Shown: positions 1 through 53,562 of the stretch, piece after piece
Layout: the number at the start of each line of letters is the position of its first letter
Numbering within the stretch: the first letter of the stretch is position 1
Assembly (NCBI GenBank): GCA_018053145.1
Contig: JAGPMA010000010.1
Span: forward strand, 1-53,562
Reading direction: 5' to 3'
DNA from: Oscillospiraceae bacterium
Lineage (GTDB): Bacteria; Bacillota; Clostridia; Oscillospirales; Oscillospiraceae
Length of the DNA: 53,562 nucleotides
The notes under the pieces: model-generated
Database searches by the model: none
The model's input: only the letters and a program-made list of their open reading frames with translations
Told to the model about the DNA's origin: nothing
Made by a program: the position numbers and the translations under genes

Positions 1-757
1 CTCCATCCTTGTGCAGGTACACATCCAAGGTTACCCTATCTGCTCGGATAAGGCTTTGCGTATATTCATAAATCATGCCAGTTTCCGTTCTTGTTCTTCT
101 CTGAACCGAAAACGCACAATGCCCGGGTCTGCAGCCAAGAAGCTCAGCCTCTTCGCGTCCTAAAATAACGGCCTCATATGAATCAACCGCCGAAGCCGGA
201 GCAACTCCCACTTCGTAAAGCAGGCTATAGAAGCTGTGTGTCTTTAAAAGCTCGCGGGTCAGCTTTGGATATAAATATTGAGGATAGAATGATGTTTCAA
301 GGATTAGTGGCTCATTATCAACGATCCTGATTCGAGTAAACTTGTATACACTCTTGTCAGTGGAGCTGAGTTCAAGAACCTTCATAATGTCCGGTGTCGG
401 TTGAATAACCTCAAACTCGATAAGCTTTGAAGACGGAGTTAAGCCCATAGAGCTAATCTCGGACGTAAACGAATATACATTTTCTGTTTTACGACGCATT
501 TTTGGCTCTGCGACAAAAGTTCCCCTGCCCTGCTTACGAACAACAAGTCCTTCGGATTCTAAATAGCCAATCGCCTGTCGTACTGTGCTTCGGCTGATAT
601 TGAAGGTTCGGCAAAGCTCTGCCTCGGAAGGTAAAAGCTCACCGGCGCTAAGGGTACCGGCGGTAATGTTTCTTTTTACGATGCTCACAAGCTGGGAATA
701 CAGCGGAATGTCGCTATCCAAAGACAGTGAGCTTAGAAGTACAGGATTTGTATCCAC
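1..757 (-). CDS. GntR-family transcriptional regulator with UTRA domain (3' end cut by window)
   Basis: I translated this by hand; it has a GTG start (755-757) and no stop before the window edge. A Shine-Dalgarno GGGGAG lies about 7 nt upstream. The first ~75 residues are a winged-helix GntR domain: 'PLYSQLVSIVKRNI', 'LPSEAELCRTFNISRSTVRQ', then 'LVVRKQGRGTFV'. The rest resembles the UTRA effector-binding domain of the HutC/FarR subfamily ('NEPLILETSFYP', 'TGMIYEYTQSL'), which usually binds a small molecule such as a sugar phosphate or amino acid. About 252 codons are visible, close to the usual ~240 aa, so only a few residues are missing. The ligand cannot be inferred because the downstream genes are outside the window. 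Confidence 0.9.
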   Translation of the reverse strand, partial: MDTNPVLLSSLSLDSDIPLYSQLVSIVKRNITAGTLSAGELLPSEAELCRTFNISRSTVRQAIGYLESEGLVVRKQGRGTFVAEPKMRRKTENVYSFTSEISSMGLTPSSKLIEFEVIQPTPDIMKVLELSSTDKSVYKFTRIRIVDNEPLILETSFYPQYLYPKLTRELLKTHSFYSLLYEVGVAPASAVDSYEAVILGREEAELLGCRPGHCAFSVQRRTRTETGMIYEYTQSLIRADRVTLDVYLHKDG

Positions 758-807
758 CTGATGGCTCCCCCAATTACAAATTACTTTTATAGCTTGTCAT
801 TATAATC

Positions 808-836
808 ATTATAAGCAAACAAACCAAATAATACAA
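808..836 (-). promoter_or_regulatory. Sigma-A-like promoter for the GntR gene
   Basis: On the minus strand TTGTAT (831-836) and TATAAT (808-813) are separated by 17 nt, about 50 nt upstream of the GTG start. This is a good match to the vegetative consensus. Confidence 0.6.
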
Positions 837-1019
837 GTGTTATTTAATTTTCCCTTTAGACGACAAGGCAATGATTCAGCTTTTACTCTGCTTTTGGTAA
901 ATAATACGAAAACATGCCTGTTCTTCGTATTTTCCGTTTAAAGTCAGCATATCTATGTGAATAAATTGAAAATTCTTCTTTCTATACTCTATGTTGTTTC
1001 ATGCTTGCAGCAAATGTTC

Positions 1020-1048
1020 TTGACAACAATTGAAATTAATATTATAAT
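1020..1048 (+). promoter_or_regulatory. Consensus sigma-A promoter of rpsU
   Basis: TTGACA (1020-1025), a 17-nt spacer and TATAAT (1043-1048): a perfect vegetative promoter about 70 nt upstream of rpsU. It fits a highly expressed ribosomal protein gene. Confidence 0.9.
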
Positions 1049-1118
1049 CAAGCATGCTAAAAGCCATGGACGATGGCCCTTAAGACGCCATTTGGCGTAT
1101 TTGGAGGGAGGGAAATAA

Positions 1119-1304
1119 ATGTCAGAAGTACGCGTAAAAGAGAACGAATCTCTGGATAGCGCTCTTAAAAGATTTAAGAGAAGCTGTGCGAAGTCCGGAG
1201 TTATGTCAGACCTCAGAAAAAAGGAATACTATCAGAGTCCCAGCGTGAAGCGCCGCAAAAAGTCTGAGGCCGCGAGAAAAAACAAAAACAAGCACACGTT
1301 TTAA
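1119..1304 (+). CDS. rpsU: 30S ribosomal protein bS21
   Basis: This 61-aa basic protein has the bS21 pattern: '[14 protein letters not shown]' near the start and an Arg/Lys-rich tail ('[14 protein letters not shown]'). bS21 is a late-assembling small-subunit protein near the anti-Shine-Dalgarno end of 16S rRNA. A strong SD (GGAGGGAGG) precedes the ATG. The gene stands alone between a consensus promoter and a terminator, so it is monocistronic here; it is often linked to yqeY or dnaG elsewhere. Identification is secure. Confidence 0.97.
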
Positions 1305-1321
1305 TTAAGTTAAAAACATTG

Positions 1322-1349
1322 ATCCCGCCTCATTTGGGGCGGGATTTTT
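1322..1349 (+). terminator. Rho-independent terminator after rpsU
   Basis: ATCCCGCC (1322-1329) pairs with GGCGGGAT (1338-1345) around an 8-nt loop and is followed by a T run. Confidence 0.93.
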
Positions 1350-1393
1350 GCAAAGCAAGCTCAATTAGAACGACTTTTTAATGGAGGTTTGCT

Positions 1394-2251
1394 ATGCCGG
1401 AATTGTTAAAAAATGAATATTTTCTGGCTTCCGCGCTGGAGCTTGATTTGGTTAAAACCTTCGAGTGCGGTCAATGCTTCCGTTGGAAGGCAGATCAAAG
1501 CGGAGTTTATCTCGGCGTTGCAAGCGGCAAGGTCTTGAAAATTTGGCAGGAAAACGACAGTATAATCTGCACCAGCAGGGACGGGGATATTTCATTTTGG
1601 CGGAATTACTTTGACCTTGATATTGATTACAACGAGGCTTCTCTTCGCTTTACTTCACCCGAATACCTAAAAACCTGCGCCACCTTCGGCAATGGAATAC
1701 GCATTTTGCGCCAAGACCCTTGGGAGGCACTTTGCAGCTTTATTATCTCCCAGTGCAACAACATCCCCCGTATCAAAAAAATAATCTCGACGCTCTGCTC
1801 ACACTTCGGTGATGAGCTTGAAACCGGCTTATACTCCTTTCCATCGCCCGAACAACTTGCCATACTTTCCGAAAAAGACATGTTCCCTTTGCGAAGCGGT
1901 TACCGCGCTTCTTACATACTCAACGCTGCACGAGCAATTTGCGACGGTTTCCTCGATTTTGAAGAGCTTTCATCAATGCCCTCGGAAGAAGCTTTTGCAG
2001 CGGTGAAGAGAATTCACGGCATAGGTGATAAGGTTGCAAACTGCTTTATGCTGTACGGGCTTCACCGCATGGACAGGTTCCCTATCGACGTTTGGATGAA
2101 GCGTGCGCTGGAACGACATTTTCCTAAAAATTTTGATCCTGCGACCCTCGGCGAATATGCCGGCCTTGCTCAGCAGTACATTTTTTATTACGCTCGCACA
2201 AACGAAAATAAAGACGTTCTTTCGTGTTCACGAACCGAACACTCTTCTTAG
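1394..2251 (+). CDS. OGG1-type 8-oxoguanine DNA glycosylase/AP lyase
   Basis: The 285-aa protein removes oxidised guanine from DNA. The N-terminal OGG domain shows 'FECGQCFRW'. The helix-hairpin-helix is 'IHGIGDKVANCFMLYGLH', whose Lys in GDKVAN matches the catalytic Lys249 of human OGG1. The Asp in 'PIDVW' matches the catalytic Asp268. Length fits the bacterial OGG1/AlkA-like family (about 270-300 aa). ATG at 1394 follows an SD (TGGAGG). It lies after the rpsU terminator and before guaB. Related AlkA enzymes act on alkylated bases, but the N-terminal 'CGQCFRW' motif favours the OGG branch. Confidence 0.9.
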   Translation: MPELLKNEYFLASALELDLVKTFECGQCFRWKADQSGVYLGVASGKVLKIWQENDSIICTSRDGDISFWRNYFDLDIDYNEASLRFTSPEYLKTCATFGNGIRILRQDPWEALCSFIISQCNNIPRIKKIISTLCSHFGDELETGLYSFPSPEQLAILSEKDMFPLRSGYRASYILNAARAICDGFLDFEELSSMPSEEAFAAVKRIHGIGDKVANCFMLYGLHRMDRFPIDVWMKRALERHFPKNFDPATLGEYAGLAQQYIFYYARTNENKDVLSCSRTEHSS

Positions 2252-2308
2252 TAATAAAGCTACAAGTATTATGGTTAAAAGTAAGCAAAATATTTGCAGT
2301 TTCAACGG

Positions 2309-3851
<1,543 letters not shown>

Positions 3852-3865
3852 TTTTCAATTAATTA

Positions 3866-3971
3866 GGCTGCCGCCACTTATACAAGCACTTCTTCCGAGC
3901 AACGAAAACAATCCGACAAGATTATTTTCTGGGTTCCTTGGAAACTGTGCGTTGGATTTTGTGCGGCAGCC
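3866..3971 (+). other. Long-range inverted repeat; possible structured RNA or terminator region
   Basis: GGCTGCCGC (3866-3874) is exactly complementary to GCGGCAGCC (3963-3971). Inside, AATCCGAC (3910-3917) can pair with GTTGGATT (3951-3958). The element fills most of the gap between guaB and the sirtuin gene. No T run follows directly, so it is not a simple terminator. Confidence 0.35.
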
Positions 3972-3980
3972 CATTTTATC

Positions 3981-4009
3981 TTGCGAAAGCATGGTCAGCA
4001 GTGTATAAT
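3981..4009 (+). promoter_or_regulatory. Sigma-A-like promoter of the sirtuin operon
   Basis: TTGCGA (3981-3986), 17-nt spacer, TATAAT (4004-4009), about 50 nt before the sirtuin ATG. Confidence 0.65.
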
Positions 4010-4059
4010 ATAATTTAGACAAAAATTTTGTTCTTTTGTAAACACATGGGGGCATCAGC

Positions 4060-4776
4060 ATGGACGACAAGATTGTGAAGCTTCTCGAAATGATTGAAAG
4101 CAGCGGCAACATCGTATTTTTCGGAGGCGCCGGCGTTTCCACCGAAAGCGGTATACCGGATTTCCGCAGTGTCGACGGGCTGTACAACCAGAAGTACAAA
4201 TATCCTCCTGAGCAAATTCTAAGCGGAAGCTTTTTAAAGAAGAATCCCGAAGAATTTTATAAATTCTATCACGATAAGCTCACTATACACGGTGTTTTGC
4301 CGAACAAAGCTCATTTAAGGCTCGCCGAGCTTGAAGCGAAGGGCAAGCTGAAAGCCGTTATCACTCAAAACATTGATGGGCTGCATCAGGCCGCGGGAAG
4401 CAAAAATGTCCTTGAGCTCCACGGCACAATTCACAGATTTTACTGCTCCTCCTGCGGGAAAGAAACCTCAGAGCTGGACGCGAACTCCTGCGGTGGTATT
4501 CCCCACTGTTCCTGCGGCGGTATTGCCCGCCCCAACGTTGTGCTTTACGAGGAACAGCTGGACGACCACGTAATAGCCGAGGCTGTGCGCTTTATAGGAG
4601 AAGCGGACATGCTAATTGTCGGCGGCACTTCTTTGAATGTTTATCCCGCCGCGGGATTAATCAGATACTACAAGGGCAACAAGCTCGTATTGATAAACAA
4701 AGACCCTACCCCCTATGACGCTTATGCAAACCTTATAATTAACGACAAAATCGGCGAGGTGTTTTCACAGGTTTGA
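4060..4776 (+). CDS. NAD-dependent protein deacylase, sirtuin family
   Basis: The 238-aa protein has the full Sir2 signature: NAD-binding 'GAGVSTESGIPDFRS', 'TQNIDGLHQ', and the catalytic His in 'ELHGTIH'. A zinc ribbon with two Cys pairs follows ('CSSC' and 'CSC', about residues 128-151), then 'GTSLNVYPAAG'. It removes acyl groups from lysines using NAD+. Length matches bacterial CobB/SrtN proteins. It has its own promoter and probably leads into the tagA-like gene about 40 nt downstream. The substrate class (acetyl or succinyl) is not decided. Confidence 0.95.
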   Translation: MDDKIVKLLEMIESSGNIVFFGGAGVSTESGIPDFRSVDGLYNQKYKYPPEQILSGSFLKKNPEEFYKFYHDKLTIHGVLPNKAHLRLAELEAKGKLKAVITQNIDGLHQAAGSKNVLELHGTIHRFYCSSCGKETSELDANSCGGIPHCSCGGIARPNVVLYEEQLDDHVIAEAVRFIGEADMLIVGGTSLNVYPAAGLIRYYKGNKLVLINKDPTPYDAYANLIINDKIGEVFSQV

Positions 4777-4817
4777 TTCTTTGCGCAGGGTTATAATATC
4801 CGAAAGGACTGATCCCA

Positions 4818-5540
4818 ATCAGAATTGATGTTCTGGACGTTAAGTTTGACAATATAACAATGGCGGAGGCAACCGAAAAGGCGCTAAAGCTTATGGACAG
4901 CAAAAACGCCGCCTATCTAGTTACTCCCAACCCCGAAATCGTAATGCTATGTCACGAGAACAGCTGCCTTCTAGCCGCAGTTAATAAAGCCGCCATGGTA
5001 CTGGCCGACGGCATCGGTATAATAAAGGGCGCGGAAATCCTTGGCACACCTTTAAAAGAGAAGATTCCTGGAATCGAATTCATCGAGGTGCTTTTCGGCC
5101 TGATGTCGAAGCGCCGAATGTCCGTGTTTCTTCTCGGAGCGAAACCCGGCGTATCCGATGATGCTGCCAAGCACCTAAAAGAGCGCTTTTCCGGTCTTCA
5201 AATCGTCGGCACAAACGACGGTTACTTCACTGATGACGAACCAGTTATCGAAAAAATCAACGCGGTTTCCCCCGACCTTCTCCTCGTTTGCCTCGGTGCG
5301 CCCAAGCAGGAGCTTTGGATGCAGAAAAATGCGCCTTGTTTGGACGTCGGTCTGATGGCAGGTCTTGGTGGCTCGATGGATGTTTTTGCCGGTGTTGCAG
5401 AGCGCGCACCGGAAGCATGGCGAAAACACAACTTAGAATGGCTCTACCGTTTGAAGGAAGACCCCAGCCGTGCTGGCCGCATGATAAATTTACCAAAATT
5501 CGGTTTCCAAGTCATCGGTCGTCGGCTCTTTGGTAAATAG
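4818..5540 (+). CDS. tagA: WecG/TagA/CpsF-family glycosyltransferase with a non-AUG start
   Basis: This family transfers N-acetylmannosamine (or a related sugar) from its UDP form to undecaprenyl-PP-GlcNAc, making the wall teichoic acid linkage unit. Motifs: 'LVTPNPEIVML', 'LADGIGIIKGAEILG', 'FLLGAKPGVSD', 'LLVCLGAPKQELWM', 'GVAERAPEAWRKHNLEWLYRL'. The first ATG (4860) lies after the conserved family N-terminus. The upstream frame encodes 'RIDVLDVKFDNIT', preceded by SD AAAGGA (4804-4808) placed 9 nt before an ATC codon (4818). No ATG, GTG or TTG is available in that open stretch after the TAA at 4794. I therefore propose ATC as the start; initiation at 4860 lacks an SD. The donor for this enzyme could come from the mnaA gene at 38303. 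Confidence 0.85.
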   Translation: MRIDVLDVKFDNITMAEATEKALKLMDSKNAAYLVTPNPEIVMLCHENSCLLAAVNKAAMVLADGIGIIKGAEILGTPLKEKIPGIEFIEVLFGLMSKRRMSVFLLGAKPGVSDDAAKHLKERFSGLQIVGTNDGYFTDDEPVIEKINAVSPDLLLVCLGAPKQELWMQKNAPCLDVGLMAGLGGSMDVFAGVAERAPEAWRKHNLEWLYRLKEDPSRAGRMINLPKFGFQVIGRRLFGK

Positions 5541-5575
5541 TCGTCTTATATTTCACTCGCATGGAGGTAACAGGT

Positions 5576-6244
5576 ATGCAGGGCAAGATGATAGTATTTG
5601 AAGGCATCGACGGAAGCGGAAAATCCACGCAGTTCAAGCTTCTGACTGAACGCCTTGAACAAGAAGGCATACCGTTCCGGAAGGTCGTTTTTCCCCGTTA
5701 TCAGGAAAGCTCCTCTTCCCTTATACGTTCCTACCTTTCCGGTGAATTTGGAAGTAAGCCCTCTGATGTTAACGCTTTTGCAGCCTCGACCTTCTTTTTT
5801 GTAGATCGTTTTGCCTCCTTCAAGTCCGACTGGGGTGAGTATTATAAAAACGGCGGCACAATCATTTGCGACCGCTACACAACCTCAAACGCAATCCATC
5901 AGGGGGCTAAGCTCCCCGAAAACGAGCTAGCCGCTTTTCTCGATTGGCTCTACGATTTTGAATTCCGTTTAATGGAACTTCCACGACCGGATTTCGTCCT
6001 ATATATGGATATTGACCTTAACAGCTGCGTTCGCCAGATGAACACTAGGCAAAATGCCACTAACACGAAGGGTGACATCCACGAAACGAATTTAGATTAT
6101 CTTGCAGCTTGCCTCAAGGTCGGTCAAATTGCCGCCGATCGCTTAAATTGGAACAAGGTTAACTGCCTTGACGGCGCAGCTATGCGCAACATTTCGGATA
6201 TTCATGAGGACGTGTACAATACTGTAAAAGGAGTTTTACAGTAA
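5576..6244 (+). CDS. tmk: Thymidylate kinase (dTMP kinase)
   Basis: The enzyme phosphorylates dTMP to dTDP. It shows the P-loop 'EGIDGSGKST', the substrate motif 'CDRYTTSN', and a lid region rich in Arg/Asn ('NTRQNATNTKGD'). I placed the start at ATG 5576 because SD GGAGG lies just upstream at 5563-5567; an in-frame ATG at 5561 would overlap it. The result is 222 aa, slightly longer than the typical 205-215. It shares one base with the following DJ-1 gene (TAATG junction), so the two are translationally coupled. Its sequence is somewhat divergent from standard Tmk, but thymidylate kinase remains the best call. Confidence 0.88.
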   Translation: MQGKMIVFEGIDGSGKSTQFKLLTERLEQEGIPFRKVVFPRYQESSSSLIRSYLSGEFGSKPSDVNAFAASTFFFVDRFASFKSDWGEYYKNGGTIICDRYTTSNAIHQGAKLPENELAAFLDWLYDFEFRLMELPRPDFVLYMDIDLNSCVRQMNTRQNATNTKGDIHETNLDYLAACLKVGQIAADRLNWNKVNCLDGAAMRNISDIHEDVYNTVKGVLQ

Positions 6245-6786
6245 TGGTCTACATTATTCTCGGTAAAGGCTTTGAGGAAATTGAGGCCATTGCGCCCTGT
6301 GATATTCTTCGCCGTGGCGGTGTTTCGGTTAGTTTCGCGGCAGTTGGTGAACAAAGAATCGTCGTTGGCTCACACGGCATTTCCGTTCTAGCCGACATTC
6401 TCGTTTCGGACATTCTGCCTTCCCAGGACGACACCTTTGTTATCCCCGGCGGAATGGGCGGCGTCAATTCTATAAAATCGGATATGCTTACAATGAACTT
6501 AGTAGCGTCCGCCGCTAAATCCGGCGCTTCTCTTGCAGCTATTTGTGCCGGTCCATCTGTTTTGGCGCAATTGGGACTCATTGAAGGCAAGCATATCACC
6601 TGCCACCCCGGGTGTAAGGACATGATGGGCGGTGCAATTTGCGAGGTATCAAACCCCACCCTTTGTGACGGAACGCTTATTACGGGACGCGCAGCCGGCT
6701 CCGCGATTGAATTTGGTCTGGAGCTTCTTTCTCAGCTAAAGGGCGGCGACACCGCTGAAAGAATAAGAACGGAGCTTGTGTACTAG
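6244..6786 (+). CDS. DJ-1/PfpI-family protein
   Basis: This is a 180-aa class I glutamine amidotransferase-like fold. The nucleophile-elbow Cys is in 'AAICAGPSVLAQLG', and the N-terminal acid typical of DJ-1 is in 'GFEEIEAIAP'. 'GKHITCHPGC' and 'LITGRAAGSAIEFGLELL' are also family hallmarks. Members include YajL/ThiJ-type chaperone or deglycase proteins; the precise function is uncertain. It starts within the tmk stop codon and is followed 4 nt later by the cyclo-ligase gene, giving a tight three-gene operon. Confidence 0.9.
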   Translation: MVYIILGKGFEEIEAIAPCDILRRGGVSVSFAAVGEQRIVVGSHGISVLADILVSDILPSQDDTFVIPGGMGGVNSIKSDMLTMNLVASAAKSGASLAAICAGPSVLAQLGLIEGKHITCHPGCKDMMGGAICEVSNPTLCDGTLITGRAAGSAIEFGLELLSQLKGGDTAERIRTELVY

Positions 6787-6789
6787 GCC

Positions 6790-7350
6790 TTGGATAAAAA
6801 AACATTTAGAACAGATATTAAGGCGCGTATAGCCGCTTTTGACAGCGCTTATATAGTCGAAAGCGACACGGCAATCGCGCAAAACATAATATCTTTGAGG
6901 GAGTTCATTGCTGCTCCGCGCGTTTTTACCTATCTAAGCATAGATCGTGAGGCGGATACCCGAAGAATAATCGAGCACAGCTTATTAGTCGGTAAAACCG
7001 TTGCCTTGCCATACCGCTGCAAAAGCGGTATAATGAGTTTTGCTTTGCTTGATCGTCCGATTAACGAACTTTCCCTCGGGACATATGGAATACCTGCTCC
7101 GCCCGAAGGTGCCGAAACACTTATTCCCGACAAGGGCGACATCATTCTCGTCCCCGCTCTCTGTTACGACGAGAGTTTTTATCGTCTGGGACACGGCGGC
7201 GGCTATTACGACAGATTCCTTTCCGTCTGCCAAGCTTTTTCAGTTGGTCTTTGCCGTGAGAGACTTCTTGTCAGCGCTGTGCCAAAGGACAATTTTGATA
7301 TGCGCGTTGACGCTGTTGTTACAGAAAAAAGGATTGCGAGGCCATTATAG
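6790..7350 (+). CDS. 5-formyltetrahydrofolate cyclo-ligase
   Basis: It converts 5-formyl-THF to 5,10-methenyl-THF with ATP, returning stored folate to the one-carbon pool. The C-terminal signature 'RLGHGGGYYDRFL' is diagnostic, and 'LPYRCKSGIM' and 'GIPAPPEG' fit the family. The start is TTG at 6790, 3 nt after the DJ-1 stop, which implies coupling. At 186 aa it has the standard length. It links loosely with tmk because thymidylate synthesis uses the same folate pool. Confidence 0.95.
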   Translation: MDKKTFRTDIKARIAAFDSAYIVESDTAIAQNIISLREFIAAPRVFTYLSIDREADTRRIIEHSLLVGKTVALPYRCKSGIMSFALLDRPINELSLGTYGIPAPPEGAETLIPDKGDIILVPALCYDESFYRLGHGGGYYDRFLSVCQAFSVGLCRERLLVSAVPKDNFDMRVDAVVTEKRIARPL

Positions 7351-7391
7351 GCCCCGCAAATAAAGAGTGTTCTTTCTATAACTATTTAAGA

Positions 7392-7511
7392 CTAGCAGCA
7401 GCGATTCTCACGCTCGCAGCAGCCTCCGCCGCCGCCGCAGCAGCACATGAGAATAACGATAATTATAATTACCCACAGGCAACTGCCCATTCCATTTCCG
7501 CATCCAAACAT
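7392..7511 (-). CDS. Tiny Cys/Gly-rich single-span membrane protein, copy 1
   Basis: This 39-residue ORF has an N-terminal 'MFGCGNGMGSC', a hydrophobic segment 'LWVIIIIVILM', then 'CCCGGGGGCC' and a short Cys-ending tail. SD AAAGGG is about 8 nt before the ATG. A clear paralogue lies at 10326-10430. Both share a leader hairpin and a SigmaK-like promoter. Similar mini-proteins are widespread in Clostridia, where I recall names such as 'high-cysteine' or hypothetical protein; Bacillus YjcZ-type mini-proteins are comparable in design. Function is unknown; I infer a membrane or spore-coat role. It is opposite in strand to the genes on both sides. Confidence 0.75.
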   Translation of the reverse strand: MFGCGNGMGSCLWVIIIIVILMCCCGGGGGCCERENRCC

Positions 7512-7519
7512 TTATTTAT

Positions 7520-7563
7520 CCCTTTCTCCGCACACAACTCTCTTTTTTTGCCACTCTGCGCGG
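7520..7563 (-). promoter_or_regulatory. Conserved leader hairpin of the copy-1 Cys-rich ORF
   Basis: Read on the minus strand, CCGCGCA and TGTGCGG are complementary (with G.U) and flank a ~23-nt loop. The 3' arm runs into the ribosome binding region (GCGGAGAAAGGG). The same block, with similar sequence and position, precedes the second ORF (10431-10473). Confidence 0.55.
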
Positions 7564-7630
7564 TGAGTCGGCTATAAGTTCGGGAAGACCAATAAAGGCA
7601 GAGGCTTTGCCTCCTTATCGCCTTACGACC

Positions 7631-7658
7631 TATAATATGCCTGGAGCCAATTTGCGGT
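7631..7658 (-). promoter_or_regulatory. SigmaK-like promoter, copy 1
   Basis: On the minus strand CATATTATA (7631-7639) fits the mother-cell SigmaK -10 pattern CATAnnnTA. ACC lies exactly 16 nt upstream (7656-7658). The 7512-7699 gap holds only this promoter and leader. Confidence 0.45.
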
Positions 7659-7699
7659 TACAGCTATCATAACAATCTTAACAGTTAAGGAGCTAATCG

Positions 7700-8902
7700 A
7701 TGTCAGAGAAAAACTACAACGATAAAAACTTTTCAGCTTATGACGATGAGGACAAATACCCGGTAAAGAGCGGCAGTAGTCCCATAAGCAGAAGGCGAGA
7801 AAAGAAAACCGGCTGTCTCGGCGGGTTGATGTATTTTATTTTCATTGTTAGCATAAGCGTCATTCTCGCCTGTCTTGGTTGGATGGCAGCAAGTGATGTT
7901 CTCGCTTTGAACAAGGAGGCGGAGGATATTGAAATCACCCTGCCGGAAACCATTTTTACGCAAAAAGAAATCGATGTTACTGACTCTGACGGCAATGTTA
8001 CAGGCACGAAAACTAACAATGTCGCGGATATTGGCGAAGTTGCAACAATACTTAAGGATGCCGGAATAATTAAGTACAAAGCTTTGTTTTCTCTATATTC
8101 CGGATTTTCCGACGCAAAGGATAAAATGGATCCTGGCACGTACTCACTAAACACTGAATACGACTATCGCGCGATTGTTAAGAAGATGCAATTCGGCAGC
8201 GATTCTCAGGTTCGTACCATGGTTACCTTCCCCGAAGGTTTCACCATGAAGGAAATATTCAAACGGCTTGAGGAAAACAAGATTTGCACCTATGACGACC
8301 TCATGGAATGTGCCGCCAACACGGAATTCAATTACAAATTCCTCGAAAACATTCCGCTCGGCGATGCTTCTCGGCTGGAGGGCTTCCTTTACCCCGACAC
8401 CTACGAATTCTATCAGGGCATGACTCCCGAAGCGGCTATTGACACCTTCCTTCAAATTTTCCATTACAAGCTCACAGCCGAGATGTGGGATATGACGGAG
8501 GCAAAGGGTCTTACAATGCGTGACATAGTAAACATCGCGGCTATGATTGAAAAAGAAGCAGCAAATGACGACGAAAGAGCCAAAATTGCAAGCGTAATCT
8601 ACAACCGCCTGAAGATTAATATGGCGCTCGGAATCGACGCTACTATCCAATACACCTTTGCAGAACACAAAGAAACTCTGACGGCAGAGGACTTTGAGAT
8701 TGACAGCCCCTACAACACGAGAAAATATACAGGGCTTCCCCCAACACCGATTGCAAACCCGGGCTTCCCATCAATTACTGCGGCGCTGAAGCCTGCCACC
8801 ACCGACTATCTTTACTATGCGCTCGACACGGCAACAAGCACCCACAAGTTCTTCAAATCCGCCGCCGAGTTCAACGCATTCGTTGCGACCCAGAATTATT
8901 AG
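7700..8902 (+). CDS. mltG: Endolytic murein transglycosylase MltG (YceG-like)
   Basis: MltG cuts nascent glycan strands at the membrane. The 400-aa protein has a ~40-residue charged cytoplasmic N-terminus, one membrane span (about 41-65), a LysM-like region, and the YceG catalytic domain. The signature 'AAMIEKEAANDDERAKIASV' places the catalytic Glu at about residue 284. 'YNRLKINMALGIDATIQY' and 'NTRKYTGLPPTPIANPG' follow. SD AAGGAG precedes ATG 7700. The U32 peptidase gene follows after a hairpin. Length is usual for clostridial MltG. Confidence 0.95.
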   Translation: MSEKNYNDKNFSAYDDEDKYPVKSGSSPISRRREKKTGCLGGLMYFIFIVSISVILACLGWMAASDVLALNKEAEDIEITLPETIFTQKEIDVTDSDGNVTGTKTNNVADIGEVATILKDAGIIKYKALFSLYSGFSDAKDKMDPGTYSLNTEYDYRAIVKKMQFGSDSQVRTMVTFPEGFTMKEIFKRLEENKICTYDDLMECAANTEFNYKFLENIPLGDASRLEGFLYPDTYEFYQGMTPEAAIDTFLQIFHYKLTAEMWDMTEAKGLTMRDIVNIAAMIEKEAANDDERAKIASVIYNRLKINMALGIDATIQYTFAEHKETLTAEDFEIDSPYNTRKYTGLPPTPIANPGFPSITAALKPATTDYLYYALDTATSTHKFFKSAAEFNAFVATQNY

Positions 8903-8909
8903 TATACTT

Positions 8910-8943
8910 GGAGGATAGTGTGAAGAAATTTACACTATCCTCC
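8910..8943 (+). promoter_or_regulatory. Perfect 12-bp hairpin with anti-SD arm upstream of the U32 gene
   Basis: GGAGGATAGTGT (8910-8921) and ACACTATCCTCC (8932-8943) form a perfect stem with a 10-nt loop and no T run after it. The 3' arm contains CCTCC (8939-8943), which could instead pair with GGAGG of the U32 SD (8953-8957). These pairings exclude each other. Confidence 0.5.
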
Positions 8944-8965
8944 CTATACACAGGAGGAGGACTCT

Positions 8966-10168
8966 TTGAAAACAGAATTATTAGCTCCTGCTGGAGATAT
9001 GGAGCGCCTTGCAATGGTACTCCATTATGGCGCAGATGCGGTTTATCTTGCCGGAACAGAATTTGGAATGCGTGCCGCTGCTGGGAACTTCGATGATTTA
9101 ACTATGCGCAGCGCCGTTGAAATGTGCCACAAAAAAGGCGTAGCCGTACACGTTGCCTGTAACACACTGCCACGCGAATATGAGCTAACAAAGCTCCCAC
9201 CATATCTCGAGCAGCTTGAGGATATCGGAGTTGATGCGCTTATAGCAGCTGACTTGGGGGTTATTTCTCTGGCGAAAAAATACGCTCCGAAAACGCAGCT
9301 CCACATCAGCACACAGCTTGGAATAGTCAACAGCGAAACCTGTAAAGCAGTTTTCGATATGGGTGCTTCACGTGCGGTTTTAGCAAGAGAACTCAGCCTT
9401 GCAGAAATTCGGGATATACGCTTGAATTCCCCGAAGGAGCTTGAGTTGGAGGCATTTGTACATGGAGCAATGTGCGTTTCCTTCTCGGGTCGCTGCCTTT
9501 TGAGCAACTATATGACGAATCGCGATGCGAACCGCGGGGAATGTGCCCAGCCCTGTCGCTGGAAATATCACCTTGTTGAGGAAAAACGACCCGGAGAATA
9601 CTATGAGATTTCGGAGGATAACGGCACTTATATCATGAACAGCAACGATATGTGCATGATTGAGCATCTGCCCGAACTCATAGATGCCGGTATTTCAAGC
9701 TTTAAAATCGAAGGCCGCATGAAATCCGCTTATTATGCCGCGGCTGTTACAAACGCCTACCGTCACGCTCTTGACGCCGCCATTGACAGCAAGCCTCTTT
9801 CCAAGGCGTGGATAGATGAGGTCGAGAAAATCAGCCACAGAAAATATTCCACGGGCTTCTATTTCGGCGAGCCGGGGCAGTACTATTCGAGCAACGACAG
9901 CATATATTTTGCGACAGCCGATGTCTGTGCGGTGCTGGAATGCTGTGACAGCGAAGGTAATGCAGTTCTTTCCCAGCGAAACAAATTTTCTGTGGGTGAT
10001 ACGGTTGAGCTTTTGACAAATGACGACGAGCCTCTTTCTTTCAAAGTCGAGCTGTTAACGAACAGAGACGGTGAACTCGTTGAATCCGCTCCCCATCCAA
10101 TGATGGAGCTTCATATGAAGCTGCCGAAGCCCTGTGCTCCTCTATCCCTGTTGCGAAAGCTCAAATAA
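8966..10168 (+). CDS. U32-family peptidase
   Basis: A 400-aa protein starting 'TELLAPAGDMERLAMVLHYG'. The U32 signature region is 'ELEAFVHGAMCVSFSGRCLL', followed by the conserved Cys-containing 'NRGECAQPCRWKY' and 'SFKIEGRMKSAYY'. Members are annotated as collagenase-like; those studied in detail (RlhA, TrhP) act in RNA hydroxylation with an Fe-S cluster, so true protease activity is doubtful. Start is TTG 8966 with a very strong SD (AGGAGGAGG, 8952-8960). It sits behind mltG, a common clostridial pairing. Confidence 0.93.
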   Translation: MKTELLAPAGDMERLAMVLHYGADAVYLAGTEFGMRAAAGNFDDLTMRSAVEMCHKKGVAVHVACNTLPREYELTKLPPYLEQLEDIGVDALIAADLGVISLAKKYAPKTQLHISTQLGIVNSETCKAVFDMGASRAVLARELSLAEIRDIRLNSPKELELEAFVHGAMCVSFSGRCLLSNYMTNRDANRGECAQPCRWKYHLVEEKRPGEYYEISEDNGTYIMNSNDMCMIEHLPELIDAGISSFKIEGRMKSAYYAAAVTNAYRHALDAAIDSKPLSKAWIDEVEKISHRKYSTGFYFGEPGQYYSSNDSIYFATADVCAVLECCDSEGNAVLSQRNKFSVGDTVELLTNDDEPLSFKVELLTNRDGELVESAPHPMMELHMKLPKPCAPLSLLRKLK

Positions 10169-10173
10169 AATAA

Positions 10174-10207
10174 GCGCCATAGACCCTCTCTATGGCGCGA
10201 TTTTTTT
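10174..10207 (+). terminator. Terminator after the U32 gene
   Basis: GCGCCATAG (10174-10182) pairs with CTATGGCGC (10190-10198), then GATTTTTTT. Confidence 0.95.
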
Positions 10208-10325
10208 ATGTACAGCAAAACAATGGCTTTTTGTCCAAACCATACGCTGTTATTTACAAATAGTTCTCCCTATTTCAAATTAAAGGATTGGATGCTCATT
10301 TGAATACTAGAATTAAGTGCTTTGA

Positions 10326-10430
10326 TCAGCAGTCATTGACGTTACCAAAGCCGCCACCGCAGCAACAGGCAAGGATTACGATGATAACAATTATCCAGAG
10401 GCAACCGTTATTCCCACACATTCCGTTCAT
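10326..10430 (-). CDS. Tiny Cys/Gly-rich single-span membrane protein, copy 2
   Basis: This 34-residue paralogue of the 7392-7511 ORF reads 'MNGMCGNNGC', hydrophobic 'LWIIVIIVILA', then 'CCCGGG' and a short tail ending in Cys. GGAG lies about 6 nt before the ATG, inside the conserved leader block. The repeated architecture (Cys before the span, W at its start, CCC-Gly after it) and the conserved non-coding leader support a real gene, although it is below usual ORF cut-offs. Function is unknown. The rest of the 10208-10697 gap holds its promoter and the terminator of the amidase gene. Confidence 0.72.
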   Translation of the reverse strand: MNGMCGNNGCLWIIVIIVILACCCGGGFGNVNDC

Positions 10431-10473
10431 TCCCTTCTCCGCACAAAACTACCCCACTTGCCTTTCTGTGCGG
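10431..10473 (-). promoter_or_regulatory. Conserved leader hairpin of the copy-2 Cys-rich ORF
   Basis: On the minus strand CCGCACA pairs perfectly with TGTGCGG across a ~22-nt loop. The block ends in GCGGAGAAGGG next to the ATG. It closely matches 7520-7563. Confidence 0.55.
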
Positions 10474-10532
10474 AAAGAAGGCTTTTCGGTGATAATTAAA
10501 CGAATACGAAATTTCAACTCAGCTTTTCGCCT

Positions 10533-10560
10533 TATACTATGCCCTTTTCCTTTTTTATGT
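10533..10560 (-). promoter_or_regulatory. SigmaK-like promoter, copy 2
   Basis: CATAGTATA on the minus strand (10533-10541), with ACA 16 nt upstream (10558-10560). Same spacing and pattern as the copy-1 promoter. Confidence 0.45.
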
Positions 10561-10591
10561 TACTGACTAATATTCTACATACGCTAACCCA

Positions 10592-10640
10592 ACAACAAAC
10601 GAAACGCCGCAGATGCTCTCTGCGGCGTTTCGTTTGTTGT
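10592..10640 (-). terminator. Very stable 22-bp perfect hairpin after the amidase gene
   Basis: Bases 10592-10613 are exactly complementary to 10619-10640 around a 5-nt loop; the core is ACGCCGCAGA/TCTGCGGCGT. It lies downstream of the minus-strand amidase. There is a T-rich end but no long T run. Confidence 0.7.
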
Positions 10641-10696
10641 CAAAGGCTTTGAAGGGACATATTACTACCAGCCCTTGCCAACGGATATTTGTTTAA

Positions 10697-11329
10697 TTAT
10701 CTTGTCATACCAAAGGCCTTTGAGGCCCTCTCCAATATAAGGGCCAGTTCCTGTCTGGTAAGTGCTTCGTGCCAGTGATAGCTTTTGTCATCTCCGCCCA
10801 GAAACAAGCCCTTTTCTATTGCCCATTCGCACGCGCTTGCCGCCCAGTCCGAGGGCTCCTGTGTCTGTTCAGCATCCTTAGCCGGTTCGGTTTCTTTTCC
10901 GCTTACCATTTCATCGAGGGGAAAGTTCTTGCCTGGGCAAGCGGTCTGTGCGAACTGCGAATGTCTGCCAATAACAATTGACGGATAACGCGAAACTATA
11001 TCAGCAACAAGTTCTTTCCCTGCAGCAAGCTGCTCAGCACTCATCTTCTCCGTCTCGAAATTGCCTTCAAAACAAATACCAATAGAGCAATAATTCCAGT
11101 TTGTCGTGTGTCCTCCGCGCATGTTTTCGGGACGGCCGCAATACACCTCGCCTTTTTTGCTTACAAAATAGTGATAGGCAATTCCCGACCAGCCCTTTGA
11201 AAGATGATAGGCGTGGATCCCGTCCGCAGTGACATTTGAAGCAGCGGCATGGTGCAAAATCAGATGTGTGGTTACTGTTCGGGGCGTTAGTGCAAACGCC
11301 CATTTATAATTGTTACTGATTACTTTCAT
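10697..11329 (-). CDS. N-acetylmuramoyl-L-alanine amidase (Amidase_2/PGRP) with SLH-like tail
   Basis: It cleaves the amide bond between MurNAc and the stem peptide. The catalytic domain (~1-135) has zinc-site motifs: 'LILHHAAA', 'AYHYFVSKKGEVYCGRP', 'GRHSQFAQTACPGKNFP'. An acidic, Glu/Gln-rich linker follows. The C-terminal ~45 residues ('AASACEWAIEKGLFLGG' and 'LTRQELALILERA') resemble one S-layer homology motif. There is no signal peptide. The gene overlaps the upstream holin-like gene by 17 bp, the layout of a phage lysis cassette. No other phage genes are near. Confidence 0.92.
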   Translation of the reverse strand: MKVISNNYKWAFALTPRTVTTHLILHHAAASNVTADGIHAYHLSKGWSGIAYHYFVSKKGEVYCGRPENMRGGHTTNWNYCSIGICFEGNFETEKMSAEQLAAGKELVADIVSRYPSIVIGRHSQFAQTACPGKNFPLDEMVSGKETEPAKDAEQTQEPSDWAASACEWAIEKGLFLGGDDKSYHWHEALTRQELALILERASKAFGMTR

Positions 11330-11591
11330 TGTTTTTTACCGAAAGCTGTTTTGCAATTTCGTGGGAGCCCGTTGCGGCAAGTCCTGAAACAACGCCGACT
11401 GCAATTGCTGTCAGCGGGTCATTTGCCGGAAAGCCGGGCATCACCCTAAGTCCTATGTAACCCATGATTGCACCGCTGACTCCGCAAATCACGGGTATCC
11501 ATTTGTTCTCGAGCTTCGTGGCTTTAACCGCTTGCGCTATTAGGTGGCTGATTATAGTTATAACCGCGACATATACTATTTCAGTGTTCAT
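11313..11591 (-). CDS. Phage-type holin (phi29-like holin family)
   Basis: A 92-aa protein with about two to three hydrophobic segments ('EIVYVAVITIISHLIAQAV', 'WIPVICGVSGAIMGYIGL', 'PLTAIAVGVVSGLAATGSHE') and a charged C-terminus. This fits the Phage_holin_5-type family. I used ATG 11591 because SD GGAGGG is directly upstream; the frame is open further upstream but without an SD. It overlaps the amidase gene and would let that enzyme, which lacks a signal peptide, cross the membrane. It could be a domesticated lysis pair. Confidence 0.85.
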   Translation of the reverse strand: MNTEIVYVAVITIISHLIAQAVKATKLENKWIPVICGVSGAIMGYIGLRVMPGFPANDPLTAIAVGVVSGLAATGSHEIAKQLSVKNNESNQ

Positions 11592-11728
11592 AATATCCCT
11601 CCGTTTTGTTGTCCCTTCGGAAATACTGCGCATATCAAACAAATTTGTACCTGCGCATACACAGAAAGATATTAATTGCACAATAATATCAATTTTGATA
11701 AATTATTATAGATAATCTGTGAACTCTG

Positions 11729-11737
11729 TGTTATACT
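11729..11737 (+). promoter_or_regulatory. Extended -10 promoter candidate for ktrB
   Basis: TG-T-TATACT at 11729-11737, with no good -35 box. It lies ~115 nt before the ktrB start. I looked for a c-di-AMP (ydaO-type) riboswitch in the leader and did not recognise one. Confidence 0.35.
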
Positions 11738-11852
11738 TGCATTCGAAAATCAGCTCAGTTTTCCCTTCAAAAGCGGCTGGTTTTTCCTAGTAGAGACGTT
11801 TATACGCTTGAAATCGCCGTTCATGACTTTCGTCATTTTTGAAAGGTTAAAA

Positions 11853-13205
11853 ATGGAAATGTCTTTTAGCCGCCACAAGCTCACCTATACCCAAATGATT
11901 GCTTTGAGCTTTTTTTGCTTAATATTTACCGGTGCCTTATTGCTCACTCTGCCCATATCCTCCCGAGCATTTGAATGGACTTCGTTTATTGACGCGCTGT
12001 TTACCGCTACCAGCGCAAGCTGCGTCACTGGTCTTGTCATAGCAGACACCTACACACATTGGTCTGTTTTCGGTCAGGTAATTATCCTCATTCTTATTCA
12101 AATCGGCGGGCTAGGCGTTATGACCTGCATAGCACTGATTGCGCTTTTCCTAAAAAGGCGAATATCCCTCAGTGAAAGACGCTTGCTTATGCAGTCAGCC
12201 GGTTCACTTCAGATAAGCGGAATTGTCAAGCTACTCAAGCGCATTCTCATTGGGACCGCCATTGTTGAGGGTGCAGGAATAATTATTCTCTCATTTGTGT
12301 TCTGTCCAAAAATGGGCTTTTTCCCTGGCTTGTGGAACGCAATATTTCATTCCGTTTCTGCCTTTTGTAATGCGGGCTTTGACTTAATGGGAAAATACGG
12401 GCAATACATGGGCCTGAGCTCTGCAGGTCTTCAGTTTAACCCGATTGTAAATCTCACAATTATGTCGCTGATTGTGACAGGTGGTATTGGCTTTGTTGTT
12501 TGGACCGATGTTGCGCGGCATAAGTTTAATTTTAAAAAATACGAACTGCATTCTAAAATTGCTCTGATTACTACCGCCGTGCTTTTGGCATCAGGTACAG
12601 TTTTGTTTTTCATTTTCGAATACAATAAGGCATTTGAAGGCTTCACCTTCGGTCAAAAGGTACTTGCGTCCATGTTTCAGTCCGTAACGCCTAGAACGGC
12701 GGGCTTTAATACGATTGACGAATCAACGCTTTCTGAATCAGGAAAAGCGCTGACAACGCTTCTGATGTTTATCGGCGGTAGCCCCGGCTCAACGGCCGGC
12801 GGTATAAAAACGACTACCTTCGCGGTTCTTGTTCTAAGTGCTCTCGCTGCTGCGAAAAGATATGGCAGCATAACGGTTTTTAAGCGCAAGCTCGATGATA
12901 ACACGATTCTTCAGGCAAGCTCGATTTTAACAGTTTATATCGCATGTGTTTTTACGGCAGTTTTGATAATTAGTGCACTTGAACCTTATTCACTTACGCA
13001 GGTGCTGTTTGAAACGGTTTCAGCTATCGGCACCGTCGGGCTTACACTTGGCATCACGCCCACCCTTTGCGCCGGTTCAAAGATTGTGCTAATAATCTTG
13101 ATGTTTACAGGCAGAGTCGGCGGCTTAACACTGATGTTGGTTCTTGCCGAAAGACGAAGGAATATTAAAATAACAAGACCTACCAGCCAAATTCTAATCG
13201 GTTGA
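11853..13205 (+). CDS. ktrB: Potassium uptake channel subunit, TrkH/KtrB family
   Basis: The ion-conducting membrane subunit of a Ktr/Trk system, 450 aa, with four repeated M1-P-M2 units. The four selectivity-filter regions are visible: 'TSASCVTGLVIADT', 'SAFCNAGFDLMG', 'VTPRTAGFNTID', and 'SAIGTVGLTLGITP'. The intramembrane gate loop is 'GGSPGSTAGGIKT'. I chose ATG 11853 over the upstream TTG because SD GAAAGG lies 6 nt before it. ktrA follows 13 nt downstream, so the two form an operon. Confidence 0.95.
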   Translation: MEMSFSRHKLTYTQMIALSFFCLIFTGALLLTLPISSRAFEWTSFIDALFTATSASCVTGLVIADTYTHWSVFGQVIILILIQIGGLGVMTCIALIALFLKRRISLSERRLLMQSAGSLQISGIVKLLKRILIGTAIVEGAGIIILSFVFCPKMGFFPGLWNAIFHSVSAFCNAGFDLMGKYGQYMGLSSAGLQFNPIVNLTIMSLIVTGGIGFVVWTDVARHKFNFKKYELHSKIALITTAVLLASGTVLFFIFEYNKAFEGFTFGQKVLASMFQSVTPRTAGFNTIDESTLSESGKALTTLLMFIGGSPGSTAGGIKTTTFAVLVLSALAAAKRYGSITVFKRKLDDNTILQASSILTVYIACVFTAVLIISALEPYSLTQVLFETVSAIGTVGLTLGITPTLCAGSKIVLIILMFTGRVGGLTLMLVLAERRRNIKITRPTSQILIG

Positions 13206-13218
13206 GGAGAACAGAAAA

Positions 13219-13872
13219 ATGAAATCAATTTTAGTTATAGGAATGGGCCGATTTGGCCGTCAGTTTGCGTTGCGTATGCAGGAATATGGCAACGATGTCA
13301 TGATAATCGATAAGGACGCGGACCTAATTGACGAACTGGCTCCTCGATTTACCGACGCACATATCGGCGACTGCTCAAACGAGGCCGTTCTCACCTCCCT
13401 TGGAATCAACAACTTCGACATATGCTTCGTTACAATCGGCGAGGATTTTCAAGCTTCTCTTGAAATCACCTCTATGCTCAAAGAGCATGGTGCTGCACAT
13501 GTGGTTTCAAAGGCTCGCACTCCACGTCAGGCAACCCTACTGAGTAAAATCGGCGCGGACGAGGTTGTTTGCCCCGAGAGAGATATTGCCGACAAGCTTG
13601 CCGTTCGTTACAACGCCGATAATATTTTCGACTATATCCAGTTAACTCCCGAATACTCAATTTTTGAGATTCCCTGTTGCGAAAAGTGGATTGGCAAAAC
13701 CGTAGCACAGGTCGATGTTCGCAACAAGTTTAATGTCAATATAATCGCCGTTGAACGCGACAATGCTCTTCAGCTCGCGCCCGGAGCAGACTATGTTTTC
13801 AAAGCACAGGACCGTCTGGTAGTTCTCGGAAAGGCCTCCGATGTTTGTAAGCTCGGTGGTAAAGCAAAATAA
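13219..13872 (+). CDS. ktrA: Potassium channel regulatory subunit, TrkA/KtrA (RCK) family
   Basis: The cytoplasmic ring-forming regulator of KtrB. The RCK_N Rossmann domain has 'VIGMGRFGRQFALRM' and the acidic end of strand 2 ('MIIDKD'). 'VSKARTPRQATLLSKIGAD' is typical. The RCK_C domain occupies the last ~75 residues and in this family can bind c-di-AMP. At 217 aa it is standard. SD GAGGAG precedes the ATG. Confidence 0.95.
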   Translation: MKSILVIGMGRFGRQFALRMQEYGNDVMIIDKDADLIDELAPRFTDAHIGDCSNEAVLTSLGINNFDICFVTIGEDFQASLEITSMLKEHGAAHVVSKARTPRQATLLSKIGADEVVCPERDIADKLAVRYNADNIFDYIQLTPEYSIFEIPCCEKWIGKTVAQVDVRNKFNVNIIAVERDNALQLAPGADYVFKAQDRLVVLGKASDVCKLGGKAK

Positions 13873-13885
13873 TAAGCATATATCT

Positions 13886-13914
13886 TTGACAAAACAGATA
13901 TATCCTTATAATAT
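13886..13914 (+). promoter_or_regulatory. Sigma-A promoter of degV
   Basis: TTGACA (13886-13891) followed by TAATAT (13909-13914, 17-nt spacer), or TATAAT (13907-13912, 15 nt). The degV SD AAAGGAG follows. Confidence 0.7.
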
Positions 13915-13930
13915 AAAGGAGATAGTTGCT

Positions 13931-14806
13931 ATGTCGAACTATAAAATTGTCACAGACTCCACCTCTGATTTGCCCGTTAAGCTCATTGAAGAACTTGACC
14001 TTCACGTTATTCCAATGCTCTACACAGTTGACGGAAAAGACTATTTAAACACGCCAGACGAGAAGGAGCTCTCTTCCCACGATTTTTACGATCTTCTCCG
14101 CGCCGGTAAAACTTCAACGACCACCCAAATTAACAGCGAAGTATTTAAAGACGAGGTCAGACAGTATTTGCAGCAAGGTCTTGATGTGCTTTATCTCGGC
14201 TTTTCCTCGGGGCTATCCAGCACCTTCAATTCTGTCCGGCTGGCGACATCTGAATTGAAAGAAGAATTTCCTGACAGACGAGTTGTCGCACTTGACACTC
14301 TCGCCGCCTCTCTCGGAGAAGGGCTCATCGTCTACCACGCGGCAATGAGGAAAAAGGAAGGCCTAAGCATCGATGAAGTTGCAGCGTGGGTCGAGGAAAA
14401 CAAGCTTCACCTTGCACACTGGTTCACAGTGGACGACCTTAATCATCTAAAACGCGGTGGTCGAGTTTCAGGTGCGGCCGCCTTCGTCGGCACAATGCTG
14501 AACATTAAACCGGTTCTTCATGTCGACGATGAGGGGCATTTAATTCCGGTGGATAAAATCCGCGGACGCCGCAAAAGCCTTGAGGAGCTGGTTGCGCACA
14601 TGGAAAAAACAGCAATTAAACCCTCTGAGCAAACCGTTTTTATCAGCCACGGCGATGCCCTTGAAGATGCAAAGTATGTTGAAAAGCTTGTACGCGAGCG
14701 CTTCGGTGTACAAACCATCTACATAAACCCAATCGGTCCAGTAATCGGGACACACTCCGGTCCCGGAACCATCGCTCTGTTTTTCCTTGCTGAGAAAAGG
14801 CTTTGA
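13931..14806 (+). CDS. DegV-family fatty-acid-binding protein
   Basis: DegV/FakB proteins bind a fatty acid and present it to the kinase FakA for incorporation into phospholipid. The 291-aa protein starts 'IVTDSTSDLPVKLIEELDLHV'. It contains the Thr/Ser loop 'KTSTTTQI', 'FSSGLSSTFNSV', 'LDTLAASLGEGLIVY', 'LKRGGRVSG' and 'HSGPGTIALFFL'. I chose ATG 13931 because an SD (AAAGGAG) and a promoter lie just upstream; the longer frame runs back into ktrA. No fakA is present in the window. Confidence 0.93.
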   Translation: MSNYKIVTDSTSDLPVKLIEELDLHVIPMLYTVDGKDYLNTPDEKELSSHDFYDLLRAGKTSTTTQINSEVFKDEVRQYLQQGLDVLYLGFSSGLSSTFNSVRLATSELKEEFPDRRVVALDTLAASLGEGLIVYHAAMRKKEGLSIDEVAAWVEENKLHLAHWFTVDDLNHLKRGGRVSGAAAFVGTMLNIKPVLHVDDEGHLIPVDKIRGRRKSLEELVAHMEKTAIKPSEQTVFISHGDALEDAKYVEKLVRERFGVQTIYINPIGPVIGTHSGPGTIALFFLAEKRL

Positions 14807-14847
14807 CAGCAATAACAAGCTGTTAAACAATTATTATGTAAACCAAA

Positions 14848-14887
14848 AGCAACGGCACAAGGTTTTTATCCTGTGCCGTTGCTTTTT
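14848..14887. terminator. Bidirectional terminator between degV and the TepA-like gene
   Basis: AGCAACGGCACA (14848-14859) pairs with TGTGCCGTTGCT (14872-14883); A run on the left and T run on the right. It overlaps the TepA-like stop codon at 14886. Confidence 0.93.
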
Positions 14888-15584
14888 AACTTTGACCGTT
14901 CTTGTCAATTTCCGAGTGAAGATAGGAAAGAGCGTCTGATAGAGACCCAATACTGTCAACCAAGCCGCATTTAACGGCATCCTCCGCATCGATTACGCTT
15001 CCCACATCGTTAGCAAGCTCACTTGTGCGAAGCATATAATCCATTAGCTTTTCTCTTGAAATATGCGAGTTGTTGATAATGAACTTCACAACTCGCTCCT
15101 GCGTTCTCTGAAAATAGTTAAAGCTCTGCGGAACGGCGATTACAACGCCGTTTAATCTTACCGGGTGAATTGTCATTGCGGCGGAGGGCGCAATGTAGCT
15201 CCGCTTTGCGGCGACCGCAAGCGGCACTCCGATTGAATGTCCTCCGCCAAGAACAATTGAAGCTGTCGGTTTTTTCATGCCTGCTATCAGCTCGGCTATT
15301 GCAAGACCTGCTTCAACATCTCCTCCTGCCGTATTAACAAGAATTAGAAGTGCCTTTAATTCAGGGCTCTCCTCTACTGCCGCAATTATGGGCATTACGT
15401 GCTCATATTTTGTTGTTTTGGTGCTGTCGTGTAAAATTTGATGTCCCTCAATCTGTCCGACAATTGTCAAACAGTGTATTGCACTTTGCTCCGGTCCGAT
15501 TACGGCACTTCCAAAATCGTTTATGTTCTCCGACTTTCGCGAGCTTTCACTTTCTTTTTCATCTTCATCATCGTATTCTAACAT
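14886..15584 (-). CDS. ClpP-class serine protease, TepA-like
   Basis: A 232-aa crotonase/ClpP-fold protein like Bacillus TepA (YmfB). The catalytic Ser is in 'VLGGGHSIGVPLAVAA' and the His in 'AAMTIHPVR'. 'ILVNTAGGDVEAGLAIAE' forms the oxyanion strand. The N-terminal ~25 residues are acidic and low in complexity. It differs from true ClpP in the Ser motif and has no Clp ATPase nearby. TepA is reported to aid protein export or signal peptide degradation. Its SD (GGGGG, 15592-15596) is inside a hairpin. Confidence 0.87.
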   Translation of the reverse strand: MLEYDDEDEKESESSRKSENINDFGSAVIGPEQSAIHCLTIVGQIEGHQILHDSTKTTKYEHVMPIIAAVEESPELKALLILVNTAGGDVEAGLAIAELIAGMKKPTASIVLGGGHSIGVPLAVAAKRSYIAPSAAMTIHPVRLNGVVIAVPQSFNYFQRTQERVVKFIINNSHISREKLMDYMLRTSELANDVGSVIDAEDAVKCGLVDSIGSLSDALSYLHSEIDKNGQS

Positions 15585-15586
15585 AA

Positions 15587-15632
15587 AAATACCCCCATTC
15601 TTGCTTTAGTCTTTGCAAAAATGGGGGTATTT
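15587..15632 (-). terminator. Terminator-like hairpin carrying the SD of the TepA-like gene
   Basis: AAATACCCCCAT (15587-15598) is perfectly complementary to ATGGGGGTATTT (15621-15632), with a 22-nt loop. Read on the minus strand, the GGGGG of the 3' arm lies 7 nt before the start codon and is followed by T residues. Confidence 0.75.
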
Positions 15633-15652
15633 ATTATCAATACTATATTAGT

Positions 15653-17047
15653 CTATTTTTCGGCGTATACTGCCTTTATGCCCTTGTAGGTCATGTAGCA
15701 GTCAAACTTTGCAACGGTTTCATAAGGCGCATGCATTGAAAGCACCGGAACGCCGGCATCAATCGTGTCAATATCGCGCTCTGCCATATACATGGCAACT
15801 GTGCCGCCGCCGCCCTGATCTACCTTTCCAAGCTCTGCCATTTGCCAAACGACCTTGTTTTCCGAAAATATGCGGCGCAGACGAGCGACAAGTTCCGCAG
15901 ATGCATCGCTGGAATCCGACTTACCGCCGTGTCCGGTATATTTGCAAATGCCCATTCCGTAGTTCACCTTGGCGGCATTTCGCTTTTCGGATACATCGGC
16001 ATAGTTGGGGTCAAAAGCATTAGTAACGTCTGCCGAAATACAGAGGCTTTTGGCAAAGCAGTGCGAGAGCTTCACGTTCTGGGAGTCGCATAAATCGCCT
16101 ACAAAACGCTCAAAAGCCATGCTCTTCATCCCGGAAACACCTTCCGACCCGATTTCTTCCTTGTCAGCAAGAATGCAGATTGCGGTCTTCTCAGGGCAGC
16201 CAATTTCCAAAATCGCCGCAAGCTCGGCATAAGCGCAAACGCGGTCGTCGTGTCCGTAACCTGCAATCAGGCTGCGGTCAAGTCCTGATTCGCGAGCCTC
16301 ATATGCGGGAACGGCAGAAAGCTCGGCGGATAAGAAGTCCTCTTCTGCAATACCGTATTTCTTATTAAGCAAATCCATGATTGCAAGCTTAACTCTGTCC
16401 GAAACATCCTCTTTATCGGGGATGGTGCCGACTAACAGGTTAAGATTTTCGGCTGGGACAAACTCATCGGAGCTTTTCTTCCTCTGTTCCTTACCGAGAT
16501 GGGGCAGAAGATCGGTAATCTGGAAAATCGGGTCAGACTTGTCTTTTCCGATGCAAATTTCGACAGTCTCGCCGCTTTTTAGCGCCACTACTCCGTGTAG
16601 CTCAAGCGGAATCGTAAGCCACTGATATTTCTTGATACCGCCGTAATAGTGTGTTTTGAAGTAACAAATGTTATTGTCCTCATAGAGTGGAACCTGTTTT
16701 AAATCCAAACGGGGGCTATCAACATGGGCCGCCGCGATAATGCTGCCTTCCGAAAGCGGCTTTTTGCCGATTACGGCAAGCATAAGTGCTTTTCCCCTGT
16801 TGGAGGTGTAAACCTTTGTCCCGGGCTTTAGCTCCATTCCGGTTTTATAGGGCACAAATCCATTTGCCTCAGCAAGCTTAATCCCTTCAAAAACAGCCTC
16901 ACGCTCAGTTTTTGCGCTGTTTAAAAAAGTCATATAGTTTTTGCAGTAGGTCTCCGCAAGCTCAAGCTCCTTTTCGTCAATAAGCTCATAACCATTTTTT
17001 TGCTTATAGAACAATCTATCTTTTCTTGCGGATTTTTCCTTATCCAT
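15653..17047 (-). CDS. M18-family aminopeptidase
   Basis: A zinc aminopeptidase of 464 aa, aspartyl-aminopeptidase type, that trims N-terminal residues from peptides in the cytoplasm. Metal-site motifs: 'AAHVDSPRLDLK', 'ADKEEIGSEGVSGM' (catalytic Glu), 'CISADVTNAFDP', and 'VPVLSMHAPYE' near the C-terminus. SD GAGG lies upstream. It follows the TsaC-CoaE gene by only 3 nt, so they are co-transcribed. Length is standard. Confidence 0.95.
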   Translation of the reverse strand: MDKEKSARKDRLFYKQKNGYELIDEKELELAETYCKNYMTFLNSAKTEREAVFEGIKLAEANGFVPYKTGMELKPGTKVYTSNRGKALMLAVIGKKPLSEGSIIAAAHVDSPRLDLKQVPLYEDNNICYFKTHYYGGIKKYQWLTIPLELHGVVALKSGETVEICIGKDKSDPIFQITDLLPHLGKEQRKKSSDEFVPAENLNLLVGTIPDKEDVSDRVKLAIMDLLNKKYGIAEEDFLSAELSAVPAYEARESGLDRSLIAGYGHDDRVCAYAELAAILEIGCPEKTAICILADKEEIGSEGVSGMKSMAFERFVGDLCDSQNVKLSHCFAKSLCISADVTNAFDPNYADVSEKRNAAKVNYGMGICKYTGHGGKSDSSDASAELVARLRRIFSENKVVWQMAELGKVDQGGGGTVAMYMAERDIDTIDAGVPVLSMHAPYETVAKFDCYMTYKGIKAVYAEK

Positions 17048-17050
17048 CTG

Positions 17051-18256
17051 TTACCTCCTAATAATCTGCTTAAATACTTCCTTGCACTTAGCTTTAAAAT
17101 GCTCCTCCGTACTGTCGTTCAAGACAGTATAGTCGCAGTTTTTCACATAATACTCATTCGGCTTTTGCGCGGAAATGCGAAGAATCGCATACTCTCGCGA
17201 TATTCCCTCGCGCTTCATCAGCCGCTCTATTCTTGTTTCCGTCGGAGCAACAATTCCAACCGTTGCCTTACAAATATTCGAAGCTCCGCCTTCTATTAGG
17301 TCAATTGCGTCGATTGCAGCAAATTCGCCGCCTCGTTTAGCCCAATCGGTAAGCGCTCTGGCGATTTCACCGCCAACAAATTTGTGCGTGATGGCGTTAA
17401 GCGCACGAAGCTCCTCCGGATTCGAAAAAACAATTTGTCCAAGCGCCTTTGTATCGCGCGTTCCCGCAGGTATCGCTCCCGGAAATCTCTCGTTTAGCGC
17501 AGCGAGCATATCCTCGCTTTCGTTTAAAAGCGTGTGATACACCTCGTCTGCGTCGATTATAAGTCCACCCATTTCTTTGATTACGTTTAGTGCAGTCGTT
17601 TTTCCGCTGCCCGTACCACCCGTAATGCCAATTATCGTAAGTGACGCAGTCAGCGCCATAAAAACATCGTCAGCGGAAACCGCGCCCTCGCGCAGAACAG
17701 CATAGGGCGTTTTTGTAAGATCAATAATAGTGGACTCTTTGCCCAAGGTGCACTCTCCGCCATCTATTATACCTTCAATTTTGCCGTCAAAGTAACGCAA
17801 AACGTCTTGCGCACTCACAGGGCTTTTCTCACCCGAGGGATTTGCCGAAGGTGCGGCAAGCGGAAAATCAATTGTCCCGAGCAGCTCCTTAAGTTGCGGA
17901 TGGTCGGGACATCTTAGTCCAACCGTGTCTCCGCCGGCTCGCACAATATCTGGAATCGTTTTTTTTGCTTTTAAGACTATCGTAAGCGGTCCCGGCCAAA
18001 ACACATCCGCAAGAATATACGCGGCTTTTGGCACATCCTCACAAAGCAACGCGATAGCATCAGCACCCGCAACCATCAGGCTGAGCGGCTTTGCTTCGGG
18101 TCTGCCTTTAACTTCGTAAATTTGTGATACCGCTTTCTCGTCAAAGCCGTTTGCGGCTAGTCCATAAACCGTTTCAGTCGGAACAGCTACAAGCCCGCCT
18201 GCTTTTAAAACATCCGCCGCGTCTGAAATTCTGCCGCTTAAGTTTTGTGTTTCCAT
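17051..18256 (-). CDS. Fusion: threonylcarbamoyl-AMP synthase (TsaC/YrdC) + dephospho-CoA kinase (CoaE)
   Basis: One 401-aa frame holds two enzymes. Residues ~1-200 are a YrdC domain ('GGLVAVPTETVYGLAANG', 'VKGRPEAKPLS', 'VGLRCPDHP', 'AAPSANPSGEKSP'), which makes threonylcarbamoyl-AMP for the tRNA t6A modification; it lacks the Sua5 C-terminal domain. From ~208 a CoaE domain starts with P-loop 'GITGGTGSGKT' (residues 210-220), then 'IIDADEVYHTLL' and 'ALNAITHKFV'; it phosphorylates dephospho-CoA in the last step of CoA synthesis. No stop or frameshift separates them. The gene follows prfA, as tsaC does in Bacillus (prfA...ywlC), which suggests coaE was joined to a conserved neighbour. Confidence 0.93.
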   Translation of the reverse strand: METQNLSGRISDAADVLKAGGLVAVPTETVYGLAANGFDEKAVSQIYEVKGRPEAKPLSLMVAGADAIALLCEDVPKAAYILADVFWPGPLTIVLKAKKTIPDIVRAGGDTVGLRCPDHPQLKELLGTIDFPLAAPSANPSGEKSPVSAQDVLRYFDGKIEGIIDGGECTLGKESTIIDLTKTPYAVLREGAVSADDVFMALTASLTIIGITGGTGSGKTTALNVIKEMGGLIIDADEVYHTLLNESEDMLAALNERFPGAIPAGTRDTKALGQIVFSNPEELRALNAITHKFVGGEIARALTDWAKRGGEFAAIDAIDLIEGGASNICKATVGIVAPTETRIERLMKREGISREYAILRISAQKPNEYYVKNCDYTVLNDSTEEHFKAKCKEVFKQIIRR

Positions 18257-18277
18257 TATAGTATCTCCGAAAAGATT

Positions 18278-19354
18278 TTATTCTCCAGCCTGAGCCTTCA
18301 ATTTTTCTGCCTGATCGGCAGTTACAAGAGCGTCAATTACCTCGTCAAGGTCACCATTCATGATCTGCTCAATTTTATAAAGCGTCAAGCCGATTCGGTG
18401 GTCTGTAACACGGCCCTGCGGAAAGTTATAGGTGCGTATGCGCTCGGAACGGTCACCTGTTCCGACCTGACTCTTTCTCTCGGCGGCAAGGGCGGCATTT
18501 TTCTTTTGTTGGTCTGCTTCATAAAGACGCGAGGTGAGAATCTTCATCGCGCGGTCTTTGTTTTTGTGCTGGCTACGTTCATCCTGACATTCCACGACCG
18601 TGCCTGTGGGCAGGTGCGTTATACGGATTGCGCTTTCAGTTTTGTTGATGTGCTGTCCGCCTGCGCCGCTCGCGCGGAAGGTATCTATTTTTAATTCGCT
18701 TAAATTGACTTGAAATTCGACCTCGTCAACCTCGGGCAAAACCGCAACGGTAACCGTGCTCGTGTGGATACGACCCGAAGACTCCGTATCTGGAACGCGC
18801 TGAACGCGGTGAACACCGCTTTCAAACTTCAATCTTGAATAAGCGCCCTCACCCTCAATAATGAAGCTGACTTCCTTAATTCCACCGATTTCGGTTTCGT
18901 TTATATTAGCGATTTCGCTTTTCCAACGCTTTGATTCGGCGTACATGGAATACATACGATAGAGGTTATATGCGAAAAGTGCCGCTTCCTCGCCGCCCGC
19001 ACCGCCGCGAATTTCCACGATGACGTTTTTGCTGTCGTTAGGGTCAGTGGGCAGAAGAAGAATTTTGAGCTCCTCTTCGATGGCTTCCATTTGCTGTTTT
19101 GCGTCCTCAAGCTCCTCGCGAAGCATATCCTTAAAATCTGAATCCTCCACGCCTGCTTCGAGCAGCTTCTTCGCCTCGTTTGCCGTGTTTTCGAACTTGC
19201 TGTAACGGCGATAGGTTTCGACGACAGTCGTAAGCTCCTTCTGGTCTTTGGCAAGCTTCGCGTAGGCGGCAACGTCCGTATAGACCTCGGGCATCGTCAT
19301 CCGTCGTTCGATTTCGGAGTATTTTTCTTCAATTTCCCTGAGCTTTTCAAGCAT
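18278..19354 (-). CDS. prfA: Peptide chain release factor 1
   Basis: RF1 recognises UAA and UAG stop codons. At 358 aa it has the full length: the GGQ catalytic motif '[12 protein letters not shown]' (GGQ at 232-234), the codon-reading loop around 'QRVPDTES', and '[12 protein letters not shown]'. It begins an operon with the TsaC-CoaE fusion and the M18 peptidase. The methyltransferase gene prmC, often next to prfA, is absent from this locus. Confidence 0.97.
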
Positions 19355-19402
19355 AAATGGTTCATCCTTAGATAAGTAGTTTGTCGTATAGTCTAGCGGA
19401 AT

Positions 19403-19431
19403 ATTATACCACAGTTTGACTAAGATGTAAA
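19403..19431 (-). promoter_or_regulatory. Sigma-A promoter of the prfA operon
   Basis: On the minus strand TTTACA (19426-19431), 17-nt spacer, TATAAT (19403-19408) with an upstream TG (extended -10). Confidence 0.75.
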
Positions 19432-19451
19432 CAACATAAGAATTGGTGTTT

Positions 19452-19913
19452 TTACTCCTCTGTTTCGGCGGTCTTTTTTACGCGGAGCTTTTTAATAAAA
19501 TATGCGGCACAGGCAATAAACAAGCACAATCCAATTAATATTTCGCAGTATTCATCACTAATCATTCCATTTGAAACCATTGGAATACTGCCCTTAATTA
19601 TCGAAATAATTGTTGTCGTTATTATAATTAAGCCCAAAATGAAGTTGAATATTATTCGTAATCGACCATAATTATCATAAATCCCATCTAATGCGTCGTT
19701 TTTTATTATAATCATTTCGACTAGAAGTAGCGATAGAATAACGCTAAGAAAATACTGTGAAAAGTTGCTTATGATGTTAACTCCGCATTCGCGCAGTATT
19801 GTACCTATAAGCATTAGCGCAGCTAAACAGATATACCCATATAGAACCGCTTTCCCGTGTACCAATTTTTGCCGCTCATCAAATCTTTCACTGTATTTAT
19901 TCATGTTTTCCAT
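19452..19913 (-). CDS. Four-span membrane protein paired with an HTH regulator
   Basis: I do not recognise the family with certainty. The 153-aa protein has a short charged N-terminus ('[18 protein letters not shown]'), about four hydrophobic spans and a basic C-terminal tail. The phrase '[14 protein letters not shown]' sits between spans 2 and 3. I chose ATG 19913 because SD GGGGAGG then has a 9-nt spacing; ATG 19922 would touch the SD. Such proteins commonly follow small Cro-type regulators and may sense the membrane or the regulator. AT content is higher than in neighbouring genes. Confidence 0.7.
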
Positions 19914-19914
19914 T

Positions 19915-20115
19915 TCACTCATCCTCCCCGAATAACTCATCCAATGGTTTTCCCAGCACCTTGCATATCGCCCTGCAAAGCTTAATGGTGGGATTATACT
20001 CTCCCTGCTCAATCGCATTCATTGTTTGCCGAGAAATACCGACCTCTTCGGCAAGTGCTGTCTGTGTCATATCCAGTTGCGCACGCGCAACTTTAATTTT
20101 AATATTCCGAGCCAT
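19915..20115 (-). CDS. Small Cro/CI-type HTH regulator
   Basis: The 66-aa protein is essentially one HTH_3 domain: 'QLDMTQTALAEEVGISRQTM' and 'EQGEYNPTIKLCRAICKVLG'. It belongs to the YozG/YvaO-like short regulators usually paired with a membrane protein, as here. Its coding end contains the SD of the membrane protein gene, so the two are coupled. Tandem 10-bp repeats upstream may be its operator. Confidence 0.92.
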   Translation of the reverse strand: MARNIKIKVARAQLDMTQTALAEEVGISRQTMNAIEQGEYNPTIKLCRAICKVLGKPLDELFGEDE

Positions 20116-20159
20116 TATTAATCACCTCGCAATATCACGTTACCATACGCACTACTATT

Positions 20160-20182
20160 TGTCAACTATATGCGACTATATG
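20160..20182 (-). promoter_or_regulatory. -35 box with tandem 10-bp repeats upstream of the HTH gene
   Basis: TTGACA on the minus strand (20160-20165) overlaps two head-to-tail copies of CRACTATATG (+ strand 20163-20172 and 20173-20182), one helical turn apart. The -10 box is poor. Confidence 0.5.
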
Positions 20183-20187
20183 TAACG

Positions 20188-20221
20188 AAAAACAAGCCCG
20201 TTCTTTTCGAAAACAGACTTG
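20188..20221 (-). terminator. Terminator after the hexokinase gene
   Basis: On the minus strand CAAGTCTGTT pairs with AACGGGCTTG (two G.U pairs), followed by TTTTT. Confidence 0.75.
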
Positions 20222-20271
20222 CTTTAATCAATATATATTATTATGTAAACCTTTTTGGCAGACTCTTGCCC

Positions 20272-21546
20272 TCATCCCAACAGTGCTGACAGCGCAGAGC
20301 CTGTTAGTGTCGCATTTTCTGCCTGTTTGAACACGATAAAGCGATGCAGCTTGCCCTCAATTTCGCTTTTCACATACTTATCGAGCTTTTCTCTGAAAAG
20401 CAGAGATTTATAGAAGGTTGAGCCTTCCGCAACAACGCAGAAGGGCTTTTCGGCGCTCTTTCCTCCGTCGCAGCGAAGGCAAAGTGCCGCGATGTTCGCA
20501 CAAACGAGCCTTGAAGCGCGCTCAAAGGTTTTATCGATAAGCTCTCGCAGTACCACGGCATCTGAGTCGACGCACATCATAGTTACACGGTTAGCTGTTC
20601 CGCGAAGAAAATCGTCCAGCTCCGGTGCGGCGAAAAGCGGAAGCACTTCGTTAAAGCCATTGGATAACAATCCTTTTTGTGCCGCAAAATGAGCCATATT
20701 GGTGACAATTTTCCCGATATAAGCACCCGAAAGCATCCTTTCGAGAGTATTCACTTCTGGATATTCGGCGGTTGTGTCAATCATTTTGTCAACTTCTCCG
20801 CGAAGAGCCTTTGTGAAATTACCCGACTCGCAGTTAATAATCATGTCTGGAGCCTTAACAAGCTTTGAAATATTTTCGCCTTTTTCCAGACAGCAGGTGT
20901 TATACCCTGTTCCAAGAATCAGTCCGCAAATGCCATCGAAGCATGAAAGCGTAAACTCTGCCACGCCTCCCATGAGGCCCGCAACCGTATCGTTAAGCAA
21001 TGTAAAGCTAAGGTCTTTTGAAACTCCCATTTCGCTCAGCTTTTTCTTTATTCCCTGACCTAATATTTGGCCTTCCGAATCGGTTACGGATACTTCTTTT
21101 GTCAAGCACATAATTTTACCGTCACGATTTGGAAAAATCTCTGCGGGATATGAGAAGCAAAAGCCGATTTTATCACTTACTTCGGTTAGCGGAAGTATTT
21201 TTTCGGCAAGCTGCGAAAAAAAATCATCTGAAGAAATTTCAAACAAGCTGCCGGGCATCGAATACTTTTCAAGTCTTGACACTATCGGTTTCCCATCAAT
21301 AAAGGTCACCAGCGCCACACGAAGGTTAGTACCGCCCGCGTCAACTGCGATTACAGGGTCATCCTCCGACGGAGTTCCAATCGCGGATATGTATGTTGGT
21401 ATCATTGGGATTGACGAGACTTCTCCGTACAAACCCTTTTCCATTTCGGACAAAAAAGAATTTGTAAGCTCTTGAATGTTGTTTAAATCGGGGTGCATCG
21501 AGATTTCGCGCAATAATTCATTTGTTTCGTCAATAATATTCCCCAT
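20272..21546 (-). CDS. Hexokinase (eukaryote-like family)
   Basis: The 424-aa protein phosphorylates hexoses with ATP. It has the hexokinase layout rather than the short ROK/Glk form: phosphate-1 loop 'VIAVDAGGTNLRVALV', sugar region 'IGFCFSYPAE', phosphate-2 'TLLNDTVAGLMGG', 'CGLILGTGYNTC' and an adenosine loop near 'CVVAEGSTF'. ATG 21546 is preceded by GGGGGG. Hexokinases of this type are uncommon in bacteria but occur in some Clostridia. It is flanked by terminators, so monocistronic. Confidence 0.88.
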   Translation of the reverse strand: MGNIIDETNELLREISMHPDLNNIQELTNSFLSEMEKGLYGEVSSIPMIPTYISAIGTPSEDDPVIAVDAGGTNLRVALVTFIDGKPIVSRLEKYSMPGSLFEISSDDFFSQLAEKILPLTEVSDKIGFCFSYPAEIFPNRDGKIMCLTKEVSVTDSEGQILGQGIKKKLSEMGVSKDLSFTLLNDTVAGLMGGVAEFTLSCFDGICGLILGTGYNTCCLEKGENISKLVKAPDMIINCESGNFTKALRGEVDKMIDTTAEYPEVNTLERMLSGAYIGKIVTNMAHFAAQKGLLSNGFNEVLPLFAAPELDDFLRGTANRVTMMCVDSDAVVLRELIDKTFERASRLVCANIAALCLRCDGGKSAEKPFCVVAEGSTFYKSLLFREKLDKYVKSEIEGKLHRFIVFKQAENATLTGSALSALLG

Positions 21547-21630
21547 AGTTTTCCCCCCGAAAATAATCTGTAGCAATATCTGTTACGTAATTATTATTTT
21601 ATCATAACAAAAGATATTGTTCCATTCATA

Positions 21631-21664
21631 TTTAAAAATCATGCCCATTTAAGCATGATTTTTA
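21631..21664. terminator. AT-rich bidirectional hairpin
   Basis: TTAAAAATCATGC pairs with GCATGATTTTTAA around an 8-nt loop, between spo0A and the hexokinase promoter region. Confidence 0.6.
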
Positions 21665-21697
21665 AAAAAACGCTCCGCACAACATAGTGCCGAGCGT
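21664..21697 (-). terminator. Terminator of spo0A
   Basis: On the minus strand ACGCTCGGCAC pairs with GTGCGGAGCGT (one mismatch), followed by TTTTTTT. Confidence 0.9.
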
Positions 21698-21752
21698 ATT
21701 TTTAACCAGTTTTCGGCGAGAACTCCGATTATGGGCTTAAAATGAATTCGCT

Positions 21753-22544
21753 TTATCTCTCCGCTACCTTTCGTCTCAAACTTAAACAGTCCGCTATCAT
21801 TGCAATAAATTCGCTGTTTGTCGGTTTCCCCTTCACATTTGACACAGTATAACCGAAGAATTTTTGCAAGGTTTCAATATCTCCCCTATCCCAGGCGACC
21901 TCAATTGCATGCCTTATGGCTCTTTCAACCCTTGACGGAGTTGTGCTGAATTTTTTTGCAACTGTTGGATACAGCACCTTTGTCACTGAGTTTATTATGT
22001 CCATATCATTTATTGTAAGTATAATTGCTTCTCTAAGGTATTGATAGCCCTTAATATGTGCCGGAACACCGATTTCGTGAATAACCTCCGTTACCACAGC
22101 TTCAAGATTATCCTTGCGCTGATGCATATCAACGCCTTGTTGCTTTGAATTGACGCTATTTGAAGCGCGGCTAATTGAGGTCACCTGCCGTATACGGCTG
22201 AGAAGTGCAGGTACATCACAGGGCTTGGGCATGAAGTAGTACGCTCCAAGCTCCGCCGCCTCCTGAAGTACATGATCGTTGAAAAAACCTGAAACAATTA
22301 TAACTGCTGGTTTTTGATTCATTTGAGATACTTTTTGGAGAACTCCCAGTCCGTCCATTTTTGTCAGTACAAGATCCATTACGACCACATTTGGATGCTT
22401 TTGCTCGATGAGTGCGAGTGTTTCGATGCCATCTCCGGCCGTGCCAACAACTGCCATGTCTTCTTCCGAAGAAATCGTATCCGCCATTAAGTAGCGGAAA
22501 TCCTCCCCTGAATCTGCGATTAGTACTCGTGATTTGGTTTCCAT
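21753..22544 (-). CDS. spo0A: Stage 0 sporulation response regulator Spo0A
   Basis: The master switch of sporulation. The 263-aa protein has a receiver domain (phospho-acceptor Asp in '[15 protein letters not shown]', Lys in 'YYFMPKPCD') and the Spo0A-specific DNA-binding domain ('[17 protein letters not shown]', '[20 protein letters not shown]', '[19 protein letters not shown]'). I set ATG 22544 because SD GGAGGG lies directly upstream; the longer frame has no support. spoIVB lies just upstream in the same direction, the conserved order. Several 0A-box-like sites upstream suggest autoregulation. Confidence 0.97.
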
Positions 22545-22618
22545 AACATTCCCTCCGTTATTATTCATATACGGTAGGCCATCTCTTTCTTTAAGCACAA
22601 ACACCGCCAAACGACTAT

Positions 22619-22647
22619 AATTTAACATATCTGTTTCCAAAGTGCAA
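22619..22647 (-). promoter_or_regulatory. Vegetative promoter candidate of spo0A
   Basis: On the minus strand TTGCAC (22642-22647), 17-nt spacer, TAAATT (22619-22624), ~75 nt before the ATG. Confidence 0.45.
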
Positions 22648-22687
22648 CAAGAAACTGTAAAATAGCAACATTTATTTGTTTACATAA

Positions 22688-22755
22688 TTCGACTTTACTC
22701 GACTAAATAACTAATTTTGACGGCATTCATCGCTTCTCGACACAATATTGTCGAA
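22688..22755 (-). promoter_or_regulatory. Cluster of 0A-box-like sites upstream of spo0A
   Basis: The 0A box is TGTCGAA (reverse TTCGACA). An exact copy is at 22749-22755. Six-of-seven or near matches are at 22688-22694 (TTCGACT), 22698-22704 (CTCGACT) and 22736-22742 (CTCGACA). The last two form TCGACA-n6-TGTCGA. Confidence 0.6.
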
Positions 22756-23024
22756 TTTTTGAGGTATACTCACCCTTTTATTGTGCTGATGTTACATATT
22801 TTTGCAAAAATATTTGTTTGATATTTTATTTATGTTTTGCCGCATTTTGTGCAATTTTTGACAATTTATGTGCACATAAAACGGTCTTAACAATGTTCTT
22901 GCGAGTCATAACAGATAAGATCGGTAATTTAATTCATTTTACTGCAGGTTTACATAATTTTAGAGACTATTTTTCTTTTTAATATATTATCTTGCTTTTT
23001 CTGTGTTCACGTGAGTTTTTTTAC
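22756..23024. other. AT-rich intergenic stretch between spoIVB and the spo0A control region
   Basis: No credible ORF. The main feature is a perfect 16-bp palindrome TTTATGTGCACATAAA at 22865-22880. I see no certain sporulation-sigma promoter. Confidence 0.5.
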
Positions 23025-23073
23025 AAAAGCTGTGCCGCGAAACTTAAAGTAATTTCACGGCACAGCTTTTTTT
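23025..23073. terminator. Terminator of spoIVB
   Basis: An 18-bp stem with one mismatch: 23025-23042 pairs with 23053-23070 (core AAAAGCTGTGCCG/CGGCACAGCTTTT), directly after the spoIVB stop. Confidence 0.9.
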
Positions 23074-23075
23074 AA

Positions 23076-24116
23076 TCAGGCTACATTGCCAAGATTCATA
23101 CTCCCGGCCGCCTCCAACATCTTTTCTATTGAAATTCCGAAGCCTTTAGTAGGATCGTTAACCATCACATGTGTTACCGCTCCGATTAGTTTTCCGTTCT
23201 GAATAATCGGGCTTCCGCTCATGCCCTGCACTATTCCTCCTGTCTTTTCAAGAAGTCTTCTGTCTGTAACAGAAATCATCAAGCTTCTACCGTCAGCGTT
23301 ACCTCTGTAAACTCTTGTAATCTCAATTTCGAATTCTTCGATCTCCGAACCCTTAATATTTGCATAAACGGTCGCCTTGCCAAGCTCAATATCATTACTG
23401 TTCGCTACCGGAATTGCTTTTCCAGCATCGGGCAAGCCTGAATTTAATACACCAAATATTCCGCAGCTTGTATTTTGAAGGATATTACCGCAAGTGCTTC
23501 TTTCGCTGAAATCACCACAGAGTTCGCCCGGCTCACCTGCACAGCCCTTTTTGATATCGACAACGGTTGATAGAAATATATCGCCTCTGCCTAAGGGCAT
23601 AATTACGCCGGATTCAAAGTCATTGATTCCATGCCCTAGCCCTCCGTACATACCGGTACCAGGATCATAAAATGTCATCGTGCCAATACCCGAAACATTG
23701 TCCCTAAGCCACAAACCCAGTTCCGGTGTGCCGCCGGCAATATTGGGTGTCACAGTCAATTGCAAAATCTCTCCGCTTCTCTGAATAGTTATCGAAACCG
23801 GCTGGTCACTCAATTTTGACATTGCTGCCTTAAATTCATCGGCAGAGCCGATTTTTGTATCGCCGATTGCTTTTATCAAGTCCCCTGGAAGAATCCCCGC
23901 AATCGCGGCCGGTGATGCTGCTTGTCCGTCCTGTGTTGCAGCCAATCCAACAACCAGCACCCCATCTGTGAACATTTGTATTCCGACAGTGCAGCCCATT
24001 GGTACCAGCTTTTTTTCCTGCACTGCAAAGGCCGACACTGTCTGAGAAAGTATACATATTATTAACACTGCCGAAATACATCCGCTTCCATATTTTGTTT
24101 TTTTATTTAAATTCAT
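23076..24116 (-). CDS. spoIVB: SpoIVB peptidase (S55) with PDZ domain
   Basis: SpoIVB is secreted from the forespore and cleaves SpoIVFA to trigger SigmaK activation in the mother cell. The 346-aa protein has an N-terminal membrane/signal segment (~10-32), a PDZ domain ('SPAAIAGILPGDLIKAIGD', to about 125) and the S55 domain. The catalytic His is in 'GLGHGINDFESG' and the Ser in 'GMSGSPIIQNGKLIG'. It is shorter than Bacillus SpoIVB (~425 aa), mostly in the N-terminal region. Location upstream of spo0A is the conserved arrangement. Forespore expression is expected, but I could not define the promoter. Confidence 0.96.
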   Translation of the reverse strand: MNLNKKTKYGSGCISAVLIICILSQTVSAFAVQEKKLVPMGCTVGIQMFTDGVLVVGLAATQDGQAASPAAIAGILPGDLIKAIGDTKIGSADEFKAAMSKLSDQPVSITIQRSGEILQLTVTPNIAGGTPELGLWLRDNVSGIGTMTFYDPGTGMYGGLGHGINDFESGVIMPLGRGDIFLSTVVDIKKGCAGEPGELCGDFSERSTCGNILQNTSCGIFGVLNSGLPDAGKAIPVANSNDIELGKATVYANIKGSEIEEFEIEITRVYRGNADGRSLMISVTDRRLLEKTGGIVQGMSGSPIIQNGKLIGAVTHVMVNDPTKGFGISIEKMLEAAGSMNLGNVA

Positions 24117-24331
24117 CCCTGCTTCCCCCGCTTTTCGATTTGTATTTGAATCGCTATTACATTATGTTCGCAAGCTTGAAAAATAAGCGCGAATTCGTGT
24201 AACAAATTATATCTCAATTACCTTTTCGCACTTTTTCGCATACTTTAAAGAGTATTCTTGAAATGGTAATTTGAAGAAATGTTAATTGGAATTTTTTGAA
24301 TTAATCAAAATGCGGATTAAGGAGGTTATTA

Positions 24332-25297
24332 TTGAAGCAGTGTTGCCCCTGTTCGAATTCAAAAAGCAAAAGCAAACCGGTTTTCAATCAAGAAGCAATG
24401 CCCGATTTGCCGATTTTCGATGCGGTTTTAGCTGAGATGAACAAACTTGCCGGAAAATATGCTTTTGTTAAGCTATCAGAATATGGCAGAAGCGTTATGG
24501 GAAAACCTTTGCTATATATCTGTGCCGGAAGCGGCACACGCCGCGTCTTTTACAGTGCATCGCACCATGCCAACGAATGGATTACAACACTCATACTATT
24601 AAAATATATGAATGAACTATTTGAAAAGGCTCAAAGCAATTCTCAAATCGGCAGCTTCAACGCAAAAGAGCTGCTTTCAAGAACTAGGCTCTGCTTTGCT
24701 CCGCTTGTAAATCCTGATGGTGTCGACCTTGTATTGGGAAAGCTTTCAAGCGGAATATACTATGACTCTGCAAAAACGATCGCCGATAACTATCCATTTA
24801 TACCGTTCACTTCCGGCTGGAAGGCAAATATTGAGGGAACGGATCTCAACCTTCAATATCCCGCGAACTGGCAAAAGGCAAAGCAAATAAAGTTTGAGCA
24901 GGGCTTTGTAAGCCCCGCACCCAGAGATTATGTTGGAAGCGAGCCTCTTGCTGCACCTGAAAGCCGAGCGCTTGCGGAGTTTACCCGTATCTCGAATCCG
25001 GAGACTATAATAGCTCTTCATACGCAGGGCAACGTCATCTATTGGAAATTTGCGGATTTCGAACCGGACGGCGCCTATGAGCTAGGTTTAAAGCTTGCTG
25101 CGGCAAGCGGATACGAGCTGTCTCAAACTCCGCCCATAAGCGACAATGCCGGCTACAAAGACTGGTTTATTCAGGACTTCAACCGCCCTGGTTACACTGT
25201 TGAGATGGGTTTGGGTGAAAATCCTCTTCCGCTTACTCAGTTTAATAGCATCTATTCCGCTATGGAGCCCCTGCTTTCGACAGCCGCATACGGCTAA
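24332..25297 (+). CDS. M14-family zinc carboxypeptidase (gamma-D-Glu-diaminopimelate endopeptidase-like)
   Basis: A 321-aa protein with the M14 zinc site: 'SASHHANEWI' (HxxE), 'PLVNPDGVDLV', 'GTDLNLQYPANW', the third ligand in 'IIALHTQGNVIYW', and the catalytic Glu in 'YTVEMGLGENPLP'. Relatives in Bacillota hydrolyse the gamma-D-Glu-mDAP bond of peptidoglycan peptides, often in spores. There is no signal peptide, and the N-terminus is Cys/Lys/Ser-rich ('CCPCSNSKSKSK'). The start is TTG 24332 with a GGAGG SD. Position among sporulation genes suggests a cortex or recycling role, which is inference. Confidence 0.9.
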   Translation: MKQCCPCSNSKSKSKPVFNQEAMPDLPIFDAVLAEMNKLAGKYAFVKLSEYGRSVMGKPLLYICAGSGTRRVFYSASHHANEWITTLILLKYMNELFEKAQSNSQIGSFNAKELLSRTRLCFAPLVNPDGVDLVLGKLSSGIYYDSAKTIADNYPFIPFTSGWKANIEGTDLNLQYPANWQKAKQIKFEQGFVSPAPRDYVGSEPLAAPESRALAEFTRISNPETIIALHTQGNVIYWKFADFEPDGAYELGLKLAAASGYELSQTPPISDNAGYKDWFIQDFNRPGYTVEMGLGENPLPLTQFNSIYSAMEPLLSTAAYG

Positions 25298-25301
25298 TTT
25301 G

Positions 25302-25404
25302 CAAATGAATTTATGTGCGTCCCGAATTTTAAAACCAATATCCCTGAGGTGTACGCAGGACTTCAGGCAAAAGCTTTGTTAAGGACGCACATAAAGCTCA
25401 TTTG
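25302..25404. other. Long, highly paired intergenic element (candidate structured RNA or bidirectional terminator)
   Basis: CAAATGA (25302-25308) pairs with TCATTTG (25398-25404), and TTTATGTGCGTCC (25310-25322) pairs perfectly with GGACGCACATAAA (25383-25395). Inside, CCTGAGGT can pair with ACTTCAGG (one G.U). It fills the gap between two convergent genes. Confidence 0.55.
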
Positions 25405-25413
25405 ATTATTGTT

Positions 25414-25842
25414 CTATTTTCTTCTAAAATTCGCGGAGATTTCGCTGAGCGCTTCTGACGCTTCCATTTGAAACTCATCATTTCGAGCGATGTCCCCAAG
25501 GGCAACAATACCGACAAGAATTCCATTATCGGTAACAGGTAATCGGCGAATTTGACTATTTCCCATTAGCTGCGCAGCCTTCTCCGTGTCTTCAAACGGC
25601 GATGCGGTCACAATATTGCGCGTCATTATTTCTCCAATTCTGACTTCTTGCGGATTTATATTGCCCGCAACACAACGAAGAACAATATCTCTGTCAGTTA
25701 CTATTCCCTTAAGTTTATTTTTTCCGTCACGTACCGGAAGCGAGCCTATGTTGTTTTGCTTCATTAGCCTTGCAGCGGCAATCACAGGCTCGTCTTCAGC
25801 AATGGAAATAACCCGTTCCGTCATTATTTCACTAATATTCAT
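25414..25842 (-). CDS. Tandem CBS-domain protein
   Basis: A 142-aa protein consisting of two CBS domains: 'ISEIMTERVISIAEDEPVI'...'GIVTDRDIVLRCVA' and 'IGEIMTRNIVTASPFEDTE'...'GIVALGDIARND'. Stand-alone CBS pairs bind adenosine nucleotides and act as energy or redox sensors. The target is unknown. ATG 25842 follows SD GGGAGG; upstream in-frame starts lack an SD. It resembles Bacillus YhcV/YlbB. Confidence 0.92.
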   Translation of the reverse strand: MNISEIMTERVISIAEDEPVIAAARLMKQNNIGSLPVRDGKNKLKGIVTDRDIVLRCVAGNINPQEVRIGEIMTRNIVTASPFEDTEKAAQLMGNSQIRRLPVTDNGILVGIVALGDIARNDEFQMEASEALSEISANFRRK

Positions 25843-26050
25843 GTTGTTTCCTCCCAATTTTGTCATTTGCCGTTCCGACAAAATAAGTATCGTCCTTGTC
25901 GGGCACAATTATTCGTCAAAAATTCAAAATTGAAGGGTATGACGCGTTTTCTTTTCAAACAGTCCAAAAAATTTTAACTTGGTTTTAGTCAACTCAATTA
26001 CATTATTAATATGAACGGCAGAATTTTAGCATTATTCTTTATCTGCCCCC

Positions 26051-27118
26051 TCATCCAAGCTCCTTTAATGCTGGAGCCGTCGCGTCAGCAAAGAGCCTTA
26101 CGGCATTGAGAGCCTCGCTAAGCGTATTCCCGTTGCTTCCGACCTCCAATATTATTGAGCCTGTTGTAAGGTGCTGATTATACCGTTCCTTTTTTAAAGC
26201 AATCGGACGTGCTAACGAAGGATATTTTGAAACAACTGCCGACTGGAGGTAAAGCGCAAATTTTAAATTTTCCTGCCAATTCGGATGCTCCAAGCCGTTT
26301 TCACCTGTTCCCACAAGAAGCATAAGCTGTGAGCTTGGCTTTCCGCTGCCCTCCGCAACTGTTTTGTAAACCACGTCTCCGTCCCCTATTGAATCTCTGT
26401 GGAGGTCAACAACAATCGAAATTCCGGGGTATTGCTCCAAATACTTTTCAATTGCCTCCTCACTTCTGGCGTAGCTACCGGTATAGCTTGGGAAGTCATA
26501 AATGTTTCTGTCATGTATAACAGAAATCCCATAGCTTTGATAGGATGCCGCAAGCTCATCTCCAACCCTGATAACGCTGTATTTGGAATCCTCAGTCCTG
26601 TAATTATCGGTAGGCAAATAATTATCCTCTGAGCTTGACGTATATGCCTCGCTTCCGTGTGTATGTATGATCAGCACCTGCGGCCCTTCTGACGCGAGCT
26701 TAACTGTTGTTCCCGCCGCGATAAGAGAATTAAGGTCAAGCTTATAGCTTGTATTGTTCGTAATAACCATACCGCCCTCAATTGTTGTTGGCAATATAAC
26801 AGGCGATTCTTCCGGCTCTGGCTGCGCAGTTTCCGGGACAAGCACCTCAGACGGAAAAGGTGCAAGTGAGGCTTCGGTAGCAGTTATTGCTGTTTGTCCG
26901 CCTTTTGAGGTTTGTTCGTCAATTGTTTCTACGTTTTCATTTTGGTTGAAAATGTCGTCAAGCCCGAGTTCCAAGCGCAATCCTGCAGTGCTAAGCTTAT
27001 TTTCTTCTAAAAATCGTTTCATCAGTTCCCTGGTTTGAGGGTTTATTGTCACTGAGTGTACAGCGTAAATGCCAGCAAATATCATTACAGCTGCCGCGAA
27101 GCCTTTTTTCAAGCTCAA
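26051..27118 (-). CDS. spoIIP: Stage II sporulation protein P
   Basis: SpoIIP is an amidase and endopeptidase that, with SpoIID and SpoIIM, degrades septal peptidoglycan so the mother cell membrane can engulf the forespore. One N-terminal membrane span (~4-22), a Glu/Thr/Pro-rich linker, then the catalytic domain: 'VLIIHTHGSEAYT' with zinc-site His, 'SIVVDLHRDSIGD', 'LMLLVGTGENG', and 'SIILEVGSNGNTL'. I start at TTG 27118 because SD GGAGGG lies ~6 nt upstream; this gives 355 aa. Expression in the mother cell under SigmaE is expected; CATAAAAT upstream might be a -10 element. Confidence 0.95.
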   Translation of the reverse strand: MSLKKGFAAAVMIFAGIYAVHSVTINPQTRELMKRFLEENKLSTAGLRLELGLDDIFNQNENVETIDEQTSKGGQTAITATEASLAPFPSEVLVPETAQPEPEESPVILPTTIEGGMVITNNTSYKLDLNSLIAAGTTVKLASEGPQVLIIHTHGSEAYTSSSEDNYLPTDNYRTEDSKYSVIRVGDELAASYQSYGISVIHDRNIYDFPSYTGSYARSEEAIEKYLEQYPGISIVVDLHRDSIGDGDVVYKTVAEGSGKPSSQLMLLVGTGENGLEHPNWQENLKFALYLQSAVVSKYPSLARPIALKKERYNQHLTTGSIILEVGSNGNTLSEALNAVRLFADATAPALKELG

Positions 27119-27554
27119 CTCATCCCTCCTCTCTCTTTTCGTAATTAATTTTATGCTTTCTTTCGTTTTTTGATACCCAAAAGCAAAGCATAAAATCGCA
27201 GTTTGTGAGCTGTTCAAAATGCCTGCAACGGCGAATAATGAATTTGAAAAGATTTACATAATGCAAAATTATTGACAACCTTCTTGCATATCACATGGCT
27301 CAAACCTATATTTCGATCAAAACGCACAAATTGTTTTGTCATGTCGCACACACAAGATTTTGTGCTTATCCATTGATAACACTAGATTTATTGCGTTCAT
27401 ATTGCGTGTATGTGAAGAATCAATTATTTTCAGCATGTCAATTTGTACAAATTCACACTTGATTTTTTTACACCAAAATGAAATAATTATGTCAGAATAT
27501 AAGAATACCGCAATTATCCCCTTTTTTATTTTTTTGTTAGAATAGGAGCGTGTT
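27119..27554. other. AT-rich divergent control region between spoIIP and the SleB-type gene
   Basis: No convincing ORF. It holds the spoIIP SD, a perfect 14-bp palindrome AATTTGTACAAATT (27440-27453), and an imperfect GCACAAA/TTTGTGC pair (about 27324-27365). Promoters for the two sporulation genes must lie here, but none is a clear consensus match. Confidence 0.5.
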
Positions 27555-28421
27555 ATGAAAAAACTAATAAAAACCAACATTTCCATAATATGCGCCATTT
27601 GCTTGATGTTTTGCACGATGGGTGGTTTCGCAAGTGCCGAAGTTACGACCGACGACGCTAATGAAGCGGTCTACAGTACGGTTCCCATCTACTTAAACGG
27701 TATAAAAATGACCGACGGTCTTTTCGTTAATGAAACCACATATATACCTCTCAGAGCTTATTTTAAAGCCATTGGAAATCAAGCCGATATCGCATGGAAT
27801 GAAGAAACAAATACAGCAACAATTACCGACAAGGGTCTTGTACTGGCAGTAACCGTGGGCAACCATTACCTCACAGTTAATGACCGTAACCTCTATCTGG
27901 CCAACGGAGCGCTTGTAATTGACGGGACAATATACCTTCCTATCCGAGAACTTGCAAAGCTTTATTCCGCGAGTGTTGAGTGGGATGCCGAATCTTCTTC
28001 AGTCAGCCTATGCTCGGACAATACCATTGTTATCGACAGCGCAACCAACTACTACAATGAGCAGGATTTATATTGGCTGTCTCGCCTTATAAATGCCGAG
28101 TCCGGAAACCAGCCTCTTGAAGGCAAAATTGCCGTTGGTGACGTTGTTCTTAACCGCGTTGCTAATCCCACCTGCCCCGATTCAATTTACGGCGTAATAT
28201 TTGACTCAAAATATGGCGTTCAATTTAGCGTTACTCAAAACGGTGGAATATATGAAGAGCCTAACGAAGAATCCGTCATTGCGGCAAAGATTTGTCTCGA
28301 GGGCTACAATCTCGTCGGTGATTCAATCTACTTTGTAAATCCAGAAGTTGGAGTGTCTTCATGGTTTGCTAAAACACGTGTGTTTGTAGCAACCATCGGT
28401 CAGCACGATTTCTACGCTTAA
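27555..28421 (+). CDS. SleB/CwlJ-type cell wall hydrolase with copper amine oxidase-like N-domain
   Basis: A secreted 288-aa protein. Signal peptide 1-28 ends near 'GGFASAE'. Residues ~43-155 are a copper-amine-oxidase-N-like domain ('VPIYLNGIKMTDGLFVNETT', 'IYLPIRELAKLY'), a common substrate- or surface-binding module in Clostridia. The C-terminal Hydrolase_2 domain has the catalytic Glu in 'RLINAESGNQPLEGKIAVG' followed by 'VLNRVANPTCPDSIYGVIF'. These enzymes cut spore cortex peptidoglycan during germination. Its usual partner YpeB is encoded 3 kb away on the other strand. Confidence 0.93.
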   Translation: MKKLIKTNISIICAICLMFCTMGGFASAEVTTDDANEAVYSTVPIYLNGIKMTDGLFVNETTYIPLRAYFKAIGNQADIAWNEETNTATITDKGLVLAVTVGNHYLTVNDRNLYLANGALVIDGTIYLPIRELAKLYSASVEWDAESSSVSLCSDNTIVIDSATNYYNEQDLYWLSRLINAESGNQPLEGKIAVGDVVLNRVANPTCPDSIYGVIFDSKYGVQFSVTQNGGIYEEPNEESVIAAKICLEGYNLVGDSIYFVNPEVGVSSWFAKTRVFVATIGQHDFYA

Positions 28422-28454
28422 TTGTAGACTTAAAAGAAAAATCATGTTATTATT

Positions 28455-28487
28455 CGGGGTGTATCTAAAGATACGCCCCGTTGATTT
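28455..28487 (+). terminator. Terminator after the SleB-type gene
   Basis: CGGGGTGTATC pairs with GATACGCCCCG (one G.U) around TAAA, then TTGATTT. Confidence 0.8.
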
Positions 28488-28513
28488 ATTCGCAGAATAT
28501 TCGGAGGAACTCT

Positions 28514-29215
28514 ATGCAGCAGATTTTAAAAAACGGATTTGGGACTCTTCGTCTGCCGTTTACGGATGAAATGTCCGAGCGTTTTCAAAAATACTACGAC
28601 TGCCTTACAGAAAAAAACGCCGTTATGAACCTAACTGCCATAACAGGCATGGAGGATACCGCCCGGCTGCACTTTCTCGACTGCGTTGCTCTTTGCTCTA
28701 TTTATGATTTTTCAGGCGCATCCATCATTGACGTCGGAACCGGCGCGGGCTTCCCGGGGCTTCCGCTTAAAATCGCTGTTCCAGACATTTCTCTTACTCT
28801 GCTTGACAGCCACAAAAAACGAGTGGCATTTTTAGAGGAAAGCTGCCGTATGCTCAAACTAACGGATGTCACCTGTATAAGCCAACGAGCCGAGGAAACA
28901 GCTTCCGACATCGGTGGAAGCTTTGACATTGCTGTTTCCCGGGCCGTAGCACGTCTTAACATACTTTGCGAGCTGTGCTTGCCCTTTGTGCACGTCGGGG
29001 GAGTGTTCATAGCCATGAAGGGTCCCGATTGTTCAGAGGAGCTTGCAGAGGCATTAAAAGCGATATCAATATTGGGTGGAAATGCCCCCGAAATAAAAAA
29101 ATACACAATTCCGGGCACCGATATCGTCCATAGCGCCGTTATCATTCAGAAGATTAAGACCACACCTCCAGAATACCCTCGTCAATTCGGAAGAATTAAA
29201 AAAGCCCCCCTGTAA
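28514..29215 (+). CDS. rsmG: 16S rRNA (guanine527-N7)-methyltransferase
   Basis: RsmG (GidB) methylates G527 of 16S rRNA. The 233-aa protein shows 'NAVMNLTAITG', the SAM-binding 'DVGTGAGFPGLPLKI', 'TLLDSHKKRVAFLEE' and 'DIAVSRAVARL'. ATG 28514 follows SD GGAGG; the frame opens earlier but overlaps the terminator stem. It is not next to parA/parB here, unlike many genomes. Confidence 0.96.
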   Translation: MQQILKNGFGTLRLPFTDEMSERFQKYYDCLTEKNAVMNLTAITGMEDTARLHFLDCVALCSIYDFSGASIIDVGTGAGFPGLPLKIAVPDISLTLLDSHKKRVAFLEESCRMLKLTDVTCISQRAEETASDIGGSFDIAVSRAVARLNILCELCLPFVHVGGVFIAMKGPDCSEELAEALKAISILGGNAPEIKKYTIPGTDIVHSAVIIQKIKTTPPEYPRQFGRIKKAPL

Positions 29216-29311
29216 TAGCCACTGCTATCTTCGCATACCTCAAGTAGAAACTTTTTCGAAAACTGTTTGGTATAAATAATTAAATTAGCTTAACGAAAGG
29301 AAAATATTCTT

Positions 29312-29617
29312 ATGTCAGTTATCACAGTTACAAGCCAGAACTTTGAAACAGAAGTAGTTGCCTCCGAAAAACCCGTTCTAATAGACTTTTGGGCAAGTTG
29401 GTGCGGCCCCTGCCGTATGCTCTCCCCTGTTGTCGATGAGCTTGCCGAAGAGCGTACCGATATTAAAGTCGGTAAAATTAATGTCGATGAAGAGCCCGAG
29501 CTCGCAGGGCGTTTCGGCGTGATGAGCATACCCACACTTGTCGTTTTAGTCGGCGGAGAGATTAAAAACAAATCCGTAGGAGTCATTCCAAAGGAAAAGA
29601 TTCTTGAACTGCTTTAA
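29312..29617 (+). CDS. trxA: Thioredoxin
   Basis: A 101-aa classical thioredoxin with active site WCGPC (residues 30-34), 'VLIDFWASW' before it, and the cis-Pro loop 'VMSIPTLVVL'. It reduces protein disulfides. SD GAAAGG precedes ATG 29312. It is followed by a strong terminator and so is monocistronic. Confidence 0.97.
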   Translation: MSVITVTSQNFETEVVASEKPVLIDFWASWCGPCRMLSPVVDELAEERTDIKVGKINVDEEPELAGRFGVMSIPTLVVLVGGEIKNKSVGVIPKEKILELL

Positions 29618-29670
29618 ATATTTCAGCAGCCCGATGTAATAAATATTTAAAAAAGCTTGCTATCATTTTT

Positions 29671-29708
29671 CAAGAGGGTATTTAGATTGTTTTCTAAATA
29701 CCCTCTTG
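29671..29708 (+). terminator. Terminator after trxA
   Basis: 16-bp perfect stem: CAAGAGGGTATTTAGA (29671-29686) with TCTAAATACCCTCTTG (29693-29708), followed by ACTTTTCTT. Its end overlaps the -35 of the next promoter. Confidence 0.9.
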
Positions 29709-29758
29709 ACTTTTCTTGCTCTTAGAAGTAAATTTTGTTTAGGTATAACTCTAAACAA
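29706..29758 (+). promoter_or_regulatory. Promoter and palindromic operator of the sdpR-like operon
   Basis: TTGACT (29706-29711), 17-nt spacer, TAAATT (29729-29734). Directly downstream TTGTTTAG (29735-29742) and CTAAACAA (29751-29758) form an inverted repeat with an 8-nt spacer, as expected for an ArsR-family dimer site. Confidence 0.7.
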
Positions 29759-29773
29759 GAAAGGGTGGTGTCT

Positions 29774-30055
29774 TTGAGTTTTCCGGAAACCTTTAAGGCT
29801 CTGGCCGATCCCGTTCGGCGTGAAATCCTAATTATGCTCAAGCAGGGTAAAATGTCGGCCGGAGAAATCGGGCAGGCCTTCGACATGACGGGCGCTACAA
29901 TTTCATACCACCTTTCACAGCTAAAAAAGGCGAAGCTCGTAACCGAAAGTAAGCAAAAAAATTATGTATATTATGAGCTTAACACCTCCGTTTTCGAGGA
30001 GGTTATGCTCTGGTTTTCTCAATTCGGAGGTAGCAAAGATGAAACCGAGAAATAA
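29774..30055 (+). CDS. ArsR-family regulator, SdpR-like
   Basis: A 93-aa winged-helix repressor: 'FKALADPVRREILIMLKQG', recognition helix region 'FDMTGATISYHLSQLKKAKL', wing 'ESKQKNYVYYELN'. No Cys metal site is present. I start at TTG 29774 because AAGGGTGGTG matches the anti-SD sequence just before it. The next gene is an SdpI-like membrane protein, overlapping by 17 bp, so by analogy with Bacillus SdpR/SdpI this is an autorepressor sequestered by its membrane partner. Confidence 0.88.
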   Translation: MSFPETFKALADPVRREILIMLKQGKMSAGEIGQAFDMTGATISYHLSQLKKAKLVTESKQKNYVYYELNTSVFEEVMLWFSQFGGSKDETEK

Positions 30056-30692
30056 CGTTCAAATAATTCTATCCACCATCGTATGTCTTGTCCCTATTGT
30101 GCTGACGCTTGCCCTGTATAAAAAGCTTCCTGAGCAGGTTCCAATACACTTCGACATGAACGGCGTCCCGGATAATTACGCATCAAAAGCGATTGCGGGC
30201 TTCCTGTTCCCCGTTCTTCTTGCCGCATTTAATGTGTTTGTACATTTCATGATGAACTCTGACCCGAAAAAGCAAAACGCCAACAAAATCATACGACTTG
30301 TCGGCTTCTGGATCTTTCCTGTTGTATCGTTAATTACTGTTCCCATGACGCTTTTCAAGGGTCTTAATTACGACGTACCTGTAGTTACCATTTGCACCGC
30401 TATGATCGGTCTTTTGTTTTTGATAATCGGCAACTACCTCCCCAAAAGCCGACAGAGCTATACTGTTGGTATAAGACTTCCGTGGACACTGGACAACGAG
30501 GAAAACTGGAACAAAACGCATCGTTTTGGTGGCTTTGTTTGGGTGCTCGGCGGGCTTGTTGAAATTGTCAGCGCTTTTGTAAGAAGCTATAGTATTCAAT
30601 TTGCCGTAATTGCGCTGGTCGTAATTCTTCCGATAGCCTATTCTTATCTGCTATTTCGCAAACAAATCAAAGATAAGGAGCCCAAACAATGA
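30039..30692 (+). CDS. SdpI-family membrane protein (DUF1648 plus SdpI)
   Basis: A 217-aa protein with about six membrane spans. The N-terminal DUF1648 motif is 'LPEQVPIHFDMNGVPDNYAS'. The SdpI region contains 'IGNYLPKSRQSYTVGIRLPW' and 'NWNKTHRFGGFVWVLGG'. In Bacillus, SdpI gives immunity to the SdpC toxin and relays the signal to SdpR. No sdpC-like toxin is visible here, so the trigger is unknown. ATG 30039 follows GGAGG; it overlaps the regulator and the next gene (ATGA). Confidence 0.92.
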   Translation: MKPRNNVQIILSTIVCLVPIVLTLALYKKLPEQVPIHFDMNGVPDNYASKAIAGFLFPVLLAAFNVFVHFMMNSDPKKQNANKIIRLVGFWIFPVVSLITVPMTLFKGLNYDVPVVTICTAMIGLLFLIIGNYLPKSRQSYTVGIRLPWTLDNEENWNKTHRFGGFVWVLGGLVEIVSAFVRSYSIQFAVIALVVILPIAYSYLLFRKQIKDKEPKQ

Positions 30693-31099
30693 ATAAAATA
30701 ATTGCATCATTCGCAGCTATCGTTCTCCTGCTTTCCTTAGCTGCCTGTTCCTCAAGCAAATTAGCTGACATTTATAAGGAGGATGAGGTAAGCACCCGCG
30801 CCAAAAGTGTTGTGGACACCATAAACACGTTGGATTACGACGCTGTTGTGGCCGTGCTGCGCGAGGATTTACAAAGTCAAATCACCTCCGAAAGCTTAAA
30901 GAGCGCTTGGGGTCCGCTATTAGACGAGGCCGGTGCTTTCAAAGAATACAAAACTGTTGTTACATATGGCCAGAAGGATAAAGCGACCGAGGAAGACTAC
31001 GCTGTTTGCGTGCTTGTCTGCACATACGAAAACGCGAGCCGGACCTTCACGATTTCTATGGATAAAGACCTCGAAATCGTTGGTTTATATATGAAATGA
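30689..31099 (+). CDS. DUF3887-type lipoprotein
   Basis: A 136-aa lipoprotein: signal 'IASFAAIVLLLSLAACSSS' with lipobox LAAC. The mature part 'VVDTINTLDYDAVVAVLRED'...'SAWGPLLDEAGAFKEYKTV' fits DUF3887. It shares ATGA with the SdpI-like gene, so it belongs to the same operon. Function unknown; I infer an extracellular sensor or accessory to the SdpI-like protein. Confidence 0.85.
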   Translation: MNKIIASFAAIVLLLSLAACSSSKLADIYKEDEVSTRAKSVVDTINTLDYDAVVAVLREDLQSQITSESLKSAWGPLLDEAGAFKEYKTVVTYGQKDKATEEDYAVCVLVCTYENASRTFTISMDKDLEIVGLYMK

Positions 31100-31114
31100 G
31101 GCAATAACCCCATT

Positions 31115-31149
31115 AAGAAGCGCTGTCACCGTTGTGACAGCGCTTCTTT
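31115..31149. terminator. Bidirectional terminator between convergent operons
   Basis: 15-bp perfect stem AAGAAGCGCTGTCAC/GTGACAGCGCTTCTT with loop CGTT. Confidence 0.93.
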
Positions 31150-31153
31150 GCGT

Positions 31154-32512
31154 CTATATTGTCAGGGTCCCATTCTCGTCCTCAAGAAGTATGAAAATCT
31201 TCTCCTGTTCGCCAGTAGCGGCGTTCACATAAATTAAAAACCTCTGTTCGTTCGCGTCTTGACAATTGAATTCGTAGCAAAGAATTTCATTATCACCGGC
31301 GCTGGGGATTATTGTTTTTTCTGTTCCTGTGATGCTAATATCACTTGGGACCTTTTCTTTTGCCGACTCAATGGAGACCACTGCGGTGGGAAGCTCGCGC
31401 TGCTTGTGGGATTTTAAATAGCCTATGGCTTCAAAGCTTTGTACAGAACCGTCGTCCATTGCAATTCCGACCTTTATTAGGTCAGGATAGCAAACCACGT
31501 CGTTATCGACATATGCGAAATTTGCCGTTAGGATATTGTTGTTTATCATATAGTAGCTCTCGCGCATACTGTCGTAACCCTTGCGCTCCAAAAACTTCTT
31601 TGCTGCATCCACTGCTTCCTTTGCGCTCAATATTGATTGTTCAGCAAGCCTTGAGCCGATAATCTGATAGACTACTCCGCCCTGCTTACTGACGGTAATT
31701 CGCAAAACGTCTTGCTTTATCTTAGTTTCATAGCAAAACGATGGAATATCACCTGCCAATTCTCCCACCGGATAGACTTGCTCAGGTCTCACACCGAGAA
31801 ATTGTCCCACGACCTGCCGACCGGCGGAAATATCAATTTCGTCCAAGCCTTCAAGCATAACGGGTTTCACCCCTTCAGGGTGCTCGGAAAAGGGACCGTC
31901 ATATATCAGCGTCGGTACCTCGGGGAATTCCTGCTCAACCGAGCTCATCCCGTCACCAAGCGTCTGCGGAAGCGCTTCGTCTTCGTTTTTATCGAAGTTT
32001 TCAACTGTTTGGGCATATTCTTCTATGCTGATTAGGCCGCTCCCAAGCTCGTTTTGCATGGAATTGAAATTCTGCGCCAGCAATGAAGCTGTTTCCGAAA
32101 GAGCGCGAAGGTTGTCCTTTTCTTCCTGAGAAAAGCTCTCTCCTCGAGCGGCTTTTCTGGATAGCGCATATGCATAGTCCCCAACCCTTCCGATGAAGCC
32201 TGCGGTTTTTTCTAGCCCTGTTGACGAAAACGGCAGTATACTCAGCGCCATTTTTGCTGTTTCCGCTTTCCCGAACACCTCGGTGCAGACCGCTCCAGCC
32301 ATCGAGGGCGAGGTTACTAACAGGCTTTTTTGAAGTGCGGTATCCATATCCGCAACACCCGAAACCAGCTCCGCAAAGGCGTGGCGGTAATTTGCGGAAA
32401 TATAAAGCTCATCTTGATCCGCACGTTGGCGCGTAACTATAGCAAAAGCTACAGCGCTGATGGTAACTATGGAAAGCAACGAAATCATTGTAATTGCTGT
32501 TCTTTTTTTCAT
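31154..32512 (-). CDS. ypeB: Germination protein YpeB
   Basis: YpeB is a spore membrane protein needed for localisation and stability of the cortex hydrolase SleB. The 452-aa protein has an N-terminal span (~5-25), the helical YpeB N domain, and C-terminal PepSY-like repeats ('SAKEAVDAAKKFLERKGYD', 'YCYETK'-like sheet regions, 'YEFNCQDANEQRFLIYVNA'). Length matches the family (~450). In Bacillus sleB-ypeB is one operon; here the SleB-type gene is separate and divergent. Its SD (AAGGGG) lies inside a hairpin. Confidence 0.92.
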   Translation of the reverse strand: MKKRTAITMISLLSIVTISAVAFAIVTRQRADQDELYISANYRHAFAELVSGVADMDTALQKSLLVTSPSMAGAVCTEVFGKAETAKMALSILPFSSTGLEKTAGFIGRVGDYAYALSRKAARGESFSQEEKDNLRALSETASLLAQNFNSMQNELGSGLISIEEYAQTVENFDKNEDEALPQTLGDGMSSVEQEFPEVPTLIYDGPFSEHPEGVKPVMLEGLDEIDISAGRQVVGQFLGVRPEQVYPVGELAGDIPSFCYETKIKQDVLRITVSKQGGVVYQIIGSRLAEQSILSAKEAVDAAKKFLERKGYDSMRESYYMINNNILTANFAYVDNDVVCYPDLIKVGIAMDDGSVQSFEAIGYLKSHKQRELPTAVVSIESAKEKVPSDISITGTEKTIIPSAGDNEILCYEFNCQDANEQRFLIYVNAATGEQEKIFILLEDENGTLTI

Positions 32513-32513
32513 A

Positions 32514-32561
32514 CTAAAACACCCCTTATGTGCCTATTCTTACACAAAAGGGGTGTTTTAG
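32514..32561 (-). terminator. Terminator-like hairpin carrying the ypeB SD
   Basis: CTAAAACACCCCTT (32514-32527) is perfectly complementary to AAGGGGTGTTTTAG (32548-32561), loop 20 nt. On the minus strand the second arm holds AAGGGG, 9 nt before the ypeB ATG. Confidence 0.7.
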
Positions 32562-32587
32562 TTATGTTAATTTTTTGTTAGACTGGC

Positions 32588-33235
32588 TTATTTTTCAAAA
32601 AACGTGGCGGCGCTTGCCATGAGCCTTGCGCCATGACCTTCGAGCGCCTCAGGTGGCAGGCACAGCACCATGGTTACACATCCGCCCGCTGCAACCGGAA
32701 AAATATAAGCTCCCCATGATGTTCCGTCTGCTGTTTGACCCGACACAACTCGTGCTTTTCCGTTTTCCGTATAGTTTTCGCCCAAGTCCTCTGTCACAAG
32801 GTCAGATGTATAAAGTTCGAATATTCTAGCGGCTAAATCATCTTCCGTCATATCGCTGAAATATCGAATTTCCATAAAGGTGCTAACCTCGCCGCTGCCT
32901 GTGGGTACAATAACATAGCCGCCCTCAATAAAGGCAACGTCATACATTGAAGTGTCTATATAAATTCCCGCTTCGAGGTTTCCCCAGTCGTTGACCGAAA
33001 GGTCATACAGTTGCATCGTGACATTTTCGTCAATACCCTCGATTTGAACCACAAATTCTTTTTCCAAGGGGTAATCTGCGGCCTGCTGTGTCGGTACCGG
33101 CGCAGGTGTGGCTGTTTCCGTCTGAGCTTGTGTTGGTGCTGGCTTTGGCGTAACAACAACCTCTTTTCCGCATCCAGCCAAAAGGCTCGCAAGAAGGGCA
33201 ACAATGCAAATAAGCGCCAGATTTCTTTTTTTCAT
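32588..33235 (-). CDS. Lipoprotein of unknown function
   Basis: The 215-aa protein has signal 'LALICIVALLASLLAGC' with lipobox LAGC, a Pro/Thr/Gln-rich linker (~25-55), and a ~160-residue globular domain rich in beta strands and acidic residues. I do not recognise the family. SD GGGGGA precedes ATG 33235. It sits between gltX and ypeB on the same strand and is probably transcribed with one of them; 'ASAATFFEK' ends the protein. Confidence 0.8.
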   Translation of the reverse strand: MKKRNLALICIVALLASLLAGCGKEVVVTPKPAPTQAQTETATPAPVPTQQAADYPLEKEFVVQIEGIDENVTMQLYDLSVNDWGNLEAGIYIDTSMYDVAFIEGGYVIVPTGSGEVSTFMEIRYFSDMTEDDLAARIFELYTSDLVTEDLGENYTENGKARVVSGQTADGTSWGAYIFPVAAGGCVTMVLCLPPEALEGHGARLMASAATFFEK

Positions 33236-33266
33236 AGAATCCCCCAATCTAAATGCGCTACTCTTT

Positions 33267-34739
33267 TTATTTCAGCTTCTCAATTCCGAATTTCAAGCGT
33301 CTGATTGTTTCGTCCTTGCCGAGAATGTGGCAAATCTCGACCGCACCGCCGGGTGTAACGGTTTTTCCCGCAACCGCTATTCGTACAGGCCACATTAGCG
33401 TCGCATTCTTTGTTTCAAGCTTTTCCGCAAGCTCAATTAGCGTGCTGTGGATGTTTTCCTGCGTCCAGTCGGAAATGGCTTCCATTACCGGCAGCGCCTT
33501 GTTTAGCATATCTAGCGATATTTCGGCGTCGGTTTTGGATTTTTTATTCGTAAATAACTCAATATCGTAAGCAGGAAGCGCATCAAAAAAGTCAATTTTC
33601 TCCGGAATGTCCGTTAGCTTATCGGTGCGTGGCTGCAGAAGCGGCGCAAAGGCGGATATATCGATTGCGGGGTTCGTAACACTCTTTCGGATATACTGCG
33701 AGGCAATCTCTGTGAAGCGTTTGGGCGAGAGAGCCTTAATATATTCTGCGTTAAAGTAAGTCAGCTTTTCGATATCGAAAATAGCCGGTGATTTCGAAAT
33801 CCCCGAAATGTCAAACGCCTCGCAAAGCTCGGAAAGCGAATAGATTTCCTGTTCTCCTCCGGGACTCCAGCCCAAAAGAGCGACGTAATTTAAAATTGCG
33901 TCGGTCAAATAGCCCTGCGCGAGCAAATCCTCGTAGCTTGGATCTCCGTGGCGCTTTGACATTTTGTTGTGGTGGTCACGCATGACTGGAGAGCAGTGAA
34001 CATACTTGGGAATTTCCCAGTTAAAAGCCTCGTAAAGAAGATTGTACTTCGGCGCGGAGGCGAGATATTCGCTTCCCCTCACTACGTGCGTGATACCCAT
34101 AAGATGGTCGTCAATGACATTTGCAAAGTTATAGGTCGGCAGTCCGTCTGACTTTATCAGAACATTGTCGTCCAAAGTATCATTCGGAACGGTTATCTCG
34201 CCAAATATTTCATCGCGGAAGGTTGTTGTCCCCTCGCGCGGTATGCGCTGGCGAAGAACGAAAGGCTCGCCTGCCGCCGCTTTTGCATCGGATTCTTCCT
34301 TTGTAAGACGAGCGCATGGATTTTCAACCTTCTTGAACTCCTCGCTTTCCTGTTCAAGCTCTGCCTTCTGGCAGAAGCAGCGGTATGCTCCACCTTTTTC
34401 AAGTAAGAACTCGGCGTATTTCCCGTAAAGCTCGCGGCGCTCTGTCTGAATATATGGCCCGACAGGGCCGCCTATATCTGGGCCTTCGTCGTGGGTAAGA
34501 CCACAGTCCCTCATCGTTTTGTAGATGACATCAACAGCACCCTCAACAAGTCGTCCCTGGTCGGTGTCTTCGATGCGGAGAATGAATTTGCCCTTGCTTT
34601 TTTTTGCTATAAGATATGTGTATAGAGCCGTGCGCAAATTGCCAACGTGCATATATCCAGTGGGACTTGGCGCAAAGCGTGTCCTTGTTTCGCCGCACGG
34701 AATACGCGCTTCCATGTCCTCAAACCATTTCATGTCCAT
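33267..34739 (-). CDS. gltX: Glutamyl-tRNA synthetase
   Basis: Class I synthetase of 490 aa charging tRNA-Glu, and probably tRNA-Gln in this group. HIGH-type motif 'APSPTGYMHVGNLRTALY', then 'FILRIEDTDQGR', 'LPTYNFANVIDDH' and KMSKS-type 'NKMSKRHGD'. The best start is ATG 34739 after SD AAGGAG; the frame is open further upstream without an SD. No T-box leader is visible. Confidence 0.96.
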   Translation of the reverse strand: MDMKWFEDMEARIPCGETRTRFAPSPTGYMHVGNLRTALYTYLIAKKSKGKFILRIEDTDQGRLVEGAVDVIYKTMRDCGLTHDEGPDIGGPVGPYIQTERRELYGKYAEFLLEKGGAYRCFCQKAELEQESEEFKKVENPCARLTKEESDAKAAAGEPFVLRQRIPREGTTTFRDEIFGEITVPNDTLDDNVLIKSDGLPTYNFANVIDDHLMGITHVVRGSEYLASAPKYNLLYEAFNWEIPKYVHCSPVMRDHHNKMSKRHGDPSYEDLLAQGYLTDAILNYVALLGWSPGGEQEIYSLSELCEAFDISGISKSPAIFDIEKLTYFNAEYIKALSPKRFTEIASQYIRKSVTNPAIDISAFAPLLQPRTDKLTDIPEKIDFFDALPAYDIELFTNKKSKTDAEISLDMLNKALPVMEAISDWTQENIHSTLIELAEKLETKNATLMWPVRIAVAGKTVTPGGAVEICHILGKDETIRRLKFGIEKLK

Positions 34740-34806
34740 GCTTTTAATTTTCTCCTTATTGTCGCAAATATCTTTCCAAACAGTATAATATTTTAAATGA
34801 CAGGGA

Positions 34807-34836
34807 TTGTCAAGCCGTGACACTGCGTGATACAAT
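34807..34836 (+). promoter_or_regulatory. Sigma-A promoter of the aminotransferase operon
   Basis: TTGTCA (34807-34812), 18-nt spacer, TACAAT (34831-34836), about 40 nt before the ATG. Confidence 0.65.
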
Positions 34837-34876
34837 GATAAATTAGAATATCGTTTATTAATGTGAGGTAAAATCC

Positions 34877-36070
34877 ATGTCACACAATATTTCTGAAAAA
34901 ATGCTCGGGCTTACTCAACGAAATTCTATTGTTCGCGAGATGTTCGAGGAAGGTAATCGGCTTGCAGCTATTCACGGGCGGGAGAATGTATTTGATTTCA
35001 GTATCGGAAACCCCAACTTCCCTGCTCCGAACAAAGTTAAGGACGCTGCTATTGATATTCTCGAAAACGAGCCTTCAACAATGGTACACGGCTATATGTC
35101 CAACGCCGGTTATGCCGATGTTCGCAGTGCTGTTGCGGATTCTCTCAATAAGCGTTTCGGAACCGCCTTCGACTTATCCAACATCATTATGACCGTCGGC
35201 GCCGCGGGAGGCCTTAATGTCATTCTTAAAACTCTTTTAAATCCCGGCGATGAGGTACTTGCTTTAGCGCCCTATTTCCTCGAATACGGAAACTATGTTG
35301 CAAACTACGACGGAGTTTTGGTTGTAGTACCTGCTAACACAACGGATTTTCAGCCGGATGCAGAGAACATTGGCAAAGCTATTACGTCCAAAACAAAAGC
35401 GCTTATTATAAATTCACCCAACAACCCTACAGGAGTTATATATTCCGAGGAAACCCTAAAGAAGATATCTGCCGTTCTTGAGGCAAAACAAAAGGAATAC
35501 GGTCATTCGATATTCATTCTTGCCGACGAGCCCTATAGAGAGCTGTGCTATGACGGGACGGAGGTTCCATGGCTTACGAAGTTCTATCGCAACACGATTG
35601 TGAGCTATTCCTGGTCAAAGTCCCTTTCTCTCCCCGGGGAACGCATCGGCTATCTTGTCGTTCCCTCGGAAGCTGACGACTCTGCCCTAATATTTGAGGC
35701 CGCCTCAATTGCAAACCGTGTTTTGGGCTTTGTCAACGCGCCCTCCCTCATGCAGAGAGTGGTTATGCGCTGCCTTGACGAAAGAACGGATATCGCAGCC
35801 TACGATAACAATCGCAAGCTGCTTTATAACGGTCTAAAGGCCGCTGGTTTTGAATGTGCATATCCTCAGGGTACGTTCTACATGTGGGTCAAGACTCCCT
35901 GCGACGACAAAGAGTTCTGCAATATTGCAAAGAAGCACTTCATCCTTGTTGTGCCGGGCTCCTCTTTTGCCTGCGCAGGCTATGTCAGAATCGCATACTG
36001 CGTTAGTCCTCAAACCATTGAAGGCTCACTCCAGGGCTTTAAAAAAATCGCTGAAGAGCTTTCACTATAA
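34877..36070 (+). CDS. Pyridoxal-phosphate aminotransferase (class I/II, aspartate aminotransferase-like)
   Basis: A 397-aa fold-type I enzyme. Visible landmarks: 'DFSIGNPNFPAPNKV', 'TVGAAGGLNVILKTLLNPGD', 'INSPNNPTGVIYS', 'ILADEPYRELCYDG', the PLP lysine in 'SYSWSKSLSLPGERIGYL' and the C-terminal Arg in 'GYVRIAYCVS'. It is closest to the AspB-like group; the amino acid substrate cannot be fixed. trpS follows 22 nt downstream. Confidence 0.93.
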   Translation: MSHNISEKMLGLTQRNSIVREMFEEGNRLAAIHGRENVFDFSIGNPNFPAPNKVKDAAIDILENEPSTMVHGYMSNAGYADVRSAVADSLNKRFGTAFDLSNIIMTVGAAGGLNVILKTLLNPGDEVLALAPYFLEYGNYVANYDGVLVVVPANTTDFQPDAENIGKAITSKTKALIINSPNNPTGVIYSEETLKKISAVLEAKQKEYGHSIFILADEPYRELCYDGTEVPWLTKFYRNTIVSYSWSKSLSLPGERIGYLVVPSEADDSALIFEAASIANRVLGFVNAPSLMQRVVMRCLDERTDIAAYDNNRKLLYNGLKAAGFECAYPQGTFYMWVKTPCDDKEFCNIAKKHFILVVPGSSFACAGYVRIAYCVSPQTIEGSLQGFKKIAEELSL

Positions 36071-36092
36071 CAAAATGAAGGAATTTTCTCAA

Positions 36093-37103
36093 ATGGAAGA
36101 AAAAGCAATCGAAAAGAAGACTATTTTTAGCGGAATCCAACCCTCTGGCGACCTTACCCTCGGGTCATATCTCGGCGCAATAAAAAACTGGGTGGAGCTT
36201 TCCGATACCTATAATTGCTATTACTGCATTGTAGATATGCACGCTATTACCTCGCGCCAAAACCCGGCGGAGCTTCGCCGCCGTGCGCTTAACCAGCTTG
36301 CTCAATATATCGCTTGCGGCCTGAATCCTCAGAAAAACACAATTTTCATTCAAAGTCACGTTTCCGCTCATGCGGAGCTTGCGTGGATTTTAAACTGCTA
36401 TACTATGTTCGGCGAGCTTTCCCGCATGACACAGTTCAAGGACAAGAGCGCGAAAAACGCCGACAACATCAACGCCGGTCTCTTTACCTATCCTGCATTG
36501 ATGGCGGCTGACATTTTGCTTTATCAAACAGACCTAGTTCCCGTTGGTGAGGACCAAAAGCAGCACGTTGAGCTCACTCGTGACATTGCCACTCGTTTCA
36601 ACGGGGTTTACGGGGATGTCTTCAAAATGCCTGAGCCCTTTATCCCAAAGGTCGGCGCACGCATAATGAGCCTGACTTCCCCCGAGAGCAAAATGTCGAA
36701 GTCCGATAAAGACCCCGGCGGCTGTATATATCTTATGCAAAAGCCAGACGAAATAATGCGCGCCTTCAAGCGTGCAGTGACAGACAGTGAAACCTGCGTG
36801 CGCTTTGATACGTCTAATAAACCCGGAGTATCAAACCTTATGCAGATATATTCTGTTGCAACAGGTCTTAGTTTTGAAGAAATCGAGCGCGAATTCGACG
36901 GCAAGGGCTACGGCGACTTCAAGCCAAAGGTCGGTGAGGCCGTTGTGGAGCTATTACGCCCCATTCGCGAGGAGGCCGAGCGCTTGATAACAGACAAGGC
37001 CTACCTTGAAAGCATCTACAAGGAAGGTGCAGACAAGGCTTCACGTGCCGCCGCCCGAACACTCAGAAAAGTTCAAAAGAAAATCGGTTTCGTAGAAAGA
37101 TAG
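36093..37103 (+). CDS. trpS: Tryptophanyl-tRNA synthetase
   Basis: Class I synthetase of 336 aa. HIGH-like motif 'SGIQPSGDLTLGSYLGA', 'ADILLYQTDLVPVGEDQKQH', and KMSKS in 'PESKMSKSDKDP'. I set ATG 36093 because SD AAGGAA is 9 nt before it; ATG 36075 is an alternative adding six residues. No T-box is seen; it is probably transcribed with the aminotransferase gene. Confidence 0.96.
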   Translation: MEEKAIEKKTIFSGIQPSGDLTLGSYLGAIKNWVELSDTYNCYYCIVDMHAITSRQNPAELRRRALNQLAQYIACGLNPQKNTIFIQSHVSAHAELAWILNCYTMFGELSRMTQFKDKSAKNADNINAGLFTYPALMAADILLYQTDLVPVGEDQKQHVELTRDIATRFNGVYGDVFKMPEPFIPKVGARIMSLTSPESKMSKSDKDPGGCIYLMQKPDEIMRAFKRAVTDSETCVRFDTSNKPGVSNLMQIYSVATGLSFEEIEREFDGKGYGDFKPKVGEAVVELLRPIREEAERLITDKAYLESIYKEGADKASRAAARTLRKVQKKIGFVER

Positions 37104-37164
37104 TTTTTCAAAAAATAATACTTTAATTGCAGGGTTTCCCACGCAGTGAAAGGATAGTTTTGTT

Positions 37165-38316
37165 ATGCCCATTAATTCAGAGCTTGCCATAAAAATTCTA
37201 ATAACCATAGGGGTTGCATTGATTATAAGCTTTGCGGCCACTCCGATAGTCAAAACCTTCGCTCAAAAGGTCGGTGCGATGGACGTGCCGGGTGAAGCGC
37301 GAAGAGTACACGACCACCCTATCCCCCGCATGGGCGGACTTGCAATTTTTCTCGGTTTCCTTTTCAGCGTCCTGCTTTTCGCGGATATAAACCGCCAAAT
37401 GCAAGGAATCCTTCTCGGCTGCGTAATCATCGTTGCAACCGGAGCGATTGACGATATTATTTCGTTGAATGCTTGGGTAAAGCTTCTCATGCAGATAATT
37501 GCGGCTGTCGTTGCCGTTCTGCATGGTGTTGAAATCAATGTTCTGGCAAATCCCGCTCTGTGGAGCTCAAAGGAATATCTCATTTTGGGTGGCTTGTCCG
37601 TTCCGATAACCATCCTTTGGATTGTGGGTATCACAAATTCCGTCAACCTTATTGACGGGCTCGACGGGCTGGCCGTCGGAGTATCCACCATCAGCAGTAT
37701 TACAATGCTGGTTATCGCCCTTGTCGTATCGGATAGCAGCGTTGCGATTGTCCTCGCTGCGCTTGTCGGCGCCTGCATCGGCTTCATGCCCTACAATCTT
37801 AACCCCGCAAAAATATTTATGGGTGACACCGGAGCGCTTCTTCTTGGCTATGTGCTTGCCACCATGTCCATTTTAGGTCTTTTTAAGTTCTATGCTGTCG
37901 TGTCCTTTGCCGTTCCGCTTCTTGCCGTTGCCGTTCCGCTTTTTGATACAGTCTTCGCCTTTTGCCGACGTCTATTTAAGGGGCAAAGCCCTTTCCACGC
38001 CGACAGAGGTCATTTTCACCACCGCCTAATTGACATGGGCTTAAGCCAAAAACAGGCAGTCGCGGTTCTGTATTCCATCAGCGGAATTTTAGGCCTTGCC
38101 GCTGTTCTAATTACAACAAGCGGTGAGATAAAAGCGCTCATTGTTATTATCGGTTTCTGTCTTTGTGCAATGCTTTGGGCCTTTGTTTACGGAAAATTTC
38201 ACACCACCGTAAGCGGAAGCCACCCAAAAGCTTCACAAAATGCGGAAACGTGCTCCGAAACATCAGAAGCGCCCACCACTTCAATTTTGGCGGAGGACGA
38301 TGATGAAACAAATTAA
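37165..38316 (+). CDS. tagO: Undecaprenyl-phosphate GlcNAc-1-phosphate transferase (TagO/WecA/MraY family)
   Basis: A 383-aa polytopic enzyme that starts teichoic acid or surface-polymer synthesis by loading GlcNAc-1-P on undecaprenyl phosphate. Conserved loops: 'RRVHDHPIPRMGG', 'GAIDDIISLNAWVKLL', 'NSVNLIDGLDGLAVG', 'NPAKIFMGDTGAL', and the WecA-type His loop 'FHADRGHFHHRLIDMGLS'. About ten spans. Its end overlaps the mnaA start, so the two enzymes of the linkage pathway are coupled. Confidence 0.94.
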   Translation: MPINSELAIKILITIGVALIISFAATPIVKTFAQKVGAMDVPGEARRVHDHPIPRMGGLAIFLGFLFSVLLFADINRQMQGILLGCVIIVATGAIDDIISLNAWVKLLMQIIAAVVAVLHGVEINVLANPALWSSKEYLILGGLSVPITILWIVGITNSVNLIDGLDGLAVGVSTISSITMLVIALVVSDSSVAIVLAALVGACIGFMPYNLNPAKIFMGDTGALLLGYVLATMSILGLFKFYAVVSFAVPLLAVAVPLFDTVFAFCRRLFKGQSPFHADRGHFHHRLIDMGLSQKQAVAVLYSISGILGLAAVLITTSGEIKALIVIIGFCLCAMLWAFVYGKFHTTVSGSHPKASQNAETCSETSEAPTTSILAEDDDETN

Positions 38317-39448
38317 AATTATGATGGTTTTCGGCACAAGACCGGAAGCCATAAAAATGGCTCCTCTTTATCTTGAGCTTCAGCGCCGCCCCGAAATTAA
38401 GTGTCTTGCCTGTGTCACCGCCCAACATCGCAAAATGCTCGACGATGTCTTAACTTGCTTCGGCATTAAGCCGGACTATGACCTCGATTTGATGAAGCAG
38501 GGACAAACGCTTTCATACATCACAAGCAGCGTTCTAAACGGCCTTGGCGAGATTCTTGCTCAGGTAAAGCCCGACCTAGTGCTTGTACACGGAGACACAA
38601 CCACCGCCTTTGCCGCTGCTTTGAGCGCATTTTACGAGCGCATACCAGTTGGCCACGTCGAAGCCGGTCTTCGCACCTATGACCGCTATTCGCCGTATCC
38701 GGAGGAAATGAACCGCGCGCTTGTCGGAAGGCTTGCCGAATATCATTTTGCCCCCACCTCACATAACGCGCAAAACCTTATGAACGAAGGCATATCCGAT
38801 AATATCTTCATTACGGGCAATACTGTAATCGACGCAATGAAATATACTGTCGGCGACGGTTCTTTCAAAACAGCGGAGCTTAACAGCATCGACTTCAGCA
38901 CACACCGCGTAATAGCCATGACCTGCCACCGCCGTGAAAACTACGGTGAGCCGATGGAAAGCATCTTCCGTGCTGTCAGGCGATTTGCAGAAAGCTTTGA
39001 AGATGTTTCAATTGTCTACCCCGTGCATTTAAGTCCAAATGTTCGTGATACCGCGAAGCGCCTTTTGAGCGGTGTTCCAAATATACACCTTATTGAGCCT
39101 CTCGACGCAATGGAAATGCACCGCCTTATGTCAAAAAGTTTTTTTGTCATGACAGACAGCGGAGGTTTGCAGGAGGAAGCTCCTGCCCTGGGAAAGCCTG
39201 TTTTGGTAATGCGAAAGGAAACGGAAAGGCCCGAAGCAGTCAAGGCCGGAACAGTCGAGCTTGCCGGCGTTGACGAAAACCGAATTTATGAACTTGCTTG
39301 TGAACTGCTTAATAACAACAGCGTTTATAACCGTATGGCGAAGGCTGTCAATCCCTATGGCGACGGAGACGCCTGTTCCCGTATTGCAGATGCCATACTT
39401 TTCAGTTTTGGCGCAAACGATAAGCGCCCGGAGGATTTTCGTCCATGA
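38303..39448 (+). CDS. wecB: UDP-N-acetylglucosamine 2-epimerase
   Basis: It interconverts UDP-GlcNAc and UDP-ManNAc. The 381-aa protein begins 'IMMVFGTRPEAIKMAPL', with 'VHGDTTTAFAAALSAFY', 'PVGHVEAGLRTYDRYSPYPE', 'TCHRRENYGEPM' and 'LMSKSFFVMTDSGGLQEEAP'. ATG 38303 has the best SD spacing (GGAGG); ATG 38300 is one codon earlier. It supplies the donor for the TagA-type enzyme at 4818. In Bacillus it is called mnaA. Confidence 0.95.
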   Translation: MKQIKIMMVFGTRPEAIKMAPLYLELQRRPEIKCLACVTAQHRKMLDDVLTCFGIKPDYDLDLMKQGQTLSYITSSVLNGLGEILAQVKPDLVLVHGDTTTAFAAALSAFYERIPVGHVEAGLRTYDRYSPYPEEMNRALVGRLAEYHFAPTSHNAQNLMNEGISDNIFITGNTVIDAMKYTVGDGSFKTAELNSIDFSTHRVIAMTCHRRENYGEPMESIFRAVRRFAESFEDVSIVYPVHLSPNVRDTAKRLLSGVPNIHLIEPLDAMEMHRLMSKSFFVMTDSGGLQEEAPALGKPVLVMRKETERPEAVKAGTVELAGVDENRIYELACELLNNNSVYNRMAKAVNPYGDGDACSRIADAILFSFGANDKRPEDFRP

Positions 39449-40164
39449 GAAAGCGGATACTTTTCGTATGCGTTGCCATTGCAATTATCGCGGCAATTGT
39501 AATTCTGATAAAAGCAATAGGCTCTACAGACAATCCCCACGCAATCACCATACCCTCTCCTGCGGCGGAAAGCGGCGGATATATCGGCGATGATGGGGTT
39601 AATCGTGTAGAGGTAAATCCCGAAACGGTTAAGGTCGTTTTGGGAACTTTGTCGCGCGCCGAAAGCTTTTCGCGCACTTACACAGTCAAAAACTACTGGA
39701 ACGGCGGAGAAAGCGAAGACACCCTCAGCTATTGGCAAAAAGGCAGCAATATCAGGATAAATATTAAGCGGAACAATACTGTTCGCAACATCTTGGTATT
39801 AGAAAACGACTTGTACGTCTGGTATGATGGCTCCTCCGGCGTATTAAAATCAACGCTTTCTAAAAGCGATGTTGCAAGGGAGGTCGATATGTTCTCCGGG
39901 CTTGTCACCTATGAGGACATAAAGGAAATACCGCAGGAGGACATCCTCAATGCGGGTTATACTGAGCATTCGGGTCAAGCCTGCATATATTGCGAATATA
40001 AAAGCGGTGAGCTTAACTATGTAAAACGTCTTTATGTTTCAAACGACACAGGTCTTCTCGTATCCCTCGAAAAATACGACGGTGATACTCTGATATACTC
40101 GATGGAGTCTGTTTCTATTGAGCTTTCAACTCCGTCAGATAACATATTTCAAATTCCGTCCTAA
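39445..40164 (+). CDS. Membrane-anchored protein of unknown function (possible LolA-like fold)
   Basis: A 239-aa protein with one N-terminal hydrophobic span ('RILFVCVAIAIIAAIVILI') and no lipobox, so it is probably membrane anchored and extracellular. The rest is beta-rich ('YTVKNYWNGGESEDTLSYWQ', 'VRNILVLENDLYVWYDG', 'YCEYKSGELNYVKRLYVSND'), like LolA-type lipid-binding barrels; that is only a resemblance. It overlaps wecB by 4 bp, so it may assist surface polymer assembly. Confidence 0.75.
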   Translation: MRKRILFVCVAIAIIAAIVILIKAIGSTDNPHAITIPSPAAESGGYIGDDGVNRVEVNPETVKVVLGTLSRAESFSRTYTVKNYWNGGESEDTLSYWQKGSNIRINIKRNNTVRNILVLENDLYVWYDGSSGVLKSTLSKSDVAREVDMFSGLVTYEDIKEIPQEDILNAGYTEHSGQACIYCEYKSGELNYVKRLYVSNDTGLLVSLEKYDGDTLIYSMESVSIELSTPSDNIFQIPS

Positions 40165-40586
40165 AGAAAGAGCATCGCTCCAGCAATCAGCAAAAATTCA
40201 ACGTCCCCGCTCTCGCGGTATAATAGATATAGAAATGCGACAAGCATAATATCCTCAAGCTCGAGATTCGACAAACTGAATTTTGAGAGTATGCCGCCCA
40301 GTCCCCCGCTTCCGCCAAGCAAACCCCCAAGTCTGCCTTTGGTTTCGCCGTGCGCGCCGCCAAGCCCGCCGAGCAGACCGCTAAGACCACCAAGGCCGCC
40401 AAGACCACCAAGGCCGCCCAAGCCTTTAAGTGCGCTGAGTCCCCCAAGAATCCCCGACTGACCCGACGGCACTTTTACTTCTTCTGCGCTTTCAGCATCG
40501 GTAAATAACGGAGGCAACTGATACATGACAGGCTCTGCATCCGGCACTCTTTCAAATCTGCCGGTATTGCCGTCATATCTGTTCAT
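40161..40586 (-). CDS. Gly/Leu-repeat protein with hydrophobic C-terminus, cassette gene 3
   Basis: A 141-aa protein of unknown function. Residues ~45-105 consist of GLGG-type repeats. The C-terminus 'EDIMLVAFLYLLYRESGDVE' plus 'FLLIAGAMLFL' matches a hydrophobic tail I recall from many short clostridial proteins linked to spores. Last gene of a three-gene minus-strand set; it starts 5 nt after its upstream neighbour. Its end overlaps the convergent 39445 gene by 4 bp. Part of the repeat is an exact 18-bp tandem duplication. Confidence 0.75.
   Translation of the reverse strand: MNRYDGNTGRFERVPDAEPVMYQLPPLFTDAESAEEVKVPSGQSGILGGLSALKGLGGLGGLGGLGGLSGLLGGLGGAHGETKGRLGGLLGGSGGLGGILSKFSLSNLELEDIMLVAFLYLLYRESGDVEFLLIAGAMLFL
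40383..40418 (-). repeat. 18-bp tandem repeat inside the Gly/Leu-rich gene
   Basis: AAGACCACCAAGGCCGCC occurs twice head to tail (40383-40400, 40401-40418), encoding GGLGGL units. It is a likely slippage site. Confidence 0.85.
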
Positions 40587-40590
40587 TTTT

Positions 40591-41073
40591 CTAACCTCCT
40601 TTTTTTAACACCGTGGCTCCCGCCACTCCTGCAACGCGCATTACCTTTGCAAACACGACTGCTTTTTCAAGCTTATACCTTCTTTTTTCGGAGAGATACG
40701 GTCCTAAAGCCTCGAACAGTTCCTTCTTGTCGTTCCTTGCGCCAGTCGGACTGCTAACCAAGTTTTTAACTATTGGGCTGCCAATCAGCTTTTGCAAGCT
40801 TGGGCTGCCCATAAGCTTTTGTATTACACCGCTTCCCAGTATGCTTTGCAGCCCTCCCTCGCCCATCAAATTCCCAGCAGTGGAAGCCAAGCCATCCCCT
40901 TTTAATCCGGAAAGAATGCTTTCCAAGGACGGTGCCGCTTGTTCAACCGAATTAGGCGGGGCTGCGCCTGAGCCGCTCTCCGGCCCCATTATTTTCCCCG
41001 CCATCTCCATTATTTTCTTCATTTCCTCCGGATTTGAGAGTATACCGTTTATCATTCCTTCCAAATCACTCAT
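40591..41073 (-). CDS. Unknown protein, cassette gene 2
   Basis: A 160-aa protein. The N-terminus 'MINGILSNPEEMKKIMEMAG' is helical; the middle is Ser/Gly/Leu-rich with two similar units, 'VIQKLMGSPSLQKLIGSPIV'. The C-terminal ~45 residues, 'KKELFEALGPYLSEKRRYKL'...'AVVFAKVMRVAG', form the conserved part and resemble Bacillus YqfQ/VrrA-like proteins in flavour. No signal peptide. Function unknown; probably spore-related by analogy. Confidence 0.75.
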   Translation of the reverse strand: MSDLEGMINGILSNPEEMKKIMEMAGKIMGPESGSGAAPPNSVEQAAPSLESILSGLKGDGLASTAGNLMGEGGLQSILGSGVIQKLMGSPSLQKLIGSPIVKNLVSSPTGARNDKKELFEALGPYLSEKRRYKLEKAVVFAKVMRVAGVAGATVLKKGG

Positions 41074-41091
41074 GATGCTACCCTCCGATTC

Positions 41092-41334
41092 TTATTTTTT
41101 TCCAAAGCTATCGCTGATTTTTTTTGCAAGAGCTTTGCCCTCATCGGTGGATAACACCTGACTGAGAATACGGTTCATGGTGTCATTGTCGCCCTCCGCG
41201 ACAGCTTTTTTCAGCGCGTTTCCGTCCACCATATTCCCAATTTTCTTGCCCTCGGCGGAGTTTATGACGTTTTTTAACTCGCCCGCCTTTCCGCCTTTTA
41301 ATAGTTCCTTGCTCATTTTCCCAAAATCGCTCAT
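41092..41334 (-). CDS. Small helical protein, cassette gene 1
   Basis: An 80-aa protein beginning 'MSDFGKMSKELLKGGKAG', Lys/Asp-rich, with 'NDTMNRILSQVLSTDEGKAL' near the end. I chose ATG 41334 because SD GGAGGTG precedes it at a good distance. No known family recognised. First of three consecutive unknown genes with short gaps (18 and 4 nt). Confidence 0.75.
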   Translation of the reverse strand: MSDFGKMSKELLKGGKAGELKNVINSAEGKKIGNMVDGNALKKAVAEGDNDTMNRILSQVLSTDEGKALAKKISDSFGKK

Positions 41335-41464
41335 TCCGGCACCTCCCATAAATACTCTTTCAGTTCAGTATATTCAAATTATCCGATGCCGTTACATTTA
41401 GGACAGTGTCGGCATAATTTTGCTGTTATTTCAAAACGCTTTGTCTTCAAAAGGAGATTTTATT

Positions 41465-41929
41465 TTGAAGCTATTGGTTTTTTCCGACTCTCATGGGCAA
41501 GCCGACAAAATGCTTGATGCAATAGCAAAGGGCTCTCCCGACATGATAATTCATCTTGGAGACGGCGGTAGGGATATTGACAAAATAAAAAAACAGTTTC
41601 CCAAAATCGCGCTTAAGGCGGTTCAGGGAAACTGTGATTTCGGCTCTGACTTGCCGGAAACAGAACTGTTTTCGGTTGGTGCCGTAAAGCTTTTTATAAC
41701 GCACGGGCATATATTCTCGGTTAAACGTACACTTTCGCCGCTGATTGATGAAGGCATTGCAAGGGGTGCAAACATAGTAATGTTCGGCCATACCCACGCT
41801 GCGATTTCTTCAATGGTGGGAGGTCTTTACATTCTTAACCCCGGTGCCTGCGGAGGGTTTTCGCCAAGTTGTGCGGAAGTCATTATCGACGGAAAAGGCG
41901 AAATTTTCTGCCGTATTCTCAGTCTCTAA
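41465..41929 (+). CDS. Metallophosphoesterase, YfcE/MJ0936 family
   Basis: A 154-aa phosphodiesterase with the calcineurin-type metal site: 'VFSDSHGQADK' (D..H), 'IIHLGDGGRDID', 'VQGNCDF', 'FITHGHIFSV', and 'VMFGHTHAA'. Start is TTG 41465 after SD AAGGAG. The substrate is unknown. Its 3' end overlaps the convergent membrane-protein gene by 11 bp. Confidence 0.92.
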   Translation: MKLLVFSDSHGQADKMLDAIAKGSPDMIIHLGDGGRDIDKIKKQFPKIALKAVQGNCDFGSDLPETELFSVGAVKLFITHGHIFSVKRTLSPLIDEGIARGANIVMFGHTHAAISSMVGGLYILNPGACGGFSPSCAEVIIDGKGEIFCRILSL

Positions 41930-42782
41930 CGTGAGCGTGGATTTTCTCTTTTTCCGCGCTCTTCTTTTTGCTCATTTCATCGAGCTCTTCTTCTGTGAGC
42001 ATCCGAGGGATGAAAGCACCGGCCATGTGTCCTTTCCCCTTTCCGCGTCCTTGTATGTAAAACGCGGCGATTATCGAAAACACAAGCGCTCCAACAAGAT
42101 TGACAAACATATCTTCAATCGTGTCATTAAGCCCTATATCCAGATAACCATCAACTTCAACTTGCGTCATTTCACCTTTCACCTCACCGAAAATGACGGT
42201 TTTGGTGATGTTATCAATCCTCAGCGGTGACCTGATTCCTATATTGTCCAGTTCCTCAGAGTTAATCGTGGTGATAATGCTGTCCTTTTGCATATCGGCT
42301 CCGAAATATTTGTCAGCAGAGAACTCTGTAAATTCCCAGAGCACTCCAATAGAAAGCGAAAAACAGAAAGCAACAAATGCGACAAAAAAAGGTGAAAGGC
42401 TGAAGTTAATTTTCGGGTGTTTATTAAAAACATCAATCAGCGCAACACCGATAGCACCCATTAGAAAGCCGTTTATCGTGTGGAGCATCAAATCCCACAC
42501 CTGAATTTTGTGATAGAACTCGCCGATTTCGCCCAATATTTCGCCTGCAAAAATAAACAGTAAAACAACAATTTCAAGCGCGGAAGGAAGCTCAATTTTG
42601 AGCCGCTTCTCAACGAAGGATGGAATCATGAACTCAATTAAAGCCAACGCACAGTACATTACTTGATCCCATCGGCTGAGGAGCATCGCACGTATCAAAA
42701 TTCCGATAACTAAGACACGCAGCACAATATAGACTATTGTTGTTACAGTTACCTTTTCTTTAGTGATTTCCTTAATCCGCAT
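41919..42782 (-). CDS. Polytopic membrane protein, YjdF/DUF2238-like
   Basis: A 287-aa protein with about seven spans. 'WDLMLHTINGFLMGAIGVAL' and 'IGVLWEFTEFSADKYFGADM' followed by 'LNDTIEDMFVNLVGAL' resemble the E. coli YjdF/DUF2238 family. ATG 42782 is used because GGGGG then has normal spacing. The acidic/basic cytosolic tail is 'MLTEEELDEMSKKKSAEKEK'. Function unknown. Confidence 0.72.
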   Translation of the reverse strand: MRIKEITKEKVTVTTIVYIVLRVLVIGILIRAMLLSRWDQVMYCALALIEFMIPSFVEKRLKIELPSALEIVVLLFIFAGEILGEIGEFYHKIQVWDLMLHTINGFLMGAIGVALIDVFNKHPKINFSLSPFFVAFVAFCFSLSIGVLWEFTEFSADKYFGADMQKDSIITTINSEELDNIGIRSPLRIDNITKTVIFGEVKGEMTQVEVDGYLDIGLNDTIEDMFVNLVGALVFSIIAAFYIQGRGKGKGHMAGAFIPRMLTEEELDEMSKKKSAEKEKIHAHVRD

Positions 42783-42850
42783 TCCCATCCCCCTTTCTTT
42801 CCTAATTCCGACTTTTAGGAAAGGTTACGCAAAATTTCGGTAATAATTAT

Positions 42851-44158
42851 TTACGCGGTTATATCTGTACCCGATGCAGGCTTTGTCGGCGAAGGCGACG
42901 GTGTCGGCGTTACAGATGGCGAGGGCGATGCATTTGCCGCTTTCTGCTTAAACACCACATAGATGGTGTGATCCTCCGAAACCTTTGTGAACGTATAGGT
43001 CGCAACAGCGCCTATGCTCGTTCCGTCAACCTTAACCTCAAATATTTCATAGCCTTCATCTGCAGTTATTGTAAAGGATTGATCCTCTCCGTCCTCGACA
43101 GTGACAGCACCCTTTGGGCTGATAGCTCCGCCCTTACCCGCCGTAACGGTTATCTCATATTCCGTGGTTTCAGGTCCTTTTGAAACTGTGACCGTAACCA
43201 AGTCGCCTTTCTGTAGCTTTGCGCCCTTCATCGGCAATTGAGAAATTATCTTGCCGACCTCCTCGTCGCTGAACGAGTCTTCGGCTTTAGTGATTCCCAG
43301 TCCCAGCTTATCAAGCACCTGACGGGCTTCATCATAGGTTTTTCCTGTCAGGGTCGGCACATCAACATACTCTGCAGCCGTTGTTGGCTGGGCACTTTGT
43401 CCCGACGAAATTACAAGTGTTACGGTGTCGCCCTCTTTGATTTTTTTGCCTTCTTTTATGCTCTGTTTAATAACAGTTCCTACAACTGCTTCGTCTTCTT
43501 GAAGCTCCGTTTTAACATCAAGCCCTAACGCCGTAAGAATTGTGGTTGCAGTTTCCTGCGTAAAGCCTACAACATCCTGCATTTTGCTGCTGTCGTCACC
43601 GCTTCCCGAAAAGTCGAACAAGCCGCCCATGATAGAAAGCACAAGCGTCAAAACAGCAAGCAGGGCGATTGCTGCAACACCCAACTGTTTCTTACGGAGA
43701 TTTTTTTCTTTGTTTTGTGGTGAGACATTGCCGCTTGAGATATTGCGAGAAAGCTCCGCCTTAGCCTCCGGACGTGTCGGGCGCGGCTGCACTGGGCTTT
43801 GCGTTGCAGGACGATGAACCGGCGCCGCAACGGGCTTCGCCTTTTCAATACCTTGAAGATTAATTGCCTGCGTCGTGTCTGGGTCGTCGATGTTTTTCCA
43901 AACGCGAGTGTTGAACAATTCATCGTTATCGGCATTAAGAATATCGCGTGCACTATGGTTTGCAGCACCACGAGCTTGGTTTGCTTCATTGTTCGCAAAT
44001 ATCTGTGTTTCGTCTATATCGGTATCGGTGCTCATCGCCCATTCAAGCTTTTTTTCTTCTTCTGAAGGCAATATGTAATACACGGCCCCGCATCTTGGGC
44101 ATTCTCCCAGAGCGGCGTCTATTTCAGCTCCACATTTTTTGCAGATTATTGTCCGCAT
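42851..44158 (-). CDS. Zinc-ribbon / PASTA / InlB-repeat-like membrane protein
   Basis: The 435-aa protein has a mixed architecture. Residues 1-35 form a zinc ribbon ('CKKCGAEIDAALGECPRCG'). A disordered cytosolic part leads to one span (~'QLGVAAIALLAVLTLVLSI'). Outside are two PASTA domains ('MQDVVGFTQETATTILTALG', 'VDVPTLTGKTYDEARQVLDK'), a divergent InlB-B-like repeat ('GGAISPKGAVTVEDGEDQSF') and a Ser/Pro/Thr tail. PASTA modules bind muropeptides in kinases and PBPs, but no kinase or transpeptidase is present here. ATG 44158 follows GGGAGG. Function unknown; I infer a wall sensor or scaffold. Confidence 0.88.
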   Translation of the reverse strand: MRTIICKKCGAEIDAALGECPRCGAVYYILPSEEEKKLEWAMSTDTDIDETQIFANNEANQARGAANHSARDILNADNDELFNTRVWKNIDDPDTTQAINLQGIEKAKPVAAPVHRPATQSPVQPRPTRPEAKAELSRNISSGNVSPQNKEKNLRKKQLGVAAIALLAVLTLVLSIMGGLFDFSGSGDDSSKMQDVVGFTQETATTILTALGLDVKTELQEDEAVVGTVIKQSIKEGKKIKEGDTVTLVISSGQSAQPTTAAEYVDVPTLTGKTYDEARQVLDKLGLGITKAEDSFSDEEVGKIISQLPMKGAKLQKGDLVTVTVSKGPETTEYEITVTAGKGGAISPKGAVTVEDGEDQSFTITADEGYEIFEVKVDGTSIGAVATYTFTKVSEDHTIYVVFKQKAANASPSPSVTPTPSPSPTKPASGTDITA

Positions 44159-44311
44159 AATTGTTCCCTCCCAATTTCTTTGCGTACGAAATTCCGGTTT
44201 ATTCGGATACGTCACGCGAAATCGTTGTAGTATGTATTTTAACACATACAATAATATTTTACAAACATCTATTATAATGCATCGATTTTTTCACTATACA
44301 ATTCCTCAATA

Positions 44312-44320
44312 TGTTATAAT
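44312..44320 (+). promoter_or_regulatory. Extended -10 promoter of the fabG-like gene
   Basis: TG-T-TATAAT (44312-44320), ~50 nt before the ATG; the -35 region is weak. Confidence 0.5.
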
Positions 44321-44374
44321 AGAAAAAGAGTTTTACACAGTCCCTGTAAATTAACAACTCACGGAGGAGCGGCT

Positions 44375-45079
44375 ATGAAAACAGCTCTTGTCACTGGCGC
44401 TTCAAGAGGAATCGGCGAAGCCATCGCCCGCGAACTATCCTCGGATGGTTTCAAAGTCTACATCAACTATAATAACAGCTTTGATAAGGCTATTGCTCTT
44501 GCCGACGAAATCGGAGGGCTTGCTATTAAAGCAGATGTTTCCGACCTTTCACAGGTTCGTTCGATGTTTGACGAAATCGGCGAGCTAAATGTTCTCGTTT
44601 GCAACGCCGGAATTTCGGAATACGGACTTTTTTCGGACACAAGCCCTGAAAAATGGCGTGATATCTTCGCTGTCAACGTCGATGGCATGTATAACTGCGT
44701 ACAATGCGCCCTGCATTCCATGATAAAAAGAAAAGGCGGCTCGATTATCATGCTGTCCTCCGTTTGGGGTGTTCACGGTGCCTCCTGTGAGGCAGCGTAT
44801 TCCGCGTCAAAAGCCGCGGTAATCGGGCTTACAAAGTCGCTGGCCAAGGAGCTTGGGCCTTCGGGTATACGAGTGAACTGCATTGCGCCAGGCGTAATTG
44901 AAACGGATATGATGTCAGGGTTTTCTCCGGAGGACAAGCAAGCTCTGCGAGAGCAAACTCCTCTCTGCAGGCTTGGAAAGCCCTCGGATGTGGCACAAAT
45001 GGCGGCATTTTTAGCTTCAGACAAGTCGGAGTTCATAACAGGTCAGGTTCTCGGAGTTGACGGTGGCTTTGCCCTTTAA
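44375..45079 (+). CDS. Short-chain dehydrogenase, FabG-like (3-oxoacyl-ACP reductase type)
   Basis: A 234-aa SDR: cofactor loop 'TGASRGIGEAIARELS', 'NVLVCNAGISEYG', catalytic Ser in 'IIMLSSVWG' and Tyr-Lys in 'YSASKAAVIGLTKSLA', then 'CIAPGVIETDM' and 'FITGQVLGVDGGF'. It is alone, not in a fatty-acid cluster, so it may be an alternative ketoreductase rather than the main FabG. SD GGAGGAG precedes the ATG. Confidence 0.9.
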   Translation: MKTALVTGASRGIGEAIARELSSDGFKVYINYNNSFDKAIALADEIGGLAIKADVSDLSQVRSMFDEIGELNVLVCNAGISEYGLFSDTSPEKWRDIFAVNVDGMYNCVQCALHSMIKRKGGSIIMLSSVWGVHGASCEAAYSASKAAVIGLTKSLAKELGPSGIRVNCIAPGVIETDMMSGFSPEDKQALREQTPLCRLGKPSDVAQMAAFLASDKSEFITGQVLGVDGGFAL

Positions 45080-45092
45080 AAATATATTTAAA

Positions 45093-45116
45093 AGGCGGTC
45101 ACTTGACCGCCTCTTT
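45093..45116. terminator. Terminator between the fabG-like and pyridoxal kinase genes
   Basis: AGGCGGTC pairs with GACCGCCT (loop ACTT), then CTTT. Confidence 0.85.
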
Positions 45117-45977
45117 CTATTCTCCGCACAGCTCGGATACTCGCTTGATATAGCGCGGCAGCGCAGCTTCAAAGTCTACACCGTTCCGACGGGGCGTTGC
45201 TCGCTTGACCGTACGCTCAATACTTTCACTGACAAGTGAGATTGCGGCGTCGACGGCATCCTTTAGATTTACTCCACGCAGTGTCAACGAGGCGAATGCC
45301 GACGCAAAAATATCCCCTGTACCGCAAAAAACGCCCTCTTTAGCCGGCCTTACGCAAAGGCATTTTTCACGGGTCTGAGTATTGACCGCATATACGCCGA
45401 CATTATCTTCATCAGGACGAACCCCCGTAATTGCGATTATTCCCTTGCACAGCTTTGACAAGCCGTCTATAAGACAATCCATATATTCCTGCTCATGCGG
45501 ACCTTCCTTATAGGGCAAATCGGTTAGAAGTGCGGCTTCTGTTATGTTTGGGGTGATGACATGCGCCTTTTCGCAAAGTCTGCGGAAAGCAAGGCACATA
45601 TCATATCCCAGATTGCTGTAATACCTGCCGTTGTCTGCCATTACGGGGTCAACGATAATTTTCGTGTCCTTTGAAGCGAGTATTTCGATTATCTCCTCTA
45701 GCATCTCCTCCTGCTTAGCTGAGGCAAGATAACCGGAGTAAATCCCGTCGAACTCAATCCCCTCAGCTTTCCAGTGCTTAGCAATCGGAAGCATTTCATC
45801 GGACAAATCCTTGAACGTATAGTCACTAAAGCCGCCCGTATGTGTTGAAAGCAACGCTGTCGGAAGGCAGGCGCACTCGACTCCGCTTGCCGATATAACG
45901 GGCAGCGCAACGGTGAGCGAGCATTTCCCAACGCCGGATAGGTCGTGTATCACCGCAATTCTTTTTTGTTTATCCAT
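45117..45977 (-). CDS. pdxY: Pyridoxal/pyridoxamine kinase
   Basis: A 286-aa ribokinase-like enzyme that phosphorylates B6 vitamers to make PLP. Features: 'VIHDLSGVGKCSLTVALPV', 'TALLSTHTGGF', 'KIIVDPVMADNGRYY', 'VITPNITEAALL' and the anion hole/base in 'GVFCGTGDIFASAFA'. Annotated in Clostridia as pyridoxamine kinase. It is monocistronic with its own promoter. Confidence 0.92.
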   Translation of the reverse strand: MDKQKRIAVIHDLSGVGKCSLTVALPVISASGVECACLPTALLSTHTGGFSDYTFKDLSDEMLPIAKHWKAEGIEFDGIYSGYLASAKQEEMLEEIIEILASKDTKIIVDPVMADNGRYYSNLGYDMCLAFRRLCEKAHVITPNITEAALLTDLPYKEGPHEQEYMDCLIDGLSKLCKGIIAITGVRPDEDNVGVYAVNTQTREKCLCVRPAKEGVFCGTGDIFASAFASLTLRGVNLKDAVDAAISLVSESIERTVKRATPRRNGVDFEAALPRYIKRVSELCGE

Positions 45978-46104
45978 ATCAAACCCTGTTCCTTCGGTTT
46001 ATATAACTGTGTTCAATTAGTTCGATGTTCAATAGCAAAAGGACAGCTACGAATGAGGAAGCCATTTCACTTGGAACTGTGAAGGGTTAAGCTTCATTTC
46101 CGAT

Positions 46105-46133
46105 ATTATACCACTGTACAAAGTTTTTTGCAG
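46105..46133 (-). promoter_or_regulatory. Sigma-A-like promoter of pdxY
   Basis: On the minus strand CTGCAA (46128-46133), 17-nt spacer, TATAAT (46105-46110) with upstream TG. Confidence 0.6.
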
Positions 46134-46151
46134 AAATATTTTAAGCGAGAA

Positions 46152-46184
46152 AAAAGGGCTTCTCAAAATTTGAGAAGCCCTTTT
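46152..46184. terminator. Terminator after the M23 gene
   Basis: AAAAGGGCTTCTCA pairs with TGAGAAGCCCTTTT around a short AT loop; A and T runs on both sides. Confidence 0.93.
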
Positions 46185-46199
46185 CGTAATTAAATTGTT

Positions 46200-46943
46200 T
46201 TATCTAGGCGGAAGATAGTCAGAAGGGTTCACGCTCTGCCCATCCAGCGTCATTTTAAAACAGAGGTGCGGGTTCTCCTTTGTTTCTCCCACCGCTGTTG
46301 TTCCGACAGCGCCTATTACCTCACCGGTCATAATGCTGTCGCCCTCGTAAACAGTTGGTACTGCCGCAAGATTGGAATAAATACTGCGCAAACCGCCGGC
46401 ATGTTCGATGACAACCGTCATGCCGCCCATATCATCCGTCTTAACGCTTTCGACCTGTCCCGCACAGGCGGAAATCACCTGAGTTCCAAGCGGTGCAGCA
46501 ATATCAATACCGTCATGCGTACGCCAATCGCCCAGCTTTTTGTTGTAGACAAGGGCTGTCACGGAATACGGTAAGTCGATTTCTCCGGCTAGCGGCCATA
46601 CATACTGTGCAGTAACGGCTGTTTCTGCCTGCTGCTCCGTCCATGAGCCGGTTTCCTCGTTTTCTGTCGCGTTTGAAAGACTTTCATTCGCAGCTTCCTC
46701 GGATTGCGGTTCCTCAACTACCTCGGGAGGCAGTGCCATTTCCGGATCCTCGTTCATTGGTTCCATAGCCTGCTCAATTCCACTGGTTTGCCCTGACAAA
46801 TCTTCTACATCGGTCTTATTTCCGGTAAACAGAAAATAGGCTGAGACGCCTATAACTGCCACACACAGGAAAAGGACTATGTAGAAGCCCTTGCCGCCGA
46901 AAAATGCTTCGAGAATTTCTCCAAAGCTCTTTTTGTCAGCCAT
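46200..46943 (-). CDS. M23-family LytM-domain protein, SpoIIQ-like
   Basis: A 247-aa protein with an N-terminal span (~19-39), an acidic Glu-rich linker and a LytM domain. Its layout matches clostridial SpoIIQ, which links forespore and mother cell membranes via SpoIIIAH. The HxxxD pair is kept (H143, D147 in 'RTHDGIDIAA'). The usual HxH is 'HLC' (H226, C228), so a zinc ligand is Cys instead of His. It could also be a general wall endopeptidase. It follows eno after a terminator. No spoIIID is nearby. Confidence 0.85.
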   Translation of the reverse strand: MADKKSFGEILEAFFGGKGFYIVLFLCVAVIGVSAYFLFTGNKTDVEDLSGQTSGIEQAMEPMNEDPEMALPPEVVEEPQSEEAANESLSNATENEETGSWTEQQAETAVTAQYVWPLAGEIDLPYSVTALVYNKKLGDWRTHDGIDIAAPLGTQVISACAGQVESVKTDDMGGMTVVIEHAGGLRSIYSNLAAVPTVYEGDSIMTGEVIGAVGTTAVGETKENPHLCFKMTLDGQSVNPSDYLPPR

Positions 46944-46965
46944 TTAATTTACCTCCTAATTATAA

Positions 46966-47009
46966 AAATGGTGTTTCTGCTTGTATTCTCACCAGCAAAA
47001 ACACCATTT
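46966..47009 (-). terminator. Terminator of the glycolytic operon after eno
   Basis: On the minus strand AAATGGTGTTT pairs with AAACACCATTT, extended by TGCT/AGCA pairing, followed by TTTATAAT. Confidence 0.85.
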
Positions 47010-47085
47010 ATACGTTTATTTAGTAAATTTTTCTAACTTAACCACTTTTCCGTTTAATTTGTTGCAAATCCGTTAGAAAACAGGC

Positions 47086-48484
<1,399 letters not shown>

Positions 48485-48492
48485 ACCTTATC

Positions 48493-49494
48493 CTATTTTT
48501 TCAAAGCCTCAGCAACCGCGACAGCAACTGCAACGGTAGCTCCGACCATGGGGTTGTTTCCCATGCCGAGGAAGCCCATCATTTCTACGTGCGCCGGAAC
48601 GGAGCTGGAGCCCGCGAACTGTGCATCCGAGTGCATTCTGCCCATTGTGTCCGTCATACCATAGGATGCAGGGCCTGCTGCCATATTATCCGGATGAAGC
48701 GTACGTCCGGTTCCGCCGCCGGAAGCGACTGAGAAATACTTTTTGCCCTGTTCGGAACATTCTTTCTTATAGGTTCCGGCAACTGGATGCTGGAATCTTG
48801 TAGGATTCGTAGAGTTACCCGTGATGGAGACATCCACTCCCTCCATGTGCATGATAGCAACGCCCTCGCGTACATCGTCAGTGCCAAAGCAGCGTACCTG
48901 AGCACGTTCTCCTTTGGAATACGCAAGCTCACGAACGACCTTAATATCACCGGTGTAGTAGTTAAACTCCGTCTGGACATAGGTGAAGCCATTGATACGG
49001 GAGATAATCTGCGCTGCGTCCTTGCCAAGCCCGTTGAGGATAACACGTAAGGGCTCCTTGCGTGCCTTGTTCGCGTTTTTGACAATTCCGATTGCGCCTT
49101 CGGCTGCCGCAAAGCTCTCATGTCCTGCGAGGAAAGCAAAGCACTTTGTTTCGTCGCGCAGAAGCATCGCCCCGAGATTACCATGTCCGAGTCCAACCTT
49201 GCGGTCTTCAGCTACGCTGCCGGGAATGCAGAAGCTCTGGAGTCCAACACCTATTGCCTCGGCTGCCTCTGCCGCTGTTTTTACATCCTTTTTGATGGCA
49301 ATTGCAGAGCCGACTATGTACGCCCAGCACGCGTTTTCAAACGCGATAGGCTGAATGGATTTCACGATATCATAAGGATTAATGCCAGCCTTATCGCAGA
49401 TTTCCTTCGCTTCTTCGACTGAGGCAATGCCATATTCGGTAAGTACGCCGTTAATTTTATCTATGCGGCGCTCATAGCTTTCAAATAATGCCAT
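48493..49494 (-). CDS. GGGtGRT-family protein
   Basis: A 333-aa protein with the name-giving motif GGGTGRT at residues 259-265 ('SVASGGGTGRTLHP'), and 'KCFAFLAGHESFAAAEGAIG', 'VILNGLGKDAAQIISRINGF', 'TGNSTNPTRFQHPVAG'. The family has, to my knowledge, no established function. It starts 12 nt after a NifU-like scaffold gene; the two occur together in many Clostridia, suggesting joint action in Fe-S or redox metabolism. Here they sit between gpmI and eno. No membrane span or signal peptide. Confidence 0.93.
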   Translation of the reverse strand: MALFESYERRIDKINGVLTEYGIASVEEAKEICDKAGINPYDIVKSIQPIAFENACWAYIVGSAIAIKKDVKTAAEAAEAIGVGLQSFCIPGSVAEDRKVGLGHGNLGAMLLRDETKCFAFLAGHESFAAAEGAIGIVKNANKARKEPLRVILNGLGKDAAQIISRINGFTYVQTEFNYYTGDIKVVRELAYSKGERAQVRCFGTDDVREGVAIMHMEGVDVSITGNSTNPTRFQHPVAGTYKKECSEQGKKYFSVASGGGTGRTLHPDNMAAGPASYGMTDTMGRMHSDAQFAGSSSVPAHVEMMGFLGMGNNPMVGATVAVAVAVAEALKK

Positions 49495-49506
49495 ATTCTC
49501 TTCTCC

Positions 49507-50199
49507 TTATTCGTGACGCGGGTCGATATACTTCGCAGCTTCGGAGAAGCGACCGTATGTACCCTTTGCCTTTTCAAGTGCCGTGTTCGCGTCCTCACCC
49601 TTTTTGATGGCATCCATCATTTTTCCTAGGCTAATGAACTCGTAACCGATTATCTCGTTGTTCTCATCGAGAGCAATTCGGTTTACATAACCTTCTGTAA
49701 GTTCGAGATAACGTGCACCCTTAGCCTTCGTGCCGTACATCGTTCCAACGCTGCTTCTCATGCCCTTGCCCAAATCCTCAAGCCCTGCGCCGATGGGCAG
49801 TCCGCCTTCGGAAAATGCGGTCTGGCTGCGTCCGTAAACAATCTGCAAAAATAGCTCGCGCATTGCTACGTTAATGGCGTCGCACACAAGGTCGGTGTTG
49901 AGGGCTTCGAGAATGGTCTTTCCCGGAAGAATTTCGGACGCCATAGCTGCTGAATGTGTCATGCCGGTGCAGCCAATGGTTTCCACCAAGGCTTCCTCAA
50001 TAATGCCATCCTTGACGTTTAGGGTAAGCTTGCAGCTGCCCTGCTGGGGTGCGCACCAGCCGATGCCGTGCGTAAGTCCGGATATATCCTTGATTTCCTT
50101 TGCCTGTACCCATTTGCCCTCTTCGGGTATGGGAGCAGGGCCGTGGTATGCACCCTTAGTCACCGGGCACATATGCTCTACTTCGGTTGAATAAATCAT
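49507..50199 (-). CDS. NifU/IscU-like iron-sulfur scaffold protein
   Basis: A 230-aa protein with a NifU-N-like core: 'GIGWCAPQQGSC' (C49, C56) and 'ETIGCTGMTHSAAMASEIL' (C77, matching the IscU GC.xxIASS element), plus C106 and C11. It is longer than IscU (~130 aa), with a distinct C-terminal half ('GTMYGTKAKGARYLELTEGY'). Presumably it holds or delivers an Fe-S cluster to the GGGtGRT partner encoded next to it. No iscS lies in the window. Confidence 0.9.
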   Translation of the reverse strand: MIYSTEVEHMCPVTKGAYHGPAPIPEEGKWVQAKEIKDISGLTHGIGWCAPQQGSCKLTLNVKDGIIEEALVETIGCTGMTHSAAMASEILPGKTILEALNTDLVCDAINVAMRELFLQIVYGRSQTAFSEGGLPIGAGLEDLGKGMRSSVGTMYGTKAKGARYLELTEGYVNRIALDENNEIIGYEFISLGKMMDAIKKGEDANTALEKAKGTYGRFSEAAKYIDPRHE

Positions 50200-50228
50200 A
50201 TAATAGCTCCTATCGGTAATAATTCGGT

Positions 50229-51752
50229 TTATTTGCTTTGAATCAAGCTCTCGCCTGTCATTTTTTCAGGTTTTCTGATTCCCATGAGTTCAAGCATCGT
50301 CGGGGCAATATCCGCAAGGCGTCCGCTTTTCAGCTCAACTTCCGCACCGCAGATGATAAGCGGAACGGGATTAGTGGTGTGTGCGGTATGCGGCCCTCCG
50401 TCGGGTTCGGCCATACAGTCAGCATTGCCGTGGTCGGCTGTAACGATGATTATTCCGCCCATGCTCGTAACTGCGCTCGCAATGCGTTCAACACAGGCAT
50501 CAACGGTTTCAACAGCCTTGATAGTTGCCGCCAAATCCCCCGTATGTCCGACCATGTCGCAATTGGCAAGGTTGCATATGACCACGTCGTATTTGCCGCT
50601 TTGGATTGCTTCGGCACATTTATCGGCCACTTCGTTTGCGCTCATTTCGGGAATCAGGTCGTAAGTCGGAAATTGCTTTGGCGAGGGAACAAGGATTCTG
50701 TCTTCTCCCTCATAGGTTTTTTCAACTCCGCCGTTAAAAAAGAAGGTTACATGAGCGTATTTCTCGGTTTCGGCAATTCGAAGCTGCGTGAGGTTTAGCT
50801 TGCTGATATACTCGCCGAAGGTGTCCTCAATTTCTTGGGGAGGATACGCAACGGGCAGCTTCTTGAGCTTCTCGTCGTAGCGCGCAGTACAGACATAGTG
50901 CAGCGGGAACAGCCCGTTTTTTCGCTCAAATCCGTCAAATTCCTCGCTTGTGAGCGCATAGGTAATCTCCCTTGCTCTGTCAGGACGGAAATTGATAAAA
51001 ATCACGCTGTCTCCGGCTTTGATAACGCCCTCTCGGTTGCAGACTACCGGCTCGACAAATTCGTCGTTAATATTTTGGGCATAGCTGTTTTCAATCGCCG
51101 CGACAGGATCGGGGTTCTGTATGCCCTCGCCATAAACAAGCGCACTGTACCCTTTTTCCACTCTATCCCAACGGTTGTCCCTGTCCATGGCGAAGAATCT
51201 GCCCTGAACAGTGGCGACTTCGCCAATTCCAAGTTCGCGGCACTTTTCCACGCATTGACGCATATAGCCCGCTCCGGTGGTCGGTCCGACGTCACGACCG
51301 TCGAGAAAGGCATGGATATAAACCTTTGACACACCTCTTCTTTTTGCCATTTCTATGAGCGCAAATAGATGAGTAATGTGGCTGTGAACTCCGCCGTCCG
51401 AAAGCAGTCCCATCAGGTGAAGAGTTCCACTGTCTTTGACACAGGAAGCCATTGCGTCGGTAAAAACCTTGTTTTCAAAGAAAGTGCCGTCTTTAATTTG
51501 GCTGGATATCAGCGGAAGGATTTGGTAAACGACACGACCGGCTCCGATATTTGTGTGCCCAACCTCACTGTTGCCGATCTGTCCCTCGGGGAGGCCCACA
51601 TCAAGGCCTGAAGCCGACAAAGTGGTATTGGGGCATTCGGCAAACATTTTGTCAAGAACGGGCGTATACGCTCTGGAAACGGCGTTGTTTTCGCCGGGAG
51701 CGGCTAGCCCCAAGCCGTCCAAAATCAGGAGGGCTGTGGGTATTTTCTTCAT
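50229..51752 (-). CDS. gpmI: 2,3-bisphosphoglycerate-independent phosphoglycerate mutase
   Basis: Manganese-dependent mutase of 507 aa (3-PG to 2-PG). 'TALLILDGLGLAAPGENNAV', catalytic Ser in 'LPEGQIGNSEVGHTNIGAGR', 'HAFLDGRDVGPTTGAGY', 'INFRPDRAREITYAL', 'VTADHGNADCM' and 'AHTTNPVPLI'. Its ATG overlaps the tpiA stop (TAATG), so it is translationally coupled. Mn2+ enzymes of this type are common in spore formers. Confidence 0.97.
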   Translation of the reverse strand: MKKIPTALLILDGLGLAAPGENNAVSRAYTPVLDKMFAECPNTTLSASGLDVGLPEGQIGNSEVGHTNIGAGRVVYQILPLISSQIKDGTFFENKVFTDAMASCVKDSGTLHLMGLLSDGGVHSHITHLFALIEMAKRRGVSKVYIHAFLDGRDVGPTTGAGYMRQCVEKCRELGIGEVATVQGRFFAMDRDNRWDRVEKGYSALVYGEGIQNPDPVAAIENSYAQNINDEFVEPVVCNREGVIKAGDSVIFINFRPDRAREITYALTSEEFDGFERKNGLFPLHYVCTARYDEKLKKLPVAYPPQEIEDTFGEYISKLNLTQLRIAETEKYAHVTFFFNGGVEKTYEGEDRILVPSPKQFPTYDLIPEMSANEVADKCAEAIQSGKYDVVICNLANCDMVGHTGDLAATIKAVETVDACVERIASAVTSMGGIIIVTADHGNADCMAEPDGGPHTAHTTNPVPLIICGAEVELKSGRLADIAPTMLELMGIRKPEKMTGESLIQSK

Positions 51753-52540
51753 TATTGTTCCTCCCCGGCCGCTTCCTCGACCGCGTTAATAATTTTTGAA
51801 AAATCACTTGTCTTAAGTGAAGCGCCGCCGATAAGGCCACCGTCGATGTCGGGCATTGAAAGCAGTTCCTTCGCGTTTTTCGGGTTCATAGACCCGCCGT
51901 AGAGGATACTGATGCTCCGAGCCACTCTTGCGCCCCATTTTTCACGCAAAACCGAGCGTATGCTTTCGCACACCTCCTGCGCCTCTTCGGGAGAAGCAGT
52001 TTTTCCCGTTCCGATTGCCCAAATAGGTTCATAAGCGATTACAATCTGACGCTGCTTATCTTCGGGAATAAAGGACAGTGCCGCAAGCACCTGATAGCTG
52101 ATAAGTGCCTTTGTTAGTCCGCGTTCCCTCTGCTCAAGGCTTTCTCCAACGCAGATAATAGGGCTCATCCCCTTTTCAAGGACTGCCGCCGCCTTTGCGC
52201 CCACGGTGAAATCAGTGTCGGCGTGGTATTGTCTGCATTCGCTGTGTCCGACTATAACGTAATGCGCCTTTAAATCTGCAAGCATTTCAGCCGATATTTC
52301 GCCTGTATAAGCACCCTTATCGTGAAGGCTGACGTCCTGAGCGCCAAAGGAAATACGGTTGTCCTTCATTGCTCTGCGAAGTGTGGAAATATGCGTAAAC
52401 GGAACCAGAAGCGCGACTTCGCAGGTCTTGACCTTTGGCATCAGCGCACGAAGCTCCTCTGCAAATGGTTTGACATCCGAGGGAACAAGATTCATTTTCC
52501 AGTTGCCCGCAATAATTGTCTTGCGGTATTTTTTGTTCAT
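51752..52540 (-). CDS. tpiA: Triosephosphate isomerase
   Basis: 262 aa; interconverts DHAP and GAP. 'IIAGNWKMNLVPSDV', catalytic His in 'YVIVGHSECRQY', catalytic Glu in 'VIAYEPIWAIGTGKTASPEE', 'ISILYGGSMNPKNAKELL' and 'IDGGLIGGASLK'. SD GGAGG upstream. Middle of the glycolytic operon. Confidence 0.98.
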   Translation of the reverse strand: MNKKYRKTIIAGNWKMNLVPSDVKPFAEELRALMPKVKTCEVALLVPFTHISTLRRAMKDNRISFGAQDVSLHDKGAYTGEISAEMLADLKAHYVIVGHSECRQYHADTDFTVGAKAAAVLEKGMSPIICVGESLEQRERGLTKALISYQVLAALSFIPEDKQRQIVIAYEPIWAIGTGKTASPEEAQEVCESIRSVLREKWGARVARSISILYGGSMNPKNAKELLSMPDIDGGLIGGASLKTSDFSKIINAVEEAAGEEQ

Positions 52541-52551
52541 GTTGTGACCTC

Positions 52552-53562
52552 CTATTTATTTAAAAGACATGCTATACCGGGCAGCTCGCGGCCTTCAAGG
52601 AACTCCAGCGATGCTCCGCCACCCGTTGATATGAAAGTGATTTTGTCGGCAAAGCCCATTTGTTCAACCGCCGCGGCACTGTCGCCTCCGCCGATAATCG
52701 TAATAGCATCTGAATCTGCCATCGCTTTTGCAAGGCTCATTGTTCCGTTTGCAAAAGCGGGGAATTCAAAAACGCCCATCGGTCCGTTCCAAACAACCGT
52801 TCCTGCGCCCTTTATTGCATCTGTAAATTGAGCAATAGTTTTGTCTCCGATGTCCATGCCCATCCAATCATCGGGTATACTGTCGACATCAACAATTTTC
52901 TTTTCGCAATCAGCCGCAAAGTGGTCGCCTATAGCTACATCGACAGGCAGCAGGAACTTAACGTTCTTTTCCTTCGCCTTTTGCATGACCTGCAACGCGA
53001 GATCGGTTTTGTCAGCCTCAAGCAGTGAAGTACCAATATTTTTGCCCATTGCCTTGAGGAAGGTATATGCCATGCCGCCGCCGATAATAAGCGTATCGGC
53101 CTTATCGATGAGGTTTGTAAGAACGCCAATCTTGTCGGAAACCTTTGCGCCGCCAAGCACAGCAACAAAGGGGCGCTTCGGATTTTCGAGCGCGCCGCCC
53201 ATGAATGAAAGCTCCTTTTCGACCAAGAAGCCAGCATAGGCAGGAAGAAACGCAGCAACACCTGTCGTTGAGGCATGGGCACGGTGAACACTTCCGAACG
53301 CGTCGGAAACATAAACCTCACCTAAAGCTGCGAGCTTTTGAGAGAATTCGGGGTCGTTCTTTTCCTCGCGCGCGTCAAACCTTACATTTTCAAAGAGCAT
53401 GATTTCTCCGTCGTTAAGGTTTGCCGCCATCTTAACGGTTTCCTCTCCCGCAACGTCGGGAGCAAAGCCGACAGGCATGTCCAAAAGCTCTGAAAGCCTT
53501 GTTGCAACGGCTGCTAGGCTAAGCTCCTTCTTGAACTCACCCTTAGGCTTGCCCATGTGTGA
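52552..53562 (-). CDS. pgk: Phosphoglycerate kinase (5' end cut by window)
   Basis: 336 residues of the C-terminal part are present, starting '[11 protein letters not shown]' at the window edge, so roughly 60 N-terminal residues are missing. Motifs: '[19 protein letters not shown]', '[17 protein letters not shown]', '[19 protein letters not shown]', '[14 protein letters not shown]' and the nucleotide-binding '[16 protein letters not shown]'. It makes ATP from 1,3-bisphosphoglycerate. First visible gene of the operon; gap is probably further upstream. Confidence 0.97.

Follow-up and report, generated by a model that had tools for sequence, protein, structure and literature searches.

Two conserved Cys/Gly-rich mini-genes of an Oscillospiraceae bacterium, with sigma-K-type promoter motifs and leaders ending in a predicted pseudoknot

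The SAM-II and preQ1 riboswitches place an H-type pseudoknot beside the SD region. Structured leaders of other kinds are known upstream of small ORFs and of sporulation genes. The Downstream-peptide motif of cyanobacteria precedes ORFs described as typically 17-100 aa long and of no known family (PMC2864571), and a structure in the sigG leader is reported to tune translation in B. subtilis (PMC5942855). In Bacillus, leader stem-loops and SD regions (the aprE-type 5' stabilisers and STAB-SD) control mRNA life, to judge from the titles cited in PMC3997798. Among small proteins, the tiny Bacillus sporulation proteins of the YjcZ family (PF09680, YjcZ_2) offer a parallel, yjcZ having been assigned to the sigma-K regulon (PMC517825). 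In C. difficile, where few B. subtilis coat proteins are reported to be conserved, the -35 element is AC in sigma-K promoters and ATA in sigma-E promoters (PMC3789822).

The window, that is, the whole stretch of DNA analysed here, comprises 53,562 nt of contig JAGPMA010000010.1 from an Oscillospiraceae bacterium (GCA_018053145.1). A preliminary description had drawn attention to two minus-strand ORFs, of 39 and 34 codons, flanking an mltG-U32 pair. Both translate as described, and the flanked genes encode a YceG/MltG-like protein and a peptidase U32. ORF1 (7392-7511, minus strand) specifies a 39-aa Cys/Gly-rich, single-helix mini-protein, MFGCGNGMGSCLWVIIIIVILMCCCGGGGGCCERENRCC. The 34-aa form of ORF2 (10326-10430, minus strand) translates as MNGMCGNNGCLWIIVIIVILACCCGGGFGNVNDC; the frame holds, but the start probably does not. 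Indeed, ATG 10430 lies directly against the SD region, whereas ATG 10421 stands at normal spacing and yields the MC... start found in four orthologues, so that the product is likely to be a 31-aa protein (10326-10421). The plan attributed to both peptides, Cys, a hydrophobic run, Cys and Gly, is evident in the translations, and a pattern search of the whole window revealed no other ORF of this kind. Terminator-like hairpins lie 3' of ORF1 (7334-7359, minus strand) and of ORF2 (10174-10198, minus strand), the latter scoring on the plus strand too, for the U32 gene.

Being short and of low complexity, such sequences might be chance ORFs inside a non-coding leader or terminator region. In related genomes, however, ORF1 orthologues precede mltG and ORF2 orthologues follow the U32 peptidase gene, at the same two places, and homologues occur in the genus and in the taxonomic family. 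Pooled pN/pS values are 0.35 for ORF1 (8 sequences) and 0.24 for ORF2 (5 sequences), so that both ORFs are under purifying selection. This synteny and synonymous bias refute the chance reading, which the preliminary description had already thought unlikely and which we now regard as scarcely credible. To judge from the sequence, ORF1 and ORF2 are genuine conserved genes, each with its own promoter-like site and terminator-like hairpin.

The suggestion that the two peptides are paralogues within a membrane mini-protein family of spore formers also stands, since homologues extend far beyond the genus. Family proteins are 27-65 aa long and consist of a Gly/Asn/Cys head, C-x-W, about 13 hydrophobic residues, CC and a Gly/Asn/Cys tail; tandem copies of the genes occur occasionally. 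A single-sequence AlphaFold model places a helix at residues 11-25 with low confidence (pLDDT 58.5). Matches were found in 8 of 11 genomes of the genus, our own included, at a loose E of 10, and, at E 0.01, in 102 of 150 genomes of the taxonomic family and 78 of 291 of the class Clostridia, part of the matches in these last two sets lying inside long frames and being probably false. The best library matches of 38 members, all judged to be chance, had E values of 0.073 in Pfam, 0.0086 in NCBIfam (one member, HGxxPAAW) and 0.015 in PHROG (two members, an unnamed family). A Clostridia-wide family, probably of the spore stage, would appear to have escaped both Pfam and NCBIfam, the shortness of the proteins being the likely reason.

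Could these be divergent YjcZ proteins? The common plan (a Gly-rich head, one helix and a short tail) and the assignment of yjcZ to the sigma-K regulon (PMC517825) would speak for it. Against this, PF09680 exceeded its curated cut-off in none of the 11 genus genomes and was absent from the Pfam matches of the 38 members at E 1. The helix sequence differs, CCC is missing from YjcZ, and a profile-profile comparison (hhalign) gave a probability of 7.5% over one aligned column. The YjcZ proteins that we aligned, 8 in number, were drawn from two genomes that do not belong to the class Clostridia. No intermediates chaining the two profiles were seen. Membership as judged by the PF09680 profile and by profile-profile similarity was rejected, and common descent with YjcZ seems to us improbable.

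Promoters and leaders were compared over 89 family starts from loci L001-L069 and L081-L110, the family ORFs having been accepted either by a filter on length, pattern and RBS or by inspection. Nine loci without an accepted family ORF (L008, L015, L028, L035, L053, L061, L063, L068 and L110) were dropped, as was L082, our own second copy again; L070-L080, which repeat the same genes or come from the YjcZ search, lie outside the sample. Near-duplicates remain among the 89 (L055/L056; L086-L088; L092/L094/L095). The motif AC, 15-18 nt, CATAnnATR was present within 250 nt upstream of 65 of the 89 members, as against 15 of 1780 shuffles (which, here and in the pseudoknot scans and the 5' hairpin test below, preserve single-base but not dinucleotide content) and 4 of 235 other ORFs of the same loci. 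By group, it was found in 13/13 genus members, 26/29 from the rest of the taxonomic family and 26/47 outside. Both window genes carry an AC -35 element and a CATA-type -10 element at suitable spacing: the motif scan places AC ... CATATTATA at 7631-7658 for ORF1 and AC ... CATAGTATA at 10533-10560 for ORF2, both on the minus strand. This short motif makes the mini-genes putative members of the sigma-K regulon. The own genome encodes SpoIVA, and two sigma-E/K-like factors were found. Among high-quality genomes, the family is carried by 69 of 88 that bear SpoIVA and by 3 of 9 that lack it (Fisher p 0.008), in a cross-table built by hand from two listings, with six SpoIVA-negative genomes inferred by elimination; of the three carriers without SpoIVA, one (G090, a 791-aa frame) is probably a false match. 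The association with SpoIVA-bearing genomes is thus moderate; with the promoters and the organism's own SpoIVA, it lends sequence support to the link to sporulation that had first been guessed. The functions proposed along with that link, in the coat, in metal binding or as a membrane regulator, are conjectural.

The preliminary description had also asked if the leader is the same for every copy, and it is this question that led to the main new result, a leader with a conserved pseudoknot. In the ORF1 leader, an H-type pseudoknot is predicted at 7528-7572 (minus strand): stem S1 pairs 7572-7565 with 7556-7550, with one bulge, S2 pairs 7563-7557 (CCGCGCA) with 7534-7528 (TGTGCGG), and the third loop (7549-7535) is A-rich. 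The SD region, AGAAAGGG (7520-7527, minus strand; conserved form GCGGAGAAAGG), follows directly on its 3' side. The ORF2 leader repeats the arrangement at 10439-10482 (minus strand), with a stem GCC..TTT / AAAGGC around the loop CCGCACA (10473-10467), which pairs as S2 with TGTGCGG (10445-10439), and the SD region AGAAGGG at 10432-10438. Close to its 5' end, the ORF1 leader also has a hairpin (7595-7624, minus strand; AAGGC ... GCCTT around GGAGGC-AAA-GCCTCT), which is weakly supported as a conserved element, since over the first 50 nt of 40 leaders the mean folding z is only -0.77 (15/40 below -1).

The pseudoknot scan lets S2 end, on its 3' side, only before AGAAAGG, and it requires pairing; position and pairing are therefore partly given by construction, and the controls carry the weight. 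A score of 13 or more was reached by 37 of 43 leaders, the other 6 falling below this threshold, and by 38 of 1720 shuffles (2%). In the genus alignment, 92.3% of pseudoknot cells are paired, as against at most 60.4% in slid versions, and 11 cells are changed on both sides, a number attained in 0/500 shuffles; further pair types showed no excess over shuffles (201/500). Energy folding of the own leader was modestly better than shuffles (z -1.46), with the pseudoknot left out because the program cannot represent one. A further control used 80 GCGGAGAAAGG..ATG sites from the listed matches, of which 41 came from the first 42 distinct entries taken in order (one near a contig end was left out) and 39 were chosen by eye from the rest, passing over sites already sampled. 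Family membership of 17 was marked by eye from the proteins (a regular expression alone marked 11 of these). The promoter was present at 15/17 family sites and 0/63 others, and a strong pseudoknot at 15/17 and 3/63, respectively; within the 41 in-order sites alone, the figures were 6/6 and 0/35 for the promoter and 6/6 and 2/35 for the pseudoknot.

Not every copy has this leader. The GCGGAGAAAGG-type start region is found in all 13 genus copies, in 13 of 29 other copies of the taxonomic family, about half, and in 0 of 47 outside it; the protein family as a whole, on this distribution, can dispense with the pseudoknot leader.

Small size, a single hydrophobic helix, a structured leader and occasional tandem copies are also what one would expect of type I toxin-like membrane peptides whose SD region is hidden by the leader. 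The genes nevertheless keep a stable place, throughout the genus, within a block of core genes, they have sigma-K-type promoters, and a consensus scan of 7300-7720 detected no promoter-like site on the plus strand reading over ORF1. We know of no type I toxin with long Cys/Gly/Asn tails such as these, and consider a toxin very improbable.

A different role for the leader would be that of a translational switch, in which a metabolite, ion or protein stabilises the SD-abutting S2 and so gates translation. The strong pseudoknot, with S2 ending right before the SD region far more often than in controls, is what such a switch would have, and the arrangement recalls SAM-II and preQ1. The Downstream-peptide motif provides a precedent for a structured leader before tiny ORFs (PMC2864571). 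The loops, however, look widely different among genera in the printed leaders, by eye and with no statistic attached, and no conserved binding pocket is visible. Rfam had no match at the gathering threshold in the whole window. Permissive searches yielded, for the own leader, one nearby match on the other strand and, for 12 relatives, 10 matches, all below gathering and judged to be chance; most of the latter overlap the coding part or are situated past it, one (L151) is upstream, and the best, isrG (E 1.5e-5, 31.3 bits against a threshold of 100), falls in the repetitive coding part of L213. The leader pseudoknot is new here, and Rfam does not contain it. On balance a switch is unlikely, if worth keeping in view. 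Its more specific form is a shade more doubtful still: a hitherto undescribed class of regulatory RNA, in which a pseudoknot switch serves the Cys-rich mini-proteins that one clostridial family makes late in sporulation and couples their translation to a spore-stage signal (e.g. metal, dipicolinate or redox state). Its link to the mini-proteins holds among the sites examined and, if it were true, a thiol-rich lining would be laid down only once the coat is ready.

We rather favour, as probable though far from assured, a mini-protein of the membrane or coat, made late in the mother cell, with the leader pseudoknot stabilising or gating its mRNA. In each mini-gene, a sigma-K-type motif is followed by some 110 nt of leader, which ends in the pseudoknot at the SD region, and then by the ORF and a terminator-like hairpin. 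Sigma-K RNA polymerase would transcribe it late in sporulation, in the mother cell; the short helix would insert into either the membrane of the mother cell or the outer one of the forespore, and the Cys/Gly/Asn tail would be free to form cross-links or bind metal as the coat takes shape, the peptide being a small protein that belongs to the coat or lines the membrane. The folded leader would leave the SD region unpaired while blocking approach from the 5' side, and its most likely role would be to shield a late mRNA against 5' exonuclease and/or to set the translation rate. The pseudoknot suggests translational or stability control at the sigma-K stage, and the family members are defined candidates for membrane or coat proteins made late in the mother cell of anaerobes.

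How do the mini-genes compare with the systems described at the outset? Like the SAM-II and preQ1 riboswitches, their leaders have an H-type pseudoknot abutting the SD region; unlike them, they show by eye no conserved loop nucleotides, and neither riboswitch was listed by the Rfam searches. The Downstream-peptide motif is likewise a structured 5' UTR RNA of small ORFs, but in another phylum and before another gene, and it is absent from the permissive Rfam results for the mini-gene leader. With sigG they share a conserved leader structure for a sporulation gene; there, however, a hairpin hides the RBS of a forespore gene, whereas here a pseudoknot ends just before the SD region of a putative mother-cell gene. 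The aprE-type stabilisers and STAB-SD, to our knowledge, involve no pseudoknot. Finally, YjcZ proteins are also tiny, single-helix, Gly-rich and encoded in several copies per genome, and they belong to the sigma-K regulon in B. subtilis, but they lack the Cys block; the mini-proteins resemble Bacillus YjcZ in plan and in their putative sigma-K control, without detectable homology.

Both tiny Cys/Gly-rich ORFs reported in the preliminary description are present in the window sequence. ORF1 (7392-7511, minus strand) is flanked by genes for a 5-formyltetrahydrofolate cyclo-ligase and a YceG/MltG-like protein, and ORF2 (10326-10430, minus strand) by one for a peptidase U32 and, on the other side, by an N-acetylmuramoyl-L-alanine amidase gene with a holin-like gene. 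No further ORF of this pattern was found within the window. ORF2 stands as a gene, but the start first assigned to it is probably three codons too early, since all four of four orthologues begin at the ATG equivalent to position 10421. The adjoining Amidase_2 and holin-5-type genes (10697-11681, minus strand) are both kept beside ORF2 in the genus; the pair resembles a lysis cassette that has been domesticated, possibly with a role in mother-cell lysis.

At a loose E of 10, mini-protein matches occur in 8 of 11 genus genomes, our own included. The block DJ-1/PfpI - cyclo-ligase - ORF1 - mltG - U32 - ORF2 - amidase - holin - Trk is intact in three sister loci (L070, L072, L074) and partly kept in others, which indicates that the two copies are old and have not moved. 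Codon substitution, proposed at the outset as a check, gives pN below pS in both groups of copies (pooled 0.18 versus 0.52 for eight group-A sequences; 0.18 versus 0.75 for five group-B sequences). On this comparative sequence evidence, ORF1 and ORF2 are genes.

The homologue search, likewise suggested there, revealed relatives across family, order and class. A profile from 13 genus members matched 42/150 genomes of the Oscillospiraceae (E 0.1) and 34/197 of the order (E 0.05), and one tuned to the Oscillospiraceae matched 102/150 (E 0.01). A wider profile (38 rows) matched 78/291 genomes of the class (E 0.01) and 7/199 of a phylum sample, two of these seven being Oscillospiraceae. Lengths of the 89 accepted members range from 27 to 65 aa (median 39); 38 diverse members gave no match better than E 0.073 in Pfam or E 0.0086 in NCBIfam. 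Three loci outside the class (L263, L265, L260) carry different tiny ORFs, one example being MSNMFGNGNEWLVFIILLLLVCCND in a tandem arrangement; these too lie behind sigma-K-type promoter motifs and possibly belong with the mini-proteins to a wider superfamily.

The sigma-K-type motif (scanned as AC, 15-18 nt, CATAnnATR) lies within 250 nt upstream of 65 of the 89 members, versus 15 of 1780 shuffles; among other ORFs of at least 100 aa from the same loci, it precedes 4 of 235. Promoters of C. difficile carry AC at -35 when read by sigma-K and ATA when read by sigma-E (PMC3789822). By group, the motif precedes 13/13 genus members, 26/29 other members from the family and 26/47 outside it. Terminator-like hairpins stand 3' of both ORFs. 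More motif matches occur in the window at 29967-29991 (-), 27584-27609 (-) and 50180-50205 (+). Our genome has SpoIVA and two sigma factors scoring 254 and 244 bits on the sigma-K model, under its cut-off of 299, which none of 14 control genomes, B. subtilis among them, attains either. Among 97 high-quality family genomes, the mini-gene is found in 69/88 with SpoIVA versus 3/9 without (cross-table made by hand; Fisher p 0.008).

Each leader spans about 110 nt between promoter and start and carries an H-type pseudoknot (stems S1 and S2) directly 5' of the Shine-Dalgarno sequence (SD); in ORF1, with coordinates checked, it reads GCCgACTC-a-CCGCGCA-GAGTGGC-(A-rich loop)-TGTGCGG-AGAAAGGG. In a protein-independent test, 250 family genomes were searched for GCGGAGAAAGG followed by ATG, which matched in 139. 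Of 80 sites fetched, some of them picked by eye, 17 precede a mini-protein ORF; the promoter is present at 15/17 of these versus 0/63 others, and a strong pseudoknot at 15/17 versus 3/63. The two sites failing on both counts are second copies in tandem pairs (G012, G117). Pooled with earlier loci, 37/43 leaders reach the pseudoknot threshold versus 38/1720 shuffles retaining the S2 3' strand. The 39 leaders with any match hold 34 distinct S1 and 16 distinct S2 sequences; as the scan itself requires pairing, proof rests on the controls, not on this variety.

In the genus alignment, with the structure fixed from our own sequence, 92.3% of cells are paired (shuffle mean 88.0) and 11 show both-side changes (shuffle mean 3.0), values attained by 0/500 shuffles; both-side change affects 5/14 pairs (equalled by 14/500 shuffles). 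Slid versions reach no more than 60.4% pairing. Against the pseudoknot count further pair types not above shuffles (201/500) and one S2 mismatch in the ORF2 leader of L010. The first 50 nt of the leaders give a weak folding signal (mean z -0.77, n=40). Two loci (L016, L043) have a variant leader with start region CGGCAGAATGGAG and their own pseudoknot in other letters (CTGCGCG/CGCGCAG and CTGTGCA/TGCACAG). The scan also scored, at L153 and L177, a 9-nt inverted pairing just 5' of ORFs judged by eye serine recombinase-like (MIYGYARCSTNESKQD...), perhaps a recombination or operator site.

Whether copies always share this leader had been raised early: all 13 genus copies have its start-region type, but only 13/29 elsewhere in the family and 0/47 beyond, where leaders are mostly short with a plain AGGAGG or GTGAGGTGA SD. 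Because the SD (AGAAAGG) would stay unpaired with the pseudoknot against it, shielding of the mRNA on its 5' side or adjustment of initiation seems a more probable role than simple hiding of the SD. Two published accounts offer background: tuning of a sporulation gene, sigG, by leader structure (PMC5942855) and, in B. subtilis, regulated decay of late mother-cell mRNA, in a case involving KapD and sigK mRNA (PMC11736430). Most likely the product is a late mother-cell mini-protein of the membrane or coat, whose single helix would suit anchoring and whose Cys/Gly/Asn tail may serve cross-linking or metal binding.

No Rfam family matched within the window at the gathering threshold, nothing convincing emerged from permissive searches with our leader and with 12 relatives, and neither family nor leader was found described in the open-access literature searched. 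Membership in the B. subtilis YjcZ family was considered, and sequence searches gave no link. The mini-proteins and YjcZ are alike in kind, though the comparison shows no common family: YjcZ is also tiny, belongs to the sigma-K regulon (PMC517825), and is listed in the sORFdb paper with frequent membrane-associated small proteins.
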